From Streptomyces sp. NBC_00582 (GTDB lineage Bacteria > Actinomycetota > Actinomycetes > Streptomycetales > Streptomycetaceae): a stretch of 64,000 bases of DNA. Position 1 is the first letter of the stretch; every line of letters begins with the position of its first letter. A program made the position numbers and the translations under genes. The DNA lies in contig NZ_CP107772.1 of assembly GCF_036345155.1 (NCBI RefSeq), forward strand, positions 7,440,001 to 7,504,000, written 5' to 3'. Under the pieces are notes generated by a model. The model was not told where the DNA came from. It worked only from the letters and a program-made list of their open reading frames with translations, and did not search any database. Of the stretch, positions 1 to 64,000 are shown one piece after another.

Positions 1-227
1 ACGAACCGCTCCACGGTCAGCTCCACCAGGCCCAGCGCGGCCTCCTCCTTGCCGGCGAAGTAGCGGAAGAAGGTGCGCTGGGAGACGTCGACGGCCTCGG
101 CGATCGCGTCGACGGTGGTGTGCTCGTAGCCCCGCGACACGAACAGCTCGACCGCGGCCCGCAGCAGCGCGTCCCGGGTGCGCCGTTTCTTGCGTTCGCG
201 CAGCGACGGTTCGTGCAGAGTGTGCAT
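1..227 (-). CDS. TetR-family repressor, N-terminal part (cut by window edge)
   Basis: The first 75 residues are present and hold a complete TetR DNA-binding domain: a basic start (RERKKRRTRDALLRAA), then a helix-turn-helix with TTVDAIAEAVDVSQRTFFRYF and the usual KEE after it. The ligand-binding C-terminal half lies outside the window. The gene is divergent from the exporter at 294, the classic arrangement for local control of a drug pump, and a palindrome suited to a TetR dimer sits between the two starts. The inducer cannot be told from sequence. Confidence 0.93.
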   Translation of the reverse strand, partial: MHTLHEPSLRERKKRRTRDALLRAAVELFVSRGYEHTTVDAIAEAVDVSQRTFFRYFAGKEEAALGLVELTVERF

Positions 228-231
228 AGGT

Positions 232-244
232 GTCAGTTACTGAC
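232..244. promoter_or_regulatory. Probable TetR operator, inverted repeat GTCAGT-T-ACTGAC
   Basis: A perfect 6+1+6 inverted repeat lies in the 66-bp gap between the divergent regulator and exporter starts. Related sequence (TTGTCAATTGTCAG) follows just downstream at 257-270. Position and symmetry suit binding by the TetR protein to shut off both promoters; binding itself is inferred. Confidence 0.6.
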
Positions 245-256
245 TTGTGAACTCGT

Positions 257-286
257 TTGTCAATTGTCAGTCGCTGTCCTTAGCCT
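257..286 (+). promoter_or_regulatory. Candidate promoter of the MFS exporter, possibly leaderless
   Basis: TTGTCA (257-262) and TAGCCT (281-286) are separated by 18 bp, and the exporter ATG at 294 comes 7 nt after the -10. No Shine-Dalgarno sequence lies upstream of that ATG, so the transcript may start at or next to the start codon. Confidence 0.4.
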
Positions 287-293
287 CGACCGC

Positions 294-1913
294 ATGACTA
301 GTCAGACCACCATCGACACGACGGGGTCGGGGGACAAGGCGTCAGCAGCCCCGTCGGACCTGCCGCCGGCCCAGGGGCTGCGCGGCCACCCCTGGTTCAC
401 CCTCATCACCGTCGCCGTCGGGGTCATGATGGTGGCCCTCGACGGCACCATCGTGGCCATCGCCAACCCGGCCATCCAGAAGGACCTGGGCGCCACGTTC
501 GCCCAGGTGCAGTGGATCACCAACGGCTACTTCCTCGCCCTCGCGGTCTCCCTGATCACCGCGGGCAAGCTCGGTGACCGCTTCGGCCACCGCCAGACCT
601 TCCTGATAGGCGTCGTCGGCTTCGCCGCCGCCTCCGGCGCGATCGGGCTCTCCGACAGCATCGCGCTGGTCGTCACGTTCCGTGTCCTGCAGGGCCTGTT
701 CGGCGCGCTGCTGATGCCGGCCGCGCTGGGCCTGCTGCGGGCGACCTTCCCGGCCGAGAAGCTCAACATGGCCATCGGCATCTGGGGCATGGTCATCGGC
801 GCCTCCACCGCGGGCGGCCCGATCCTCGGCGGTGTCCTCGTCGAGCACGTGAGCTGGCAGTCGGTGTTCTTCATCAACGTGCCGGTCGGCCTGGTCGCCC
901 TCGTCCTCGGTGTGCTGATCCTGCTCGACCACCGCGCGGAGAACGCGCCCCGCTCCTTCGACCTGCTCGGCATCGCGCTGCTGTCGGCCGCGATGTTCTG
1001 CCTGGTCTGGGCCCTGATCAAGGCCCCGACCTGGGGCTGGGGCGACGGCAAGACCTGGGCGTTCGTCATCGGCTCGGTGCTGCTGTTCGCCGCCTTCGCG
1101 TTGTGGGAGACGAAGGTCGCGGAGCCGCTCATCCCGCTGGCGCTGTTCCGTTCCGTACCGCTGTCGGCGGGCGTGGTCCTGATGGTCCTGATGGCCATCG
1201 CCTTCATGGGCGGTCTGTTCTTCGTGACGTTCTACCTGCAGAACGTGCACGGCATGAAGCCCATCGACGCCGGTCTGCACCTCCTGCCGCTCACCGGCAT
1301 GATGATCGTCGGCTCCCCGCTCGCGGGCGCGCTGATCACCAGGCTGGGCCCGCGCATCCCGCTGGCCGGCGGCATGGCGGCCACCGCGATCGCCATGTAC
1401 GGCATGTCCACGCTGCAGACGGACACCGGCAGCGCCGCCATGTCCCTCTGGTTCGCCCTGCTGGGCCTCGGCCTCGCCCCCGTCATGGTCGGCGCCACCG
1501 AGGTCATCGTCGGCAACGCGCCCATGGAGCTGTCGGGTGTGGCGGGCGGCCTCCAGCAGGCGGCCATGCAGATCGGCGGCAGCCTCGGCACCGCCGTACT
1601 GGGCGCCGTGATGGCCTCCAAGGTCGACAGCGACCTGCCGTCCAACTGGACCGCGGCGGGTCTGCCCGAGCTCACCCCCGCCCAACTCGACCAGGCCTCC
1701 GAGGCCGTCCAGGTCGGGGTGGCGCCGGTGACGCCCGAGACGCCGGCCGAGGTCGCCGCGAAGATCACCGACGTCGCGCACGACACCTTCATCTCCGGTA
1801 TGAGCCTCGCCTCTCTGGTCGCGGCCGGAGTGGCGGTCGTCGCCGTGTTCGTCGCGCTCCTCACCAAGCGCGGCGCGAACGCGGAGGCGGGCGCGGGAGT
1901 CGGCCACATCTGA
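294..1913 (+). CDS. MFS multidrug exporter, DHA2 (14-TM) family
   Basis: A 539-residue integral membrane protein of the EmrB/QacA type, a proton-driven drug exporter. The first helix carries the motif around LDGTIVAIANPAI, followed by GKLGDRFGHRQTF (motif A, loop 2-3), RVLQGLFGALLMPAALGLL (motif B) and the helix-5 antiporter motif around GGPILGGVLVEHVSWQSVFF (motif C). About 14 hydrophobic segments are visible. I chose ATG 294, which sits next to a -10 element; the same frame is open further upstream but that part overlaps the TetR gene. The divergent TetR gene suggests substrate-induced expression. The substrate is unknown. Confidence 0.93.
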   Translation: MTSQTTIDTTGSGDKASAAPSDLPPAQGLRGHPWFTLITVAVGVMMVALDGTIVAIANPAIQKDLGATFAQVQWITNGYFLALAVSLITAGKLGDRFGHRQTFLIGVVGFAAASGAIGLSDSIALVVTFRVLQGLFGALLMPAALGLLRATFPAEKLNMAIGIWGMVIGASTAGGPILGGVLVEHVSWQSVFFINVPVGLVALVLGVLILLDHRAENAPRSFDLLGIALLSAAMFCLVWALIKAPTWGWGDGKTWAFVIGSVLLFAAFALWETKVAEPLIPLALFRSVPLSAGVVLMVLMAIAFMGGLFFVTFYLQNVHGMKPIDAGLHLLPLTGMMIVGSPLAGALITRLGPRIPLAGGMAATAIAMYGMSTLQTDTGSAAMSLWFALLGLGLAPVMVGATEVIVGNAPMELSGVAGGLQQAAMQIGGSLGTAVLGAVMASKVDSDLPSNWTAAGLPELTPAQLDQASEAVQVGVAPVTPETPAEVAAKITDVAHDTFISGMSLASLVAAGVAVVAVFVALLTKRGANAEAGAGVGHI

Positions 1914-1929
1914 GGCTCCTCCGAGCCTC
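1912..1929 (+). terminator. Short hairpin after the exporter
   Basis: GAGGCTC-CTCC-GAGCCTC is a perfect 7-bp stem overlapping the exporter stop codon. There is no T tract, as is usual in this genus. The rest of the 1930-2193 gap holds no gene that I can support. Confidence 0.45.
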
Positions 1930-2193
1930 GGCGAAGCCCGTGTACCGGGGGCGAACTTGACGCGTCGTCAACGCGATTCCCCTATCAGGGTGACAACGCT
2001 AAAGGTCCCTCGCCTCCGGAACACGCCACGGGTCACAGTTGGCCAAGCCCTCCGGATGGGAGGACGACCAGGGCTGCGCCGCGCTGCCGGAGGGGGACGG
2101 CGCGCCGCGGCCCTGGCCCGTGCCCGGCGGGCATGAATCGCGAGCGGTGGGTACCCGAGCATCGAAACATCCCCGGAGAACAGGGAGTTGACG

Positions 2194-2499
2194 ATGGCCG
2201 GCTTTGGACACGGCACGCGCAGGTACCCCCGCTCACCTGGCCGCACCAGGTCAGGGGCCGGGCCGGATCGCGCGACGCTCGGAATCGTCGGCCTCGTCTG
2301 CGCGGTCGCCGGCTTCTTCGCCCTGGGGATCGTCCTGGGGCCCGCGGCGATCGTGTGCGGCTGGTTGGCCATGGGCCGCAGCTGGTCGGGTTCCCGGCCG
2401 GTCCCGGCCCTGGTCGCCGTCGTGCTGGGCGCCATCGACACCCTGCTGGCGATCATCTGGCTGGCGGGTGCGGCGACACCGGGGTCCGGGCTGCTGTGA
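2194..2499 (+). CDS. Small membrane protein, DUF4190-like
   Basis: A 101-residue protein with a short basic, Gly/Arg-rich cytosolic start and two long hydrophobic helices: about 31-58 (LGIVGLVCAVAGFFALGIVLG) and about 72-94. The two helices with a small polar loop resemble DUF4190 proteins, found in many actinobacteria without known function. ATG 2194 has GGGAG 6 nt upstream; an in-frame TTG two codons earlier is less likely. Its last 47 bp overlap the convergent channel gene. Confidence 0.7.
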   Translation: MAGFGHGTRRYPRSPGRTRSGAGPDRATLGIVGLVCAVAGFFALGIVLGPAAIVCGWLAMGRSWSGSRPVPALVAVVLGAIDTLLAIIWLAGAATPGSGLL

Positions 2500-3241
2500 G
2501 GGGCTCGCCCTCCTGAGCCCCGTTCCTGAGCTCCGCCACCTCCGCCCGCAGCGCCCGCACCTCCTCGGTCAACGCGAGGATCGCGGCCGTCTGGGCCCGC
2601 TCCTCCACGTCGTCCTTCTCGAAGCGCTCGATGAACCAGGCGGCGATGTTGGCGGTCACCACACCGAGCAACGCGATGCCGGACAGCATCAGCCCGACCG
2701 CGATGATCCGGCCCATCCCGGTGGTCGGCGCGTGGTCGCCGTAACCCACCGTGGTCATCGTGGTGAACGACCACCACAGGGCGTCACCCAGCGTGCGGAT
2801 GTTCCCGTTCGGCGACTCCCGTTCCACCGACAGCACGGCGAGCGACCCGAACATCAGCAGCCCGACGACCACCCCCGCGACATACGTCGTCACCTGGATC
2901 TGCGTGGCCATCCGTGCCCGCCGCCCCAGCAGCAGGAGCGTGGAGACGAGCCGCAGCAGCCGGAGCTCGGCGACGAGCGGGAGCACCACCGCGCACAGGT
3001 CCAGCCAGTGGGTGCGGACGAACGTCCGCCGGTCGGGCGCCAGAGCCAGCCGCACCAGGTAGTCCGTGGCGAACGCCCCCCACACCACCCACTCGACCAC
3101 CGTGCACGCGGCCCTCGTCGCATGACCGGCCGACGTGTCCACGATCGGTACCGCGTAGGCGACCGCGAACACCAGGGCGAGGGCCAGCAACGGCCGTTGG
3201 CTCAGCTCTTCCCAACGCTCCTGCGCCGTACGTGCGTGCAT
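2453..3241 (-). CDS. Voltage-gated-type potassium channel
   Basis: A 262-residue channel subunit. Hydrophobic segments near 18-33, 45-66, 78-96 and 117-137 are followed by a pore loop with the K+ selectivity filter TVGYGD (164-169) and a final helix (177-203). The stretch RLLRLVSTLLLLGRRAR (94-110) is a short S4-like basic segment, which puts it in the six-helix Kv/KvLQT-like bacterial group. The C-terminal 207-242 region is charged and heptad-like (TEEVRALRAEVAEL), a probable tetramerising coiled coil. It would let K+ cross the membrane in response to voltage. Confidence 0.9.
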   Translation of the reverse strand: MHARTAQERWEELSQRPLLALALVFAVAYAVPIVDTSAGHATRAACTVVEWVVWGAFATDYLVRLALAPDRRTFVRTHWLDLCAVVLPLVAELRLLRLVSTLLLLGRRARMATQIQVTTYVAGVVVGLLMFGSLAVLSVERESPNGNIRTLGDALWWSFTTMTTVGYGDHAPTTGMGRIIAVGLMLSGIALLGVVTANIAAWFIERFEKDDVEERAQTAAILALTEEVRALRAEVAELRNGAQEGEPLTAARTPVSPHPPAR

Positions 3242-3265
3242 GAGGGCATCGTAAAGAATACGTAA

Positions 3266-3296
3266 GGGGTGGTGGAGCCACCGGCTCCACCACCCC
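3266..3296 (-). terminator. Strong hairpin terminator of aceE
   Basis: A perfect 14-bp stem (GGGGTGGTGGAGCC and its complement) with a 3-nt loop lies 16 bp beyond the aceE stop, upstream of the channel gene. Confidence 0.8.
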
Positions 3297-3311
3297 GTCG
3301 TGCGCTATGCG

Positions 3312-6059
3312 CTACGCGTCGCCCCCGGCGGCCCCCGGGTCCGCCGCCGACACGTCGAGGAGCTGGTACCGGTCGATCGCCTGCTTCAGCACCGACCGGT
3401 CGAGCTTGCCCTCCCGCGCCAGCTCGGTCAGCACCGCCACCACGATCGACTGCGCGTCGATGTGGAAGAACCGGCGGGCCGCGCCCCGGGTGTCGGCGAA
3501 GCCGAAGCCGTCCGCGCCCAGCGACTGGTACGTCCCCGGCACCCACCGGGCGATCTGGTCCGGCACCGACCGCATCCAGTCCGAGACGGCCACGAACGGC
3601 CCCTCGGCCCCGGACAGCTTGCGGGTCACGTACGGCACCCGCTGCTCCTCCTCCGGGTGGAGCAGATTGTGCCGCTCGACCTCGACGGCCTCGCGCCGCA
3701 GCTCGTTCCAGGAGGTCGCCGACCAGACGTCCGCCTTGACGTTCCACTCCTCGCCGAGGATCTTCTGCGCCTCGACGGCCCAGGGCACGGCCACACCCGA
3801 GGCGATGATCTGCGCCGGGACGGACCCCGCCGAGCCCCGGCTCAGCCGGTGGACGCCCTTGAGGATGCCCTCGACGTCCACGTCCGCCGGCTCGGCCGGG
3901 TGCTGGATCGGCTCGTTGTAGACGGTGAGGTAGTAGAAGACGTCCTCGCCGTGCGGATGCTCCGCCGAGCTGCCGTACATCCTCCGCAGCCCGTCCTGCA
4001 CGATGTGCGCGATCTCGTACGAGTACGCCGGGTCGTACGCCACACAGCCCGGGTTCGTCGACGCGAGGAGCTGCGAGTGGCCGTCCGCGTGCTGGAGCCC
4101 CTCACCGGTCAGCGTCGTCCGGCCAGCGGTCGCGCCCAGGACGAAACCACGCGCCAGCTGGTCCGACATCTGCCAGAACTGGTCGCCGGTGCGCTGGAAA
4201 CCGAACATCGAGTAGAAGACGTAGACCGGGATCAGCGGTTCGCCGTGCGTGGCGTAGGACGAGCCCGCCGCGATGAGCGAGGCGGTGCAGCCCGCCTCCG
4301 AGATGCCGTCGTGCAGCATCTGGCCGGTCGGCGACTCCTTGTACGCGAGCAGCAGATCGCGGTCCACCGACTCGTACTGCTGGCCCAGCGGGTTGTAGAT
4401 CTTCGCGCTCGGGAAGAACGAGTCCATGCCGAACGTGCGGTACTCGTCCGGCGCGATCAGCACGAACCGCTTGCCGAGCTCCTTGTCCCGCATGAGGTCC
4501 TTCAGCAGTCGTACGAACGCCATGGTGGTGGCGATCGACTGCTGGCCGGAGCCCTTCTTCACGGTCGCGTACGTCTTGTCGTCCGGGAGCGCGAGCGGCT
4601 TGGAGCGCACGACACGGGTCGGGACGTACCCGCCCAGCGACTTGCGCCGGTCGTGCATGTACTGGATCTCCTCCGAGTCCCGCCCGGGGTGGTAGTACGG
4701 CGGCGCGCCGGACTCCAGCTCCTGGTCGGAGATCGGCAGGTGCAGACGGTCGCGGAAGCCCTTGAGGTCGGCCACCGTCAGCTTCTTCATCTGGTGCGTG
4801 GCGTTGCGGCCCTCGAAGTTCGGGCCCAGCGTCCAGCCCTTGATCGTCTTGGCGAGGATCACCGTCGGCTGGCCGGTGTGCTCCACGGCCGCCTTGAACG
4901 CCGCGTAGATCTTCTTGTGGTCGTGGCCGCCGCGCCCGAGGTGCAGGATCTGGTCGTCGGTCATGCCCTGGACCATCGCGCGCAGCCGGTGGTCGTCGCC
5001 GAAGAAGTGGTCGCGGATGTACGCGCCGGACTCGGTGGCGTACGTCTGGAACTGGCCGTCCGGGGTCGTGTTCATCTTGTTGACGAGGATGCCGTCCCGG
5101 TCCTGCGCGAGCAGCGGGTCCCAGGTGCGGTCCCAGATCAGCTTGATCACGTTCCAGCCGGCGCCCCGGAAGACCGACTCCAGCTCCTGGATGACCTTGC
5201 CGTTGCCGCGCACCGGCCCGTCGAGCCGCTGGAGGTTGCAGTTGACGACGAACGTCAGGTTGTCCAGGCCCTCACGGGCGGCGAGGGACAGCTGGCCCAG
5301 CGACTCCGGCTCGTCCATCTCGCCGTCGCCGAGGAACGCCCACACCCGCGACTTCGAGGTGTCGGCGATCCCGCGCGCGTGGAGATAGCGGTTCATCCGC
5401 GCCTGGTAGATCGCGCCGATCGGCCCGAGGCCCATCGACACGGTCGGGAACTCCCAGAAGTCCGGCATCAGCCGCGGGTGCGGATACGAGGACAGGCCGT
5501 ACGGCGCCTTCGACTTCTCCTGGCGGAACGCGTCGAGGTTCTGCTCGCTGAGCCGGTCCAGCAGGAACGCGCGCGCGTAGATGCCGGGGGAGGCGTGCCC
5601 CTGGAAGAAGACCTGGTCGCCGCCGTCGCCCTCGTCCTTGCCGCGGAAGAAGTGGTTGAAGCCGACGTCGTAGAGGGAGGCGGAGGACGCGAAGGTGGCG
5701 ATGTGGCCGCCGACGCCGATGCCGGGCCGCTGGGCCCTGGACACCATCACGGCCGCGTTCCAGCGGGTCGCGTTGAGGATCCGGCGCTCGATCTCCTCGT
5801 TGCCCGGGAAGAACGGCTCGGCCCTGGTGGGGATGGTGTTGACGTAGTCCGAGCTGCGCATCTCCGGCACGGCCACGCGCTTCTCGCGGGCGCGCTCGAT
5901 CAGCCGCAGCATGAGATAGCGGGCCCGCTCGCGGCCGCGCTCGTCGATCGCGGCGTCGAGGGAGTCGAGCCACTCCTGGGTTTCCTCGGGATCGAAGTCA
6001 GGAACCTGACTCGGAAGGCCGCCAATGATGATCGGGTTGCGATCGGATCCGGAAGCCAC
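3312..6059 (-). CDS. aceE: Pyruvate dehydrogenase E1 component, homodimeric type
   Basis: A 915-residue thiamine-diphosphate enzyme that decarboxylates pyruvate and acetylates the lipoyl domain of E2, feeding acetyl-CoA to the TCA cycle. The length is that of the single-chain AceE type. The TPP/Mg motif runs from [10 protein letters not shown] (244-253) to NCN (273-275), and [12 protein letters not shown] near 154 carries a conserved active-site His. GTG 6059 is chosen because AAGGA precedes it by 6-8 nt and the mature start ([17 protein letters not shown]) is typical; upstream in-frame sequence does not look coding. E2 and E3 are not in the window. It is divergent from a DUF3052 gene. Confidence 0.96.
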
Positions 6060-6414
6060 GCTGTTCCTTACTCTCGCTGTTAATCTCGCTGGTTCTCCAG
6101 TATCTGCACCGCCCCCATCGTGTACCTCGGAAGCCCAAACGTCATCTCTACCCCGGGGTAACCGGTACCTGTTCGAGTCTCGTACCCTTGGATGGTTCTC
6201 AAATACGCAAACGGGGCAGATAGGTGTGGTGTGCGTCACCATCCGTCCCGATGGCGTGCCTGGAGTTGCGTCGACACGGCCAGGATCGTCACCGTTTCGG
6301 CGGTCTCGACCGCCGGGTACTTGCGCGATCCGCCCCGCCCGTGTGGACTACGGCCAATGCTTCGCGCACGCGCGTGGCTGAGTTAGTTCCCAAGACATGA
6401 TCAGGAGGCAACCC
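6060..6414. promoter_or_regulatory. Divergent intergenic region between aceE and the DUF3052 gene
   Basis: This 355-bp gap must carry the aceE promoter and that of the DUF3052 gene. An inverted repeat GGTAC...GTACC lies near 6165-6187, next to a second imperfect palindrome (GGTAACCGGTACC). These are candidate operators for control of aceE, but I recognise no known regulator site and see no further gene. Confidence 0.35.
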
Positions 6415-6852
6415 GTGAGCGCGACCGCGGACCACGCGGAGGAGCGGACTAGCCCTGCCGTCAGGCTGGGTTTCCAGCCCGAGCAGGTGGTCCAGGAGAT
6501 CGGCTACGACGACGACGTCGACCAGGAGCTCCGCGAGTCCATCGAAGAAACCATCGGCGGCGAGCTGATGGACGAGGACTACGACGACGTGGCCGACGCC
6601 GTGGTGCTGTGGTTCCGCGACGAGGACGGCGACCTGACGGATGCGCTGGTGGACGCCACCACGTACATCGAAGAAGGCGGCTCGATCCTCCTCCTCACGC
6701 CGAAGACCGGCCGTGACGGCTATGTGGAGCCGAGCGACATCTCGGAAGCCGCGACGACGGCGGGCCTGTCCGCCTCCAAGAGCGTCAGCGTGGGCAAGGA
6801 CTGGAGCGGCAGCCGGCTGGTGACGCCCAAGGCCGCCAAGTCCAAGAAGTGA
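6415..6852 (+). CDS. DUF3052 family protein
   Basis: A 145-residue acidic cytosolic protein, conserved across actinobacteria next to aceE; function unknown. It opens with a disordered polar stretch, then [20 protein letters not shown], a long acidic helix region ([19 protein letters not shown]) and a compact fold ([19 protein letters not shown]...). A basic AAKSKK tail ends it. GTG 6415 is preceded by a perfect AGGAGG with 6-nt spacing, better than the in-frame ATG six codons upstream. A terminator follows, so the downstream peroxiredoxin probably has its own promoter. Confidence 0.85.
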
Positions 6853-6859
6853 GGTGACC

Positions 6860-6892
6860 CGGACGGGCCCGGCCGCGTGCCCGGCCCGTCCG
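6860..6892 (+). terminator. Hairpin terminator after the DUF3052 gene
   Basis: CGGACGGGC pairs perfectly with GCCCGTCCG around a GC-rich 15-nt loop, 7 bp past the stop codon. Confidence 0.6.
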
Positions 6893-6961
6893 ACGGCTTC
6901 GGGCGGCGGCTGCGTAGGGTGTTCTCACCCAGACAGCCCCACCCGAAGGGACATCCCCGCG

Positions 6962-7420
6962 ATGGCGATCCAGGTCGGCGAAAAGGCCCCCGACTTCGAG
7001 CTCAAGGACAATCACGGCGCCACCGTGAAGCTCTCCGACTTCCGTGGCGAGAAGAACGTCGTCCTGCTCTTCTACCCCTTCGCCTTCACCGGTGTGTGCA
7101 CCGGTGAGCTGTGCGAGGTGCGCGACAACCTGCCCCGGTTCGCCGACCGCGACACCCAGGTGCTCGCCGTCTCCAACGACTCCATCCACACCCTGCGGGT
7201 CTTCGCCGAGCAGGAGGGCCTGGAGTACCCGCTGCTCAGCGACTTCTGGCCGCACGGCGAGGTCTCCCGCGCCTACGGCGTCTTCGCCGAGGACAAGGGC
7301 TGCGCGGTGCGCGGCACCTTCGTCATCGACAAGGAGGGCGTGGTCCGCTGGACCGTCGTCAACGCGCTGCCGGACGCCCGCGACCTCGGTGAGTACGTCA
7401 AGGCGCTCGACACCCTCTGA
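6962..7420 (+). CDS. Peroxiredoxin, AhpE/BCP-like
   Basis: A 152-residue thiol peroxidase that reduces H2O2, organic peroxides or peroxynitrite in the cytosol. The peroxidatic cysteine is C46 in [13 protein letters not shown] (the PxxxTxxC motif); C51 lies five residues later. The rest is a thioredoxin fold ending KALDTL. Length and the one-domain layout match actinobacterial AhpE. ATG 6962 has a GAAGGGA ribosome site 12 nt upstream; in-frame codons before it overlap the terminator of the previous gene. Confidence 0.92.
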
Positions 7421-7484
7421 GCCCCTGCGGCCCCCGTCGTGGCCGACACCGGTGATTCATCGGCCCCAGGGCCTGCGTGGGGCG

Positions 7485-7513
7485 GGAACCCGTCACTAGG
7501 ATCGACTCGTTGA
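7485..7513 (+). promoter_or_regulatory. Candidate ECF-sigma promoter upstream of terD1
   Basis: GGAACC (7485-7490) and CGTTGA (7508-7513) are 17 bp apart, a layout like promoters read by envelope-stress ECF sigma factors (GGAAC ... CGT). The same pattern and spacing occurs upstream of the CitE-like gene at 11977. Not tested; no sigma gene is in the window. Confidence 0.35.
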
Positions 7514-7576
7514 TCCGATAGATCCGTTATCCACGCACGACGGGGCTCCCCGCCCCAGGACACCAATGGAGGACTC

Positions 7577-8152
7577 GTGGGAGTCAGCCTCAGCAAGGGC
7601 GGCAACGTATCGCTGACCAAGGAGGCCCCCGGCCTGACCGCGGTCATCGTCGGTCTGGGGTGGGACGTCCGCACCACGACCGGCACCGACTTCGACCTGG
7701 ACGCGAGCGCGCTGCTGCTGAACACCTCCGGCAAGGTCGCCAGCGACGCCAACTTCGTGTTCTTCAACAACCTCAAGAGCCCCGACGGCTCCGTGGAGCA
7801 CACCGGCGACAACATCACCGGTGAGGGCGAGGGCGACGACGAGCAGATCAAGGTCAATCTCGCGGCGGTGCCGGCCGACGTCGAGAAGATCGTCTTCCCG
7901 GTGTCGATCTACGACGCCGAGAACCGCCAGCAGTCCTTCGGCCAGGTCCGCAACGCGTTCATCCGCGTGGTGAACCAGGCCGGCGAGGCGGAGATCGCCC
8001 GCTACGACCTGAGCGAGGACGCCTCGACGGAGACCGCCATGGTCTTCGGCGAGCTCTACCGCCACGGCGCGGAGTGGAAGTTCCGCGCCATCGGCCAGGG
8101 CTACGCCTCCGGCCTGCGCGGTATCGCGCAGGACTTCGGCGTCAACGTCTGA
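7577..8152 (+). CDS. TerD family stress protein (first tandem copy)
   Basis: A 191-residue TerD-type protein: a cytosolic Ca2+-binding beta-sandwich fold linked to tellurite, oxidative and envelope stress, whose exact biochemical role is unknown. Acidic Ca2+-ligand clusters are visible in [22 protein letters not shown] and [10 protein letters not shown], and the usual C-terminus [21 protein letters not shown] is intact. GTG 7577 follows a TGGAGGA site. It forms a tandem pair with the next gene, 109 bp downstream and clearly a paralogue over its whole length. Confidence 0.94.
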
Positions 8153-8261
8153 GCCGCAGGGCGCCCGAAGGATTCACCCTCGTCCGGCGTCGCACCGTTT
8201 AGGGGCGGCGCCGGACGCGCAGGACAACCGAAGAAGCAACATCCAGGGGAGGACCAGGATC

Positions 8262-8837
8262 ATGGGCGTCACGCTCGCCAAGGGGGGCAACGTCTCCCTG
8301 TCCAAGGCCGCGCCGAACCTCACACAGGTGATGGTCGGGCTCGGCTGGGACGCGCGCTCCACCACCGGAGCCCCCTTCGACCTCGACGCCAGCGCGCTGC
8401 TGTGCGCCGGTGGCCGGGTCCTCGGGGACGAGTGGTTCGTCTTCTACAACCAGCTCAAGAGCCCGGACGGCTCCGTGGAGCACACCGGCGACAACCTGAC
8501 CGGTGAGGGCGAGGGCGACGACGAGTCGATCCTGGTGAACCTGCCCAAGGTGCCCGCCCACTGCGACAAGATCGTCTTCCCGGTCTCCATCCACATGGCC
8601 GACGAGCGCAACCAGACCTTCGGCCAGGTCTCCAACGCCTTCATCCGCGTCGTCAACCAGGCCGACGGCCAGGAGCTCGCCCGATACGACCTGAGCGAGG
8701 ACGCGTCCACCGAGACGGCCATGATCTTCGGCGAGCTCTACCGGTACGGCGGCGAGTGGAAGTTCAGGGCGGTCGGCCAGGGGTACGCGTCGGGCCTGCG
8801 GGGCATCGCCCTGGACTTCGGCGTGAACGTCTCCTAG
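8262..8837 (+). CDS. TerD family stress protein (second tandem copy)
   Basis: A 191-residue paralogue of the preceding protein, same length and co-linear, with conserved [31 protein letters not shown] and [18 protein letters not shown]. Differences cluster at the edges of the loops ([28 protein letters not shown]) and include two cysteines that the first copy lacks. The acidic Ca2+ ligands are kept, so both copies should fold and bind calcium. It is followed by a DUF475 membrane protein, a usual partner of TerD. Confidence 0.94.
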
Positions 8838-8963
8838 CGCTTTATGAGCAAAAGCCGGTCCCCCGTGGCCTGCGAAGGGGGCGGGACTAGACTTCGGCTT
8901 CAAAGTTTCGTAAAGCCGAGTACGGCGCGGGGGAGACCCGTACACACAGGGATTGGGTAGCCA

Positions 8964-10112
8964 GTGCTTCTGAAAACCTTCGGCTGGTCGTTCGCGGTCA
9001 CCGCGCTCGGCCTGGCCGCTGCGGTCTTCTACGGGGGGTGGGAGGCCTTCGGCATCGTGGCGATCCTCTCCATCCTCGAGATCTCGCTGTCGTTCGACAA
9101 CGCGGTGGTCAACGCCGGAATCCTGAAGAAGATGAACGCCTTCTGGCAGAAGATCTTCCTCACCGTCGGCGTGCTCATCGCGGTCTTCGGCATGCGGCTG
9201 GTCTTCCCCGTCGTGATCGTCGCGATCAGCGCCAAGATGGGGCCGGTCGAGGCCGTCGACCTCGCGCTCAACAACAAGGACCGCTACCAGGAGCTCGTCA
9301 CCGACGCGCACCCGGCGATCGCCGCCTTCGGTGGCATGTTCCTGCTGATGATCTTCCTCGACTTCATCTTCGAGGACCGGGACATCCAGTGGCTGCGCTG
9401 GATCGAGCGCCCGCTCGCCAAGCTCGGCAAGGTCGACATGCTGTCGGTCTGCATCGCCCTGATCGTCCTGCTGATCACCTCCTTCACCTTCGCCACCCAC
9501 GCCCACCAGCACGGCGGCGGACATGTCGACAAGGCCCAGACCGTCCTGATCGCGGGCATCGCCGGTCTGATCACCTACATGGTCGTCGGCGGTCTCTCCG
9601 GCTACTTCGAGGACAAACTCGAGGAAGAGGAGGAACGCGAGCACGAGGCGGAGGAGGAAGCCGCGCGCAGCGGCAAGCAGAAATCGCCGGTCCTGCTGGC
9701 CGGCCAGGCCGCGTTCTTCATGTTCCTCTACCTGGAAGTGCTGGACGCGTCCTTCTCCTTCGACGGTGTGATCGGCGCGTTCGCCATCACCAACGACATC
9801 GTGCTCATGGCCCTGGGCCTCGGCATCGGCGCGATGTACGTCCGTTCGCTCACGGTCTACCTGGTGCGCCAGGGCACCCTGGACGACTACGTCTACCTGG
9901 AGCACGGCGCGCACTACGCGATCGGCGCCCTCGCCGTGATCCTGATGGTCACCATCCAGTACGAGATCAACGAGGTCATCACCGGTCTCGTCGGCGTCGT
10001 CCTGATCGCCTGGTCCTTCTGGTCCTCCGTACGCCGCAACAAGGCGCTGGCGGCGGCCGAGGGAAAAGCTGAGGGCTCGGACGAGAAGACCGAGGTCTCG
10101 TCCGGGGTGTAG
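8964..10112 (+). CDS. DUF475 membrane protein, TerC superfamily
   Basis: A 382-residue integral membrane protein with about nine hydrophobic helices. Helix pairs carry acidic residues in the membrane (ILEISLSFDNAVVNA near 40-54; LEVLDASFSFDGVIGAF near 257-273), the pattern seen in TerC-like transporters of metal ions. A very charged cytosolic loop (EDKLEEEEEREHEAEEEAARSG, about 216-237) and a His-rich loop (THAHQHGGGH) near 185 could bind metal. GTG 8964 has only a weak ribosome site. TerD/TerC-type pairs are thought to act as a membrane-linked metal-sensing stress complex; that role here is inference. Confidence 0.9.
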   Translation: MLLKTFGWSFAVTALGLAAAVFYGGWEAFGIVAILSILEISLSFDNAVVNAGILKKMNAFWQKIFLTVGVLIAVFGMRLVFPVVIVAISAKMGPVEAVDLALNNKDRYQELVTDAHPAIAAFGGMFLLMIFLDFIFEDRDIQWLRWIERPLAKLGKVDMLSVCIALIVLLITSFTFATHAHQHGGGHVDKAQTVLIAGIAGLITYMVVGGLSGYFEDKLEEEEEREHEAEEEAARSGKQKSPVLLAGQAAFFMFLYLEVLDASFSFDGVIGAFAITNDIVLMALGLGIGAMYVRSLTVYLVRQGTLDDYVYLEHGAHYAIGALAVILMVTIQYEINEVITGLVGVVLIAWSFWSSVRRNKALAAAEGKAEGSDEKTEVSSGV

Positions 10113-10126
10113 ACACCGATGCGGAG

Positions 10127-10145
10127 CCCGGTTGTGTGAACCGGG
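10127..10145 (+). terminator. Hairpin after the DUF475 gene
   Basis: CCCGGTT-gtgtg-AACCGGG, a perfect 7-bp stem 14 bp past the stop codon. A second, stronger hairpin follows. Confidence 0.5.
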
Positions 10146-10168
10146 TTGCGCCGAGGAACGCTCTGTGC

Positions 10169-10207
10169 GGGGCGGTCGGTGAGGACGCTGTCCTCACCGG
10201 CCGCCCC
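10169..10207 (+). terminator. Strong terminator hairpin
   Basis: GGGGCGG and GGTGAGGAC on the left arm pair with GTCCTCACC and CCGCCCC on the right around a 3-nt loop, with one internal mismatch. It separates the DUF475 gene from the TerA-like gene, so the latter probably has its own promoter between 10208 and 10267. Confidence 0.75.
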
Positions 10208-10267
10208 GCCGGTATGTCGTGCGGGACACATGATCGGGAATCACGGTCGAGAGACGTGGGGGCGGGA

Positions 10268-11005
10268 ATGGGCTTCTTCGACGGGCTGCTGGGGAGCCGT
10301 ACGGCCGAGTTCGACTCGGGCAGCGCGGCGACCAACGCGATCGAACTCACCAAACGGCATCACTACGTCTCCCTGACCAAACAGGGCGCGGCCACGGGGA
10401 ACCTGCGGGTCAACCTGACCTGGCGGATGCGGACCTCGGACATCGGCGGCCCCCAGCGGGAGAGTCTGCTGCGGCACCCCTTCAAGGCACTGAAGCCGCC
10501 GGAGGTCATCGGGCACAGCCAGAGCATGGTCAACGTCGACCTCGACCTGGGGTGCCTGTACGAGCTGGCCGACGGTACGAAGGGGGTCGTACAGCCGCTC
10601 GGCGGGCTGCTGGGGGACGTCAACGCGCCGCCGTACGTGAAGCTCAGTGGGGACGACCGGTTCGGGTCGGCGTCGGGGGAGACGATGTACGTCAACCTCG
10701 ACCACCGGGACGACATCAAGCGGCTGCTGGTGTTCGTGTACATCTACGACCAGACGCCGGCGTTCGACCGGACGCACGCGATGGTGACGCTGTATCCCAG
10801 CAACGGGCCGCGGATCGAGATAGGTCTCGACGAGCGGCACCCGCAGGCCCGGTCGTGTGCGGTCGTGATGATCGAGAACGTGAAGGGGGAGCTGGTGGTG
10901 CGGCGGGAGGTGCGGTTCGTGTACGGGTTCCAGGCGGAGCTTGACCGGTTGTACGGGTGGGGGTTGCAGTGGGGGCGGGGTTACAAGACGAAGGTCGAGA
11001 AATAG
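10268..11005 (+). CDS. TerA-like tellurium resistance protein
   Basis: A 245-residue cytosolic protein of the wider TerD/TerA beta-sandwich superfamily. It begins MGFFDGLLGSRTAEFDSGSAATNAIEL, then has a first half with VNLTWRMRTSD and a second TerD-like half: NVDLDLGCLYELADGTKGVVQPLGG, SGDDRFGSASGETMYVNLDHRDDIKRLLVFVYIY and IEIGLDERH. Acidic ligands are kept (DLDLG, GDDR). I chose ATG 10268; the same frame is open upstream through the terminator. It is monocistronic and convergent with a third TerD gene. Confidence 0.82.
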   Translation: MGFFDGLLGSRTAEFDSGSAATNAIELTKRHHYVSLTKQGAATGNLRVNLTWRMRTSDIGGPQRESLLRHPFKALKPPEVIGHSQSMVNVDLDLGCLYELADGTKGVVQPLGGLLGDVNAPPYVKLSGDDRFGSASGETMYVNLDHRDDIKRLLVFVYIYDQTPAFDRTHAMVTLYPSNGPRIEIGLDERHPQARSCAVVMIENVKGELVVRREVRFVYGFQAELDRLYGWGLQWGRGYKTKVEK

Positions 11006-11030
11006 GCGCCCACCGAGGGCGGGGTGCTGT

Positions 11031-11109
11031 GGTCTCGCGGCTGACTGTTTCGTCTGCGGCCGGTCGCGCCCACGCGGCGGAGCCGCATATCGATACAGCC
11101 CCGCGCCCC
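11031..11109. repeat. Dispersed Streptomyces-type intergenic repeat
   Basis: This stretch between two convergent stop codons has a hairpin core GCGGC-gga-GCCGC flanked by GGTCGCGCCCAC and ATATCGATACAG, ending CCCCGCGCCCCTTG. From general familiarity this kind of GC-rich element recurs many times between genes in Streptomyces chromosomes. A related element, read as coding sequence, is at 13975. It may act as a bidirectional terminator here. Confidence 0.5.
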
Positions 11110-11123
11110 TTGGGTCTCTCCGG

Positions 11124-11876
11124 TCACCGGCCGATGAATTGCGGGCCCTGCGGGGGGAGCTGGAAAGCACCGTCCGGGTAGGCGTAGCCGTGGGTCGGGA
11201 GGTTGTTCGGGTAGCCGTAGGCCGGCTGTTGTTGCTGGTGGGGGACCTGGGACGTGGGCTGTTCCGGGGGGAGGGGCTGGGAGAGGCTGGGGGTGGGGGG
11301 CAGCGGGGCGGGGTCCGAGGGGTCGGCCGCCTCCTCCGACTCGTCCACCGAGATGCCGAAGTCCGTCGCCAGGCCCTTGAGACCGTTTGAGTAGCCCTCG
11401 CCCAGGGCGCGGAACTTCCAGCCGTCCCCGCGGCGGTACAGCTCCCCGCAGATCAGGGCCGTCTCCTCGCCCGTCTCGGGACGGATGTCGAACGTGGCGA
11501 TCGGGTCACCGTCGGCCGCCCCGTCGTACAGCAGGATGCTGAGCGACCGTACGGTGTCGAAGGCGACGCCGTCCGCCGAAGCGACCAGCAGAATCTGACC
11601 GACGTCGGGCTCGACACCGGCCAGATCTGTCTGGATGGTGTCGGTGAGGCCCTCGGCACCCCGCTTCTTGCCGAGCCGCCAGACCTTCCCGGAAGGGTGC
11701 CGGGGCTGGTTGTAGAAGACGAAGTCCTCGTCGGAGCGCACGCGGCCGTCGGGGCCGAGGAGCAGCGCGGAGGCGTCGACGTCCGGGACCCCTTGCCCGG
11801 GCGTCCAGCGCAGTACGGCGCGTACCGTGGTTGCCTTGAGCGGGACGTTGGACCCCTTCAGCATCGCGTGCGTCAT
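11124..11876 (-). CDS. TerD family protein with a Pro/Gln-rich C-terminal tail
   Basis: A 250-residue protein. Residues 1-165 are a diverged TerD domain ([79 protein letters not shown]). Residues 166-250 are a low-complexity tail rich in Pro, Gln and Tyr ([19 protein letters not shown]), probably disordered and suited to protein contacts. The [12 protein letters not shown] loop of the tandem copies is reduced here. ATG 11876 follows GGCAGGA by 8 nt. It is divergent from the CitE-like gene and may respond to the same stress. Confidence 0.88.
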
Positions 11877-11976
11877 GCGGTCATCCTGCCCTCTCGGTCC
11901 TGATCACGACAACGCGGGGTACACGACCCCACAAGGGAACCCACACGGGCGAGTTACCTGAAATTCATGCCCGGGG

Positions 11977-12005
11977 GGAACCCCTGACATGGACTTCTAC
12001 GTACT
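11977..12005 (+). promoter_or_regulatory. Candidate ECF-sigma promoter of the Ter biosynthetic operon
   Basis: GGAACC (11977-11982) and CGTACT (12000-12005) are spaced by 17 bp, and a G6 run lies just before the -35. Transcription would begin about 50 nt ahead of the CitE-like ATG. The match in sequence and spacing to the element upstream of terD1 suggests shared control. Confidence 0.4.
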
Positions 12006-12062
12006 ATTACCGGCCACCTCAGATGGAATCCACAGCCCGACCTTGTAACACGGGGGAGATTT

Positions 12063-13229
12063 ATGCGTCATTTCGGGCACCTCGCCCCAGAGGTGCGTCA
12101 GCGCCTCTTCCACCGGGAGCCGTGCGTCTTCGACGCCGACTCTCCGGCCAGGGTGCTCTCCGCGGCCCTGGGCGCCACGCTCTACAGCCCGGCCACCCGG
12201 CCGCGGCTGGCCGACGACATCGTCAAGCAGACCGGGCGCGGCGTGGTCTCGATGGTGCTGTGCCTGGAGGACTCCATCGGTGACGAGGACGTCCCGGCGG
12301 GCGAGGAGAACCTCGTCCGGCAGTTCGCCGACCTCGCCGGACGTCCCGAGCCGGTACGGCCGCTGCTGTTCATCCGGGTGCGCACACCCGAGCAGATCCC
12401 CGACCTGGTCGGCCGCCTCGGCCCGCACGCGGGCCTGCTGAGCGGGTTCGTCTTCCCCAAGTTCACCGAGGAACGGGGCATCCCCTTCCTGGAGGCCCTC
12501 GCCGCCGCCGAGCACGCGAGCGGCCGCCGCCTCTTCGGCATGCCCGTCCTGGAGACCCCCGAGCTGATGTACCGCGAGTCCCGGGTGGACGCCCTCGAGG
12601 GCATCGCCCGCGCGGTCGACAAGTACCGGAACCGGGTGCTGGCCCTGCGCCTCGGGGTGACCGACTTCTGCTCCGCCTACGGTCTGCGCCGGGCGCCCGA
12701 CATGACCGCCTACGACGTCCAGATCGTCGCCTCCGTGATCGCCGACGTGGTCAACATGCTGGGCCGCGCCGACGGCACCGGGTTCACGGTGACCGGGCCT
12801 GTGTGGGAGTACTTCCGGGTCCCGGAGCGCATGTTCAAGCCGATGCTGCGGCACAGCCCCTTCCTGGAGGGGCAGGCGGTGGAGCTGCGCGAGAGACTGA
12901 TCGAGCACGCCATGGACGGGCTGCTGCGGGAGATCTCCCTCGACCAGGCCAACGGCCTGCTCGGCAAGACCTGCATCCACCCCTCCCACGTGCCGGCCGT
13001 GCACGCGCTGTCGGTCGTCAGTCACGAGGAGTACAGCGACGCGGCGGACATCCTGCGGCCGGAACGCGGCGGTGGGGGTGTCCTCAGGTCGCAGTACACG
13101 AACAAGATGAACGAGGTGAAGCCGCACCGCGCCTGGGCCGAGCGCACCATGCTCCGGGCCGAGGTCTTCGGTGTGGCCAACGAGGACGTCAGCTTCGTCG
13201 ACCTGCTCGCCGCCGGCATCCCCGGCTGA
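12063..13229 (+). CDS. CitE-like (HpcH/HpaI) aldolase/lyase of the Ter biosynthetic module
   Basis: A 388-residue TIM-barrel protein of the citrate lyase beta/HpcH family. The core motifs are VSMVLCLEDSIGDEDV (metal-binding Glu/Asp, about 61-76), SGFVFPKF, GMPVLETPELMYRE (about 160-173) and LALRLGVTDFCSAYGLRR. A C-terminal extension (LGKTCIHPSHVPAVHALSVVSHEEY) resembles malyl-CoA lyases. ATG 12063 has GGGGGAG four nt upstream. Comparative genomics of Ter systems links this aldolase type to phosphoribosyltransferases and a HAD enzyme that are proposed to make a nucleoside-like metabolite; the real substrate is unknown. It starts a three-gene operon. Confidence 0.85.
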   Translation: MRHFGHLAPEVRQRLFHREPCVFDADSPARVLSAALGATLYSPATRPRLADDIVKQTGRGVVSMVLCLEDSIGDEDVPAGEENLVRQFADLAGRPEPVRPLLFIRVRTPEQIPDLVGRLGPHAGLLSGFVFPKFTEERGIPFLEALAAAEHASGRRLFGMPVLETPELMYRESRVDALEGIARAVDKYRNRVLALRLGVTDFCSAYGLRRAPDMTAYDVQIVASVIADVVNMLGRADGTGFTVTGPVWEYFRVPERMFKPMLRHSPFLEGQAVELRERLIEHAMDGLLREISLDQANGLLGKTCIHPSHVPAVHALSVVSHEEYSDAADILRPERGGGGVLRSQYTNKMNEVKPHRAWAERTMLRAEVFGVANEDVSFVDLLAAGIPG

Positions 13230-13253
13230 ATCCACCTCACTCTCTAGGGACGC

Positions 13254-15734
13254 ATGAACAACGCAGTGAACAACGGGGTCTGGTCCGGGACCTGGGTCGC
13301 CGAGCGGCTCGGCGTCGAACTCGTGGGCGACGACACGCTGAGGGACCTCCTGGGGCTGGCCCTGCGCCGCAACCCCAAGCGGGCGCACCTGCTGGTCTCC
13401 CACGTGCTGGGCAAGCACGTCCCGCAGTCCCCGTCCGTCGTGTACGGCCATGGCGTCGCCCTCGGCCGCCGGGTGCGCGCGCTGCTCGGCCCCGAGGCGG
13501 CGGACGCGGTCGTCCTCGGCTACGCGGAGACCGCGACCGGCCTCGGCCACTCCGTCGCCGACGGCCTCGGCACGGCCCCCTGTCTGCACTCCACCCGCCG
13601 CCCGGTCGCCGGTGTCGCCCGGGCGGGCGGCTTCGAGGAGTCCCACTCCCACGCCACCTCCCACCTCCTCCTCCCGGAGGACCCGTCCCTCCTGGTGGGC
13701 GACGGCCCCCTGGTCCTGGTCGACGACGAGTTCTCCACCGGCAACACGGTCCTCAACACGATCCGCGACCTCCACGACCGCTACCCGCGCCGCCGGTACG
13801 TGGTCGTCGCCCTGGTGGACATGCGCTCACCCGCGGACGCGGCCCGCCTGGACGCGTTCGCGAGGGAGATCGGCGCGAGGGTGGACCTGGTGGCGGCCGC
13901 TTCGGGCACCGTACGTCTGCCCGACGGCGTGCTGGAGAAGGGGCAGGACCTCGTAGCCAGACATGGGGGCGACTCCCCGGGGGCGCGGGGAACCGCGCGG
14001 TCAACCCCCACCGGCCCGCAGCCGACACACCACCGAGTCGACCTCCGCTGGCCCCAGGGTCTCCCCGACGGCGGCCGCCATGGCTTCACCCCCGCGCACC
14101 GGACCCGCCTGGAGGCCGCCCTCCCGGAGATGGCCGCCCGCCTGGCGGAGGCGATACCTGAGGGCGCCCGAAGCGCCCTCGTACTCGGCTTCGAGGAGCT
14201 GATGTACGCCCCCCTCAGGCTCGCCCGCGAGCTGGAGCAGATCGTGCCCGGCGAAGTGCGGTACTCCACCACTACCCGCTCGCCCGTCCTCGCCGTGGAC
14301 GACCCCGGCTACGCGATCCGCAGCCGAATCGTTTTCCCCGCCCATGACGACCCCGCCGACGGCCCCGGTGAGCGTTATGCCTATAACGTCGCCGGTGCCG
14401 GCTTCGACGCCGTGATCGCGGTCGTCGACTCCGTGGCGGACACCCCCGCCCTGCACGCCCCCGACGGCCTTCTCGCCCAGCTCGCCGCGCACACCCCGCA
14501 CGTGGTCCTCGCGGTCGTACCGTCGTACGTCCCCGAGCCGCTGTACGCAGCCGCACTGCCCGAAAAGAGACCCGCCATGCTGCCCGAGCCCCTCCGCGGC
14601 CCCGCCTTCTCCTCGTACGCGCCCGAGGAGGTCGGCTGGCTGCTCCAGGACCTCTCGGACGTGACGCTGGAGGCGCCGACCGAGGAGCGCGAGGAGGCCA
14701 TCCAGAGCGGCGGCGCGCACTACGCGGAGTCCCTGCCGGTCGAGTACCAGCCGAGCGAGCAGTACCAGGAGCTGTTCCAGGCGGCACTGGAGATCTCGGC
14801 GGCGCGCATCGCACAGGCCGTCGGCGTCGTCACGGAGACCGTGATCGCCGAACGCTCCCCGCGGCCCGTGCTCGTCTCCCTCGCCCGCGCCGGCACCCCC
14901 GTCGGCGTCCTGATGCGCCGCTGGGCCCAGTTCCGGCACGGCCTCGACCTGCCGCACTACGCCGTGTCGATCGTGCGCGGCCGGGGCATCGACGCCAACG
15001 CGCTGCGCTGGCTGGCCGCCCACCACGACCCGCGGGACGTGGTGTTCGTGGACGGCTGGACCGGCAAGGGTGCCATCACCCGGGAACTGGCGGCGGCGGT
15101 CGAGGAGTTCGAGGCGGCGGGCGGTGCGGCCGGGTTCGACCCGGAGATCGCGGTGCTGGCGGACCCGGGCTCGTGCGTGCGGACGTACGGCACCCGGGAG
15201 GACTTCCTGATCCCCTCGGCGTGTCTGAACTCGACGGTGTCCGGCCTGATCTCGCGGACGGTCCTGCGGGCCGACCTGGTCGGTCCCGACGACTTCCACG
15301 GCGCGAAGTTCTACCGGGAGCTGGCCGGCGCGGACGTCTCGGTCGCCTTCCTGGACGCCGTCTCGGCCCGCTTCGGGGAGGTCGCGGAGGCGGTGGCCGC
15401 CGCGGTGAAGGAGCTGGTCGCCGGCGACCGTACGCCCACCTGGGAGGGCTGGGCGGCCGTCGAGCGGATCAGCGAGGAGTACGGCATCCACGACGTGAAC
15501 CTGGTGAAGCCGGGTGTGGGCGAGACCACCCGGGTGCTGCTGCGCCGGGTGCCGTGGAAGATCCTGGCGCGGGCCGGGGCGGGCGCGGACCTCGACCACG
15601 TACGGCTCCTGGCGGAGCAGAGAGGGGTGCCCGTGGAGGAGGTCGGCGAGCTGCCGTACACCTGCGTGGGCCTCATCCACCCGAAGTACACGCGCGGGGC
15701 GACCGGCGCCGACGGCAAGGCGGTGGCGGTCTGA
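13254..15734 (+). CDS. Three-domain fusion: phosphoribosyltransferase, TRSP and StiP/PELOTA-like domains
   Basis: An 826-residue cytosolic protein with three modules. Residues about 30-240 form a PRTase whose PRPP loop is LVLVDDEFSTGNT (153-165). Residues about 295-445 look like the TRSP domain (LVLGFEELMYAPLRLA; RYSTTTRSPV; YPAVVPSYVPEPL-type end). Residues about 470-740 match the StiP group, with a second nucleotide-loop-like motif VFVDGWTGKGAITREL (597-612), a Cys at 641 (DPGSCVRTYGTREDFLIPS) and the SACLNSTVSGL block; 745-815 resembles a PELOTA-type RNA-binding end (HDVNLVKPGVGETTRVLLRRVPW). In many genomes these are separate genes. The linker (237-262) is encoded by an intergenic-type repeat. 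The stop overlaps the HAD start (TGATG). Confidence 0.82.
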   Translation: MNNAVNNGVWSGTWVAERLGVELVGDDTLRDLLGLALRRNPKRAHLLVSHVLGKHVPQSPSVVYGHGVALGRRVRALLGPEAADAVVLGYAETATGLGHSVADGLGTAPCLHSTRRPVAGVARAGGFEESHSHATSHLLLPEDPSLLVGDGPLVLVDDEFSTGNTVLNTIRDLHDRYPRRRYVVVALVDMRSPADAARLDAFAREIGARVDLVAAASGTVRLPDGVLEKGQDLVARHGGDSPGARGTARSTPTGPQPTHHRVDLRWPQGLPDGGRHGFTPAHRTRLEAALPEMAARLAEAIPEGARSALVLGFEELMYAPLRLARELEQIVPGEVRYSTTTRSPVLAVDDPGYAIRSRIVFPAHDDPADGPGERYAYNVAGAGFDAVIAVVDSVADTPALHAPDGLLAQLAAHTPHVVLAVVPSYVPEPLYAAALPEKRPAMLPEPLRGPAFSSYAPEEVGWLLQDLSDVTLEAPTEEREEAIQSGGAHYAESLPVEYQPSEQYQELFQAALEISAARIAQAVGVVTETVIAERSPRPVLVSLARAGTPVGVLMRRWAQFRHGLDLPHYAVSIVRGRGIDANALRWLAAHHDPRDVVFVDGWTGKGAITRELAAAVEEFEAAGGAAGFDPEIAVLADPGSCVRTYGTREDFLIPSACLNSTVSGLISRTVLRADLVGPDDFHGAKFYRELAGADVSVAFLDAVSARFGEVAEAVAAAVKELVAGDRTPTWEGWAAVERISEEYGIHDVNLVKPGVGETTRVLLRRVPWKILARAGAGADLDHVRLLAEQRGVPVEEVGELPYTCVGLIHPKYTRGATGADGKAVAV
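13975..14035 (+). repeat. Intergenic-type repeat read in frame as a protein linker
   Basis: GGGGGCGCGGGGAACCGCGC followed by CAACCCCCACCGGCCCGCAG is, from familiarity, a form of a repeat usually found between Streptomyces genes. Here it lies inside the 826-residue fusion and encodes the low-complexity linker residues 241-261 between the PRTase and TRSP domains. It is related in style to the element at 11031. Confidence 0.5.
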
Positions 15735-16546
15735 TGGCGATGCTGGTGGCGAGCGACCTCGACCGTACGCTGATCTACTCCCCGTCGGCGCTGGCGCTGA
15801 CCATGCCGGACGCGCGGGCGCCCCGGCTGCTGTGCGTCGAGGTCCACGAGGCGAGACCGCTGTCCTTCATGACGGAGACGGCGGCCGGGCTGCTCACCGA
15901 CCTCGGGGACGCGGCGGTGTTCACGCCGACGACCACCCGGACGCGCAAGCAGTACCTGCGGATCAATCTGCCGGGGCCGGCCCCGAAGTACGCGATCTGC
16001 GCCAACGGCGGCCACATCCTGGTCGACGGGGTCACCGACCAGGACTGGCACACGGGCGTCCTCGCGCGGCTGGCGGAGCAGTGCGCGCCCCTCGACGAGG
16101 TGCGGGCCCACCTGGAGGCCACCGCCGATCCGCTCTGGGTGCGCAAGCACCGGGTCGCCGAGGACCTGTTCGCCTATCTCGTCGTGGAGCGCGAGCTGCT
16201 GCCCGAGGAGTGGGTGAAGGAGCTGGCGGCCTGGGCGGAGAACCGGGGCTGGACGGTGTCGCTTCAGGGCCGCAAGATCTACGCGGTGCCGAAGCCGCTG
16301 ACCAAGAGCGCGGCCGTGCGCGAGGTGGCCCGGCGCACCGGCGCCGAGCTGATCCTGGGCGCAGGGGACTCCCTGCTCGACGCCGATCTGCTGCTCGCCG
16401 CCGATCTGGGCTGGCGGCCCGGCCACGGCGAGCTGGCCGACACCGAGTGGACGGCCCCCGGGATCACCGCCCTGCCCGAGCGGGGCGTCCTCGCGGGGGA
16501 GCGCATCCTGCGGGAGTTCCTGAAGACGGTCAGAGGACCCCGGTAG
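15734..16546 (+). CDS. HAD-superfamily phosphatase of the Ter biosynthetic module
   Basis: A 270-residue HAD hydrolase of the Cof/phosphomannomutase-like type. Motif I is SDLDRTLIYS with nucleophile D8 and acid D10; motif IV is GAGDSLLDADLLLAAD (about 211-226). Between them are a conserved cap (FTPTTTRTRKQYLRINL; ICANGGHILVDG) and the basic residue block KPLTKSAAVREVA. ATG 15734 overlaps the upstream stop by one base, so it is translationally coupled to the PRTase fusion. It probably removes a phosphate from the product of the preceding enzymes; the substrate is not known. Confidence 0.88.
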   Translation: MAMLVASDLDRTLIYSPSALALTMPDARAPRLLCVEVHEARPLSFMTETAAGLLTDLGDAAVFTPTTTRTRKQYLRINLPGPAPKYAICANGGHILVDGVTDQDWHTGVLARLAEQCAPLDEVRAHLEATADPLWVRKHRVAEDLFAYLVVERELLPEEWVKELAAWAENRGWTVSLQGRKIYAVPKPLTKSAAVREVARRTGAELILGAGDSLLDADLLLAADLGWRPGHGELADTEWTAPGITALPERGVLAGERILREFLKTVRGPR

Positions 16547-16559
16547 CCGTCACCGACCG

Positions 16560-16778
16560 TCAGGAACAGCAGCCGCCGCCGCAGCAGCCGCCTCCGCCCC
16601 CGCCGCCCGCACGGGGCGCGGGGGCGGCCGCCGTACCGCCCACGGACACGGTGGACAGAAGCTTCACGGAGTTCTCATGTCCGGCCGGGCAGGCCGCCGG
16701 AGCGGAGGACTCCGCCATGGGGCGGCTCAGTTCGAACGTGTTGTCGCAGGTCCGGCAGCGATACTCGTAGCGAGGCAT
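16560..16778 (-). CDS. FmdB-family zinc-ribbon protein
   Basis: A 72-residue protein. It begins MPRYEYRCRTCDNTFE with the first CxxC of a zinc ribbon (C8, C11) and has a third ligand in ACPAGH (C30 and nearby His). The last third is Gly/Cys-rich (GGGGGGGCCGGGCCS), which could hold additional metal. FmdB proteins are small putative regulators of unknown mechanism. It is convergent with the HAD gene, 13 bp apart. Confidence 0.85.
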   Translation of the reverse strand: MPRYEYRCRTCDNTFELSRPMAESSAPAACPAGHENSVKLLSTVSVGGTAAAPAPRAGGGGGGGCCGGGCCS

Positions 16779-17019
16779 GCCGACAGGCTAATCCCCATAT
16801 GCCCGGAAGGGCGGCCCGGAGTTCCACCAGTGTTTGCTTCTGTCGAATTCTTATGTGGAGACTTTGCGAAGAGCGCTGGTAATTTGAGGGTGCCGCGATG
16901 AACCGCGAGGTCGGGGGGATTCAGGGTTTGCAGCCGAGTCCACGGCAACCATGTCAGACCCTTGTACGTCTGTACGTCTGCCTGTGCGAGCAACACGAAG
17001 GTGCGGAGGGAGACGCGTA
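16779..17019. other. Intergenic region upstream of the PBP gene
   Basis: About 240 bp with a short direct repeat GTACGTCT GTACGTCT (near 16962-16978). It must contain the PBP promoter and that of the divergent zinc-ribbon gene; I can name no clear -35/-10 pair. Confidence 0.3.
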
Positions 17020-19245
17020 GTGGACCAGGTGGGGCAGGGGGAGGAGCCCCAAAGGCCGGACGAAACCATGCAGTTGAAGGTTCCCGCCGCATTCCGGGCG
17101 GACGAGACCATGCAACTAAGGGTGTCGGACATACCCAACGTACCCGACACGTCCGGTACACCGGAGAAAGCGCGTACTCCGAAAAACCGTCGCAAAGCCC
17201 CCCAACCCTCCCTCTTTGCCCGAATATCCGTGGCTTTGCGGTCCCGTCTGGCCCCCCTGATCGTCGTTCTGGGCCCCTATGTGACTCGTGTCACTCCCTA
17301 TGTCCGCAAGCTCCGCCCGCAGTACCCCCGCCCCGGCCGTACCGACTGGCGGCGCTGGATACCCTCCTGGCGGCAGTGCCTGGGGGGCCTCTTCGCGTCC
17401 ATGGGCCTGAGCACCTTCTTCCTCGTCGTCGCCTACGCGGCCACCGACATCCCGGAGAACCTCAACTCCTACGCCACCCAGCAGGACAACGTGTTCTTCT
17501 GGTCCGACGGCACGCCCATGGCCCGCACCGGCTGGGTGCAGCGCCAGGCGATGCCGCTGAAGGACATCCCGGAGGACGTCCGCTGGGCGGTCCTCGCGGC
17601 CGAGAACGCGAGCTTCTACAGCGACCCCGGCATCTCCGTGAAGGGCATCAGCCGTGCCCTGTTCCGCACGATCGGCCAGGGCGACACCCAGGGCGGCTCG
17701 ACGATCACGCAGCAGTACGTCAAGAACGTCTACCTGAACCAGAACCAGACGATCAGCCGCAAGTTCACCGAGGCGATGATCTCCCTCAAGCTGGACAACC
17801 AGATGAGCAAGGACGACATCCTCGAGGGCTATCTCAACACCAGCTGGTTCGGCCGCGGCACGTACGGCATCCAGCGCGCCGCCCAGGCCTACTACGGCAA
17901 GGACGTCGGCGAGCTCAACGCCAGCGAGGCCGCGTTCCTCGCCTCCCTGCTCAAGGGCGCCGGCCTGTACGACCCGACCCTGTCCAGCGCCAACCGCGCC
18001 CGTGCCGTCGAGCGCTGGCAGTGGACCCTGGACCGGATGGTCGAGATCGGCAAGCTGTCGAAGGCCGAGCGGGCCACGTACACGAAGTTCCCCGAGCCGC
18101 TGAAGAGCAACCCGCTGTACGACACCGGTGAGCAGAGCGACTACCTGGTGGAGCTCGCCTCCCAGTACGCCAAGAAGGCCGGGGGCATCTCCGACAAGGA
18201 CTTCGACCTCGGCGGCTACCAGATCTACACGACCTTCGACAAGAAGCGCGAGGACAAGCTCACCCAGGCCGTCACCGACGCCCGCAAGAAGGCCCTCAAG
18301 GACGCGCCGAAGAAGGCGAAGGCCGCCCACTACGGTGCCGCGTCGGTCGCCTCCGACGGACGGATCCTCGCCGTCTACGGCGGTCCCGACCACCGTACGC
18401 AGGGCTACAACGAGTCCAACGCCACCACCGTCCCTGCCGGTACGGCCTTCCTGCCCTTCGTGTACGCCGCCGGTCTGGAGAACGGCATCCACAAGACCCG
18501 CGAGGGCGACACCACGCCGATCAACGGCGAGTCGCTCTACAACGGCGACAACAAGGCGCTGCTGACCACCCCCGAGGGCTACTACTGGGACCGCAGCGGC
18601 AAGCGGGTCGCCGCCGAGAACGACGGGGGCAGGTCCTACGGGCAGATCTCCCTGCACCGCGCGCTGGAGCTGTCGGTGAACACGCCGTTCATGCAGCTCG
18701 GCATGGACACCGGCCTGGCCAAGGTGCGCGAGACCGCGGAGGCCTCCGGCTTCCTGTCGTCCAGCCTCGGCGCCCAGGTGCCCGCGCTGTCCCTGGGCAG
18801 CTCCACCCCCAGCGCGATCCGCATGGCGAGCGGCTACTCCACCTTCGCCGCGGACGGCAAGCACACCGAGCCCTACTCGGTGCGGAAGATCACCAGGAAC
18901 GGCTCCAAGGTCCTGCTGGACACCCCCAAGCCCAAGCAGGCGATGCGCACCGCGGTGGCCGAGGAGGTCACCTCCGCCCTCACCGACTCCTTCCGCACCG
19001 CCCACCCGTCCGACGTGCCCACCGCACAGTCCGGGTCCACCCCGGCCGGCAAGGCCGGCACCACCGACAAGAACACCGCCTCCTGGTACGTCGGCACCGA
19101 CGAGAAGGTGTCCACGGCGGTCGTGGTGTACCGCATCGACCTCACCAAGAGCCTGGAACCACTGCCCCTGGAGGGCATCGCCGGAACCACCGACGACAGC
19201 GTCCCGTACGGCATCTGGTCAGGTGCCATGAGCCCGCTCGGCTGA
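17020..19245 (+). CDS. Class A penicillin-binding protein with an altered transpeptidase motif
   Basis: A 741-residue membrane protein. The cytosolic N-terminus holds two DETMQL repeats, a TM helix lies at about 120-142, then a GT51 glycosyltransferase with catalytic E195 (ENASFY) and GGSTITQQYVKN, which polymerises lipid II. The transpeptidase domain keeps SVN and KAGTT, but the usual SxxK is replaced by T475-A-F-L478 (PAGTAFLPF), so both the acylated Ser and its Lys are missing. Crosslinking by this domain is therefore doubtful. GTG 17020 follows GGAGGGAG by 7 nt. A deacetylase-like and an amidase-like gene follow on the same strand. Confidence 0.9.
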   Translation: MDQVGQGEEPQRPDETMQLKVPAAFRADETMQLRVSDIPNVPDTSGTPEKARTPKNRRKAPQPSLFARISVALRSRLAPLIVVLGPYVTRVTPYVRKLRPQYPRPGRTDWRRWIPSWRQCLGGLFASMGLSTFFLVVAYAATDIPENLNSYATQQDNVFFWSDGTPMARTGWVQRQAMPLKDIPEDVRWAVLAAENASFYSDPGISVKGISRALFRTIGQGDTQGGSTITQQYVKNVYLNQNQTISRKFTEAMISLKLDNQMSKDDILEGYLNTSWFGRGTYGIQRAAQAYYGKDVGELNASEAAFLASLLKGAGLYDPTLSSANRARAVERWQWTLDRMVEIGKLSKAERATYTKFPEPLKSNPLYDTGEQSDYLVELASQYAKKAGGISDKDFDLGGYQIYTTFDKKREDKLTQAVTDARKKALKDAPKKAKAAHYGAASVASDGRILAVYGGPDHRTQGYNESNATTVPAGTAFLPFVYAAGLENGIHKTREGDTTPINGESLYNGDNKALLTTPEGYYWDRSGKRVAAENDGGRSYGQISLHRALELSVNTPFMQLGMDTGLAKVRETAEASGFLSSSLGAQVPALSLGSSTPSAIRMASGYSTFAADGKHTEPYSVRKITRNGSKVLLDTPKPKQAMRTAVAEEVTSALTDSFRTAHPSDVPTAQSGSTPAGKAGTTDKNTASWYVGTDEKVSTAVVVYRIDLTKSLEPLPLEGIAGTTDDSVPYGIWSGAMSPLG

Positions 19246-19289
19246 CCACCGAACGAGCCCCGCGTCCCCAACCCGAGAATGAGCCGCAC

Positions 19290-20567
19290 ATGAAGTCACC
19301 GTCGGGCCGCCGCCGCAAGGCCGCGGAACCGCGCCGCACCGCCGCCGCGCACCCAGGGTTCCTCACCCTGGCGGCGCTTCTCGTCGTCGCCTCGCTGATG
19401 GGCGGCTACCTGGTGCTCGACCGCACCGACGACACCCAGCCCACGGCGTCCTCGGGGGACAGCAGGAAGGCGTCGGCGAAGGCGAGCAAGGAGCCGGAGT
19501 GGGACGGCAAGACCCATGTCCTGGGGGACGGCTCCACCTCGTACACCGGTCCGCAGACAGGCCAGTTGAAGGCCGAACCGCTCAAGCCGGGTGAGAAGCC
19601 GCCCCAGTTCGTGGTCTTCTCCTGGGACGGTGCCCTCGCGGGCGACGACGGTCTCTTCGAGCACTACCGCGAGATGGCCCAGCAGTACAACGCCCATATG
19701 ACCTTCTTCCTCACGGGCATCTACCTGCTGCCCAAGAGCAAGCGGGACCTGTACTCCCCGCCGATGCACGACAAGGGCGCCGCGGCGATCAGCTTCCCCA
19801 CCGACGAGCACATCCGCACCACGCTGGGACAGCTCTCCAAGGCCTGGCTGGAGGGCAACGAGATAGGCACCCACTTCAACGGGCACTTCTGCGGCGCCAA
19901 GGGCGGTGGCGACTGGAGCGTCGCGCAGTGGAAGAGCGAGATCGACCAGTTCTACTCGTTCGTGGAGAACTGGAAGACCAACACCGGTGACAAGAACATG
20001 GCCCCGCTGCCCTTCGACTTCAAGAAGGAGGTCACCGGAGGCCGGGCGCCCTGCCTGGAAGGGCAGACCAACCTGCTCAAGGCGGCCAAGAGCTACGGCT
20101 GGCGCTACGACGCCTCCAACCCGGGCGGCTTCCAGGTCTGGCCGACGAAGAAGGACGGTCTGTGGGACTTCCCGCTCCAGATGCTGCCCTACGGTGACAT
20201 CCAGGCCCTGTCCATGGACTTCAACTTCCTCTACAACCAGTCGAACGGCGAGACCGAGGGCGACCCCGCCAAGTACCCCGAGTGGCAGCAGGAGACCATC
20301 GACTCCTACATGTCGGGCTTCAACCGCGTGTACTACGGCAGCCGGGCCCCGCTGTTCATCGGCAACCACTTCGAGAACTGGAACAGCGGCATCTACATGA
20401 AGGCCGTCGACCACGTCATCGAGAACGTGTGCACCAAGAAGGACGTCAAGTGCGTGTCCTTCAGGGAGTTGGCCGACTGGATGGACGTGCAGAAGCCCGA
20501 GACGCTGGAGCGGATGCGCAGTCTGGACCCGGCGCAGAGCCCCGACTGGTCGACCGTCGTGAAGTGA
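19290..20567 (+). CDS. Membrane-anchored polysaccharide deacetylase-like (NodB fold) protein
   Basis: A 425-residue protein with a basic cytosolic start, one TM or signal-anchor helix (about 24-43) and a Ser/Lys-rich spacer. The extracellular part resembles a NodB-type deacetylase: FVVFSWDGAL (about 106-115; D at the catalytic-base position), AHMTFFLTGIYLL, and GNEIGTHFNGHFC (metal-binding HxxxH). A zinc hydrolase acting on wall glycans or teichoic sugars is likely. C-terminal PLFIGNHFENWNSGIYMKAVDHVIE is conserved in this subgroup. It starts 44 bp after the PBP gene, suggesting cotranscription. Confidence 0.78.
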   Translation: MKSPSGRRRKAAEPRRTAAAHPGFLTLAALLVVASLMGGYLVLDRTDDTQPTASSGDSRKASAKASKEPEWDGKTHVLGDGSTSYTGPQTGQLKAEPLKPGEKPPQFVVFSWDGALAGDDGLFEHYREMAQQYNAHMTFFLTGIYLLPKSKRDLYSPPMHDKGAAAISFPTDEHIRTTLGQLSKAWLEGNEIGTHFNGHFCGAKGGGDWSVAQWKSEIDQFYSFVENWKTNTGDKNMAPLPFDFKKEVTGGRAPCLEGQTNLLKAAKSYGWRYDASNPGGFQVWPTKKDGLWDFPLQMLPYGDIQALSMDFNFLYNQSNGETEGDPAKYPEWQQETIDSYMSGFNRVYYGSRAPLFIGNHFENWNSGIYMKAVDHVIENVCTKKDVKCVSFRELADWMDVQKPETLERMRSLDPAQSPDWSTVVK

Positions 20568-20675
20568 ACCGCGAAGTAACCAAACCTCAACCGTACCCCT
20601 CTTCACATCACCCACACACGCCATGCAAAGATGCCCTCCCCGGCATCCCTCCGCCGGGCAAGAGGGGAAACATCA

Positions 20676-21848
20676 GTGAAGTCAAGGAAATTGAGCCGTT
20701 CGCGGCGTCGCATCACGATAGCCGGGGCGGCCGCCGCCTCGGTCGTCGCGGGAGCGGCGCTCCTGCCGAACTGGTCCGCGGGCGCCGCGGTCGTCGACGA
20801 CCCCACGGTCGACGCGCAGACGAAGGCCACCTTCCAGCGGCTGGCGGACGCGGTCTTCACCGACCGCACCGACGCCCTGGTCACCGGCAGGCAGGGAGAT
20901 CGTGAGAAGCCGCTGACCAACGGCTTCTCCGGCGACGTCAAGCTCTCCGCAGGCACGGCCCGCACCGAGGACGCCACCCTGTCCTCGCTGGGCCAGCGCA
21001 AGGACAAGCTGGCCAAGGCCGGCGAGAAGTACAGCAAGGCCGCCACCACCGTCACGCTGAACGCCACGCGCGTGACGGGTCGTACGGCCAAGGCCGCGGT
21101 CACCGAGACCACGACCCTGACCTACGCCAACGCCACGGCGGGCCAGCCGAAGACCACCGGCTTCCAGGCTCAGCACGAGCTGACCTTCAAGGCCGACCGG
21201 CACGGCACCTGGCAGCTCACCGGCATCGCGGACACCGACCAGGGTGGCCTCGCGGTGAACACGCTCTCCAAGCCGACGTCCGTCAAGGCCACCACGGCCG
21301 ACGACAACCCCATGCCGAACGCGGCGCGCGCGGCGACCACCCGCAACCCGGTCGCCGTGCCGAAGACGGGCACCACGTACGACTACAAGGCCATGGCGGC
21401 CTACGCCGAGAAGTACGTGTACACGTACAACAAGGACTACCCGGACTTCAACAACCACACCGCGGGCGGCGACTGCACCAACTTCGTCAGCCAGTCGCTG
21501 AAGGCGGGCGGCTGGAAGCACGTCCCCGGCTACGTCTACGACTACACCAAGTGGTTCGGCAACGCCGACATCCAGTCGGACTCGTTCGTCGGCGTCAACG
21601 AGTGGTCGTGGTTCGCCCAGAACTCCAAGCGGACCACCGCGCTGGCGAACGTCTACCAGCTCGAGGTCGGCGACGTCCTCCAGATGGACTTCGACCGGGA
21701 CGGGTCCAAGGACCACACCATGATCGTCACGTACAAGGCCAACGGCATCCCGTACGTGACGTACCACTCCAACAACACGCTCCGCCGGTCGGTGGCGAGC
21801 CTCGTCGCGTCGTACCCGAACGCGTACTACTACGCCTACCGCACCTGA
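20676..21848 (+). CDS. Secreted amidase-domain protein (Amidase_6 type)
   Basis: A 390-residue exported protein. The N-terminus SRRRITIAGAAAASVVAGAALLP is a signal peptide. Residues about 35-210 form a Ser/Thr/Ala-rich region (LSTF-type beta-rich), and about 235-390 match the putative amidase domain: YKAMAAYAEKYVYTYNKDY, GGDCTNFVSQSL with the catalytic Cys, and DHTMIVTYK with the His. Such domains cleave peptide or amide bonds in the cell wall. GTG 20676 follows GAGGGGA by 7 nt; an ATG 15 codons upstream is in frame but would spoil the signal peptide. Confidence 0.85.
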   Translation: MKSRKLSRSRRRITIAGAAAASVVAGAALLPNWSAGAAVVDDPTVDAQTKATFQRLADAVFTDRTDALVTGRQGDREKPLTNGFSGDVKLSAGTARTEDATLSSLGQRKDKLAKAGEKYSKAATTVTLNATRVTGRTAKAAVTETTTLTYANATAGQPKTTGFQAQHELTFKADRHGTWQLTGIADTDQGGLAVNTLSKPTSVKATTADDNPMPNAARAATTRNPVAVPKTGTTYDYKAMAAYAEKYVYTYNKDYPDFNNHTAGGDCTNFVSQSLKAGGWKHVPGYVYDYTKWFGNADIQSDSFVGVNEWSWFAQNSKRTTALANVYQLEVGDVLQMDFDRDGSKDHTMIVTYKANGIPYVTYHSNNTLRRSVASLVASYPNAYYYAYRT

Positions 21849-22411
21849 TCGGACGACGGGGGCGATGACGGGGGCCAGTTCTCCCTGATTTCCCGATGGC
21901 GGTCCCGCTCCTCGGCGTGCTCGGGGTGGCGGGCCCGCCAGTACGGGTTGTCGTGCGGCAGTGCGGAACCGACCCTGCCGTACATCCCGAAGACCAGCAG
22001 CAGGATCCCGATCACGAAGCTCAGCATGCAGTTCTGGATCTTGAACGCCAGGAAGTTGTAGTCCGTCTCCAGCAGCGCCATGTTCAGGAAGCCGCTGAGG
22101 ATGAACAGGATCCCCAAGGTCATGTTCAGCGTGGACGCGACGTTCCCGCCGATCACCATGCCGACGAAGAGCAGCAGCCCGACACCGATCGAGAGCCAGC
22201 TGAGCGCCCCGTTGGTGTTCAGACTCCAGACCTCGTCCCCGCCGGTGTCGAAGAAACCGATCTCGTCGATGACACCGAAGATCCCGAAGACGACGAGCCC
22301 CAGGCCCATCAGCCCGGCCCCGATCCGGTAGACCAGGTTCAGCCGGTGGTCGACGGGCAGGTGGTCGTCGAGCCTGATCCGCCGCCGGCTGTGCAGTGCG
22401 TGTGCGGCCAT
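21836..22411 (-). CDS. DUF4383 membrane protein
   Basis: A 191-residue protein with four hydrophobic helices (about 35-58, 75-97, 103-122, 132-152), preceded by a basic RRRIRLDDHLPVDHRLNLVYRIGA block that marks the DUF4383 family. The C-terminal 40 residues are charged (ARHPEHAEERDRHREIRENW). Function is unknown. ATG 22411 follows a perfect AAGGAGG by 5 nt. Its 3' end overlaps the convergent amidase gene by 13 bp. Confidence 0.82.
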   Translation of the reverse strand: MAAHALHSRRRIRLDDHLPVDHRLNLVYRIGAGLMGLGLVVFGIFGVIDEIGFFDTGGDEVWSLNTNGALSWLSIGVGLLLFVGMVIGGNVASTLNMTLGILFILSGFLNMALLETDYNFLAFKIQNCMLSFVIGILLLVFGMYGRVGSALPHDNPYWRARHPEHAEERDRHREIRENWPPSSPPSSDQVR

Positions 22412-22485
22412 CTCCGCCTCCTTGGACGTACCCCCCAATATCCGCCTGCCCGGCCCGGGCGGCAAAACATCGGCGGGGGCGGCCT

Positions 22486-23859
22486 TCAGTGGGCGGCGCC
22501 GCGCTCCTCGCGGATCGTCGCGACCACGCCCGCCACCGTCCGCCGTACCGCCTCCGTCTCGGTGAGGAAGTGCCAGTAGTCGGGGTGACGGCCCTCCAGG
22601 GTGCCGATCGCCCGCTCCAGGCGGGCCACCGAGTCGTCCAGGGGGCGCGCGTGCCGGGGATCGGGCGTGTTGCGTCCGGCCATGGCCAGCCGCTGTGCGT
22701 CCCGGATCGCGAACCGGGTCCGGTCGATCTCCGCCTGCGGATCCTTCTGCACCGCGTTCAGCCGGCTCAGCCGGTCACCGGCGGCGGAGACCGCCTCGTC
22801 GGTGGTGTTCAGCAGCGCCCGCGCCGTCGACAGCAGCGAGGTGGCGTCCGGCCAGCGCTGGGCGTCCCGCGCCGTCTGCGCCTCCCGCAGCCTCGCCTCC
22901 GCCTGCGCCACGTTCTCCACGGCCTGCTGGGGCACCCCCTGGAGATCCTGCCAGCAGGCCGCCGCGAACCGCCGCCGCAGCTCGCTCAGGATCGGGTCGA
23001 CCTGGCCCGCACGGGTCGTCAGCGCCTCGGCCCGCGTGCGCAGCGACACCAGCCGGTGGTCGATCTCCGCGGCCTTCTCCGGCAGCCGCTCGGCCTCCGC
23101 CCTGACGGCCGCGGCCTCCCGGGAGACCCGCTCGGCACGCTCCAGCGTCTGCGGCACACCGTGCTGCCCGGCCCCCTGGTTCAGCCGGGTCAGCTCGGGT
23201 CCGAGGGCGGCGAGACGGGCGGCCAGGTCGTCCGCGGTCAGCCCCGTCCGCCGTACGGAGTCCAGCGCGTCGGACGCCGAGAGCAGCGCCTGCCGGGCCC
23301 GCTCCACGGCGGGCGCCAGCCGGGCGAGCTGGGTCTCCGCCTTCCCGAGCAACGGCCCGAGCCCCTCGGCGAAACGATCCAGCTCCTTCTTGACGTTGCC
23401 CAGCTCGTCCTTGGCCCGGCTCAGGTCCGTCCGCGCCCGCGCGGCCGCCGAGGCCTCCAGGTCGTCCCGGTCGAGGTCATGGGCGTCCACCGCCTCGATG
23501 TAGCGGCTGCTCGCCTCGTCGATGCGCCGGCCGATCTCCGCGAAGCCGGAGACCGCGCGCCGGGCGGCCGGGCTGTCGTCCACCGCCGTGATCGTCTCGA
23601 TGGAGATCCGCAGATCCCGCTGGGCGGTGTCCAGCTCGTAGAACGCGGCCGCGGCGGCGTCCTTCGCGGCCTGCGCCTCGGCGCGCTGGCCCTCGGCCCG
23701 CCCGCCGAACCAGCGCCGGGTGCCGCCGCCGGCGAAGGCGGCTGGCAGCGCGAGCGCGACGACGAGCGGCAGGGCGAGCAGGGTGAGGGCGTCCTTCACC
23801 GCCGGGCGGTGTGCGCGCGGCACCAACGGCGAGTACGGCTGCGGTGGTGTCGCCGTCAC
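22486..23859 (-). CDS. Membrane-anchored coiled-coil protein of unknown function
   Basis: A 457-residue protein with one hydrophobic helix near 22-45 (ALTLLALPLVVALALPAAFAGG) and then almost entirely long Ala/Glu/Arg/Leu-rich helices with heptad character (e.g. LSRAKDELGNVKKELDRFAEGLGPLL, ERVSREAAAVRAEAERLPEKAAEIDHRLVSL). No enzyme motif is visible. Homologues are common in Streptomyces. GTG 23859 has GAGAGGGA just upstream and gives a short cytosolic start; an upstream in-frame ATG is less likely. Confidence 0.75.
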   Translation of the reverse strand: MTATPPQPYSPLVPRAHRPAVKDALTLLALPLVVALALPAAFAGGGTRRWFGGRAEGQRAEAQAAKDAAAAAFYELDTAQRDLRISIETITAVDDSPAARRAVSGFAEIGRRIDEASSRYIEAVDAHDLDRDDLEASAAARARTDLSRAKDELGNVKKELDRFAEGLGPLLGKAETQLARLAPAVERARQALLSASDALDSVRRTGLTADDLAARLAALGPELTRLNQGAGQHGVPQTLERAERVSREAAAVRAEAERLPEKAAEIDHRLVSLRTRAEALTTRAGQVDPILSELRRRFAAACWQDLQGVPQQAVENVAQAEARLREAQTARDAQRWPDATSLLSTARALLNTTDEAVSAAGDRLSRLNAVQKDPQAEIDRTRFAIRDAQRLAMAGRNTPDPRHARPLDDSVARLERAIGTLEGRHPDYWHFLTETEAVRRTVAGVVATIREERGAAH

Positions 23860-24035
23860 ATCCCTCTCCCGTGCTGTGATTCGACTGAACCGGTGTTCAT
23901 TCTCCCACCGGTTGAAGACGAACACACGGGCCGGTCAGTTCGCCGTGCGAGTCCGTGATTTCCTCCGCGCAGGCCGGGGGCCGATACGGGTTTGCGGGAC
24001 ATGGCCCCGGGCAATGTAGGCTGTCGACTCGTCCT

Positions 24036-24110
<75 letters not shown>

Positions 24111-24117
24111 GGAACAC

Positions 24118-24151
24118 CGAAGGGCCCCCGGAGAGATCCGGGGGCCCTTCG
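24118..24151 (+). terminator. Very strong hairpin terminator after tRNA-Val
   Basis: A perfect 14-bp stem (CGAAGGGCCCCCGG and complement) around a 6-nt loop, starting 8 nt after the tRNA. Confidence 0.88.
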
Positions 24152-24177
24152 CATGTCCGGTTCGATCAGTCTCTAGG

Positions 24178-24558
24178 ATGTCGGCTGTGAACGGACTGTG
24201 GCGGCGGGCGGTGTGTGTGCTCGGGCTCCTCGTGGGCCTGCTCGCCATGCACGCTCTCGCGCCCGGGGGAGGGCGGTCCGCGCACGTCGAGGCGCGCCCC
24301 ATGGCGGTCGTCGCGTCCGCCGAGGCCCACGACGGCTGTTCGGGGGACGAGGGCCACTGCGGCGGCGGACACGCCCGGCACGCCGACTCGACCTGCGCCT
24401 CGGCCGCGGTGAGCGGCGGACCGGTGCTGCCGGGCCTGGTGACCGACCCCGCCCCCGTGGCCGTACCGGACGCGACCCTGTGCCCGTACGCGGCCACGGC
24501 CCCCGACGGAGCTCGCGCGCCACCCTCCCTGGCGGAACTCCAACTCCTGCGGATCTAG
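24178..24558 (+). CDS. Secreted Cys/His-rich small protein (DUF6153-like)
   Basis: A protein of up to 126 residues with an N-terminal hydrophobic segment (AVCVLGLLVGLLAMHALA) and an exported His/Cys-rich part: EAHDGCSGDEGHCGGGHARHADSTCAS, a good candidate metal-binding stretch. It ends ARAPPSLAELQLLRI, typical of a small Streptomyces family that travels with DUF305 proteins. Two starts are possible: ATG 24178 or GTG 24187. A -10-like TAGGAT at 24175-24180 lies 7 nt before GTG 24187, so a leaderless GTG start is plausible. A role in copper or another metal is inferred from composition and neighbour. Confidence 0.7.
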   Translation: MSAVNGLWRRAVCVLGLLVGLLAMHALAPGGGRSAHVEARPMAVVASAEAHDGCSGDEGHCGGGHARHADSTCASAAVSGGPVLPGLVTDPAPVAVPDATLCPYAATAPDGARAPPSLAELQLLRI

Positions 24559-24649
24559 ACACCGCTGCGCGCACCCGCACGCCCGGACGACGGGCCGACG
24601 GGGTGCGCCGACGTGTCCACGCACCCTTCTTCTCCACGGGAGTTCCCGC

Positions 24650-25369
24650 ATGACCAGCACCAGCACCAGCACCACGACCAGCACCGGCAACGGCGTCGAC
24701 ACCGGCATCGGCACCGGCACCGGCGCGGGCACCCGCACCGGTACCCGCGGCCCGGTCCGCCGTGCCGCCCTGGCGGCCGCGACCGTGACCGCCGCCCTGC
24801 TGCTCACCGCGTGCGGCGGTGACGCCGACTCGGCGTCCTCGGCGTCCTCGGCCCCCTCCACCTCCTCCGGCGGCGCGCACAACGCCCAGGACGTCACCTT
24901 CGCGCAGGGCATGATCCCGCACCACCGGCAGGCCCTCGAGATGGCCGCCCTCGCCGCCGACCGCGCCTCCTCCGCCCAGGTCAAGGACCTCGCCGCCCGG
25001 ATCGAGAAGGCCCAGGACCCGGAGATCGAGAAGATGACCGGCTGGCTGAAGGCCTGGGGCGAGGACGTGCCCGCCGAGGACGCGTCCGCGGACGACTCCA
25101 TGCCCGGCATGGACCACTCCGGCTCCGGCGGCATGGCCGGGATGATGGACGACGCCGCGATGAAGTCGCTGGAGAAGACCTCCGGCGAGGCCTTCGACAC
25201 CGCGTTCCTGACCCTGATGGTCGAACACCACGAGGGCGCCGTCGAGATGGCCCGAACCGAGCGGGGCAAGGGCGGCTACCAGCCGGCCAAGGACATGGCC
25301 GGGGACATCGTCACCGGCCAGACCGCGGAGATCGCCGAGATGAACGGGCTGCTCGGCAAGAAGAGCTAG
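24650..25369 (+). CDS. DUF305 lipoprotein, probable copper-related
   Basis: A 239-residue protein. The first 35 residues are an unusual Thr/Gly/Ser repeat (MTSTSTSTTTST...), followed by a lipoprotein signal ending at the lipobox LLTAC. The mature part is a DUF305 (ferritin-like helical) domain with two similar halves, each with a His pair: FAQGMIPHHRQALEMAALA and LTLMVEHHEGAVEMARTE; a Met/His loop MPGMDHSGSGGMAGMMDD sits between them. Such Met/His clusters suit Cu(I) or Ag(I). ATG 24650 follows CGGGAG by 7 nt and no alternative start precedes the signal. It pairs with the His-rich protein 91 bp upstream. Confidence 0.85.
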   Translation: MTSTSTSTTTSTGNGVDTGIGTGTGAGTRTGTRGPVRRAALAAATVTAALLLTACGGDADSASSASSAPSTSSGGAHNAQDVTFAQGMIPHHRQALEMAALAADRASSAQVKDLAARIEKAQDPEIEKMTGWLKAWGEDVPAEDASADDSMPGMDHSGSGGMAGMMDDAAMKSLEKTSGEAFDTAFLTLMVEHHEGAVEMARTERGKGGYQPAKDMAGDIVTGQTAEIAEMNGLLGKKS

Positions 25370-25710
25370 TCCTCCTCGCCGGGTGGGGTCTCGTGGGCGT
25401 GCTTGAGGCGCGTACGGGCCTCCACCCGGTTCTCGGCGGCGACCTCCGACCAGAAGCGGTGGCAGGTCACGAACACCGCGAGCTCGTGCTCGCGCCGCCG
25501 CAGCTTCTCCACCTCGGCCTGCTCGTCGGCCGTCCAGCCCGGGGAGGCGGGGCGCTCGATCTTGCGCCAGCCGCCTTCGTCGCTGAATCCGTCCAGGGGC
25601 TCCACCGACCAGGGGAGCCGCTTCAGCAGGGCCGACAGCTCGGCCCGGACCTGATGCAGCTCCTCCTGACCGGCGCGCAGGTCGCTGGGAAAGTCATAGG
25701 TCTTAGCCAC
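25366..25710 (-). CDS. Conserved actinobacterial protein of unknown function
   Basis: A 114-residue soluble protein, charged and helical (AGQEELHQVRAELSALLKRLPWSVEPL; DEQAEVEKLRRREHELAVFVTCHRFWSEV). The aromatic blocks GGWRKIERPASPGWTADE and HRFWSEVAAENRVEAR look like the conserved core. No catalytic motif is seen. GTG start; its stop overlaps the DUF305 stop region by 4 bp on the other strand. Confidence 0.75.
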   Translation of the reverse strand: MAKTYDFPSDLRAGQEELHQVRAELSALLKRLPWSVEPLDGFSDEGGWRKIERPASPGWTADEQAEVEKLRRREHELAVFVTCHRFWSEVAAENRVEARTRLKHAHETPPGEED

Positions 25711-25796
25711 ACGGCAATGGTACGCCTGTTCGATTTTGCGAGGCGAGCTCCTTCAGGGTGTTTGGGTGAACGCGCGTTCGACGTGGGGAGGGGGAG

Positions 25797-26627
25797 TCAG
25801 GCCCGGCTCTGCTTCAGGAGTTCGAGGGCCAGGCGGTCCGTGAGCTCCGGCTCGGCGTTGAGACGGTGGACCACCACCCAGTTCCCGTCGTCCATCGCGC
25901 CGGCGAAGAGCGAGACGTGCCGCGTCGCCCCGTTGTGCCAGCGGAGCGGACCGGCCTCCTGCCACGAGGGAGCGGGATCGCCCAGCCGGCGCTCCACCAG
26001 CAGCCGTACGACCAGGTCGGCCACCGCCCGGGGAGTGGCCCACAGGCCGCCCGCCGGCAGGATCGCCCCGTCCATCGTCCACGGCCTGCGGGCCCGCCCG
26101 AAGCGGCCCGGGGCCGGCAGCCGCCGGTCCGTGGCGGGGTGCGCGGTCATCTCGGTGATCTCCAGCGGGCGCAGCACGTGCGCGGTCACCAGTTCCTCGT
26201 ACGTCGTGCCGGCCGCGGCGGTCAGGGCCGCACCGAGGACGGCGTACCCGAGGTTGGAGTACTCCTCTTCCCGGCCCGCGGGCCGGGTGGCCAGGGTGTC
26301 GAGCCGGGGAAGGAGCGCGTGCAGCGCCGGTCCGTCGAACGCCGCGTACGGGTCGCGGCGCGGCAGGCGGCCGGGTGGCAGCCGGGGCAGGCCCGAGGTG
26401 TGCCGGGCCAGGTGGCGGAGGGTGATCCCGGTCGCGGGCGCTTCGGGCAGCCATCGTTCGAGGGGGTCGTCGAGCGTGAGCAGCCCGGCTGCGGCCATGC
26501 GCGTCAGGGCCGTGCCGGTGACGACCTTGGTGAGCGAGCCGATCTGGACGAAGCGGTCGACGGCATGACCGTCGGAGAGGTCGGGCGGGGCCGAGTTCCG
26601 CAGGACACAGGTGGGGACACCGGGCAC
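25797..26627 (-). CDS. Serine hydrolase, beta-lactamase class C/PBP4-like
   Basis: A cytosolic 276-residue penicillin-recognising-type hydrolase. The SxxK motif is GSLTKVVTG (Ser and Lys of the active site), the YxN motif is YSNLGYAVLG, and the third motif lies near RHVSLFAGAMDDG. LRHLARHTSGLP is the usual conserved block of esterase/D-aminopeptidase relatives. No signal peptide is seen, which favours an esterase or peptidase over a true beta-lactamase. GTG 26627 has GAGG six nt upstream; the frame is also open to GTG 26663. Confidence 0.87.
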   Translation of the reverse strand: MPGVPTCVLRNSAPPDLSDGHAVDRFVQIGSLTKVVTGTALTRMAAAGLLTLDDPLERWLPEAPATGITLRHLARHTSGLPRLPPGRLPRRDPYAAFDGPALHALLPRLDTLATRPAGREEEYSNLGYAVLGAALTAAAGTTYEELVTAHVLRPLEITEMTAHPATDRRLPAPGRFGRARRPWTMDGAILPAGGLWATPRAVADLVVRLLVERRLGDPAPSWQEAGPLRWHNGATRHVSLFAGAMDDGNWVVVHRLNAEPELTDRLALELLKQSRA

Positions 26628-26990
26628 GAGGGGCCTCACTTTCCGCGCGGCGACACCGCGCACGCGGGCGTGCCGCCGCGAGGGGAGCCGGGGTGGGTCA
26701 CGGGTTCTCCGTCCAGTGGTGCGACAGGGCTTCTCGTTCGGCCGGGCGCGGGGCGCGCGACCCCGGGGAGCTCCTCGGCCGTGCGTGAGCGTCGACGGGG
26801 ACGCCGTCCGCTGGGGATGGTGTACACGGATACGGCGGCCGAGTGGTCCCTTTTCGGACAGCCCGGCCGGGCAGGACGAGGCCCGGGCGGCGTGTGCGGC
26901 CGGCCAGGCGCGTTGGCGGTGTTCCGGTCGGATCGGGCGACCGGCACCTCGACGGGCGCGTCACCACGCGGTGAGAGGGAGACTGGAGCC
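26628..26990. other. Gene-poor stretch between the hydrolase and the DUF2277 gene
   Basis: About 360 bp that must carry two divergent promoters. I see no convincing gene, RNA or repeat. AT-rich spots around TGTACACGGATAC (26821-26833) are the only promoter-like sequence. Confidence 0.3.
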
Positions 26991-27218
26991 ATGTGCCGGA
27001 GTATCAAGACCCTGCGTCCGCCCGTCCTGCCCGAGCAGGCGACCGAGGACGACATCCACGCCGCCGCCCTGCAGTACGTCCGGAAGGTGTCCGGGTTCCG
27101 GGCGCCCGCCGCGCACAACAGGGAGGTGTTCGACCACGCCGTGGAGGCGATCGCCGAGGCCACGGCGCAACTCCTCGGCGGCCTCGAGGTGCGGGGGGCG
27201 GCGAGCCGGGCGTCGTAG
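26991..27218 (+). CDS. DUF2277 family protein
   Basis: A 75-residue protein that starts MCRSIKTLRPP and contains the family signature EDDIHAAALQYVRKVSGFRAPAAHNREVFDHAVEAIAEAT. The fold is likely helical. The function is unknown, although the family is widespread. ATG 26991 is preceded by GAGGGAG and GGAG elements. Confidence 0.85.
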   Translation: MCRSIKTLRPPVLPEQATEDDIHAAALQYVRKVSGFRAPAAHNREVFDHAVEAIAEATAQLLGGLEVRGAASRAS

Positions 27219-27263
27219 GGCCCGACGGGCGGGGGCCGGTGCCCGCGCGGCCGGCCCACGTCC

Positions 27264-27875
27264 TCAGGCCGAGGGGCGCCGCATGACGAACGCCGCTCCC
27301 GCGCCCGCGCCGAACAGGGCCAGCACCGAGACCCCCGCCGCCAGCCAGGTGGCGCCCAGCCAGTGGGCGCCGAAGTAGCCGAGGGCCACGCTGTACGCGG
27401 TCCACGACAGTCCGGCCAGCGCCGACCAGGGCAGGAAGTCACGGGCGCGGCGGTGGGCCGCGCCGGCGATCAGGGAGACCACCGAGCGTCCGGCGGGGGC
27501 GAACCGGGCCACGACGACCAGGGCGCCGCCGCCCCGGGCGAGCGCCTCGCCGAGACGTTCCTGCGCGGTGGTCAGCCGTCGGGAGCGCGAGATCGCCCGG
27601 TCCAGGCGCTCACCGCCCCGCCAGGCCAGCCGGTAGGCGACCAGGTCGCCCAGGACGGACGCGGTCGTCGCGGACAGGATCAGGGCGAGGATGTCCGGCA
27701 CCTCGTGCGGCACCCGCCCGGTCGCCGCGCCCGAGCCGGCGGCCGCCGCGGTGGCCGCCGTGATGACCAGCACCCCGCTCGGCAGGACCGGCAGGAACAC
27801 GTCGAGGAGGACCGACAGGCCCACCAGCGCGTAGATCCAAGGGCTGCCCAGCAGGGCCCCCACACTCTCCAACAC
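27264..27875 (-). CDS. DedA/VTT-family membrane protein
   Basis: A 203-residue integral membrane protein of the SNARE-associated (VTT/DedA) family, now linked to phospholipid flipping. The family blocks are visible: PSGVLVITAATAAAAG near the second helix, SVLGDLVAYRLAWRGGERL, then ARGGGALVVVARFAPAGRSVVSLIAGAAHRRARDFLPWSALAGLSWTAYSVALGYFGAHW. GTG 27875 is preceded by GGGGGAG with 6-nt spacing, better than the ATG ten codons upstream. Confidence 0.88.
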   Translation of the reverse strand: MLESVGALLGSPWIYALVGLSVLLDVFLPVLPSGVLVITAATAAAAGSGAATGRVPHEVPDILALILSATTASVLGDLVAYRLAWRGGERLDRAISRSRRLTTAQERLGEALARGGGALVVVARFAPAGRSVVSLIAGAAHRRARDFLPWSALAGLSWTAYSVALGYFGAHWLGATWLAAGVSVLALFGAGAGAAFVMRRPSA

Positions 27876-28007
27876 CGTTCGCTCCCCCGTGACCATGACA
27901 GCCATACAGCGTACGCGTGAGAAGTGACAGAAGGGTCACGGGGGGTGTTTGTGTTCGCACGGCGCATTCACTCCCGGATCCGGGCCCATGACTGTGAACG
28001 ACAACAG

Positions 28008-28043
28008 GGGTGCCCTCCCCGTGGGGTCACGGAGAGGGCACCC
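28008..28043 (-). terminator. Hairpin terminator of the DoxX gene
   Basis: GGGTGCCCTC pairs perfectly with GAGGGCACCC (10 bp) around a 16-nt loop, 13 bp beyond the DoxX stop. Confidence 0.75.
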
Positions 28044-28056
28044 GGAACACGATGGG

Positions 28057-28512
28057 TCAGGCGGCGGCCGTGGCCTGCCGCGCGGACGGCTCGCGCTCGG
28101 CGGCCGAACGCCTGGTGATCAGCCGGTCCACGCCCAGGGCGCCGGAGCCGGTGAAGACCAGCAGCAGGAAGGCCCAGCAGAACATCGCGGAGGCCTCGCC
28201 GCCGTTCTCCAACGGCCACAGGGCGCCCGGCTGGTGCACCTTGAAGTAGGCGTACGCCATGGAACCCGAGGCGAGGAACGCGGCGGCGCGGGTGCCGAGG
28301 CCGAGCAGGACCAGGACGCCGCAGACGAGCTGGATCACGGCCGCGTACCAGCCGGGCCAGGTGCCGGTGTCGACGGTGCCGCCGTCCGTGCCGACGGCAC
28401 CGCCCAGGACGCCGAAGAGGGAGGCGGCGCCGTGGCAGGCGAACAGCAGGCCGACGACGATGCGGAACAGCCCTAACGCGTAGGGCTGTGCGGTGGTGAG
28501 GCGAGCGGACAT
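28057..28512 (-). CDS. DoxX family membrane protein
   Basis: A 151-residue protein with four TM helices. The DoxX features are ALGLFRIVVGLLFACHGAASLFGVLGG at the start, WYAAVIQLVCGVLVLLGLGTRAAAFLASGSMAYAYF in the middle and ENGGEASAMFCWAFLLLVF near the end. DoxX proteins take part in redox or thiol stress complexes in actinobacteria. ATG 28512 is chosen as the first codon of the homologous region. A palindrome resembling an iron box overlaps its likely promoter. Confidence 0.88.
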   Translation of the reverse strand: MSARLTTAQPYALGLFRIVVGLLFACHGAASLFGVLGGAVGTDGGTVDTGTWPGWYAAVIQLVCGVLVLLGLGTRAAAFLASGSMAYAYFKVHQPGALWPLENGGEASAMFCWAFLLLVFTGSGALGVDRLITRRSAAEREPSARQATAAA

Positions 28513-28594
28513 GGTGGGGGGTGCTCCTTCGGTGTCGTGGCGGTCGGACCGTCCGGGTGGGGCCGGGGACGGGTCCGTCGGTGGGGGCGGCGGT

Positions 28595-28650
28595 ACCGAA
28601 TGAGCGATCAACGTTAGGGGGACCTAATCAATGCTTGCAAGTTCAACATT
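28595..28650 (-). promoter_or_regulatory. Candidate promoter and iron-box-like operator of the DoxX gene
   Basis: On the minus strand, TTGCAA and TAACGT are 18 bp apart. Overlapping them, 28609-28627 resembles the 19-bp DtxR/DmdR iron box (13 of 19 positions by eye), with the perfect arms TTAGG and CCTAA at 28614-28618 and 28623-28627. The site also lies over the last codons of the upstream FAD protein gene. Confidence 0.35.
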
Positions 28651-30540
28651 GAGCCAGGGTCCGGGGTCCCTCCGGGGCTCCGCCTCCGCCGTCGCCGCAC
28701 GTAGGACGGCTCTCGCGATCGCGTCCGCGTCCGAAAGCGTGACCGAATCCACGCCCGGACGGGCGCCCGCCGCCGTCACCCAGTGCACTCCCTCGGTGGG
28801 CACACCGAAGGCGAACCGCCGTGTGTGAGCCCGCCCCTGACGGTCTATCAGGTGGTAGGGGCGAGGTGTCACATCCAGTCCGCCGGTGACATGACCGTCG
28901 ACCGTGTGGGGGCGGCAGCGGCCGGTCTTCAGCAGCCGGGCGAGGAGGACGTCGGCGGTGCGGCGCAGATCCGGCTCCGGCAACCGGGCCTCGACGAGGG
29001 TGGTCACCCGGACCGCCGAGCCCGGCACCTCCGGGGAGCGCGCCGACCAGGCCCCGTCCTCCTCGCGCACCTCCAGTCGCGGGCCGAGCACCTCCACCAC
29101 CCCCGCCTCGATCAGCGCCGTCAGCTCCTCGACGCGGCGGCTGGGCGGGCCGATGGAGAGGAAGGCGTTGAGCGGGGTGTACCAGCGGTCCAGGTGGTCG
29201 CGGCGGGAGGCGCCGGCGAGACCTCCGTGGTCGACGATCAGCCGCAGCTCGTTGCGCAGATCGCGCAACACGTCCAGAGCCGCCTTCAGCGGGCCCGCCA
29301 CGTTCCCGCGCGCCGCTTCCGCCGCGTCCCGGCGCAGATACGTCAGCAGCCACTCCCGCCACTGCCCCGGGTGCGCGAACCGGTGTTCCGCGTACGGGCG
29401 TGAGATCCGGTCCCAGCTCCAGCGGTCGGCCCGCGCCACCCCGAACGCGTCGAGCGTCCGCGCCTCCTCGGGATCCCCGTGCGGCACGCCGAGGAACCGG
29501 TCCGTGAACTCCGGCCGTCCCGTCAGCGCCGTGTAGTAGACCGTCTCCACCTCCTTCGCCACCAGCGGCCAGATGTCCGCCAGGAAATCGGGCGCCTCCC
29601 CGGAGTCCGCCCGCTTACGCAGCCCCGCGATCACCTCCGGCGTCAGCACCGCCGGCAGGTGACGCCCGTAGGGCCCCTTGGCGTTGTCCCCACGCGCCTG
29701 GTACGGCACCCCGCGCCGCGACCCGGCGTAGAGCCGGGGCTCACGACCGGACGGCAGGTAGCGCAGCCCGCCGACACCCGCCCCCTCCTCGCCGCGCACG
29801 AAACGGCCGCCGCGCCCCGTCGTCAGAAGGGCGATGTGGTCGAAGAAGGTGAGGCCCAGCCCCCGCAGCAGGACCGGTTCACCGGGGGCGAGGGGGGACA
29901 GGTCGACGTCGGCGGGGTTGGCCGGAGGGAGATGACGCAGGCCGTGGCGCTCGGCGTGGGCGGTGTGGCGTTGCCCGGCGCCGTCGGCGATCAGGGGCAG
30001 ATGGCCCTGGGCCAGCACGACGGCGGAGAGACCGAGCAGGACCCGGCCGTCGCCCAGGGTGAGGACCTGGCGGCCGTCGGCGGCGTCGTCGAGGCGGACG
30101 GCGCGGGCCGCATGGGTCTCCACCCGCACCGAGGGCGGCGCCTCGCGCACCGTCCGCGCGAACACCCACTCCAGATAGCGGCCGTAATGGGCGCGGGTCG
30201 GGTACTCGTCCGGGCCCAGGGCGCCGCCCGCCCACGCGTGCAGGCTCGGACCCGGCCGGATCGGGCCGGCGCAGTCCACGCTGTCGTCGGTGAACAGGGT
30301 CACCTGCGAGGCCACGGTGTTCATCAGCAGCTCCGGCGACTGCGCGGTGCGCCACACCCGGCCGGGCCCCGGCGGGTCGGGGTCGACGACATGGACGGTG
30401 AGCCGTACGCCCGGCGGGAGGAGGTCCGGGGCGGACGCGCACAGGCGTTCCAGGACGCTGGTCCCGCGCGGTCCGGCGCCGACCAGGGCGACGGCGACGG
30501 ACACCGTCCGCGCGTTCGCTTCCGCGTTCACTGAGGGCAA
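28624..30540 (-). CDS. FAD/NAD(P)-binding protein (NAD_binding_9 type)
   Basis: A 638-residue flavin-type oxidoreductase-like protein. The Rossmann start VSVAVALVGAGPRGTSVLERL (about 13-33) is typical of this family, followed by GRVWRTAQSPELLMNTVASQVTLF and a second conserved block, SAVVLAQGHLPL. Relatives are annotated as lysine/ornithine N-hydroxylase-like, and some act in siderophore or antibiotic tailoring, but no substrate can be given here. TTG 30540 follows GGGAG by 8 nt; GTG 30531 is an alternative. The gene precedes doxX and ends in its operator region. Confidence 0.85.
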   Translation of the reverse strand: MPSVNAEANARTVSVAVALVGAGPRGTSVLERLCASAPDLLPPGVRLTVHVVDPDPPGPGRVWRTAQSPELLMNTVASQVTLFTDDSVDCAGPIRPGPSLHAWAGGALGPDEYPTRAHYGRYLEWVFARTVREAPPSVRVETHAARAVRLDDAADGRQVLTLGDGRVLLGLSAVVLAQGHLPLIADGAGQRHTAHAERHGLRHLPPANPADVDLSPLAPGEPVLLRGLGLTFFDHIALLTTGRGGRFVRGEEGAGVGGLRYLPSGREPRLYAGSRRGVPYQARGDNAKGPYGRHLPAVLTPEVIAGLRKRADSGEAPDFLADIWPLVAKEVETVYYTALTGRPEFTDRFLGVPHGDPEEARTLDAFGVARADRWSWDRISRPYAEHRFAHPGQWREWLLTYLRRDAAEAARGNVAGPLKAALDVLRDLRNELRLIVDHGGLAGASRRDHLDRWYTPLNAFLSIGPPSRRVEELTALIEAGVVEVLGPRLEVREEDGAWSARSPEVPGSAVRVTTLVEARLPEPDLRRTADVLLARLLKTGRCRPHTVDGHVTGGLDVTPRPYHLIDRQGRAHTRRFAFGVPTEGVHWVTAAGARPGVDSVTLSDADAIARAVLRAATAEAEPRRDPGPWLNVELASID

Positions 30541-30683
30541 GGGGAGGACTCCCGGGCGTGGGGGGCGCGATGGAGTGGACCGTCCGCCGGGCGTGCTGGA
30601 AGCGGACGGTCCGCCTCATCATGCCGTTGGCCGTCACAGAAGCCAACGCGGGCCCCACCGGCCCCAGTTGTCCTGGATGCCCC

Positions 30684-32315
30684 TCATCCGGAGGTCAAGT
30701 CGGACTCCTCCACCGTGGTCAACGCGCCCTTCCCACGCGCCTGTTCCAGCCTCAGCCGGGCCGCACGGCCGCGCAGGGCCAGGGTCATGAGCTGGTTGCC
30801 GAACCAGGGGCCGCCCGTCTTCCGCCAGCCGACGGGCGGCCGAGGACAGCCGCCGTGCGCGGCGAAACGCCGCCCGAGGGCCCGCGCCATCGCGCTCCAG
30901 CCGAACCGGAAGCCGGCCCGGATCGACAGCGGGATCGAGTTGTGCACGGGCGAACAGGTCAGCTGGAGGACCCGCGCGTCCGGGCCGCCGCCGTCCGGCC
31001 AGCGCGGCTCGGCCACGTACGCGTGGTGCACATCACCCGAGAGCACCAGCACCGACGCCGGCGCGTCCGCCCCCGAGCCGGCCTCGGCGATCAGCTCGGT
31101 CAGCGCGGCGAAGGAACCGGGGAAGGCCGCCCAGTGCTCCAGATCCGCCGCCCGCCTCACCCGCTCCCCGAACCGCGCCCAGCGCGCACCCCGCTCGCCC
31201 CGGCACAGCGCCGCGTTCCAGGTCTCGGCGTCGTGCACCAGATGCGGCAGCAGCCAGGGCAGGGAGGTGCCGATGAGGAGATGGTCGTAGGAGCCCCGGT
31301 CCGCCAGGGCCTGGTCGCGCAGCCACGCGCGCTCCCCGGGGTCGAGCATCGCGCGCCGGTCCTCGTCGAGGACGCGGGCGGCCCGGGTGTCCACCATCAG
31401 CAGCCGCACCCGCCCGAAGTCCCGCCGGTAGCTCCAGCGCACGGACGCGGGCTCGGCGTCGGCGCGGCAGGCGAAGGCGCGCAGGACGTCGGTGGCGTCG
31501 GGGGTGGCGCGTACGGCGGTGTAGAGCGGGTCGGCGGCCAGTTCGGCGGGGGAGAGGTTCCCCAGGTGCTGGTGGACCCAGTACGACATCAGCCCGCTCA
31601 GCAGCCGCTCGCGCCACCAGGGCGTGGCCCGCATGTCGGCGAGCCAGGCGGCGGAGGTGTTCCAGTCGTCGATGACGTCGTGGTCGTCGAAGATCATGCA
31701 GCTCGGGACGGTGGACAGCAGCCATCGCACCTCCGGGTCGAGCCAGGACTCGTAGTACAGCCAGGTGTACTCCTCGAAGTCGGCGACCTCGGCGCCGGGC
31801 GCGTCCGTGAGGCCCCGGCGGGCCCGTATGCGCTCCTTCACGGCGTCGGAGACCTCGTCGGCGTACACCTGGTCGCCCAGCAGGAGGAGGACGTCCGGCC
31901 GCTCGGCCCGCGGGTCGGCGGCGAGGCGGGCGGCCAGGCTGTCCAGGGCGTCGGGGCCGACCGGGTCCTCCGTGTCCGCCGGGGGCGCCGACCAGCGGCA
32001 GGAGCCGAAGGTGACCCGGACCTCGTCGCCGTCGGCGGGGGCGCGGATGACGGAGGGCGGGAAGGGGGAGCCGGGCGGCGGCCACACGGGCCGGCCGTCG
32101 AGGAGCACCTCGTACGCCGTGGCCGTCCCCGGTGTCAGACCGGTCACCGGGACCAGGGCGTAGTGATGGCCCGCCACCTGGAAGGTGCGGGCCGTGCCGC
32201 CGGCGCCGTCCGCGCAGCGCACCTCGGCGGCGCACGGACGGCTCGCCTCGACCCAGACGGTCGCGGACGAGGCGTCGGCGTATCTCAGCAGGGGGCCCAG
32301 GCGCAGTCCGGCCAC
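30684..32315 (-). CDS. PhoD-like phosphatase/phosphodiesterase
   Basis: A 543-residue metallophosphoesterase of the PhoD type. Metal ligands are in VTFGSCRW, VLLLLGDQVYADE, MIFDDHDVIDDWN and VLVLSGDVHHAYVAEP, all in the usual order. Unlike secreted PhoD, there is no twin-arginine signal: it begins MAGLRLGPLLRYADASSATVWVEA, so it probably acts in the cytosol or by an unknown export route. Residues 1-95 form the N-terminal beta domain. GTG 32315 has GGAGGAGA 8 nt upstream. It is followed, 143 bp downstream, by the FAD protein. Confidence 0.9.
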   Translation of the reverse strand: MAGLRLGPLLRYADASSATVWVEASRPCAAEVRCADGAGGTARTFQVAGHHYALVPVTGLTPGTATAYEVLLDGRPVWPPPGSPFPPSVIRAPADGDEVRVTFGSCRWSAPPADTEDPVGPDALDSLAARLAADPRAERPDVLLLLGDQVYADEVSDAVKERIRARRGLTDAPGAEVADFEEYTWLYYESWLDPEVRWLLSTVPSCMIFDDHDVIDDWNTSAAWLADMRATPWWRERLLSGLMSYWVHQHLGNLSPAELAADPLYTAVRATPDATDVLRAFACRADAEPASVRWSYRRDFGRVRLLMVDTRAARVLDEDRRAMLDPGERAWLRDQALADRGSYDHLLIGTSLPWLLPHLVHDAETWNAALCRGERGARWARFGERVRRAADLEHWAAFPGSFAALTELIAEAGSGADAPASVLVLSGDVHHAYVAEPRWPDGGGPDARVLQLTCSPVHNSIPLSIRAGFRFGWSAMARALGRRFAAHGGCPRPPVGWRKTGGPWFGNQLMTLALRGRAARLRLEQARGKGALTTVEESDLTSG

Positions 32316-32411
32316 GAGATCACTCTCCTCCGTCGCCCCGTACGGTACGCAGCGGCGGAGGAGTGTGGGGAGAGTCCGGCGCCCACCAGTGGCGGTTCCG
32401 CCCCCGGCCGG

Positions 32412-33056
32412 TCAGCAGCCGGCGAGGTAGCTGGTGAGCGCGGACTTCTCGGCCGAGTCGACGGAGAGGCCGTAGTAGTACTTCACCTGCACCCAGGCGC
32501 GGACGTAGGTGCAGCGGTAGGAGGTGAGGGACGGCATCCACTCGGCCGGGTCCTGGTCGCTCTTCGACTGGTTCACGTTGTCGGTGACGGCGAGGAGCTG
32601 CGGGCGGGTGATGTCGTTGGCGAACGCCTGGCGCTGGGCGGTGGTCCAGGCGCTGGCGCCGGAGTCCCAGGCCTCGGCGAGCGGCACCAGGTGGTCGATG
32701 TCGAGGTCGGAGGCGGCGGTCCAGGTGGCGCCGTCGTACGGGGAGTACCAGGAGCCGCTGGTGGCGGTGCAGGCGGAGTTGGTGACGACGTTCGTACCGT
32801 CCCGCTTGAGGATGTACTCGCGCGTGTTGCAGGTGCCGCTGATGGTGATCCACGTCGGGAACAGGTCGCGGTAGTAGCCGGTGCGGTTCTCGGTGGCCAC
32901 GGTGAGCGAGGCGAGGTAGGTGCGGGCGGTGGCCGCGCTGACCGGGGTGGGAAGGGCGGCGGAGGCGGTCGGGGAGTTGAACAGTGCGACGGAGGCTATG
33001 AGTCCGGTGAGCACCGCGAGTATGCTCAGGCGTCGACGCGCGTAGAACTTGGGCAT
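32412..33056 (-). CDS. Secreted HNH-family nuclease
   Basis: A 214-residue exported protein. ARRRLSILAVLTGLIASVALFNSPTASA is a signal peptide (cleavage after ASA near residue 33). The mature domain holds the actinobacterial DUF1524/HNH signature: REYILKRDG, the catalytic DIDHLVPLAEAWDSGASAW and NDITRPQLLAVTDNVNQSKSDQDPAEWMP (Asn/His-type metal site). Cysteine pairs (TCNTRE...SACTAT; RCTYVRAW...LAGC) can form disulfides outside the cell. It would degrade external DNA or RNA. ATG 33056 follows AAGGGAG by 6 nt. Confidence 0.9.
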   Translation of the reverse strand: MPKFYARRRLSILAVLTGLIASVALFNSPTASAALPTPVSAATARTYLASLTVATENRTGYYRDLFPTWITISGTCNTREYILKRDGTNVVTNSACTATSGSWYSPYDGATWTAASDLDIDHLVPLAEAWDSGASAWTTAQRQAFANDITRPQLLAVTDNVNQSKSDQDPAEWMPSLTSYRCTYVRAWVQVKYYYGLSVDSAEKSALTSYLAGC

Positions 33057-33145
33057 GCGAACTCCCTTGAGGGGTGAGGGCGTTGGAGCGCGAGCGGTTG
33101 GAATGCTCGCCGTGCCGCGTTGCGGGGAGGTGTGCGTCGGGTAAG

Positions 33146-33174
33146 AAGTTAGTGACGCGTACATGACACGACAA
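33146..33174 (-). promoter_or_regulatory. Promoter of the secreted nuclease gene
   Basis: On the minus strand TTGTCG (33174-33169) and TAACTT (33151-33146) are 17 bp apart, a good housekeeping-sigma promoter about 90 nt upstream of the start codon. Confidence 0.55.
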
Positions 33175-33208
33175 GGTTTACGGCGAAACGATCTCTCTCG
33201 GTTTCTCG

Positions 33209-33214
33209 TACACT
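33209..33214 (+). promoter_or_regulatory. -10 element ahead of the riboswitch
   Basis: TACACT sits 6 nt upstream of the first base of the riboswitch P1 stem, as expected if transcription starts around 33221. The -35 is poor. Confidence 0.4.
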
Positions 33215-33220
33215 GGGGGA

Positions 33221-33374
33221 GCAGAAGGGGAGTAGCTCTTCGCCGGACCGTCGACATACTGCTCAGCTCGTCTGAGCCGGCGCCCGGAGGCAGGCCCGTT
33301 CTCCCGGGCCCGCCAGCGAGACCTTCGGCAAGCAGTGCACATCCGTGTCGTTCGGCACGGATGCCGTGTGCTGC
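33221..33374 (+). ncRNA. yybP-ykoY-like (Mn2+) riboswitch
   Basis: The leader contains the hallmark parts of the yybP-ykoY aptamer in order: GCAGAAGGGGAGTAGCTC, GTCGACATACTGCTC, the GCTCGTCTGAGCCGGCG stem region, then GCGAGACCTTCGGCAAGC. P1 forms between GAAGG (33224-33228) and CCTTC (33322-33326). Downstream, GCAGTGCACATCCGTG pairs with CACGGATG and GTGTGCTGC to give a long hairpin (33332-33374), a possible expression platform. This class binds Mn2+ and often controls Mn2+ exporters of exactly the type encoded next. Confidence 0.8.
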
Positions 33375-33442
33375 CGTGCCGAGGTGTCTTACGTTCTCAA
33401 GTGCGGACTCTCGGCGGGGCGGCCCCGACCGATTGAGGAACC

Positions 33443-34024
33443 TTGATCAGCTTCACCGTCATGGCGGTCGTCTTCGGCGTCGTCTTCCTGGCCGAGCTGC
33501 CGGACAAGACCGCGCTCGCCGGCCTCGTCCTCGGCACCCGCTACCGCGCCTCCTACGTCTTCGCGGGCGTCGCCGCCGCCTTCGCGCTGCACGTCGCGCT
33601 CGCCGTGGCGGCCGGGAGCGTCCTGACGCTCCTGCCCTCGCGGATCCTGCACGCGCTGACGGGCGTGCTGTTCCTCGGGGGCGCGGCCATGCTGCTCTTC
33701 AAGAGGGACGAGGACGAAGAGGAGTTCCGGCGGCCGGAGAACCAGTCCTTCTGGAAGGTCGCGGGCGCCGGATTCATGCTGATCCTGGTCGCGGAGTTCG
33801 GTGATCTGACCCAGATCATGACGGCCAACCTCGCCGCGCGGTACGACGATCCGCTCTCCGTCGGCCTCGGCGCGGTGCTGGCGCTGTGGGCGGTCGCCGG
33901 CCTCGGGATCGTCGGTGGAAAGGCGCTGATGAAGCGGGTGCCGCTGAAGCTGATCACACAGATCGCCGCGCTGCTGATGCTCGCGCTCGGCGTGTGGAGC
34001 CTGTGGGAGGCGGTCGCGGGCTGA
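33443..34024 (+). CDS. GDT1/TMEM165 (UPF0016) family cation exporter, probably Mn2+
   Basis: A 193-residue membrane protein made of two homologous three-helix halves. The family motif ExGD(K/R)(T/S) appears as AELPDKTALAG (first half) and AEFGDLTQIMT (second half), each with one deviation (G to P; K to L). A charged cytosolic loop KRDEDEEEFRRPENQ separates them. Bacterial members export Mn2+. TTG 33443 follows GAGGA at close range; an ATG at 33461 is possible. The Mn2+-type riboswitch directly upstream supports the substrate. Confidence 0.9.
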   Translation: MISFTVMAVVFGVVFLAELPDKTALAGLVLGTRYRASYVFAGVAAAFALHVALAVAAGSVLTLLPSRILHALTGVLFLGGAAMLLFKRDEDEEEFRRPENQSFWKVAGAGFMLILVAEFGDLTQIMTANLAARYDDPLSVGLGAVLALWAVAGLGIVGGKALMKRVPLKLITQIAALLMLALGVWSLWEAVAG

Positions 34025-34174
34025 GGCCGGCGTCCTGGGGGTGGGGTGAGCTGAACACTCGGTGAACGCTTTCCGGGGCGGGTGGCGGTGGGTGCCGATT
34101 GTTTTGTACCGTGGAGGAACAAAGTGGCTCCCGCCCGTTTTCCCTGACCGGCGGGCGGGGCCGCCTTGTCTCGT

Positions 34175-34257
34175 CCGTAGGTCCTGCGTCTCCGTAGGTC
34201 CTGTGTCCCGTACGTCACTGTGTCCCGCACGTCACTGTGTTCCGTACGTCCTGTGTG
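34175..34257. repeat. Five tandem copies of a 16-17 bp unit
   Basis: CCGTAGGTCCTGCGTCT and four variants of CCGTACGTCACTGTGTC follow each other directly upstream of the HAD gene. The copies differ by a few bases. They lie in the 5' leader or promoter region of that gene. Confidence 0.85.
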
Positions 34258-34268
34258 GGGAGCCGCTC

Positions 34269-34922
34269 ATGCCGGTCCTGTCCGCCCGTGCCCTCCTGCT
34301 CGACATGGACGGCACCCTCGTGAACTCCGACGCGGTCGTCGAGCGGATCTGGCGGCGCTGGGCCGAACGGCACGGGCTGGACGGCGACGAGGTGATGAAG
34401 GTCGTTCACGGGCGCCAGGGGTACGCCTCGATGGCCGTGCTGCTGCCCGGCCGGCCGATGGAGCAGAACCTCGCGGACAACGCGCGGATGCTGGCGGAGG
34501 AGACCGCCGACCTGGACGGTGTCGTGCCGGTGCCGGGGGCGCCGGAGTTCCTCGCCTCGCTGCTCGCGCAGGGTGTGCCGCACGCGCTGGTGACCTCGGC
34601 GGACGTACCGCTGTCCACGGCACGAATGGGGGCGGCGGGGCTGCCGCTGCCCGAGGTGCGGATCACCGCGGAGTCGGTGGGGGCGAGCAAGCCGGATCCC
34701 GAGGGTTTCCTGAAGGGCGCGGCGGAGCTGGGCATCGCGCCGCAGGAGTGCGTGGTGTTCGAGGACTCCGGGGCGGGGATCGAGGCGGGGCGGGCCGCCG
34801 GGATGCGGGTCGTGGGGGTCGGGGCGCGGGCCGGGGCGCACGGTCCGGATGCGGTGGTGCGGGATCTGCGGGGCGTGCGGGTGGAGGCGGCGGGGGACGG
34901 GCTGCTGCTGCACGTGGGGTGA
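34269..34922 (+). CDS. HAD-family sugar phosphatase
   Basis: A 217-residue HAD hydrolase of the beta-phosphoglucomutase/DOG phosphatase subgroup. Motif I LLLDMDGTLVNSDAVVE (nucleophile D13 and acid D15 region), motif II ALVTSADV, motif III SKPDPEGFLKGAAELG and motif IV VVFEDSGAGIEAGRAAGMRVVGV are all intact, with a small helical cap between I and II (MKVVHGRQGYASM). It should dephosphorylate small sugar phosphates. ATG 34269 is preceded by GGGGAG. A tandem repeat array lies directly upstream. Confidence 0.9.
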   Translation: MPVLSARALLLDMDGTLVNSDAVVERIWRRWAERHGLDGDEVMKVVHGRQGYASMAVLLPGRPMEQNLADNARMLAEETADLDGVVPVPGAPEFLASLLAQGVPHALVTSADVPLSTARMGAAGLPLPEVRITAESVGASKPDPEGFLKGAAELGIAPQECVVFEDSGAGIEAGRAAGMRVVGVGARAGAHGPDAVVRDLRGVRVEAAGDGLLLHVG

Positions 34923-34962
34923 GGTCGCCGGCCAGGGGCGGGGCCGGGACCGGTGGCGTGTT

Positions 34963-36663
34963 CTACGGCTCCTTGGTCTCCGCCTCCAGGCTCGCCCTCG
35001 TCGCCGCCCCGTACACCCCCGGCTCGTCCTCCTGGATGCCGCGGGACCACTGGTAGTTGCGCAGGGCGGTTTCCACCTCGCTGGTGAAGGTGCCGTCGGC
35101 TTCGCTGTTGTACAGGAACAACTGGTGCAGGCGGAGCTGGAGTTCGGTGACCTCCTCGCCCTTGTCGCCCAGGCGCAGGACGGGCGCGGAGATGGTCTGC
35201 CGGCTGTCGTCGGCCTGGTTCTCGGCACCGATGGTCCCGGTGGCACGGGCCGTGGGGACGGTCGTGCTCGGGGTGGCGGAGGGCGAGGACGACGGCGGGG
35301 CGCTCGACTCCGCCGCGGTCGGCGAGGGGTTCGCGCTCTCCGAGGGGGTCGGGGCGGCGCTGGAGGGGGAGGAGGAGGTGGACTCGCTCGCCGTGGACGC
35401 GGAGGCGGCGCTGGTCGAGGTGTCGGGCACGGCGGCCCGTACGTCCTCGGGGGCGGCCTTGTCGCGTGTCGGCTTCTCGTAGCTGAACAGCCCGCTCGCG
35501 AAGCCGGCCGCGGCCACCACCGCCACGGCGGCACCGGCGGCCGCGATCACCAGAGCCCGCCGCCGTCGACCACGGGGCGGCTCCACGTCGTCGGGCTGGA
35601 TACCCCGGCCCCCATCCGGCCCCCCGAACAGACTCAGATCACTGCCACCGGTCTCGACGCCCGGGACGACCGGCTGAAACGGCCCGGCCCCGCCCGAACC
35701 GCCCGACGGGACGTGCGGGAACGGTCGTGTGCCGTCCGCCGCATCCGACGGGACGTGCGGGAACGGTCGTGTGCCGTCCGCCGCACCCGACGGGACGTGC
35801 GGGAACGGCCGGGTCCCGTCCGCGCCCCCCGGCTCGCCCGGCGGGAACGCCCCGATCCCGTCCGCCGCACCGGGCAGGACTCGCTGGAGCGGCCGCGTCT
35901 CGTCCGCGGCACCCGGCGGGACGTGGTGCCGGAGCGGTCGTGCGCCGTCCGCGGCGCCCGGCCTGCCCGGCTGGAACGGCCGCGTCTCGTCCGCGGTACC
36001 TGAGGGGACCCGCTGGAGCTGCATCGTCTCGTCGGCGGCACGCACCGCCCGCAAGGGCATGGTCGCGTCGACGGCGTTCCCCGCGGAGCCCGAACGCGGA
36101 CCGGCTCCTCCACTCGCGAAGCCACTCGCGCCCTGACCTCCTGCGGAGCCCGCGTCGGCTCCCCAGCCCGCGCCGCTTGCCGCGCCCGCACCGGCCCCTC
36201 GGTCCGCACCGGCCCCTCGGTCCGCACCGGCCCCTCGGCCCGCACCGGCCCCTCGGCCCGCACCGGCCCCCGGGCCCGCGCCGTCCCGCGACCCCCCGCT
36301 GATCCCCGAGCCCCCGTCGGCCCCGCGGCTCCCGCCGGCCCCCGGGCCGCCCTCTCGGTCGCTCGGCCGGGCTTCGTTCGGTGGGCTCGTGTTTCCTGGC
36401 GCGCCACCGGTCGGTGGCTGGGGGTCTCCGGGGCCGTCGAGTTCGACGTAGGGGCGTATGCGGAGCGGATCGAAGTCCTCCGCGGCGGCCGCCTCTGCCG
36501 TGCGGGTGTCGCGGAGGGCGTCGGACGCGCGCCGGGCGCAGGTGCAGGACGGGGTGTTGTCGGGTGCGCGCAGCGCCCCGCACTGCGGGCACGGGTGCCC
36601 CTGCGGCGGCCCCGTTCGCCCCTGCCGCCCCGTCCGTTCGCTCACCTGTTCGTCCCTCCCCAT
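34963..36663 (-). CDS. Membrane-anchored peptidoglycan-binding protein with repeat-rich cytosolic region
   Basis: A 566-residue protein. The N-terminus has a small zinc ribbon (CPQCGALRAPDNTPSCTC). A long disordered cytosolic region follows, with GAGADR repeats (18-bp DNA units) and about ten 14-residue repeats around ADETMQL, ADETRPF or ADGTRPFPHVPSG (42-bp units). One TM helix (RRRRALVIAAAGAAVAVVAAAGF) leads to a Ser/Pro/Thr-rich outer stalk and a C-terminal PG_binding_1 domain (LRLGDKGEEVTELQLRLHQL...DGTFTSEVETALRNYQ). It probably tethers the membrane to the wall. ATG 36663 follows GGAG by 5 nt. Confidence 0.82.
   Translation of the reverse strand: MGRDEQVSERTGRQGRTGPPQGHPCPQCGALRAPDNTPSCTCARRASDALRDTRTAEAAAAEDFDPLRIRPYVELDGPGDPQPPTGGAPGNTSPPNEARPSDREGGPGAGGSRGADGGSGISGGSRDGAGPGAGAGRGAGAGRGAGADRGAGADRGAGAGAASGAGWGADAGSAGGQGASGFASGGAGPRSGSAGNAVDATMPLRAVRAADETMQLQRVPSGTADETRPFQPGRPGAADGARPLRHHVPPGAADETRPLQRVLPGAADGIGAFPPGEPGGADGTRPFPHVPSGAADGTRPFPHVPSDAADGTRPFPHVPSGGSGGAGPFQPVVPGVETGGSDLSLFGGPDGGRGIQPDDVEPPRGRRRRALVIAAAGAAVAVVAAAGFASGLFSYEKPTRDKAAPEDVRAAVPDTSTSAASASTASESTSSSPSSAAPTPSESANPSPTAAESSAPPSSSPSATPSTTVPTARATGTIGAENQADDSRQTISAPVLRLGDKGEEVTELQLRLHQLFLYNSEADGTFTSEVETALRNYQWSRGIQEDEPGVYGAATRASLEAETKEP
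35690..36060. repeat. 42-bp tandem coding repeats
   Basis: Units beginning ACGTGCGGGAACGG recur every 42 bp (35711, 35753, 35795 and degenerate copies beyond), encoding 14-residue repeats in the peptidoglycan-binding protein. Confidence 0.85.
36186..36275. repeat. 18-bp tandem coding repeats
   Basis: About five copies of CCGGCCCCTCGGTCCGCA encode the GAGADR repeats of the same protein. Confidence 0.85.
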
Positions 36664-36800
36664 GAGAACTCCAGAGTTTATGCAGATCCTCCACACGGCC
36701 GACTCGCCGAGCCCCGGAATGCCTTATTCCGTGGGGATTTCCCTCGGTGTCCCGCAGGACGCGTGGGAACTCGGGAGGCCATAACCGGTCACACCGATGA

Positions 36801-39360
<2,560 letters not shown>

Positions 39361-39364
39361 CCGC

Positions 39365-39997
39365 TCATTCTGCGGAGACGGTGTGCGGGGCGCGCAACCG
39401 GATATGCGTGACGCCCGGCGAGTCCAGCACCTCGGTCTTCTCCCACTCGATGTGCCGCTCCCCGAGCCCCTCGAACAGCCGCCGCCCACCGCACGCGAGC
39501 ACCGGCACCACATGCAGCAGCAGCTCGTCCAGCCACCCGGCCCGGATGAACTGCTGCACCAGGTCCGCACCGCCCGCGAGCGAGACGTCCTTGTCCCCGG
39601 CGGCCTCCCGGGCCAGCTCCAGGGCGCGCTCGGGGCCCTCGGTCACGAAGTGGTAGGTGGTCCCGCCCTTCTTCACGACCGAGGCGCGCGGGTGGTGCGT
39701 GACGACGTACACCGGCGAGTGGAAGGGCGGTTCGTCGCCCCAGGGGATCTCCCCGCTGACGAACATGCCGTGGCCCATGACGACCGCGCCCAGCCGCTCG
39801 GTCCACGCCGCGAGCAGCTCGTCGACGGGCCCGCCCGCCCCGCCCTCCATCCCCTGCATCCGCCGGAACGTCCGCAGCCCGTAGACCCACGCGTGCAGCC
39901 GCTCCCCGCCGATGCCCAGGGGGTGCTCGGGCCCGGACCGCGGCCCTGCGACGTACCCGTCCAGCGACATGGCCAGCCGTGCGACGACCTCACCCAT
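39365..39997 (-). CDS. Dihydrofolate reductase-like protein (RibD C-terminal domain family)
   Basis: A 210-residue cytosolic protein of the RibD_C/DHFR-like fold. It starts with VARLAMSLDGYVAGP (typical strand and loop) and continues with AVVMGHGMF, YHFVTEGPERALELAREAAGDKDVSLAGGADLVQQFIRAGWLDELLLHVVPVLACGGRRLFE, the NADPH-binding half. In stand-alone form these are NADPH-dependent reductases of unknown substrate. ATG 39997 follows GAGGAGG. It ends 4 bp from the GNAT start, so they form a short operon. Confidence 0.9.
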   Translation of the reverse strand: MGEVVARLAMSLDGYVAGPRSGPEHPLGIGGERLHAWVYGLRTFRRMQGMEGGAGGPVDELLAAWTERLGAVVMGHGMFVSGEIPWGDEPPFHSPVYVVTHHPRASVVKKGGTTYHFVTEGPERALELAREAAGDKDVSLAGGADLVQQFIRAGWLDELLLHVVPVLACGGRRLFEGLGERHIEWEKTEVLDSPGVTHIRLRAPHTVSAE

Positions 39998-40180
39998 GAC
40001 GACCTCCTCGCTCGCGATCCTCGTCCCTTGTCGTTCTCTGCTCTTCACACTCCTGCGTCGAACGACGGACCGCCGGATCGACACATGGGCGTGGCCGGGT
40101 TCGGAACCCGTTTGGGCGGGGGCCGGCGGGCAACCCGGGACGGGAACCGGCCCGTGGGGCCGACACACCGGAAGGCAACC

Positions 40181-40876
40181 ATGTCCACAGGCGTGATCAT
40201 CGCTTTGATCGTGGCCGCGGCGGCCATCGTCGCCGTGGCGGCGATCCTGTCCGTGCGGGCCCGCGGCGCGCACGGCGCACGGAGCCTGAAGCAGCGCTTC
40301 GGGCCCGAGTACGACCGGGCCGTGGCCCGGCACGACGGGGACGTCGAGGCGGCCGAGCGGGAACTCGGCGGGCTCGTGGAGCGGCACGGCGGGCTGCGCG
40401 AGCGGCCGCTGGAGCCCGCGGAGCGCGAGCGGTTCGAGCAGCGCTGGACGGCCGCGCAGGAGCGGTTCGTCGACTCCCCGGGGGAGGCGGTCGCCGAGGC
40501 CGACCGGCTCCTCGCCGAGGTGGCCGGAGCCCGCGGCTACCCGGACGGCACCCGCTACGAGGAACAGCTCGCCGCGCTCACCGTCCACCACGCCCGCCAT
40601 GCGCACGGCTACCGGCGCGTGCACCGGGTGGCGGGGGTCCGGGCCGGTGTCGGGGGCGAGGCGGACCCGGGGGTCGCGAGCGGTGAACGGCGCAGCTCGG
40701 CACCCGGTACGGAGGACATGCGCGCCGCGATGCTCGAGGCCCGCGCCCTCTTCGACGACCTGGTGGGCTCTTCCCAGCGGGATTCGGCCCACCCCCGCGC
40801 CCAGCACCGCAGGACACCCGACGGCTCCTCCCACCGGCCGTGGGGCTTCCACCGCCACCAGACGAAGGAAGGGTGA
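40181..40876 (+). CDS. Membrane-anchored protein with FVDxPxxAVxxAD domain, unknown function
   Basis: A 231-residue protein with one N-terminal TM helix (GVIIALIVAAAAIVAVAAILSV, about 4-25) and a charged helical cytosolic part: LKQRFGPEYDRAVARHDGDVEAAERELGGL, RERPLEPAERERFEQRWTAAQERFVDSPGEAVAEADRLLAEVAGARGYP. The last block is shared with the C-terminal half of the next protein. The C-terminal tail is basic and polar. ATG 40181 follows GAAGG. It ends 6 bp before the next gene, so the two are cotranscribed. Confidence 0.8.
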   Translation: MSTGVIIALIVAAAAIVAVAAILSVRARGAHGARSLKQRFGPEYDRAVARHDGDVEAAERELGGLVERHGGLRERPLEPAERERFEQRWTAAQERFVDSPGEAVAEADRLLAEVAGARGYPDGTRYEEQLAALTVHHARHAHGYRRVHRVAGVRAGVGGEADPGVASGERRSSAPGTEDMRAAMLEARALFDDLVGSSQRDSAHPRAQHRRTPDGSSHRPWGFHRHQTKEG

Positions 40877-40882
40877 GGCGCG

Positions 40883-41530
40883 ATGCGTGACACGACCCAG
40901 GACTCGGAGAACCGTCGGCCCCTCACACCCATGGAGAAGGCCCAGGCGGACGCGCGCTCCCGGGCCGCCGCGGACGCCGGGACGGAGACCGGCGGCGACG
41001 AGCGCGAGGACACCGCCGACACGCGCCGGAGCGCGGCGGGACCGGTCGTGGGCGCGGCGGGCCGCCGCGGCGCGGGTACGACGGAGGGGCAGGGCGTGGC
41101 CGGCGCGTCCGGTCTCGCGGCCGGGGGAGGCGGGTCCGGCCCCCGGCCCACCACCGGGCGCGAGCGCGGCGCGGACGCCGTGGCGGGCGCCGGCGCCGAG
41201 GGTGGCGGACAGGGATCGCCGACGCACGGGTCACCGACGCACGCGTCGCCGCTGCTGGAGGACGAGACGTGCGACGAGCTCTCCTCGCGGATGCAGCGCG
41301 CCGTCGTCGGCTTCGTGGACGGCCCCCGGGACGCCGTGGCGGAGGCCGACCACGTCCTCGAGGAACTCACCGAACGCTTCACCGACGCCGTGAACCGGCA
41401 CCGCCGCACTCTGCGCGGCTCCTGGCAGCCCGCGCGGCAGGACAGCGCGGCGACCGCCCCCGACACCGAGCAGCTCCGGCTGGCCCTGCGCGACTACCGC
41501 GAACTGGCGGAGCGGCTGCTACACGTGTGA
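40883..41530 (+). CDS. Soluble partner protein sharing the FVDxPxxAVxxAD domain
   Basis: A 215-residue protein. Residues 1-120 are low-complexity (Gly/Ala/Arg/Thr-rich, GGGGSGPRPTTGRERGADAVAGAGAEGGGQGSPTHGSPTHASP). Residues 122-215 hold a helical domain, SSRMQRAVVGFVDGPRDAVAEADHVLEELTERFTDAV, clearly related to that of the preceding membrane protein, then QLRLALRDYRELAERLL. No enzyme motif is seen. The pair may interact through this shared domain. It starts 6 bp after the upstream stop. Confidence 0.78.
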   Translation: MRDTTQDSENRRPLTPMEKAQADARSRAAADAGTETGGDEREDTADTRRSAAGPVVGAAGRRGAGTTEGQGVAGASGLAAGGGGSGPRPTTGRERGADAVAGAGAEGGGQGSPTHGSPTHASPLLEDETCDELSSRMQRAVVGFVDGPRDAVAEADHVLEELTERFTDAVNRHRRTLRGSWQPARQDSAATAPDTEQLRLALRDYRELAERLLHV

Positions 41531-41965
41531 CCCGTCGCCCGCGGCCCCTCGGGGCCCATCCGCCGCCGCCCGGCGCTCCCGCCACTCCCGTACGACCGCT
41601 TCCACGTCGTACGGTTTCATGCCCAGCGGGGGGCCGGGCGGCGGCTTGAACATCATGTCGCGGAGCTTGACGTTGACGTCCGTGACGATCTTCCGGACGA
41701 TACGCTCCGAGGGTGCGGCGTACGCCGCCGCGAGGGCGTCCTCCGCCTCCTTGCGCAGGGCGAGCGACGGAGGCAGGACCGAGAGCCCCTCACGGGCCAT
41801 CTTGCCCTTGATCCACCAGAGTTCGTCGTACGAGCTGTCGGTGCCCGGCGGCAACGGCTTCCCCGCCCCCGGCAGTTGGTCGAACTCCCCACGCCGCTCG
41901 GCGTCACGGATCTGCTTGTCGACCCAGGACTCGAACGGGACACCCGGTGGCTTTCGCTCGGTCAT
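41519..41965 (-). CDS. DUF1992 (DnaJ-C28-like) protein
   Basis: A 148-residue soluble protein with the DUF1992 signature FESWVDKQIRDAERRGEFDQLPGAGKPLP, then DELWWIKGKMAREGLSVLPPSLALRKEAEDAL and RKIVTDVNVKLRDMMFKPPPGPPLGMKPYDVEAVVREWRERR. The domain is also found in the DnaJ homologue DNAJC28; its role in bacteria is unknown. Its end overlaps the convergent gene by 12 bp. Confidence 0.9.
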   Translation of the reverse strand: MTERKPPGVPFESWVDKQIRDAERRGEFDQLPGAGKPLPPGTDSSYDELWWIKGKMAREGLSVLPPSLALRKEAEDALAAAYAAPSERIVRKIVTDVNVKLRDMMFKPPPGPPLGMKPYDVEAVVREWRERRAAADGPRGAAGDGSHV

Positions 41966-42089
41966 GCCTCCATTGTGCCGGACGTGACCGGCCCGGGCGA
42001 TTTATCATGCCGCCGCTGTGCAAACACTGTTCAGCCGCTTTTCCAGTCGCCACACAGCCGTCGATTCACGGCTTCACGAAGGAGCGCAC

Positions 42090-42482
42090 GTGCTCGAACT
42101 CACCATGGCTACCGTCTCCGGGACGGAAGAGGGCGCCACGGCCGGCATGCTCATGGCCGACGCGCCCAGTGACCCGGGCGCCGTGCTGCGGGTGGGCCGG
42201 GACAAGTCCGTGTGCCGTCTCGTGACGCCCGAGGACTGGCTGTTCGTCTCCCGGGTGCACCTGGAGTTCCTGTGCGGCCCCGAGGGCACCTGGCAGGTCT
42301 CCTGGCTGCGCGGCTCGCAGGACGAGCCGTCGTCCGAAGTCCGGCTGCTCGTCGGTGAGTACGCCCAGCAGATCGCCTACGGCGGCACCGTACCGCTGCC
42401 GCGCGGCGGCTCCGGCGAGATCGTCGTCGTCGACCGCACCGGCCCGCGCAGCGTCAACGTGGGCTTCTACCACGAGATGTGA
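42090..42482 (+). CDS. FHA-like domain protein
   Basis: A 130-residue single-domain protein. VLRVGRDKSVCRLVTPEDWLFVSRVHLEFLCGPEGTWQVSWLRGSQ matches the FHA core pattern (GR near the start, then SRxHxxF), and the later strands YGGTVPLPRGGSGEIVVVDR fit the beta-sandwich. The canonical FHA Asn after the H block is not obvious, so phosphothreonine binding is uncertain. GTG 42090 follows a perfect AAGGAG at 5 nt, better than an ATG 24 codons upstream. Confidence 0.72.
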   Translation: MLELTMATVSGTEEGATAGMLMADAPSDPGAVLRVGRDKSVCRLVTPEDWLFVSRVHLEFLCGPEGTWQVSWLRGSQDEPSSEVRLLVGEYAQQIAYGGTVPLPRGGSGEIVVVDRTGPRSVNVGFYHEM

Positions 42483-42516
42483 TCCCGAGACGTAAGCCCT
42501 CGCCGGCCGTCGTGGG

Positions 42517-43188
42517 CTACGCCAGGACGCGGGCCAGCGCGAAACCGTCGTAGCCCTTCGCCCCCACCGTCTGGACCGCCGTCCCGGTCAGCCGGGGGTG
42601 GGAGCCGATCAGTTCGATGGCGGCGCGGGTGCCCCGGACGTCCCCGTCCGTGCTGCCCGCGTCGAGCACCCGCCCGCTCCGTACGACGTTGTCGACGACG
42701 ATCAGACTGCCCGTGCTGGTGAGTCTGAGCGCCCACTCCAGGTAGTGGGGGTTGTTGCCCTTGTCGGCGTCGATGAAGACCAGGTCGAACGGGGGCGGGT
42801 TCTCGTCGGCCAGCCGGGGCAGCGACTCCAGGGCCGCGCCGACCCGTACCTCCACCAGCTTGTCGAGGCCCGCGCGGGCGATGTTGCGGACGGCGACCTC
42901 CGCGTGCCGGGGGTCGTACTCCAGCGAGATCAGGCGGCCGTCGGCGGGGAGGGCGCGGGCCAGCCAGATCGTGCTGTACCCGCCGAGTGTGCCGATCTCC
43001 AGGATCGTCCGCGCGCCCTGGATCTCGGCCAGCAGCTTCAGCAGCTTGCCCTGGTTCGCGGTGACGTTGATCCTGGGGAGCCCGGCGGCCTCGCTGTCGC
43101 GCAAAGCGGCCGCGGTCACCTCGTCGTCCGGGGCGAGGTGGGCCGTGAAGTAGGCGTCGACGGCCTCCCAGACCTGCGACTCGCTCAT
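42517..43188 (-). CDS. O-methyltransferase, class I (CCoAOMT-like)
   Basis: A 223-residue SAM-dependent methyltransferase. The SAM site is ARTILEIGTLGGYSTIWLARALPADGRLISLEYDPRHAEVA (motif I and the acidic end of strand 2). FDLVFIDADKGNNPHYLEWAL has the metal-binding DADK motif of the catechol/CCoA O-methyltransferase group. VDNVVRSGRV follows, again typical. Catechol-type or small phenolic substrates are possible. Confidence 0.92.
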   Translation of the reverse strand: MSESQVWEAVDAYFTAHLAPDDEVTAAALRDSEAAGLPRINVTANQGKLLKLLAEIQGARTILEIGTLGGYSTIWLARALPADGRLISLEYDPRHAEVAVRNIARAGLDKLVEVRVGAALESLPRLADENPPPFDLVFIDADKGNNPHYLEWALRLTSTGSLIVVDNVVRSGRVLDAGSTDGDVRGTRAAIELIGSHPRLTGTAVQTVGAKGYDGFALARVLA

Positions 43189-43306
43189 GCGCTCTGCCTC
43201 CCGTGTGCCTGCGACTGGTTAGAAAGGCTAACCACTCCTGTCAACGGACCCCGCCGTGCGCGGGTTCCCCGCCCGAGGGCCCTCCGAGGTTCCCCGTCCC
43301 GCGATT

Positions 43307-45355
43307 TCACCCGTTCGGCCGAGGAGTCACGGGGAGAGTGAAGGGCTTCGGCGACGCGGGGGCGCGCGGCGGCGCGAAGGGCGGACGGGGAGGGCGCGGA
43401 GGGGCGTCGGGGGGCGTGGGCGTGGGAGTGGGCGGGTGCGGTGGGGGTGGGGGTGCTTTCCGGGCCTGTTCGGCGTGCGGGGCCTGTGGGGCGTGCGCGG
43501 CCTGTGGGGCTTGCGGGGACTGCCGCTCGGCCGGACGTGCTCGGTGGGGCCGTTGCGCGGACCGTGCGTGCCGCGCCGCCGACTGGGTCGGCTGCGGCCG
43601 AGGAGGCGTGGGCGGCATGGGCGGCATGGGCGGTACGGGTGGTACCGGTGGTACGGCGTCTGCGGTGGGGCGGGGCGGTACGTCCGCTCCGGCAGGACGC
43701 GGACGTGTGGTCGGCCTCGGAGGTAAGCCGCCGCCGACGGGGCGTGCGACCGGTTCCGGCGGCACGACCGCCCCGGCCGGGCGAGCGGTCGGCATCGGGG
43801 GGACATCGGGTGTCATGGGGCGTGTCGCCGGTGCCGGAGGGGCACCGGGGGCGATGGGGCGTGTCGCCGGTGCCGGAGGGACACCGGGGGCGGTGGGACG
43901 TGCGGTGGGTTTCGGGGGGACCGCGGGGGCGGACCGCCCCGGAGCCCCTGCCGGGGCCCCGCCCGGAGCCCCTGCCGACGTACCGCTCGCAGTCTCCGCC
44001 GGTCCGCCCGTCGGTGTCTCCGCCGTAGTCCCCGCCGGTCGGCTCGTCGGTGTCTCTGCCGTAGCCCCCGTCGGTCGGCCTGTCGGTGTCTCTGCCGTGG
44101 TTCCTGCCGGTCGGCCTGTCGGCATCTCCGCCGTGGTCCCTGCCGGTGGCACCGCCGGTGGCGCCGACGGGTGGCCCGAGGCGTGGCGTGGGCCCGGCTG
44201 GGGCCCTCGGTCGGAGCGGCGCTTGCGGAGGGCGAGGGTGACGGATGCCGTGACGGTGACGGTGAGGCCGCCGATCACCGTCAGCAGCCAGGCCGGTATG
44301 CCGAGCACCCTGAGCAGCCGGTCCTCGTAGATCACCTGGCGGAACGCGGTGTCGGCGGGCGCCCGCCGCAGCACGTGGTCCCCGGAGATCGCCGAGGGGC
44401 GCGGGAAGTCCTGGGCGACAGCCGTCAGGAACGGCGTGCCCTTCGCCAGCTCCCCCAGCGGACCGCCGGTGGAGCCGCCGACGCGGCCCGCGAAGGTGAC
44501 GCGGGGCCGCTCGCCGCCGATCCGGGCCGCCGGTTCCATGCGGTGCGCGGCGAGGACGTACAGGCCCAGCGACTGCGGGGTGGTCGCGAGCCGGGACAGC
44601 CGCATCGGGTAGACGGGGGCGTCGGCGGCGAAGGTGAGGTGCAGCGGCTGGAGCTCGCCGGCCAGGAAGCTCCCGGCGGTCTGCGGGGCCAGCTTGACGG
44701 CGACGTACTCCCACCGCCGTTCGACGTACGGCTTGAGGGCGGTCGCGAGGCGGGGCGGCAAGGAGAAGTCGTGGGAGCTCAGCCAGTCGTCGAGGGCGGC
44801 CGGATCGGTGGCGGTGAGCCGGGTCACGTCGAACGGCCCGAGCCGCTCGCGCCCGACCACGCCCACCTCGGCGTCGCCGCGCGGCGGAAGCGGCGGACCT
44901 CTGCGACCGCCGTCCCCCGTGGTCAGCGGCCAGTCGCCGTCCTGCGGCCAGAAGTGGGTGCGGGTGCGCTCGACGGGGGCGGTGGCGGAGGCCAGCTGGT
45001 CGAAGAGTTCCGCGTCGCCGAGCTCGACCGTCGCCCGCCGCGGGACCGGCATGATCCAGGCGGCCCGTTCGGCGTCGCCGCCGACCCGCAGGCTCATGAT
45101 GATCTGTTCCCGCTCGCCGTCCCAGCGCACGACGGACACCTCCCGGCCGACCGTGAGCTGCCGTCCGTCGCCCGGGACCAGGGCACCGCAGGCGCAGGCG
45201 TACGCCGGTGCGACGAGCGACCCGAGCTGGAGCGCCAGCAGCGCCAGGAGGACGGCCACGACCCGCGCGTACGCCCGCGCCCCGGCGTCCCGGCGCGCCA
45301 GCCGCCGTCTCGCGCGCCCTCTCGGTGAACCGATCGTGCCGACCAAGCCGCCCAT
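43307..45355 (-). CDS. DUF2330 membrane protein with a long Pro/Thr-rich tail
   Basis: A 682-residue protein. A signal or TM segment ends in PAYACACGALVP; the outer domain (about 60-350) has the DUF2330 pattern: REVSVVRWDGEREQIIMSLRV, AAWIMPVPRRATVELGD, LDDWLSSHDFSLPPRLATALKPYVERRWEYVAVKLAP and LTFAADAPVYPMRLSRLA. A second TM helix (LLTVIGGLTVTVTASVTLALRKRR) leads to a 270-residue disordered cytosolic tail of repeats such as GRPAGTTAETPT (36-bp units). ATG 45355 has GGAGGGG upstream; the frame stays open 40 codons further. Function unknown. Confidence 0.8.
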   Translation of the reverse strand: MGGLVGTIGSPRGRARRRLARRDAGARAYARVVAVLLALLALQLGSLVAPAYACACGALVPGDGRQLTVGREVSVVRWDGEREQIIMSLRVGGDAERAAWIMPVPRRATVELGDAELFDQLASATAPVERTRTHFWPQDGDWPLTTGDGGRRGPPLPPRGDAEVGVVGRERLGPFDVTRLTATDPAALDDWLSSHDFSLPPRLATALKPYVERRWEYVAVKLAPQTAGSFLAGELQPLHLTFAADAPVYPMRLSRLATTPQSLGLYVLAAHRMEPAARIGGERPRVTFAGRVGGSTGGPLGELAKGTPFLTAVAQDFPRPSAISGDHVLRRAPADTAFRQVIYEDRLLRVLGIPAWLLTVIGGLTVTVTASVTLALRKRRSDRGPQPGPRHASGHPSAPPAVPPAGTTAEMPTGRPAGTTAETPTGRPTGATAETPTSRPAGTTAETPTGGPAETASGTSAGAPGGAPAGAPGRSAPAVPPKPTARPTAPGVPPAPATRPIAPGAPPAPATRPMTPDVPPMPTARPAGAVVPPEPVARPVGGGLPPRPTTRPRPAGADVPPRPTADAVPPVPPVPPMPPMPPTPPRPQPTQSAARHARSAQRPHRARPAERQSPQAPQAAHAPQAPHAEQARKAPPPPPHPPTPTPTPPDAPPRPPRPPFAPPRAPASPKPFTLPVTPRPNG
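44010..44165. repeat. 36-bp tandem coding repeats
   Basis: Units starting GTCGGTGTCTCTGCC recur every 36 bp (44010, 44046, 44082, 44118 and a partial copy) and encode 12-residue repeats in the tail of the DUF2330 protein. Confidence 0.85.
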
Positions 45356-45818
45356 GTGCCGCAGCCCCTCCGTGGTCCGTCGTCGTCTCTCGCCGTCGTC
45401 CGTCGTCCGTCGTCCGTCGTCGAAGTCGTCGTCCGCCGATGCCGGTCCTTGCCCGTCGCTGTCCATCTTCGCCACGCTTTGTGGTACCTGCTCGTCCCTG
45501 TCCGCTCGTTCACGTCCCGCAGCCGTCCCGCTGCCCTCGGTGTCGTACGGGCGTACGGGCGTACGACGGTACGGCTGAAGCGGGCGTTCCGTTCGTGGGA
45601 AGTGCCGGTTCCGGCCGTGCTGTGACCCACATCGCGCCCTGCGGAGGCAACCTCACCCCCGGCGCACTATCGTCTTCCGGACAAAAGGAGGGCCGACGTC
45701 AGGTGAAGCCGGGATGGCCTGCGTCTCTCTCCGGGGGCGGTGCGAGCCACATAGGGTTCGTCCAGGGAACACCCACGTAACGGACACGTGGCAGGACGGG
45801 GCGGGAGGCCGACGAGGC
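45356..45818. other. Intergenic region with short tandem repeats
   Basis: About 460 bp between divergent genes. It holds nearly four copies of the 7-mer GTCGTCC (45394-45420) and a run of CGTACGGG repeats (about 45546-45580). Both promoters must lie here, but I see no clear -35/-10 pair and no further gene. Confidence 0.5.
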
Positions 45819-47870
45819 GTGGCGAATGCGGAGCACAGCGGGCGACCGGCGGAGGCCTTCGGGTCGACCGCGGTCGGCACGACGAGGGCGGCACGACTGC
45901 GCGCGGCCCGTCTCGGCCTCTGGCTGCTCGCGGCGGTCCTCGCCGTACGCCAGGTGGCCGTGGTCCTCGGCACCCCGCGCGGGGAACGGCTGACGGACCT
46001 GGAGACCTGGGTGGGACCGGACGGCGTGCTGCACGTCAACGGATCGCTCTACGACTCCACGCGCTTCACCGGCACCCCGTTCGGCGGACTCGTCCTCAAG
46101 CCCCTCACCCGGGCGGCGGAACAGGCCCTCGGCTGGGGCTGGACGTTCGGCACCCTGCTCCTGGTCGTCGCCCTCGGCCTGGTGGTCGCGCGCGCCCTGC
46201 CCCAGCCGGTGAGCAGACGGACGTCCCTGCTCGCCGCACCCGTCGCGATCAGCCTGCTCATGCTGTCGCTGCCGGTGCGCAACACCCTCTGGCTCGGCCA
46301 GACCAGCATCATCCCGGTGCTGCTGGTGCTGCTCGGCTGTTTCGTCGTCCGGGGCCAGAAGGCGGGCGGCGCGCTGATCGGCCTGGCCGCCGCCCTGCAG
46401 CCCACGGTCCTGCTCTTCGCCGCGCTGCTGTGGTTCACCGGCCGCCGCCGTGCCGCCGCCGCGACCGGCGCGACGTTCGCCGGAGTCACCGCGCTCGCCT
46501 GGGCGGCGATGCCGCACGACTCGTACACCTACTGGGTGCACCACATGGCGGGGGTCGGCCTCGGAGGCAAGGCGGACGCCCTCGCCAACCAGTCCCTGCA
46601 CGGCGCCCTGCTGCGCCTCGGGCTCACCGGCCCGCTGGAGATCGGCCTGTTCCTGGCGGTCGGCGCGGCCGTCGCCGTCCTCGGTGTGCGCCGGGCGGTC
46701 CGCTACGCCCGGGACGGCCAGCTCCTCCTCGCCGTGGCCCTCACCGGCTGCGCGGCGATCGCGGTCTCCCCGACGACCTGGCAGCACCAGCTCCTGTGGG
46801 TCCTGCTGGCGGTGGTCGGCCGGGTCGGCAGACGCGCCTCGGACCGTTACGTCTGGCCGGTCGCCGTCGTCCTCGTCATGACCCTCCCGGCGAAGATGAT
46901 GCTGCCGAACATGCCGGCGCTGTACCCGCTGCGGGACAACGCCGTCCTGCTGGCGGCCATCGCCGCGGCGACGGTCGTCCCGTTCCTCCCGCGCACCTCC
47001 CCCCACTACCACGCCCCGATCCCCACGGAGTACGCGGAGCCGGTCCCCGCCCGCCTGCGCCACGTCCCCCTGCTGCCGTTCCTGCGACGCGTCCTGACCC
47101 GCCCGAACCTCCTCCTGGAACTGCTCCTCATCCGCGTCACCTACGCGGCGTACCAGCAGGTCCGCCTCGCCGCGACGGGAGGCTCGAACTCGGCCGGCCG
47201 CGTCCGCGCGGAGGCCCACGGCCAGGAGATCCTCGACCTCGAACGCTTCCTGCACATCGACATCGAGCACACGGTCAACCACTGGGTCGTCGGCGTCGAA
47301 TGGCTCCGCGACTTCTTCGACTTCTACTACGAGTCGTTCCACTTCGTGGTCCCGCTGACGGTCCTCGCGGTCCTGTACTGGCGCCGCCCGGTCGACTACC
47401 GCTGGGCCCGCTCCTCCCTGGGCTTCGCGACCCTCCTCGCGCTGGTCGGCTTCTGGCTCTACCCCCTGGCCCCGCCCCGCCTGATGCCGGCCCTCAACAT
47501 CATCGACACGGTCCACGGCGTCCAGGACTTCTCCAAGCCCGACTACGGCACCCTCACCGCCCTGACCAACCAGTACGCGGCGATGCCGTCCCTCCACTTC
47601 GGCTGGTCCCTGTGGTGCGGCCTGGTCATCGCGATCGTCGCCCCGCGGTGGTGGATGAAGGCCCTCGGACTCCTCCACCCCTTCTTCACGGTCTCCGCGA
47701 TCGTCGCGACGGGCAATCACTGGGTCCTGGACGCGGCGGGCGGCGCGGTCGTCGTCCTGGCGGGCTTCGGCCTCTCGTACGCCCTGATGGGCCCCCGCGC
47801 CCGCTCGGTGAAACTCCCGGAACGCACGGACCCGGTCCCGGCGACGAAGGAGCCGACCCCGAGCGGCTGA
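45819..47870 (+). CDS. Fusion of GT87-type mannosyltransferase and PAP2-family (Aur1/Ipt1-like) domain
   Basis: A 683-residue polytopic membrane protein. Residues about 20-400 are a GT87/DUF2029 glycosyltransferase-like unit (TSLLAAPVAISLLMLSLPVRNTLWLGQTSIIPVLLVLLG; AALQPTVLLFAALLWF; TTWQHQLLWVLL), which uses polyprenyl-phosphate mannose in other actinobacteria. Residues about 440-683 are a PAP2 domain of the inositolphosphotransferase type: the phosphatase motifs are AAMPSLHFGWSLWCG and VATGNHWVLDAAGG. Both active sites face the outside. The fusion suggests a two-step enzyme of a glycolipid or polyprenyl-linked glycan. GTG 45819 follows GGGAGG. Confidence 0.85.
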   Translation: MANAEHSGRPAEAFGSTAVGTTRAARLRAARLGLWLLAAVLAVRQVAVVLGTPRGERLTDLETWVGPDGVLHVNGSLYDSTRFTGTPFGGLVLKPLTRAAEQALGWGWTFGTLLLVVALGLVVARALPQPVSRRTSLLAAPVAISLLMLSLPVRNTLWLGQTSIIPVLLVLLGCFVVRGQKAGGALIGLAAALQPTVLLFAALLWFTGRRRAAAATGATFAGVTALAWAAMPHDSYTYWVHHMAGVGLGGKADALANQSLHGALLRLGLTGPLEIGLFLAVGAAVAVLGVRRAVRYARDGQLLLAVALTGCAAIAVSPTTWQHQLLWVLLAVVGRVGRRASDRYVWPVAVVLVMTLPAKMMLPNMPALYPLRDNAVLLAAIAAATVVPFLPRTSPHYHAPIPTEYAEPVPARLRHVPLLPFLRRVLTRPNLLLELLLIRVTYAAYQQVRLAATGGSNSAGRVRAEAHGQEILDLERFLHIDIEHTVNHWVVGVEWLRDFFDFYYESFHFVVPLTVLAVLYWRRPVDYRWARSSLGFATLLALVGFWLYPLAPPRLMPALNIIDTVHGVQDFSKPDYGTLTALTNQYAAMPSLHFGWSLWCGLVIAIVAPRWWMKALGLLHPFFTVSAIVATGNHWVLDAAGGAVVVLAGFGLSYALMGPRARSVKLPERTDPVPATKEPTPSG

Positions 47871-47887
47871 GACCGAACCGTCGGCAC

Positions 47888-47913
47888 CCGGCCCGCTCCC
47901 CGGAGCGGGCCGG
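47888..47913 (+). terminator. Hairpin terminator of the GT87-PAP2 gene
   Basis: CCGGCCCGCTC-CCCG-GAGCGGGCCGG is a perfect 11-bp stem with a 4-nt loop, 17 bp past the stop. Confidence 0.8.
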
Positions 47914-47960
47914 TGGGGCATGCTGCAGAGGGGAGTGGGACGACCGAGGGGGACGGCCGC

Positions 47961-48331
47961 ATGACATCGACGCGACGCATCGCCTCTGCATGGCCCCTGC
48001 TCCTCGCGCTCGCCGCGCTCACCGGCACCGGCTGCACCCGCTTCCCCCCTCCGACCCGATCCCCCCGTCCCTGGGCATCCGCCCGGAAGGCGACTCTCTT
48101 GGCACTCTCTGGACGGGAGAGGGCTTCGCCCACCACGCCGCCCACCCGGCCGCGTCCTTTGTCCCGCCCCACATCGGCGTGGCCCACGAGGACCCGACGG
48201 GCGACGGCCGCGACGGCGTCTTCACGGTCCGGACGATCGAGCAGGCGACGTTGGGGCCGGGCGAATACTGGGCGGGCGACGGCCCCATGACGACGGATCA
48301 GATCGACGATCAGCTCGATTGCGGGGAGTGA
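47961..48331 (+). pseudogene. Frameshifted lipoprotein gene
   Basis: ATG 47961, preceded by GAGGGGGA, opens a lipoprotein signal (MTSTRRIASAWPLLLALAALTGTGC) with lipobox TGTGC. After CTRF, at a run of six C's near 48047, the frame shifts: the continuation that looks like real protein (DPIPPSLGIRPEGDSLGTLW, GFAHHAAHPAASFVPPHIG, VFTVRTIEQATLGPGEYW, TTDQIDDQLDCGE) is in the other frame and ends at 48331. One missing base in the C run would explain it. The barstar homologue starts at once after. It may be a sequencing error or a true mutation. Confidence 0.7.
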
Positions 48332-48332
48332 C

Positions 48333-48623
48333 GTGAAGGTCTTCATCGACGGCGCGAGCATTCGGTCCGAGGGTGACCTTCACCGATTCCTGTCGCACGC
48401 CCTGGATTTCGGCCCCTACTACGGGGCCAATCCGAGCGCCCTCTGGGATCGGTTGTCGACGGATGTGGAGCGGCCGGTCGACATCGTGTGGAAGAACTCG
48501 TCGGCGAGCAGAGCGGCCCTCGGTGAGGAGACGTTCGAGAGGATTCGCGCCCTCCTGCTGCGAGTTCAGGCGCAGGACGACTCGTACGGCTTCGGCGATC
48601 GTTTCTCGGTGACGTTCGCGTAG
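48333..48623 (+). CDS. Barstar-like RNase inhibitor homologue
   Basis: A 96-residue protein matching the barstar fold: KVFIDGASIRSEGDLHRFLSHALDFGPYYGANPSALWDRLSTDVERPVDIVWKNSS, with the acidic helix region around DLHRFLSHALDFG and GANPSALWDRL that contacts barnase in the family. Its last part is an LLLRVQAQDD helix and a strand. GTG 48333 comes 1 nt after the stop of the frameshifted lipoprotein gene, so the two are an operon. No barnase-type RNase is seen nearby. Confidence 0.82.
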   Translation: MKVFIDGASIRSEGDLHRFLSHALDFGPYYGANPSALWDRLSTDVERPVDIVWKNSSASRAALGEETFERIRALLLRVQAQDDSYGFGDRFSVTFA

Positions 48624-48715
48624 AAAGGTGTTCGTCGCCCCCGGCGGCTTCAAGGACCCGGCGGGCCCGGTCGTCGTGATCGAGCCCGCCGTGTTCTCGG
48701 CCCTTCTCGCCCGGA

Positions 48716-49928
<1,213 letters not shown>

Positions 49929-50012
49929 TTCCGAGCAGTCTGCGGACGTGATGTGCGTCACCGCAAGGGTCTTGCAGCCTTCAGTGGTCTGAACTACCGT
50001 CGCGGCAATCTA

Positions 50013-50033
50013 TTTCTGATGAACCGTCAGAAA
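50013..50033. promoter_or_regulatory. Inverted repeat upstream of the P450 gene, shared with the aldehyde dehydrogenase gene
   Basis: TTTCTGA-N7-TCAGAAA is a perfect 7-bp inverted repeat 25 nt before the P450 start. Its right part CTGATGAACCGTCAGAAA (50016-50033) matches CTGAAACACCGTCAGAAA at 62236-62253 at the same distance (23 nt) from the aldehyde dehydrogenase start. Confidence 0.55.
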
Positions 50034-50058
50034 AGCTGCCCTCTGGCTGGAGCTGCCG

Positions 50059-51294
50059 ATGCCCTGTCCAGCGCTTCCCGACGGGTTCGACTTCACCGAC
50101 CCCGACCTGCTGCATCACCGTGTGCCCCTGCCGGAGTTCGCCGAGCTGCGGCGCGCGGAACCGGTCCGCTGGATCCCGCAGTCGGGCAATGCCGCCGGCT
50201 TCCAGGACGAGGGGTACTGGGCCGTCACCCGGCACGCGGACGTGAAGTACGTGTCCACGCACCCCGAGATCTTCTCCTCCTATCTCAACACCGCGATCAT
50301 CCGCTTCAACGAGCACATCTCGCGGGATTCCATCGACGCCCAGCGGTTCATCATGCTCAACATGGATCCGCCGGAGCACACGCGGGTACGGCAGATCGTG
50401 CAACGCGGGTTCACCCCCCGTGCCATCCGGGGGCTGGAGGAGCGGCTGCGGCAGCGGGCCCGGGACATCGCCGCCGGGGCCGGCGCGCACGACGGCCCCT
50501 TCGACTTCGTCACCTCCGTCGCCTGTGAGCTGCCCCTGCAGGCCATCGCCGAGCTGATCGGCATCCCCCAGGACGACCGGGCCAAGATCTTCGAGTGGTC
50601 CAACAAGATGATCGCGTACGACGATCCCGAGTACGCCATCACCGCCGAGGTGGGCCAGCAGTCCGCCGCCGAGCTGATCTCGTACGCCATGAACATGGCC
50701 GCCGAGCGCAAGCGGTGCCCCGCCCATGACATCGTGTCGACGCTCGTGGCCGCCGAGGACGAGGGGAATCTGAACTCCGACGAGTTCGGGTTCTTCGTGC
50801 TCATGCTGGCGGTCGCGGGGAACGAGACCACGCGCAACGCCATCACGCACGGGATGCACGCCTTCCTCACCCATCCCGAGCAGTGGGAGCTCTTCAAGGA
50901 GCGCCGGCCGGGGACCGCCGCCGAGGAGATCGTGCGGTGGGCCACGCCCGTCGTCTCCTTCCAGCGGACCGCCACCCAGGACACCGAGCTCGGCGGCAAG
51001 CAGATCAGGAAGGGCGACCGGGTCGGGATCTTCTACGCCTCCGCCAACCACGATCCCGAGGTGTTCGACCGGCCCGACACGTTCGATGTGCTGAGGGATC
51101 CCAATCCCCATCTGGGGTTCGGGGGCGGGGGGCCGCACTTCTGTCTCGGCAAGTCGCTCGCCGTGCTGGAGATCGAGCTGATCTTCAACGCCGTGGCCGA
51201 CGCCCTGCCGGGGCTCAGGCTCGTCGAGGATCCGCGCCGGCTGCGGTCGGCCTGGATCAACGGGGTGAAGGAGCTGCGCGTCAGCGCCGGGTGA
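50059..51294 (+). CDS. Cytochrome P450, CYP125-like steroid C26-monooxygenase
   Basis: A 411-residue cytosolic P450. The heme Cys is C362 in FGGGGPHFCLGKSLA, the I-helix oxygen motif is AGNETTRN (N255-T258 region), and ExxR is in the EEIVRWATP block. Long stretches match what I know of mycobacterial CYP125: PLPEFAELRRAEPVRW, FIMLNMDPPEHTRVRQIVQRGFTPRA, FVTSVACELPLQAIAELIGIPQDDR, FGFFVLMLAVAGNETTRNAITHGM. CYP125 hydroxylates C26 of cholesterol-type side chains. It needs an external ferredoxin, and a candidate lies 12.4 kb away next to an aldehyde dehydrogenase. Confidence 0.9.
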   Translation: MPCPALPDGFDFTDPDLLHHRVPLPEFAELRRAEPVRWIPQSGNAAGFQDEGYWAVTRHADVKYVSTHPEIFSSYLNTAIIRFNEHISRDSIDAQRFIMLNMDPPEHTRVRQIVQRGFTPRAIRGLEERLRQRARDIAAGAGAHDGPFDFVTSVACELPLQAIAELIGIPQDDRAKIFEWSNKMIAYDDPEYAITAEVGQQSAAELISYAMNMAAERKRCPAHDIVSTLVAAEDEGNLNSDEFGFFVLMLAVAGNETTRNAITHGMHAFLTHPEQWELFKERRPGTAAEEIVRWATPVVSFQRTATQDTELGGKQIRKGDRVGIFYASANHDPEVFDRPDTFDVLRDPNPHLGFGGGGPHFCLGKSLAVLEIELIFNAVADALPGLRLVEDPRRLRSAWINGVKELRVSAG

Positions 51295-52156
51295 CCCGGT
51301 CCAGGAAGTCCGCGACGAGCGGTGCGATCTCCGGCAGGTGGGTTTCGAGCGCGAAGTGCCCGGTGTCGTACAGGCGCAGTTCGGCGTCGGGCAGGTCGCG
51401 CAGATAGGCGCGGGCCCCGGACTCGCGGAAGAACGGGTCGCCGACCCCCCAGGCGATCAGGGTGGGCGGGGTGTGCTTGCGCAGCCATGCCTGCCAGCGG
51501 TCGTACCGCTCGACGTTGGAGTGGTAGTCGAAGAGCAGGGCGCCCTGGGCCTCCTTGCGGCCCGGGAGGTCCAGGAAGTGCTGGTCGAGGGTCCAGCTCT
51601 CCGGGGCGATCAGCTCGGGGTCGCCGACGCCGGTCTCGTACTGGCCGCGGGTGGCGGCCAGAGTGAGCAGGTTCCCCACGGCGTCCTGGGCGCCGGGGGC
51701 GCCGGGGGTCAGGGCGATCAGGTCGCGGGCCGCGTCCGAGAGGCCCTCCTCGTAGGCGTTGCCGTTCTGCACGACCAGACCGGCGATCCAGTCCGGGTGG
51801 CGTTCGGCGATCCGGAAGCCGACCGGGGCGCCGAAGTCGAAGACGTACATCACGAACCGGTCGATGCCGAGGCGCCGCAGGAAGCCCTCGGTGATGTCGG
51901 CGAGCCGGTCGAAGGAGTACGTGAAGTCCTCGGGGGCCTCGGTGTGGCCGAAGCCGGGGTAGTCCGGGGCGATCAGACGGTAGCGCCCGCCGAGTACGTC
52001 GATCAGCCGGCGGAACTGGTGGGAGGCGGACGGGAAGCCGTGCAGCAGGAGCAGCGTGGGGGCGTCGGGGACGTCGGGGAGGGATTCCCGGTAGAAGACG
52101 CGGACCCCGTCGACGTCGAGGTGGCGGTGGAGGGTGCGGGCGGGAGAGGCGAGCAT
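51281..52156 (-). CDS. Alpha/beta hydrolase, haloalkane dehalogenase/epoxide hydrolase-like
   Basis: A 291-residue hydrolase. The oxyanion motif LLLLHGFPSASHQFR (about 34-49) and the nucleophile elbow MYVFDFGAPVGF with Asp107 are those of the dehalogenase and epoxide hydrolase groups. The lid region (QYETGVGDPELIAPESWTLDQHFLDLPGRKEAQGALLFDYHSNV) and the end ALRLYDTGHFALETHLPEI with the catalytic His are typical. ATG 52156 follows GGAAGGA by 6 nt. Its end overlaps the P450 gene by 14 bp on the other strand. Confidence 0.9.
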   Translation of the reverse strand: MLASPARTLHRHLDVDGVRVFYRESLPDVPDAPTLLLLHGFPSASHQFRRLIDVLGGRYRLIAPDYPGFGHTEAPEDFTYSFDRLADITEGFLRRLGIDRFVMYVFDFGAPVGFRIAERHPDWIAGLVVQNGNAYEEGLSDAARDLIALTPGAPGAQDAVGNLLTLAATRGQYETGVGDPELIAPESWTLDQHFLDLPGRKEAQGALLFDYHSNVERYDRWQAWLRKHTPPTLIAWGVGDPFFRESGARAYLRDLPDAELRLYDTGHFALETHLPEIAPLVADFLDRVTRR

Positions 52157-52182
52157 TGCTAATCCTTCCGTTGCCGTTTCAT

Positions 52183-52251
52183 GCATTAGGTGTGACAAGG
52201 GGACCGTACCGTCGGATCGACTAACGGGTCAACAGATCGATGTAGCATTAG
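52183..52251. promoter_or_regulatory. Divergent promoter region with direct repeats GCATTAG
   Basis: GCATTAG occurs at 52183-52189 and again at 52245-52251, the second overlapping a -10-like TAGCAT (52243-52248) 7 nt before the CGNR gene start. No Shine-Dalgarno is present before that ATG, so its transcript may be leaderless. The repeats could bind the CGNR-type regulator itself. Confidence 0.4.
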
Positions 52252-52255
52252 CGGT

Positions 52256-52813
52256 ATGAGTGATCTCGTGCCCCTCACCGGTGAGCCGCCGGCGCTGGAC
52301 CTGGTCAACACCCTCACCGCCGCGGGTGATCTGCTCGCGAGCCCGCGCGACCTGCTGGCCTGGTGGGAGCTGGAGGCCGGCCGGCTCCCGGAGGCGGTGC
52401 CGGCGGAGGCGGGCGCCGAGGACCTGACCGCCGTGCGGGCCGTACGGGAGCATCTGGCCCGGGCCCTGGACCACGTCCGGCGGGGGGAGCGACCCCCGTC
52501 CGCCGACCTGGAGGCGCTCAACCGGGCGCAACGAGCCGCGCCCGCGATCGACGAAGTGGTGTGGGAGGGGGAAGCGGTGGTCGTCGCGCGCCGCCGCGAC
52601 GGCTCACCGGGCGTGCGGCTGGCCGCCTGCCTCGCCGAGGACGCCGCGCGTCTGCTGGCCGATCCGGCCGTCACCGGGATCCGGACGTGCGAGGCCGACG
52701 ACTGCGTGATGCTCTTCCTGCCCACCCATCCGCGCCGCCGCTGGTGCTCGGCCGCCCGCTGCGGCAACCGGGCCCGGGTCGCCCGCCACTATCAGCGGCA
52801 CAAGGCCCGGTAG
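52256..52813 (+). CDS. CGNR zinc-finger transcription regulator (ABATE domain)
   Basis: A 185-residue protein. Residues 1-135 form the ABATE ligand-binding-type domain (GEPPALDLVNTLTAAGDLLASPRDLLAWW, then helices). The C-terminus is the CGNR zinc finger: RTCEADDCVMLFLPTHPRRRWCSAARCGNRARVARHYQRHKA, with four Cys and the DNA-binding basic helix. Such proteins commonly regulate a divergent gene, here the alpha/beta hydrolase. Confidence 0.92.
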   Translation: MSDLVPLTGEPPALDLVNTLTAAGDLLASPRDLLAWWELEAGRLPEAVPAEAGAEDLTAVRAVREHLARALDHVRRGERPPSADLEALNRAQRAAPAIDEVVWEGEAVVVARRRDGSPGVRLAACLAEDAARLLADPAVTGIRTCEADDCVMLFLPTHPRRRWCSAARCGNRARVARHYQRHKAR

Positions 52814-52834
52814 CAGCCCTTCCCGGGAAGGCGC

Positions 52835-53524
52835 TCACTCCTCACCGGACGCCACCAGCGCCAGCGTCCCCGAGGTCGCCGCCGCGACCAGCAGGGGGAG
52901 GGCGATGCCGTGGTGCAGGACCAGGATCCCGCCCACGACCGCTCCCGCGAACATGGTGGTCACGGCCGCCGCACGACGCAGCGAGTGGCGGCCCGCGCCG
53001 CCGCCCGCGGGGGAGTCGGAGGCCAGGCCGGTGAGGGTCATGGTCAGCACGGTGGTCGTGGTGAGGGCCGGTACGGCGAGTTTCTGCACGGTCGCGTTGC
53101 GCAGACCCATCGCGAAGGCGGTGAGCGCGATGACGAGATGGATCCGGATCCGGCCGTGCTCCGCGGTGACGAAGGCCACGGCCGAGGCGGCGGCCAGCAG
53201 GACGGCCTCGACGGCGAACGTCACCCGGGCCCAGGTGCGGCGGGAGCCGTCGCCGACCCGCCGGACGACCCGGCCGCCCGTCGCCGCGCCCGCGAGGAAG
53301 AAGGCCAGGGAGGTCGCGCAGTGGCGGGCGGAGAAGCCGGGGGCGCCCGCGGCGGCGAAGCCGAGGACCACGACGTTGCCCGTCATGTTGGCGGTGAAGA
53401 CACGGCCGAGACCGAGATAGCTGATCGCGTCGATCAGACCGCTGACCCCGGTCAGGGCGAGCAGGACGGGAGTCAGCCGTACGCCGCGTGCCTCGCGGTC
53501 CGTCGCGGAGGGCTCGTTGGTCAT
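52835..53524 (-). CDS. DUF1275 (YoaK-like) membrane protein
   Basis: A 229-residue membrane protein with about six helices. The family signatures are LLALTGVSGLIDAISYLGLGRVFTANMTGNVVVLGFA at the start and AFAMGLRNATVQKLAVPALTTTTVLTMTLTGLASD in the second half. These are thought to be transporters, but no substrate is known. Its stop lies 22 bp from the convergent CGNR gene. Confidence 0.92.
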   Translation of the reverse strand: MTNEPSATDREARGVRLTPVLLALTGVSGLIDAISYLGLGRVFTANMTGNVVVLGFAAAGAPGFSARHCATSLAFFLAGAATGGRVVRRVGDGSRRTWARVTFAVEAVLLAAASAVAFVTAEHGRIRIHLVIALTAFAMGLRNATVQKLAVPALTTTTVLTMTLTGLASDSPAGGGAGRHSLRRAAAVTTMFAGAVVGGILVLHHGIALPLLVAAATSGTLALVASGEE

Positions 53525-53560
53525 CGGCTCAGTGGACCACGCCGGTGTGGAGAAACGGCG

Positions 53561-53596
53561 AAGGCGGCGGCCCCCGGGACCGGGGACCGCCGCCTT
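53561..53596 (-). terminator. Hairpin terminator of the transglycosylase gene
   Basis: AAGGCGGCGG and CCGCCGCCTT are perfect arms, with an inner CCCCGG/CCGGGG stem, 24 bp beyond the stop codon. Confidence 0.82.
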
Positions 53597-53620
53597 GTGC
53601 GTTCATGCCGTGGGCGTGGC

Positions 53621-54037
53621 TCAGTACCAGCCGTTCGCCTGCCAGAAGTTCCAGGCGGCGGCCGGGCTGCCGTAACGGGAGTTCATGTAGTCCAGACCCC
53701 ACTTGATCTGGGTGGCGGCGTTGGTCTTCCAGTCGGAACCGGCCGAGGCCATCTTCGAGCCCGGGAGGGCCTGGACGAGGCCGTAGGCGCCGGAGGAGGC
53801 GTTGGTGGCGCTGACGTTCCAGTTGCTCTCGTGCTTCACGATGTTGGCGAAGGCGTTGTACTGGCCGGCGTCCGGGATCATCTTGTGCGCGATCGACTGG
53901 GCCTGGGAGGCGCTGGTCACGGTGGCCGCGTGGGCCGGGGCCGCGGTCATCGCGATGCCCGCGGTGGCGGCCGCCAGGGCGACGGTGGTGAGGGCCTTCT
54001 TCGGGCTGGCGATGCGGCGGATGACGGAGACGGACAC
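53621..54037 (-). CDS. Secreted SLT-type lytic transglycosylase
   Basis: A 138-residue exported protein. The signal peptide is KALTTVALAAATAGIAMTAAPAHAA. The mature part is a compact SLT domain: IAHKMIPDAGQYNAFANIVKHESNWNVSATNASSGAYGLVQALPGSKMASAG, with the catalytic Glu in KHESNW and the GAYGLVQ motif, then NAATQIKWGLDYMNSRYGSPAAAWNFWQANGWY. It cleaves peptidoglycan glycan strands without a binding module. GTG 54037 follows AAAAAGG by 6 nt. A long structured leader precedes it. Confidence 0.9.
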   Translation of the reverse strand: MSVSVIRRIASPKKALTTVALAAATAGIAMTAAPAHAATVTSASQAQSIAHKMIPDAGQYNAFANIVKHESNWNVSATNASSGAYGLVQALPGSKMASAGSDWKTNAATQIKWGLDYMNSRYGSPAAAWNFWQANGWY

Positions 54038-54345
54038 GGAGAACCTTTTTCTTCGGGGACAGTGGCGTCGCCCGCATGCCGGAGTCACGCGGTGCGTGGC
54101 CGCTCCGCGTGAGGTGCGGTAGGTGGCTGCATGCGTCGGCGCCGAGGCCCGTGGGCTTGTCGGCGCCGTGCGACGTCATCCAGAGAAGCAGGATCGGAAG
54201 CCGTCCGCAAAGACCCCTTTTGCTAGTTGTGGCCGTACTTGGGGGGAACGCCGTTTGTGTGACCTGGCTCGCAAAGTCCAGGTCAGGGGCCCTGATGACA
54301 TGGGCATGGCGCCCGATATATACCACTAGAGTGGTTAGTAGGTGA
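54038..54345 (-). promoter_or_regulatory. Structured leader and promoter region of the transglycosylase gene
   Basis: The leader holds an inverted repeat of CGGCGCCG (54137-54144 and 54161-54168) with an inner GCCC/GGGC stem. Further upstream is a perfect 14-bp palindrome ACCACT-AG-AGTGGT (54322-54335) next to an AT-rich TATATA, a probable promoter and operator. It does not match the riboswitch classes I know. Confidence 0.4.
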
Positions 54346-54408
54346 TGTGAGTCATGTGGGGTGGTTCACCGTTCAAGCGCGATCGGGTGACAGCCGGCGT
54401 ACGAGGGC

Positions 54409-55215
54409 TCACGGAGCGGGCGCGTCGAATGTGACCGGCGCCTCGAAGGCGGCCCGCCGCGTGGCCCGGCGCAGGGCGCGCAGGATCGCCGGGCCCACGG
54501 TCAGCGTCAGGACGACGGTCACGACCGCCCGCCCCAGGTCCCAGCCCAGCGAGGTCGCCACGCAGTACGCGACGAAACGCGCCACGTTGGCCGGGACCGC
54601 CGCGTCCGGGTCGAAGGCGACCCCCGACGCCAGCGTGCCCATGAAGGGCCAGCCCGCCAGATTCATCGCCGTGCCGTAGGCGAAGGCGCCGAGGAAGCCG
54701 TACAGCGCGAGCAGCGCCCGTTCCGCACGGCCCCGCAGACCCGCCCGGCCCGGGAGCAGGCCCGCGCCCATCGTGAACCAGCCCATCGCCAGCATCTGGA
54801 ACGGCAACCACGGACCCACCCCGCCCGTGAGCAGCGCGGACGCGAACATCGTCACCGAGCCGAGGACGAAACCGAAGCCCGGGCCGAGGACCCGGCCGCT
54901 CAGCACCATCAGGAAGAACATCGGCTCGACACCGGCCGTGCCCGCCCCGATCGGACGCAGGGCGGCCCCCGTGGCGGCGAGCACGCCCAGCATCGCGACC
55001 GCCTTCGCGCCGAGCCCGGACTCCGAGATCGTCGCCGCCACCACCGCCACCAGCAGCACCAGCAGCCCCGCGAAGAGCCAGGGGGCGTCCTGCGCGTGCG
55101 CGTTCACCGCGGAGGCCGGAGGGGCGAGGAACGGCCAGGTGAAGGCGGTCACGCCGACCGCGCCGACCAGCAGCAGCGACAGAAGGGAGCGCGGCCCCAG
55201 CGGGACGGCTTTCAC
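54409..55215 (-). CDS. ECF transporter S component, probably for cobalamin or another corrinoid
   Basis: A 268-residue membrane protein with about seven helices, larger than most S components. The pattern GVEPMFFLMVLSGRVLGPGFGFVLGSVTMFASALLTGGVGPWLPFQMLAMGWFTMGAGLLPG is typical of ECF S components, with Gly/Ala-rich helices facing the T subunit. GTG 55215 overlaps the upstream ATPase stop (GTGA) and has GGAGG upstream. It is the last gene of a five-gene unit behind a cobalamin riboswitch, from which the substrate is inferred. It lacks the CbiM N-terminal His motif, which argues against cobalt. Confidence 0.82.
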   Translation of the reverse strand: MKAVPLGPRSLLSLLLVGAVGVTAFTWPFLAPPASAVNAHAQDAPWLFAGLLVLLVAVVAATISESGLGAKAVAMLGVLAATGAALRPIGAGTAGVEPMFFLMVLSGRVLGPGFGFVLGSVTMFASALLTGGVGPWLPFQMLAMGWFTMGAGLLPGRAGLRGRAERALLALYGFLGAFAYGTAMNLAGWPFMGTLASGVAFDPDAAVPANVARFVAYCVATSLGWDLGRAVVTVVLTLTVGPAILRALRRATRRAAFEAPVTFDAPAP

Positions 55216-56891
55216 GCCAGCGCCTCCCTCACCTGCGTGACCGTGAGCCACGGCCGCGGGGCCAGGATCTTCGACACCTGCGGCGCGAAGGAGGGAGAGG
55301 AGACGACCACCTCCGCCGTCGCACCGTCGGCGATCACCTCTCCCTCCGCGAGCAGCACCACCCGGTGGGCCAGCTCGGCGGCCAGCTCCACATCGTGCGT
55401 GGCGAGGACGATCGCGTGTCCGGCCGCCGCAAGGCCGCGCACCACGGTGACCAGCCGCGCCTTCGCCGCGTAGTCCAGGCCCCGCGTCGGCTCGTCGAGC
55501 AGCAGCAGCGGCGGCCGGCCGGTCAGGACGACGGCGAGCGCGAGCGTCAGCCGCTGCCCCTCGGACAGATCGCGCGGATGGGTGCCGTCGCCGATCCCCG
55601 GGAGCAACTCACCGACCAGGTCACGGCAGGTACCGGGAACGGCCCCCGCGTCCCGGTCGGCCGCCGCGCACTCGGCGGCGACCGTGTCGGCGTACAGCAG
55701 GTCACGCGGTTCCTGCGGAACCAGCCCCACCCGGCGCACCAGCTCGCGGGGCGGTGTGCGCCGCGGGATCGCCCCGCCGACCCGGACCGTCCCGGCGGAC
55801 GGCTCCACGAGCCCGGCGAAGGCGGCGAGCAGGGTGGACTTTCCGGCGCCGTTGCGGCCCATCAGGGCGACGGTCTCACCGGGGGCGACGGTCAGGTCGA
55901 CGCTCCGCAGCGCCTGGATCCGGTCACGGCGGACGGACAGGGCGCGGGCCTCGACGGGGGGCGCGGCCACGGGGGTGGCCGGTGGTGGAGGGGTGCGGCG
56001 GAAGAGGCGGCGGGGCGGGGGAGGGGCCTGGACGAGGTGGGGTGCCGCAGGGACCCCGTGGACCCGGGGGTGGGATCCGTCGAGGCGGGCACGCAGGGCG
56101 GCCGCTCGACGCCGGGCGTCGCGCACCGTCAGCGGCAGAGGGGACCAGCCCGCCAGCCGGCCCAGGTCCACCACCGGCGGGTACACCGGCGATACGGCCA
56201 TGATCTCGGCCGGGGTGCCCAGGCGCGGGGCCGCTCCCGGTGCCGGGAGGAGGACGACCCGGTCGGCGTACTGCAGGACGCGCTCCAGACGGTGTTCCGC
56301 GAGCAGCACCGTCGTACCGAGGTCGTGGACGAGACGGAGGAGGACGGCGAGGACCTCCTCGGCGGCGGCCGGGTCGAGCGCGGAGGTCGGTTCGTCGAGG
56401 ACGAGCACGCGCGGGTGCGGGGTGAGGACCGAGCCGATCGCGACCCGCTGCTGCTGCCCACCGGAGAGCGCGGTGAGCGGACGGTCCCGCAGGGCGGCGA
56501 GGCCGAGCAGGTCGAGGGTCTCCTCGACACGGCGGCGCATCACGTCCGGGGGCAGACCGAGCGACTCCATGCCGTAGGCCAGTTCCTCCTCCACCGTGTC
56601 CGTCACGAAGTGGGACAGCGGATCCTGGCCCACCGTGCCCACGACGTCGGCGAGTTCACGCGGCTTGTGGGTACGGGTGTCCCGGCCCGCGACCGTGACC
56701 CGGCCGTGCAGGGTGCCGCCCGTGAAGTGCGGGACGAGACCGCAGACCGTACCGAGGAGCGTGGACTTGCCGACGCCGGACGGGCCCGCGAGGAGGACGA
56801 GTTCGCCCTCGGGGACGGTGAGGTCGACGTCGCGGAGGACGGGGTGGGGCGCGCCGTCGTAGGTCACGGAGACGTTCTCGAAGCGGATCAC
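55212..56891 (-). CDS. ECF transporter double ATPase (two ABC domains in one chain)
   Basis: A 559-residue fused ATPase. The first ABC domain (1-240) has Walker A GPSGVGKST (36-44), signature LSGGQQQR and Walker B VLVLDEPTSALD; the second (about 330-550) has GRNGAGKST, LSEGQRLTLAL and LLLLDEPTRGLD. A Pro-rich linker (VQAPPPPRRLFRRTPPPPATPV) lies between. Both domains look active, as in EcfA-EcfA' fusions. GTG 56891 follows AAGGAG by 8 nt, in the DNA just before the T-subunit stop. It powers the ECF module. Confidence 0.93.
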   Translation of the reverse strand: MIRFENVSVTYDGAPHPVLRDVDLTVPEGELVLLAGPSGVGKSTLLGTVCGLVPHFTGGTLHGRVTVAGRDTRTHKPRELADVVGTVGQDPLSHFVTDTVEEELAYGMESLGLPPDVMRRRVEETLDLLGLAALRDRPLTALSGGQQQRVAIGSVLTPHPRVLVLDEPTSALDPAAAEEVLAVLLRLVHDLGTTVLLAEHRLERVLQYADRVVLLPAPGAAPRLGTPAEIMAVSPVYPPVVDLGRLAGWSPLPLTVRDARRRAAALRARLDGSHPRVHGVPAAPHLVQAPPPPRRLFRRTPPPPATPVAAPPVEARALSVRRDRIQALRSVDLTVAPGETVALMGRNGAGKSTLLAAFAGLVEPSAGTVRVGGAIPRRTPPRELVRRVGLVPQEPRDLLYADTVAAECAAADRDAGAVPGTCRDLVGELLPGIGDGTHPRDLSEGQRLTLALAVVLTGRPPLLLLDEPTRGLDYAAKARLVTVVRGLAAAGHAIVLATHDVELAAELAHRVVLLAEGEVIADGATAEVVVSSPSFAPQVSKILAPRPWLTVTQVREALA

Positions 56892-58045
56892 GACGGCTGC
56901 TCCTTGTGGAGGAAGGCGGGGAGGAGGCCCAGGAGGACCGCCGCCGCGGGCCACAGGGGGAGGGCCGGCGCGGTCGGCGGCACCACGCCGGGGTGCAGGG
57001 CCGCCGGGTCCGTGGTCGCGGCGAGCGTGAGGAGCGCCGCGGTCGCCGCGCCGGACGCCGCGACGAGACAGGCGCGCGGGGTCCAGCGGTCGGGGCGGTA
57101 ACGGGTGCGGGGGGAGCGGCGGCCGCCGAGGCGCAGTCCGGCGAGCGCGGCGGCGAGACCGGCGAGGAGGAGGGGGAGGCCGTACGTCGCTCCGGCCGCG
57201 GTGAGCAGCCCGTACGTCCCCGCGCACACGCCGAGCAGGCCGCCCAGGGTGAGGGCGGTCGTCGTACGGCGGACCGGGGCGGGGAGGTCGGCGGTACGGC
57301 CGTAACCGCGGGCGTCCATCGCGGCGGCGAGGGCGACGGAGCGTTCCAGGGCGCCTTCGAGGACCGGGAGTCCCACCTGGAGCAGACCCCGGACACCGCT
57401 GTCCGGGCGGCCGCGCAGACGACGGGCGGCGCGCAGACGGTGGACGTCGGCGATGAGGTTCGGGGCGAAGGTGAGTGCCACGACGACCGCCACGCCCGTC
57501 TCGTACAGGGCGCCCGGGAGGGACTTGAGCAGACGGGAGGGGCTCGCGAGGGCGTTCGCCGCGCCGACGCAGACGAGGAGCGTGGCGAGGCGCAGGGCGT
57601 CGTAGAGGGAGAACAGGAGGGCCTCCGCGGTGACCCGGCCGCCGAGGCGGATGCCCTGGGCCCAGGCGGGGAGGGGGACCTCGGGGAGGGTGAGGAGGGT
57701 GTGGGTGCCGGGGATGGGGGAGCCGAGGGTGACGGTGAAGAGGAGACGGATGGCCATGACGACGAGCGCGAGTCTGAGGAAGGCCGGGTAGGAGCGGGCC
57801 CAGGGGGCGGGGGTTCTCGGACGGCAGGTGACCACGACGTAGGCGGAGGTGGCGAGGAGGAGGGCGAGGAGGAGGGGGTTGGTGGTGCGGGTGGCGGCCG
57901 TGCCGAGGGAGAGGGACCAGAGCCACCAGGCGCCGGGATGGATCGGGCGGGGTGGTGCGGGGGGTGGCGGCTGGGCGGGGGGCGTCCTGCCTGCCCGCGC
58001 CGGCGGGGGGCCGCCGCGCCCACCGCGGCTCGGGCGGTCAGTCAT
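56888..58045 (-). CDS. ECF transporter transmembrane (T) subunit
   Basis: A 385-residue EcfT/CbiQ-like protein. A Pro/Arg-rich cytosolic start precedes about eight helices. The two coupling motifs that touch the ATPases are HRLRAARRLRG (about 209-219) and ALAAAMDARGYGR (about 238-250, the AxxARG motif). The extra C-terminal helices are an extension beyond the usual CbiQ core. It overlaps the upstream gene by 8 bp and the ATPase start by 4 bp, so it is translationally coupled. Confidence 0.9.
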   Translation of the reverse strand: MTDRPSRGGRGGPPPARAGRTPPAQPPPPAPPRPIHPGAWWLWSLSLGTAATRTTNPLLLALLLATSAYVVVTCRPRTPAPWARSYPAFLRLALVVMAIRLLFTVTLGSPIPGTHTLLTLPEVPLPAWAQGIRLGGRVTAEALLFSLYDALRLATLLVCVGAANALASPSRLLKSLPGALYETGVAVVVALTFAPNLIADVHRLRAARRLRGRPDSGVRGLLQVGLPVLEGALERSVALAAAMDARGYGRTADLPAPVRRTTTALTLGGLLGVCAGTYGLLTAAGATYGLPLLLAGLAAALAGLRLGGRRSPRTRYRPDRWTPRACLVAASGAATAALLTLAATTDPAALHPGVVPPTAPALPLWPAAAVLLGLLPAFLHKEQPS

Positions 58046-58661
58046 TCCTCCGCCGTCGTCGTGCCTGCCATACGGCGGCCGCCGCCAGTGTCGCCACCGC
58101 TGCCGCGCCCGCGTAGATGCCCACGGAGGGGCCCGAGTCCTTGTGCGACGGGTTCTTCGTCGTCGACACCTGCTCCCCGCAGCCCGTTCTCGGGTAGCCC
58201 GCGATGGCGCACAGGAGGGCGTTCGTGTCGTAGCGGAGGGGTTTGGCGACCGTGGCGAGGGCCTCGGCCGTGGTGGCGGTCGGGGGGACCCGGGCGCACG
58301 CCCAGCGCGGGGTGGGCGGGGTCTCGCCCGAGGGGGCGTCGGACGTGGTGCCGAAGTCGATGACCAGGGCGATGCGCTTCGTGCCGGACTTCGCGGGTGT
58401 GCGGGCGCAGATCGCGCCGAAGGAGGCGGCGCCGCGGGGCCGGGACGCGTCGGAGGCGCCCTCGCTGACCGCGAAACGGAAGCCCTGGACGGTGCCGTCG
58501 GCCGGGCGGGCCGTCCCCGGGCCCTCGGTCGCGTAGGTCCAGCGGTCGCCGGTGCGTTCCCAGAAGGACCAGTAGCGGTAGCCGGTGGCGTGGGCCGGGG
58601 CGGCGGCCAACAGGAGCAGCGCGAGGACCGGCGGGAGCAGGGCGCGGGCGGGGCGGATCAC
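58038..58661 (-). CDS. Secreted, C-terminally anchored protein of the cobalamin uptake operon
   Basis: A 207-residue protein. ARALLPPVLALLLLAAAPAHA is a signal peptide; the mature domain begins GYRYWSFWERTGDRWTYATEGPGTARPADGTVQGFRFAVSEGAS and contains four Cys, probably in disulfides (FGAICART, RWACARV, NALLCAIAGYPRTGCG). A TM helix (IYAGAAAVATLAAAAVW) and RRRR tail anchor it. The function is unknown; in position it matches a partner of the alpha/alpha-repeat protein. GTG 58661 overlaps that gene's stop (GTGA). Confidence 0.8.
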   Translation of the reverse strand: MIRPARALLPPVLALLLLAAAPAHATGYRYWSFWERTGDRWTYATEGPGTARPADGTVQGFRFAVSEGASDASRPRGAASFGAICARTPAKSGTKRIALVIDFGTTSDAPSGETPPTPRWACARVPPTATTAEALATVAKPLRYDTNALLCAIAGYPRTGCGEQVSTTKNPSHKDSGPSVGIYAGAAAVATLAAAAVWQARRRRRND

Positions 58662-59986
58662 GGCTGCTGCCGCTTCCTGCCCCGGCCGATCAGGACGAGG
58701 CCGGCGATCGCGCCGACGAGGAGACCGGCGCCGACGGTCCGGACGGTGTTCAGGCCGCCGTCGTTCCCGTCGGAGGACGCCTGGGCGGCGGCGCCCGGCT
58801 CGGCGGTCTTCGTCGCGGTCCTGGTCTCGTCGACGCTCTCCGGGGCCGGGCCCGTCGCGTTGAGCAGGGCGACCAGGTCCTGCCCGCCGAAGTCGTGGAC
58901 GTCGCCGTCCCGTGCGGCGCTCGCCGCGAGGACGAGCTGCGCGTACGCGGCCGGTCCGGCCTGGGCGGCCCAGTCGGCGGAGTGGGCCTCCAGCCAGCGC
59001 AGGGGTGCGGCGGCCTGGTCGTTGAGGTGGGCGCAGGACAGGGCGACGACCGCGTCGGCGGTGTTGCCGTAGTCGGGCTGGTCGCCGGCGCCGGGCAGCG
59101 CGGACGTGAGGTGACCGTCCTCGGCGAGGGTCTTGGCGAGCCAGGCGGCGCCGTTGGCCGCGGTCCGCTCGGGCTCGTCGGCCTGCTCGCAGCGCGGCGC
59201 GGACGTGGCGTCGTCCTGACGGGTCACGGCCAGACTCTCGCCGCCCAGGCCGAGCACGGCCGCCGCCGTCGCGTCCGCGTTGGCCACGAGGGCGCCCTTC
59301 TTGTCGGGCTGGTGGGCGAAGGCGCCGGCGTCCTCGCCCGTGCAGGGCAGGGCGAGCTTCGTGAGGGCGTCGAACGGGGACCTGCCGTTCTTGCGGACGT
59401 TCGGAACGGTCTCGCCGGCCTGGGCGAGCGCGCCGATGACGACCGACGTGGAGTTGGCGTCGGTGGCCCCGCCGGGGGAGTAGCCCCAGCCGCCGTCCGC
59501 GTTCTGGACCGACTTCAGCCAGGCCACGCTCTTGTCGACCTGGGCCTCGTGGCCACCGATCTCCGCCAGCGCCTGGACGGCGGCACCGGTGCTGTTGGTG
59601 TCGACCGTCGTCCTGGCGTCGCAGGCCTTCGCCGGGTCCGCGCGGAACGCGGCGAACGAACCGTCCGCGCACTGCTGCCCCGCCAGCCAGGCCACCGACT
59701 CGCGCGCGGGCCACACGCCCACCGTGCGCTGGGCGAGCAGTGCCAGCGACTGGCGCCACACACCGTCGTACGTCGGATCGGCGGTGCCGTACAGACCCAC
59801 GGGCAGGGCGACCGACGCGGACGGGGAGGGGCCGGCGGCGACGGCGGGGGCGGAGGCACCGATCAGGGCGAGGACGGTCGCGGCGGCCGCCGTCACGGTG
59901 GCGGTGGCCATGGCGGTCGCCGTGGCGGTAGTGGTCGCGTGGGCGCCGATGGCCAGGGCGGCCGCGGCGCTGCGGCGGGACTTCAT
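58658..59986 (-). CDS. Secreted, anchored alpha/alpha-repeat protein (transcobalamin-like) of the cobalamin uptake operon
   Basis: A 442-residue protein. After a signal peptide (ending APAVAA near 52), residues about 60-375 carry prenyltransferase/squalene-cyclase-type alpha-helix-pair repeats: SVAWLAGQQCADGSFAAF, TTVDTNSTGAAVQALAEIGG, SVAWLKSVQNADGGWGYSPG, ATDANSTSVVIGALAQAG, GNTADAVVALSCAHL. The same alpha6/alpha6 barrel is the cobalamin-binding domain of animal intrinsic factor and transcobalamin. A Thr/Ala/Ser stalk, a TM helix (TVGAGLLVGAIAGLVLIG) and basic tail follow. Its place directly behind a cobalamin riboswitch supports corrinoid binding at the surface; this is inference. Confidence 0.8.
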   Translation of the reverse strand: MKSRRSAAAALAIGAHATTTATATAMATATVTAAAATVLALIGASAPAVAAGPSPSASVALPVGLYGTADPTYDGVWRQSLALLAQRTVGVWPARESVAWLAGQQCADGSFAAFRADPAKACDARTTVDTNSTGAAVQALAEIGGHEAQVDKSVAWLKSVQNADGGWGYSPGGATDANSTSVVIGALAQAGETVPNVRKNGRSPFDALTKLALPCTGEDAGAFAHQPDKKGALVANADATAAAVLGLGGESLAVTRQDDATSAPRCEQADEPERTAANGAAWLAKTLAEDGHLTSALPGAGDQPDYGNTADAVVALSCAHLNDQAAAPLRWLEAHSADWAAQAGPAAYAQLVLAASAARDGDVHDFGGQDLVALLNATGPAPESVDETRTATKTAEPGAAAQASSDGNDGGLNTVRTVGAGLLVGAIAGLVLIGRGRKRQQP

Positions 59987-60009
59987 GATCGGCGGATGCC
60001 TCTCCCGGT

Positions 60010-60235
60010 CGGGAGGTCCGCAGGCCGGGCAGCACGGGACACCCCGGCGGCTCGACTCCGTAGACCTCGACGGTGCCGTACGACGGCGGGCCGCCGCGCA
60101 CGTGAGCCGGTCAACGTCCGTACGGGGCGGTCCGGCTCACCACCGGTGGTGGCTCACGGTTGCGGGTCAGCGCCGGAATTGCACCGGCTTCCCCCTGTAC
60201 GGGTGATGACGACCCGGTCACTCTACCGGCTGGTA
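60010..60235 (-). ncRNA. Cobalamin riboswitch
   Basis: On the minus strand the conserved core is present in full: AGGGGGAAGCCGGTGCAATT, then CCGGCGCTGACCCGCAACCG (plus-strand 60157-60196), which corresponds to the GGGAA, GCCGGTGCAA and CCCGCNACYGT blocks of the class. A perfect 9-bp stem (GTGAGCCGG at 60102-60110 with CCGGCTCAC at 60132-60140) is a peripheral helix. The ATG of the first operon gene is 23 nt beyond the downstream edge. With cobalamin bound, expression should fall. The outer limits are approximate. Confidence 0.92.
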
Positions 60236-60425
60236 GCCAGGACTCTGAGGGGTGGCTGTGAGACCTTCGCCGCAGCTCGACGCACCCCGCCGGGTTCTGG
60301 CCATGACCACGAGCTCGAGGAGGCGTGGGTGGTGCCCCGGGGACCGTGAGGGCTGGTCCGAGGCGGCCGCCGAGGCGGCGGTCATGGCGCGCGGACGGCG
60401 GCACGGCGTGCCGCCTGCCGGGGCA

Positions 60426-60854
60426 CTAGAGGCGTGGGGTGGGCCGGTCGCAGGGGAGGCGCAGGGTGCGGGCCGCGAGGAGCCAGGAGCCGTCGGGGGT
60501 GCGGTGCAGGGTGTCCTCGTAGTGCCCGATCCCCACGGGGGCCGGGCCGGGCGCGGGGTCCATGCGGTACGTCGTGAAGTACGACGTCGCTCTCGCCGTG
60601 TCGGGGGAGGTCACCTCGACGCGGACGTCCGCCATCAGCCGGCGTGCGTGGCGATCGGCGGGGCGGGAGCCGAAGTGGGCGCGCAGGGCGGCGCGTCCCT
60701 TGACCAGGCGGTCGCCCTCCGGCCAGGTCCAGACGCCGTCCTCGGTGAACAGCTCGGCCACGGAGCCGGGTTCGTCGAGGTCGAGGCGGCGGACGAGGTC
60801 GAGGAGCAGGCGCCGGCAGGCGCGTTCGGCGAGAAGCTGCGCGATCGGGTCCAT
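60426..60854 (-). CDS. SnoaL/NTF2-like family protein
   Basis: A 142-residue protein with an NTF2-like cone fold: an N-terminal helix pair (LAERACRRLLLDLVRRLDLDEPGSVAELFTEDGVWTWPEGDR), VKGRAALRAHFGSRP, then strands MADVRVEVTSPDTARATSYFTTYRMD and VGIGHYEDTLHRTPDGSWLLAARTLRL. Members are enzymes such as dehydratases or isomerases, or ligand-binding proteins; nothing here fixes the role. Confidence 0.85.
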   Translation of the reverse strand: MDPIAQLLAERACRRLLLDLVRRLDLDEPGSVAELFTEDGVWTWPEGDRLVKGRAALRAHFGSRPADRHARRLMADVRVEVTSPDTARATSYFTTYRMDPAPGPAPVGIGHYEDTLHRTPDGSWLLAARTLRLPCDRPTPRL

Positions 60855-60975
60855 GGGGGAAAGCCACCAAGGGTGCCGGGACGGTTGTCAGGGCACCGTA
60901 GGGGCGTGGCGTGAACTGCGTGGATCCGGGCCGTGAACGGCGCCGCTCACCGTCGGTTTCGGGTCGTCGGGAGGG

Positions 60976-61130
60976 GCGTGCGTCACCGGATCGGTCCTCC
61001 CGGGTCGTCACCCGCAGGTGACGTAACCGGATCGGACCTCCCGGGACGGTCCTTTCGGGTCGTCACCCGCAGGTGACGTAACCGGATCGGACCTCCCGGG
61101 ACGGTCCTCCAGGGTCGTCACCCGCAGGCG
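60976..61130. repeat. 55-bp tandem repeat at the 3' end of the MBL-fold gene
   Basis: GGGTCGTCACCCGCAGG begins units at 61002, 61057 and 61112 (spacing 55 bp), with a partial unit before 61002. Each unit has a hairpin GTCACC-CGCA-GGTGAC (the last copy slightly altered). The last copy overlaps the final codons and stop of the gene. I see nothing else in 60855-60975. Confidence 0.9.
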
Positions 61131-62146
61131 ACGTACGTCGTCGGATCGCTGCCCGTGACCGCCTCCGCCCGGCCCTGTTTGACCAGTCGGCGCAGATGGG
61201 CCTCCGCCTCCGAGACGGCGATGGTGCGTGACCCGTAGGGGATCTGGTCCCAGGGGCGGTTCCACTCCATGCGTTCGGCGAGCTGCCAGGGGGTGAGCGG
61301 AGTGGCGAGGAGGGTGAGGAGGTCGGTCAGGCGGCTCTCGTGGTGGGTGAGCAGTTCACGTACCCGGGACGGGGCGTCGGTGAAGGGGTGCTGGTGGGCC
61401 GGGAGGATCTCGGCGGGGGCGAGGCGGCCGACGCGTTCGAGGGAGTCGAGGTAGTCGCCGAGGGGGTCGGTGACGGTGGTGTCGTCGGGGTCCTCGTAGA
61501 GGCCGATGTGGGGGGTGATCTCGGGGAGGAGGTGATCTCCGGAGAAGAGCCGGCCGTGGCCGGTGAGGCCCGCCGGGTGTTCCTCCTCCAGGTGGAGGCA
61601 GACATGGCCGGGGGTGTGCCCCGGAGTCCAGATCGCGCGCAGCCGGCGGCCGGGCAGCTCGAGCAACTCGCCGGGGACGATCTCGCGGTCGGGCAGGGCG
61701 GGCGAGAGCCCGGGCAGCGTACGGCGCCGGGCCGTCCGCAGCGGCGCGATGTGCTCCTCGGGGGCGCCCGCCGCGGCCAGCTTGTCCGCCATGTACGTGT
61801 ACCAGCGCTCGGTGCGGGTCCCGCGCGCCCGGCGCACGATGGACGCGTCCGCCGCGTGCATCGCCACCCACGCCCCGGACACCTCCCGCACCTTGCCGGA
61901 GAGGCCGTGATGGTCGGGATGGTGGTGCGTGATGACGACCCCCCGCACCTCGGACACGGCCGTACCGCAGACCGCGAGCCCGTCGACGAGCGCGTCCATC
62001 GACGCCGGGTCGTCCCACCCCGTGTCGATCAGCACCGGCCCCCGGTCGGTGTCCACGACATACACCAGCGTGAACCCCAGGGGATTGTCCGGGATGGGCA
62101 CCCGCAGGGACCGCACACCCCCGCCATGATCGAACGTCGTCGTCAT
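61118..62146 (-). CDS. MBL-fold metallo-hydrolase
   Basis: A 342-residue metallo-beta-lactamase-fold protein. The metal motif is VVITHHHPDHHGLSG (HxHxDH), with further ligands in AIWTPGHTPGHVCLH and LFSGDHLLPEITPH (Asp) and EILPAHQHPF (His). The C-terminal part (SEAEAHLRRLVKQGRAEAV) resembles a small winged-helix end of the LACTB2-like group. Relatives act on acyl-CoA thioesters or other esters. ATG 62146 follows GGAGGG. It is divergent from the aldehyde dehydrogenase gene and its stop lies in a 55-bp tandem repeat. Confidence 0.92.
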   Translation of the reverse strand: MTTTFDHGGGVRSLRVPIPDNPLGFTLVYVVDTDRGPVLIDTGWDDPASMDALVDGLAVCGTAVSEVRGVVITHHHPDHHGLSGKVREVSGAWVAMHAADASIVRRARGTRTERWYTYMADKLAAAGAPEEHIAPLRTARRRTLPGLSPALPDREIVPGELLELPGRRLRAIWTPGHTPGHVCLHLEEEHPAGLTGHGRLFSGDHLLPEITPHIGLYEDPDDTTVTDPLGDYLDSLERVGRLAPAEILPAHQHPFTDAPSRVRELLTHHESRLTDLLTLLATPLTPWQLAERMEWNRPWDQIPYGSRTIAVSEAEAHLRRLVKQGRAEAVTGSDPTTYVACG

Positions 62147-62217
62147 CTGCCCTCCGTCCCCCTGCCGGACCCCTGGCCCGAAGCGCGGCACGACCCATGG
62201 CCATTGCCCACTATAAC

Positions 62218-62253
62218 TAGAACTGGTATCAGTTCCTGAAACACCGTCAGAAA
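62218..62253. promoter_or_regulatory. KstR-like box and shared 18-bp element upstream of the aldehyde dehydrogenase gene
   Basis: TAGAACTGGTATCA (62218-62231) matches 9 of 12 defined positions of the KstR consensus; GAACTG-GTAT-CAGTTC (62220-62235) is a perfect 6-bp inverted repeat within it. Directly after comes CTGAAACACCGTCAGAAA (62236-62253), nearly identical to the element upstream of the P450 gene and 23 nt from the start codon. Confidence 0.55.
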
Positions 62254-62276
62254 TGATGCGGACGAAGGCAGTGGCC

Positions 62277-63734
62277 ATGGCTGAGCTCGTGGAACACGGA
62301 AAGCTGTTCATCGGCGGAGAGTTGACGGACCCCCTGGGCGATGCCGTCATCGAGGTGATCTCGCCGCACACCGAGGAGGTCATCGGGCGGGTGCCGCACG
62401 CCTCCGCGGCGGATGTGGACCGGGCCGTCGCCGTCGCACGGCGGGCGTTCGACGAGGGGCCCTGGCCCCGGCTGTCGCTCGACGAGCGGATCGCGGTCGT
62501 CTCCCGCATCAAGGACGGGATCGCGATGCGCCACGAGGAGATCGCCCGGGTGATCTCCTCCGAGAACGGCTCCCCGTACTCCTGGAGCGTCCTCGCGCAG
62601 GCCCTCGGCGCGATGATGGTGTGGGACGCGGCGATCACCGTCGCCCGGGGCTTCACCTACGAGGAGCGCCGCGACGGCGTGCTCGGGAAGATCCTCGTAC
62701 GGCGCGAGCCGGTAGGGGTCGTCGCGGCCGTCGTCCCCTGGAACGTCCCCCAGTTCGTCGCCGCCGCCAAGCTCGCGCCCGCACTGCTCACGGGCTGCTC
62801 GGTGATCCTCAAGCCGTCGCCGGAGTCCCCGCTGGACGCGTACCTCCTCGCGGACATCGCACGCGAGGCGGGGCTGCCGGAGGGGGTGCTGTCGATCCTG
62901 CCGGCGGACCGCGAGGTCAGCGAGTACCTGGTCGGGCACCCCGGTGTCGACAAGGTCTCCTTCACCGGCTCGGTCGCGGCGGGCAAGCGGGTCATGGAGG
63001 TGGCCTCCCGCAACCTCACCCGCGTCACGCTGGAGCTCGGCGGCAAGTCGGCGGCGATCGTGCTGCCGGACGCCGATCTGCAGGGCGCGGTCGCCGGGAT
63101 CGTCCCGGCCGCCTGGATGAACAACGGGCAGGCCTGTGTCGCCCAGACCCGTATCCTCCTGCCGCGCTCGCGCTACGACGAGTTCGCCGACGCCTTCGCC
63201 TCCGCCGCGAGCGCCCTCGTCGTCGGGGACCCGCTGGACCCGGCCACCCAGGTGGGCCCGCTGGTCGCCGAGCGGCAGCAGCGCCGCAACCTCGACTACA
63301 TCCGCATCGGCCAGGAGGAGGGCGCGAAGGTTCTGACCGGCGGCGGCCGTCCGGCGGGCCTGGACCGGGGCTGGTACGTCGAGCCGACCCTCTTCGGCGA
63401 CGTCGACAACTCCATGCGGATCGCCCGCGAGGAGATCTTCGGCCCGGTGATCTGCCTCCTCCCCTACGGCGACGAGTCGGAGGCGCTGAAGATCGCCAAC
63501 GACTCCGACTACGGGCTGAGCGGCAGCGTGTGGACCGCCGACGTGGCGCACGGCATCGAGGTCGCGAAGCAGGTCCGTACGGGGACGTACTCCGTCAACA
63601 CCTTCAGCCTCGACATGCTCGGACCGTTCGGCGGCTACAAGAACTCCGGACTGGGGCGGGAGTTCGGGCCCGAGGGCTTCGGCGAGTACCTCGAGCACAA
63701 GATGATCCATCTGCCGGCGGGCTGGGAAGGCTGA
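62277..63734 (+). CDS. NAD(P)-dependent aldehyde dehydrogenase
   Basis: A 485-residue ALDH that oxidises an aldehyde to the acid. Catalytic Cys287 (NNGQACVAQTRI), general base Glu253 (TLELGGKSA), Asn156 (PWNVPQF) and the C-terminal EEIFGPVICLLPY are all present. ATG 62277 follows GAAGG by 8 nt; frames upstream of it run through the operator. In the steroid-type context it could oxidise the C26 alcohol/aldehyde produced by a CYP125-like enzyme to the acid needed for CoA activation, but a general aldehyde is also possible. A ferredoxin gene follows after 8 bp. Confidence 0.92.
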   Translation: MAELVEHGKLFIGGELTDPLGDAVIEVISPHTEEVIGRVPHASAADVDRAVAVARRAFDEGPWPRLSLDERIAVVSRIKDGIAMRHEEIARVISSENGSPYSWSVLAQALGAMMVWDAAITVARGFTYEERRDGVLGKILVRREPVGVVAAVVPWNVPQFVAAAKLAPALLTGCSVILKPSPESPLDAYLLADIAREAGLPEGVLSILPADREVSEYLVGHPGVDKVSFTGSVAAGKRVMEVASRNLTRVTLELGGKSAAIVLPDADLQGAVAGIVPAAWMNNGQACVAQTRILLPRSRYDEFADAFASAASALVVGDPLDPATQVGPLVAERQQRRNLDYIRIGQEEGAKVLTGGGRPAGLDRGWYVEPTLFGDVDNSMRIAREEIFGPVICLLPYGDESEALKIANDSDYGLSGSVWTADVAHGIEVAKQVRTGTYSVNTFSLDMLGPFGGYKNSGLGREFGPEGFGEYLEHKMIHLPAGWEG

Positions 63735-63742
63735 GAGGGGCC

Positions 63743-63976
63743 ATGGGGGACCGTTGGCACGTGGAGGTCGACCGCTCGCTGTGCATCGGCTCGGCCCAGT
63801 GCATCCACCACGCCCCGGACGGCTTCCGCCTCGACACCGCCCGCCAGTCCCACCCGGTCGACCCGGACGCGGACGCGAACGAGCGGGTGCTGACGGCGGC
63901 GGAGAGCTGCCCGGTGGAGGCGATCGCGATCACGCTGCTGGGGAGCGGGGAGGCGGTGTTCCCGCCGGAGGACTGA
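63743..63976 (+). CDS. Ferredoxin, single-cluster P450-partner type
   Basis: A 77-residue ferredoxin. The cluster ligands are C14 and C20 (CIGSAQC, the CX5C pattern that lacks the second Cys of a 4Fe-4S site) and C56 (SCPVEAI), which gives a 3Fe-4S cluster as in actinobacterial P450 redox partners. It starts VEVDRSLCIGSAQCIHHAPDGF. It is cotranscribed with the aldehyde dehydrogenase gene (8-bp gap), and the CYP125-like P450 in the window lacks its own ferredoxin gene. Confidence 0.92.
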   Translation: MGDRWHVEVDRSLCIGSAQCIHHAPDGFRLDTARQSHPVDPDADANERVLTAAESCPVEAIAITLLGSGEAVFPPED

Positions 63977-64000
63977 GACCCCCACCTCGTTGAAAAAATC

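Follow-up and report, generated by a model that had tools for sequence, protein, structure and literature searches.

A probable corrinoid capture-and-import operon in Streptomyces with two circularly permuted surface domains

To our knowledge, ECF systems are usually described without a separate extracellular binding protein. For CbrT, the ECF module is a shared one, and we know of no surface binding proteins. A structure of the cobalamin ECF-CbrT complex is available as 6FNP (PMC5997447). A different kind of system was set out by Burroughs et al. in 2007, where the passages cited here propose as B12 scavengers SLBB proteins of the transcobalamin type that are secreted, in many cases carry a fused alpha/alpha toroid and are generally encoded with CbiO and CbiQ; the clade is spread over low-GC Gram-positives and planctomycetes and, more rarely, euryarchaea (PMC1796856). 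The same passages state that transcobalamin sandwiches the corrinoid between its two domains (PMC1796856).

Here we describe a five-gene operon of Streptomyces sp. NBC_00582 (genome of 11.1 Mb) that is probably a cobalamin-repressed corrinoid capture-and-import operon. The window, the whole stretch of 64,000 nucleotides that was analysed (G000:C1:7440001-7504000), carries it in the interval 54409..60235, with all genes on the minus strand downstream of a cobalamin riboswitch (RF00174). As in the kind described in the cited passages of Burroughs et al. (PMC1796856), beta-grasp and toroid domains that are secreted (here by prediction), fused or neighbouring, accompany CbiO-like ATPase and CbiQ-like membrane genes; unlike that kind, the locus occurs in Streptomyces and other members of its phylum, splits the two domains between two genes, has both of them rotated, and adds a riboswitch as well as an identified S component. 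The earlier note on this DNA had presented the arrangement as unlike the standard BtuFCD and CbrT systems; in its general form it is not new, given the 2007 prediction of secreted SLBB/toroid proteins with CbiO and CbiQ. The note had also left unnoticed that the two secreted proteins are related to the two domains of transcobalamin and intrinsic factor, each in permuted form; its reading as a corrinoid ECF importer with surface binding proteins is retained, strengthened by the regulation across the phylum and by the link of the S component to CbrT. Whereas the general kind was predicted in 2007, what this locus adds is its lineage, the division between two genes of domains that are both circularly permuted, the statistics on riboswitch linkage, and a relation to CbrT.

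Like ECF-CbrT, the operon would encode an ECF-type importer, with an S component related through intermediates; unlike it, the operon has an ECF module of its own, with A and A' in a single protein, and contains two additional surface proteins. With BtuFCD it shares the likely substrate and a capture step ahead of the membrane, but neither the BtuF nor the BtuC family appeared among the Pfam and NCBIfam matches of the four non-ATPase proteins in the window. The two surface proteins look like the alpha/alpha toroid half and the beta-grasp half of transcobalamin and intrinsic factor, with a sequence similarity that is weak, as are the direct links of the window proteins to proven B12 binders. 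In those animal proteins, as here, one toroid is combined with one beta-grasp domain, and the corrinoid sandwich known there is proposed here; by contrast, the present domains form two separate chains, are predicted to be membrane-tethered, and are permuted.

The covariance-model search proposed for the leader recovered RF00174 at 60068..60245 (minus strand; cmscan 37 bits against a gathering score of 31.5, E 9e-6, all 189 model positions). Gene 1 (58658..59986, minus strand; domain 58841-59806) encodes a SCO2321-family toroid, matching SCO2321_fam of NCBIfam at 536.8 bits (curated cut-off 300) and the Pfam Prenyltrans toroid at 26.8 bits (cut-off 26.5). Gene 2 (58038..58661, minus strand; beta-grasp domain 58164-58586) encodes a SCO2322-family protein with a GPS-CTERM tail, at 228.4 bits for NF040672 (SCO2322_fam, curated cut-off 85) and 29.2 bits for NF040681 (GPS-CTERM, cut-off 28). 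Both proteins are predicted to be secreted and C-terminally anchored, judging from a hydrophobic stretch near each terminus and an Arg-rich end behind the C-terminal one. The remaining genes supply all parts of an ECF importer above the Pfam cut-offs: an EcfT-type transmembrane subunit of the CbiQ family (gene 3, 56888..58045, minus strand; PF02361, E 3e-6, 27.4 bits, cut-off 25), a fused double ATPase, A-A' (gene 4, 55212..56891, minus strand; PF00005 in two stretches, 186 bits), and an S component (gene 5, 54409..55215, minus strand; PF12822, 31.3 bits against a cut-off of 30.7). Joints 1-2, 3-4 and 4-5 are 4-base GTGA overlaps and joint 2-3 is an 8-base overlap. The riboswitch and the same-strand, five-gene layout with short overlaps were thus re-derived as the earlier note had them, and its gene list agrees with the Pfam and NCBIfam matches. 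Among the best 25 of 43 and the best 25 of 230 family matches of the ATPase, gene 4 scored 290 and 284 bits with the ECF_ATPase models, below their cut-offs of 330 and 315, and a corrinoid ABC ATPase model fell far below its own (211 against 537 bits). Taken alone, relatives of A-A' or T would fit a metal importer too.

Between riboswitch and gene 1, the sequence reads as a short hairpin, CTCCC-GACC-GGGAG running into GAGAGG (59999..60015, minus strand), which lies 12 bases before the start codon and may sequester the ribosome-binding site. By eye, a similar CTCCC..GGGAG or CTCCT..AGGAG element is present in most of the relatives displayed. A leader alignment covered 52 of 64 sequences.

To judge the layout, we considered the best 80 of 532 relatives, all Streptomyces by title. 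Genes 1 and 2 adjoin in 80 of these 80 loci, and T is kept in 77, A-A' in 72 and S in 67; 12 of the 13 loci lacking S are shortened ones, at contig ends, and one (L074) is without T, A-A' and S despite a full 18.6-kb locus. Conservation across these 80 relatives indicates that the layout is not due to chance. A pattern search found the riboswitch core motif upstream of SCO2321 in 63 of the 80, the full motif being missing from 17 by the patterns used. A SCO2322-like gene was present in 40 of 41 sampled Streptomyces genomes; RF00174 was examined in 22 of the 41, and 21 of those 22 carry the gene. In 15 of the 21 a match precedes the SCO2322 domain by 1.4-1.6 kb; the standard scan gave none in the other six, two of which yielded weak matches (21.1 and 19.7 bits) in a laxer one.

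The linkage extends across the phylum, where SCO2322_fam matches occur in 44 of 296 genomes (10 of the 44 above the cut-off). RF00174 was located within 5 kb upstream, on the same strand, in 31 of 35 non-Streptomyces genomes with a SCO2322-like gene, against 0.04 expected, a count that accepts E-values up to 1e-3 and includes some matches below the gathering score; at this distance and on this strand it was missing in G002, G022, G225 and G242. In four genomes (G102, G134, G166 and G284) the toroid match is separated from the beta/ECF genes, by about 860 kb in G284 and by its place on a different contig in the other three, and a riboswitch precedes the matched domain by 0.4-0.6 kb at all eight places. 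This separation, each part under its own cobalamin riboswitch, suggests that toroid and beta genes both serve the vitamin, and would otherwise be hard to explain. Twenty relative loci were fetched, and 15 of them hold a gene matching S. Homologues of S do not always accompany the genes of another vitamin, the pattern that the earlier note had set against its reading: RF00174 lies upstream on the same strand in 14 of the 15 loci (at only 24 bits in G062), and in the fifteenth, G171, the nearest riboswitch is nearby but on the opposite strand. RF00174 occurs at five sites in the Streptomyces sp. NBC_00582 genome itself. Apart from the one in front of this operon, they precede NicO, cobD/cobQ/cobN, the large and small chains of ribonucleotide reductase, and CbtA, and since these four units stand for metal uptake, synthesis and reductase, the five-gene operon is the sole riboswitch-led candidate for corrinoid uptake.

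Variant architectures also join the parts. In G258, toroid and normal-order beta domain share one 815-aa frame with cell-wall-binding repeats, and downstream of this fusion gene come another beta gene, T, A-A' and S; in G309, a beta-toroid-toroid fusion occupies one 984-aa frame. The order in G176 and G079 is DUF4430-T-AA'-S-toroid, with a DUF4430 protein in the beta position and homologous A-A' and S. RF00174 matches of 104 and 113 bits, respectively, lie about 3 kb upstream of these operons, with a large beta-propeller protein between riboswitch and operon.

These DUF4430 operons provided the bridge to CbrT. The window S component matches those of G176 and G079 with E-values of 4e-15 and 5e-15 among 1029 reading frames, and the G176 protein alone matches 6fnp_A (E 1.2e-12), its only PDB match with E < 0.1; this 182-residue chain we take to be CbrT. 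A profile of ten S components including G176 and G079 reached 6fnp_A at E 1.6e-14. The window S alone had no match in PDB, and a profile without the DUF4430-operon members found nothing relevant there and missed CbrT; in hhalign, the close-family profile scored 23.7 with CbrT, where the highest of 100 shuffles reached 21.1. By this transitive route, the window S appears to be a distant relative of CbrT. We consider the corrinoid reading well supported, because this transitive link is joined by the riboswitch linkage across the phylum.

The beta domain of gene 2 is circularly permuted relative to most of the relatives examined. Normal-order relatives run S1, S2, helix, Cys-containing hairpin and then a YWSYW...W...GWxF block, whereas the window and Streptomyces SCO2322 proteins start with the YWSYW block; this placement, N-terminal in Streptomyces and C-terminal in normal-order relatives, accounts for the swapped order in which the two halves of the SCO2322_fam profile match in G134 and G284. 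Against a normal-order profile (A4, 17 of 20 extracted relatives), the unrotated window domain scored 38.9 bits over positions 73-124 of 129, and rotation at residue 60-66 raised this to 64.0 bits over positions 3-124. The doubled sequence gave 61.3 bits across the join. Shuffled sequences reached at most 8.9 bits (200 drawn, 172 with a reported score; 114 of 200 for shuffles of the doubled sequence). In hhalign, rotation of 80 permuted sequences (the window and 79 loci; the SCO2322 alignment covers 79 of 80) raised the aligned columns from 57 to 118. A predicted SCO2322 model (pLDDT 75.7) places strands at 4-12, 15-18, 32-40, 70-77 and 94-100 and a helix at 106-117, which fits a permuted beta-grasp of order S3-S4-S5-S1-S2-H; fold searches with this model gave no match.

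The standard SLBB/DUF4430 order, S1-S2-H-insert-S3-S4-S5, is found in the normal-order relatives and not in the window domain. PF14478 (DUF4430) gave no match at E up to 10, either with the window domain, rotated or unrotated, or in five normal-order relatives (ten sequences overall). The normal-order family aligned weakly with DUF4430 in hhalign (E 0.0017, score 23.3; DUF4430 alignment without L121 and L127, at contig ends), compared with a maximum of 21.3 in 150 column shuffles and 21.9 for a control in which the DUF4430 alignment was rotated by 30. We do not assign the window domain to DUF4430, but it may work in the same mode.

The toroid of gene 1 is also circularly permuted relative to most of the relatives examined. 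The relatives' profile was deliberately limited to the non-Streptomyces order (12 of 15 extracted relatives, L162, L147 and L152 being excluded; L162 and the G108 match share the Streptomyces order). Against its 291 positions the unrotated window toroid matched in two pieces of 127 and 49 bits, and 200 shuffled sequences gave at most 9.9 bits. In BLASTP against the G134 toroid, residues 64-280 and 269-378 pair in swapped order with 149-382 and 34-142. A slip of register among similar helical hairpins, with only the beta domain truly permuted, might mimic such a swap, and weaker out-of-register matches do exist, for example in the third BLASTP segment for G134 and G204. We regard a slip as unlikely, because rotation by 190-210 residues yields one 183-bit match over positions 3-290, where the best unrotated piece has 127 bits, and because the toroid pieces fit end to end. 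The G194 toroid is collinear with that of Streptomyces (BLASTP) and its beta domain has the normal order, which indicates that the order of the toroid changed independently of that of the beta domain.

A second alternative concerns what the toroid does. Its nearest solved relatives, by sequence and by fold, are terpene cyclases (structure alignment of SCO2321 from the 37 of 80 loci with simple sequence landmarks), and PF01122, the eukaryotic cobalamin-binding toroid, did not match the window protein at E up to 10 and matched two of ten related toroid proteins below the cut-off (E 0.0058 and 0.24). The surface proteins might then not bind a ligand at all, the toroid being a terpene-cyclase-type enzyme or a wall-processing protein that shares its regulation through an accident of operon history. 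This is very improbable, given that the toroid looks secreted, is naturally fused to beta domains, and has its own cobalamin riboswitch in the four genomes where it lies apart from the transporter. The substrate could also be cobalt or some small precursor of B12, for instance the lower-ligand base, with the riboswitch merely reporting B12 supply. Membership of the T subunit in the CbiQ (cobalt transport) family would agree with this, as would the metal transporters NicO and CbtA in two of the four other riboswitch-led units; but those two already cover metal uptake, the S component matches PF12822 alone among Pfam models, with no CbiM (cobalt-transport) model at E up to 10, the related S of G176 matches CbrT, and a large transcobalamin-like surface clamp would seem disproportionate for a metal ion. 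Import of cobalt or a precursor is therefore quite unlikely.

On the corrinoid reading, we propose the following model. The toroid (SCO2321) and the beta-grasp domain (SCO2322) would be tethered on the outer face of the membrane and would enclose a single corrinoid between them, like the two halves of transcobalamin or intrinsic factor. From this surface clamp the corrinoid would pass to the CbrT-like S component; ATP-driven re-orientation of S by the T/A-A' module would then import it. When corrinoid is plentiful, the leader would fold, hiding the ribosome-binding site of gene 1 in the hairpin at 59999-60015 and switching the operon off. More tentatively, the pair may constitute a two-chain, doubly permuted counterpart of intrinsic factor in nearly every Streptomyces (40 of 41), whose halves form a stable assembly only with a corrinoid between them and dock to the CbrT-like S, so that the ligand-closed clamp acts as a selectivity filter; we think this plausible without being confident of it. 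If the model is true, Streptomyces would gain a named B12 scavenging system, SCO2321_fam and SCO2322_fam, at present NCBIfam names without function, would be tied to corrinoid uptake, and it would become apparent how a clamp on the cell surface can supply an ECF importer. Such a rare pair of natural circular permutants would make the contribution of element order to transcobalamin-like binding addressable and would be relevant to the proposal that animal B12 carriers arose from bacterial proteins.

In the open-access literature we found no mention of SCO2322-SCO2325 or GPS-CTERM and only an unrelated mention of SCO2321, and the part of a review of cobalamin resources consulted holds nothing on the five-gene operon (PMC8123684). 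The cited part of a reannotation of S. lividans places cobalamin riboswitches before cbiM and before cobD (PMC8079986). Circular permutation of the beta-grasp fold has been noted for the E1/UFD domain (PMC1949818). In G062, which belongs to another family of the same class and in which no SCO2321-family match was found, the beta domain is permuted too.

Among the 80 Streptomyces loci in which the riboswitch core was sought upstream of SCO2321, at least 7 of the 17 without the full core retained its 5' part (GAAGCCGGTGCAA..), after which the leader runs on as CCCTTCC or CCCTCCCCC. In these leaders (loci L037, L058, L063, L079, L089, L095 and L100), the aptamer looks as if it had been reduced to a short stem. 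Another Streptomyces locus, L074, keeps both SCO2321 and SCO2322, and the T, A-A' and S genes were all absent from the 9 kb after position 9588. An SCO2322 match was absent from one genome alone, G308, among 41 Streptomyces genomes, though this genome has four RF00174 matches.

In two Streptomyces genomes, G309 (locus L165) and G171 (locus L157), the conserved permuted system is accompanied by an accessory second copy whose beta-grasp domains have the normal order. At the related locus L146 (G204:C1:668000-687000), four minus-strand RF00174 matches and a single plus-strand one lie within approximately 12 kb and surround the ECF cassette, two toroid genes and two beta-grasp genes.

In two related operons with the beta-grasp family DUF4430, the riboswitch is separated from the DUF4430 gene by another gene (L158, 12379-14988, minus strand; L159, 1449-4124, plus strand). 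Its product, of 870-890 residues, combines a PQQ_2 beta-propeller with DUF5719, and is perhaps an additional surface component of the importer system. A DUF4430 match in genome G040 (G040:C203:4034-4207) is flanked by a riboswitch on one side and by toroid and SCO2322-like genes on the other, indicating that one operon can hold both beta-grasp families.

Immediately downstream of the window operon, a gene for a small secreted protein occupies window positions 53621-54088 (minus strand); by eye, its predicted product appears similar to a lysozyme-like transglycosylase.
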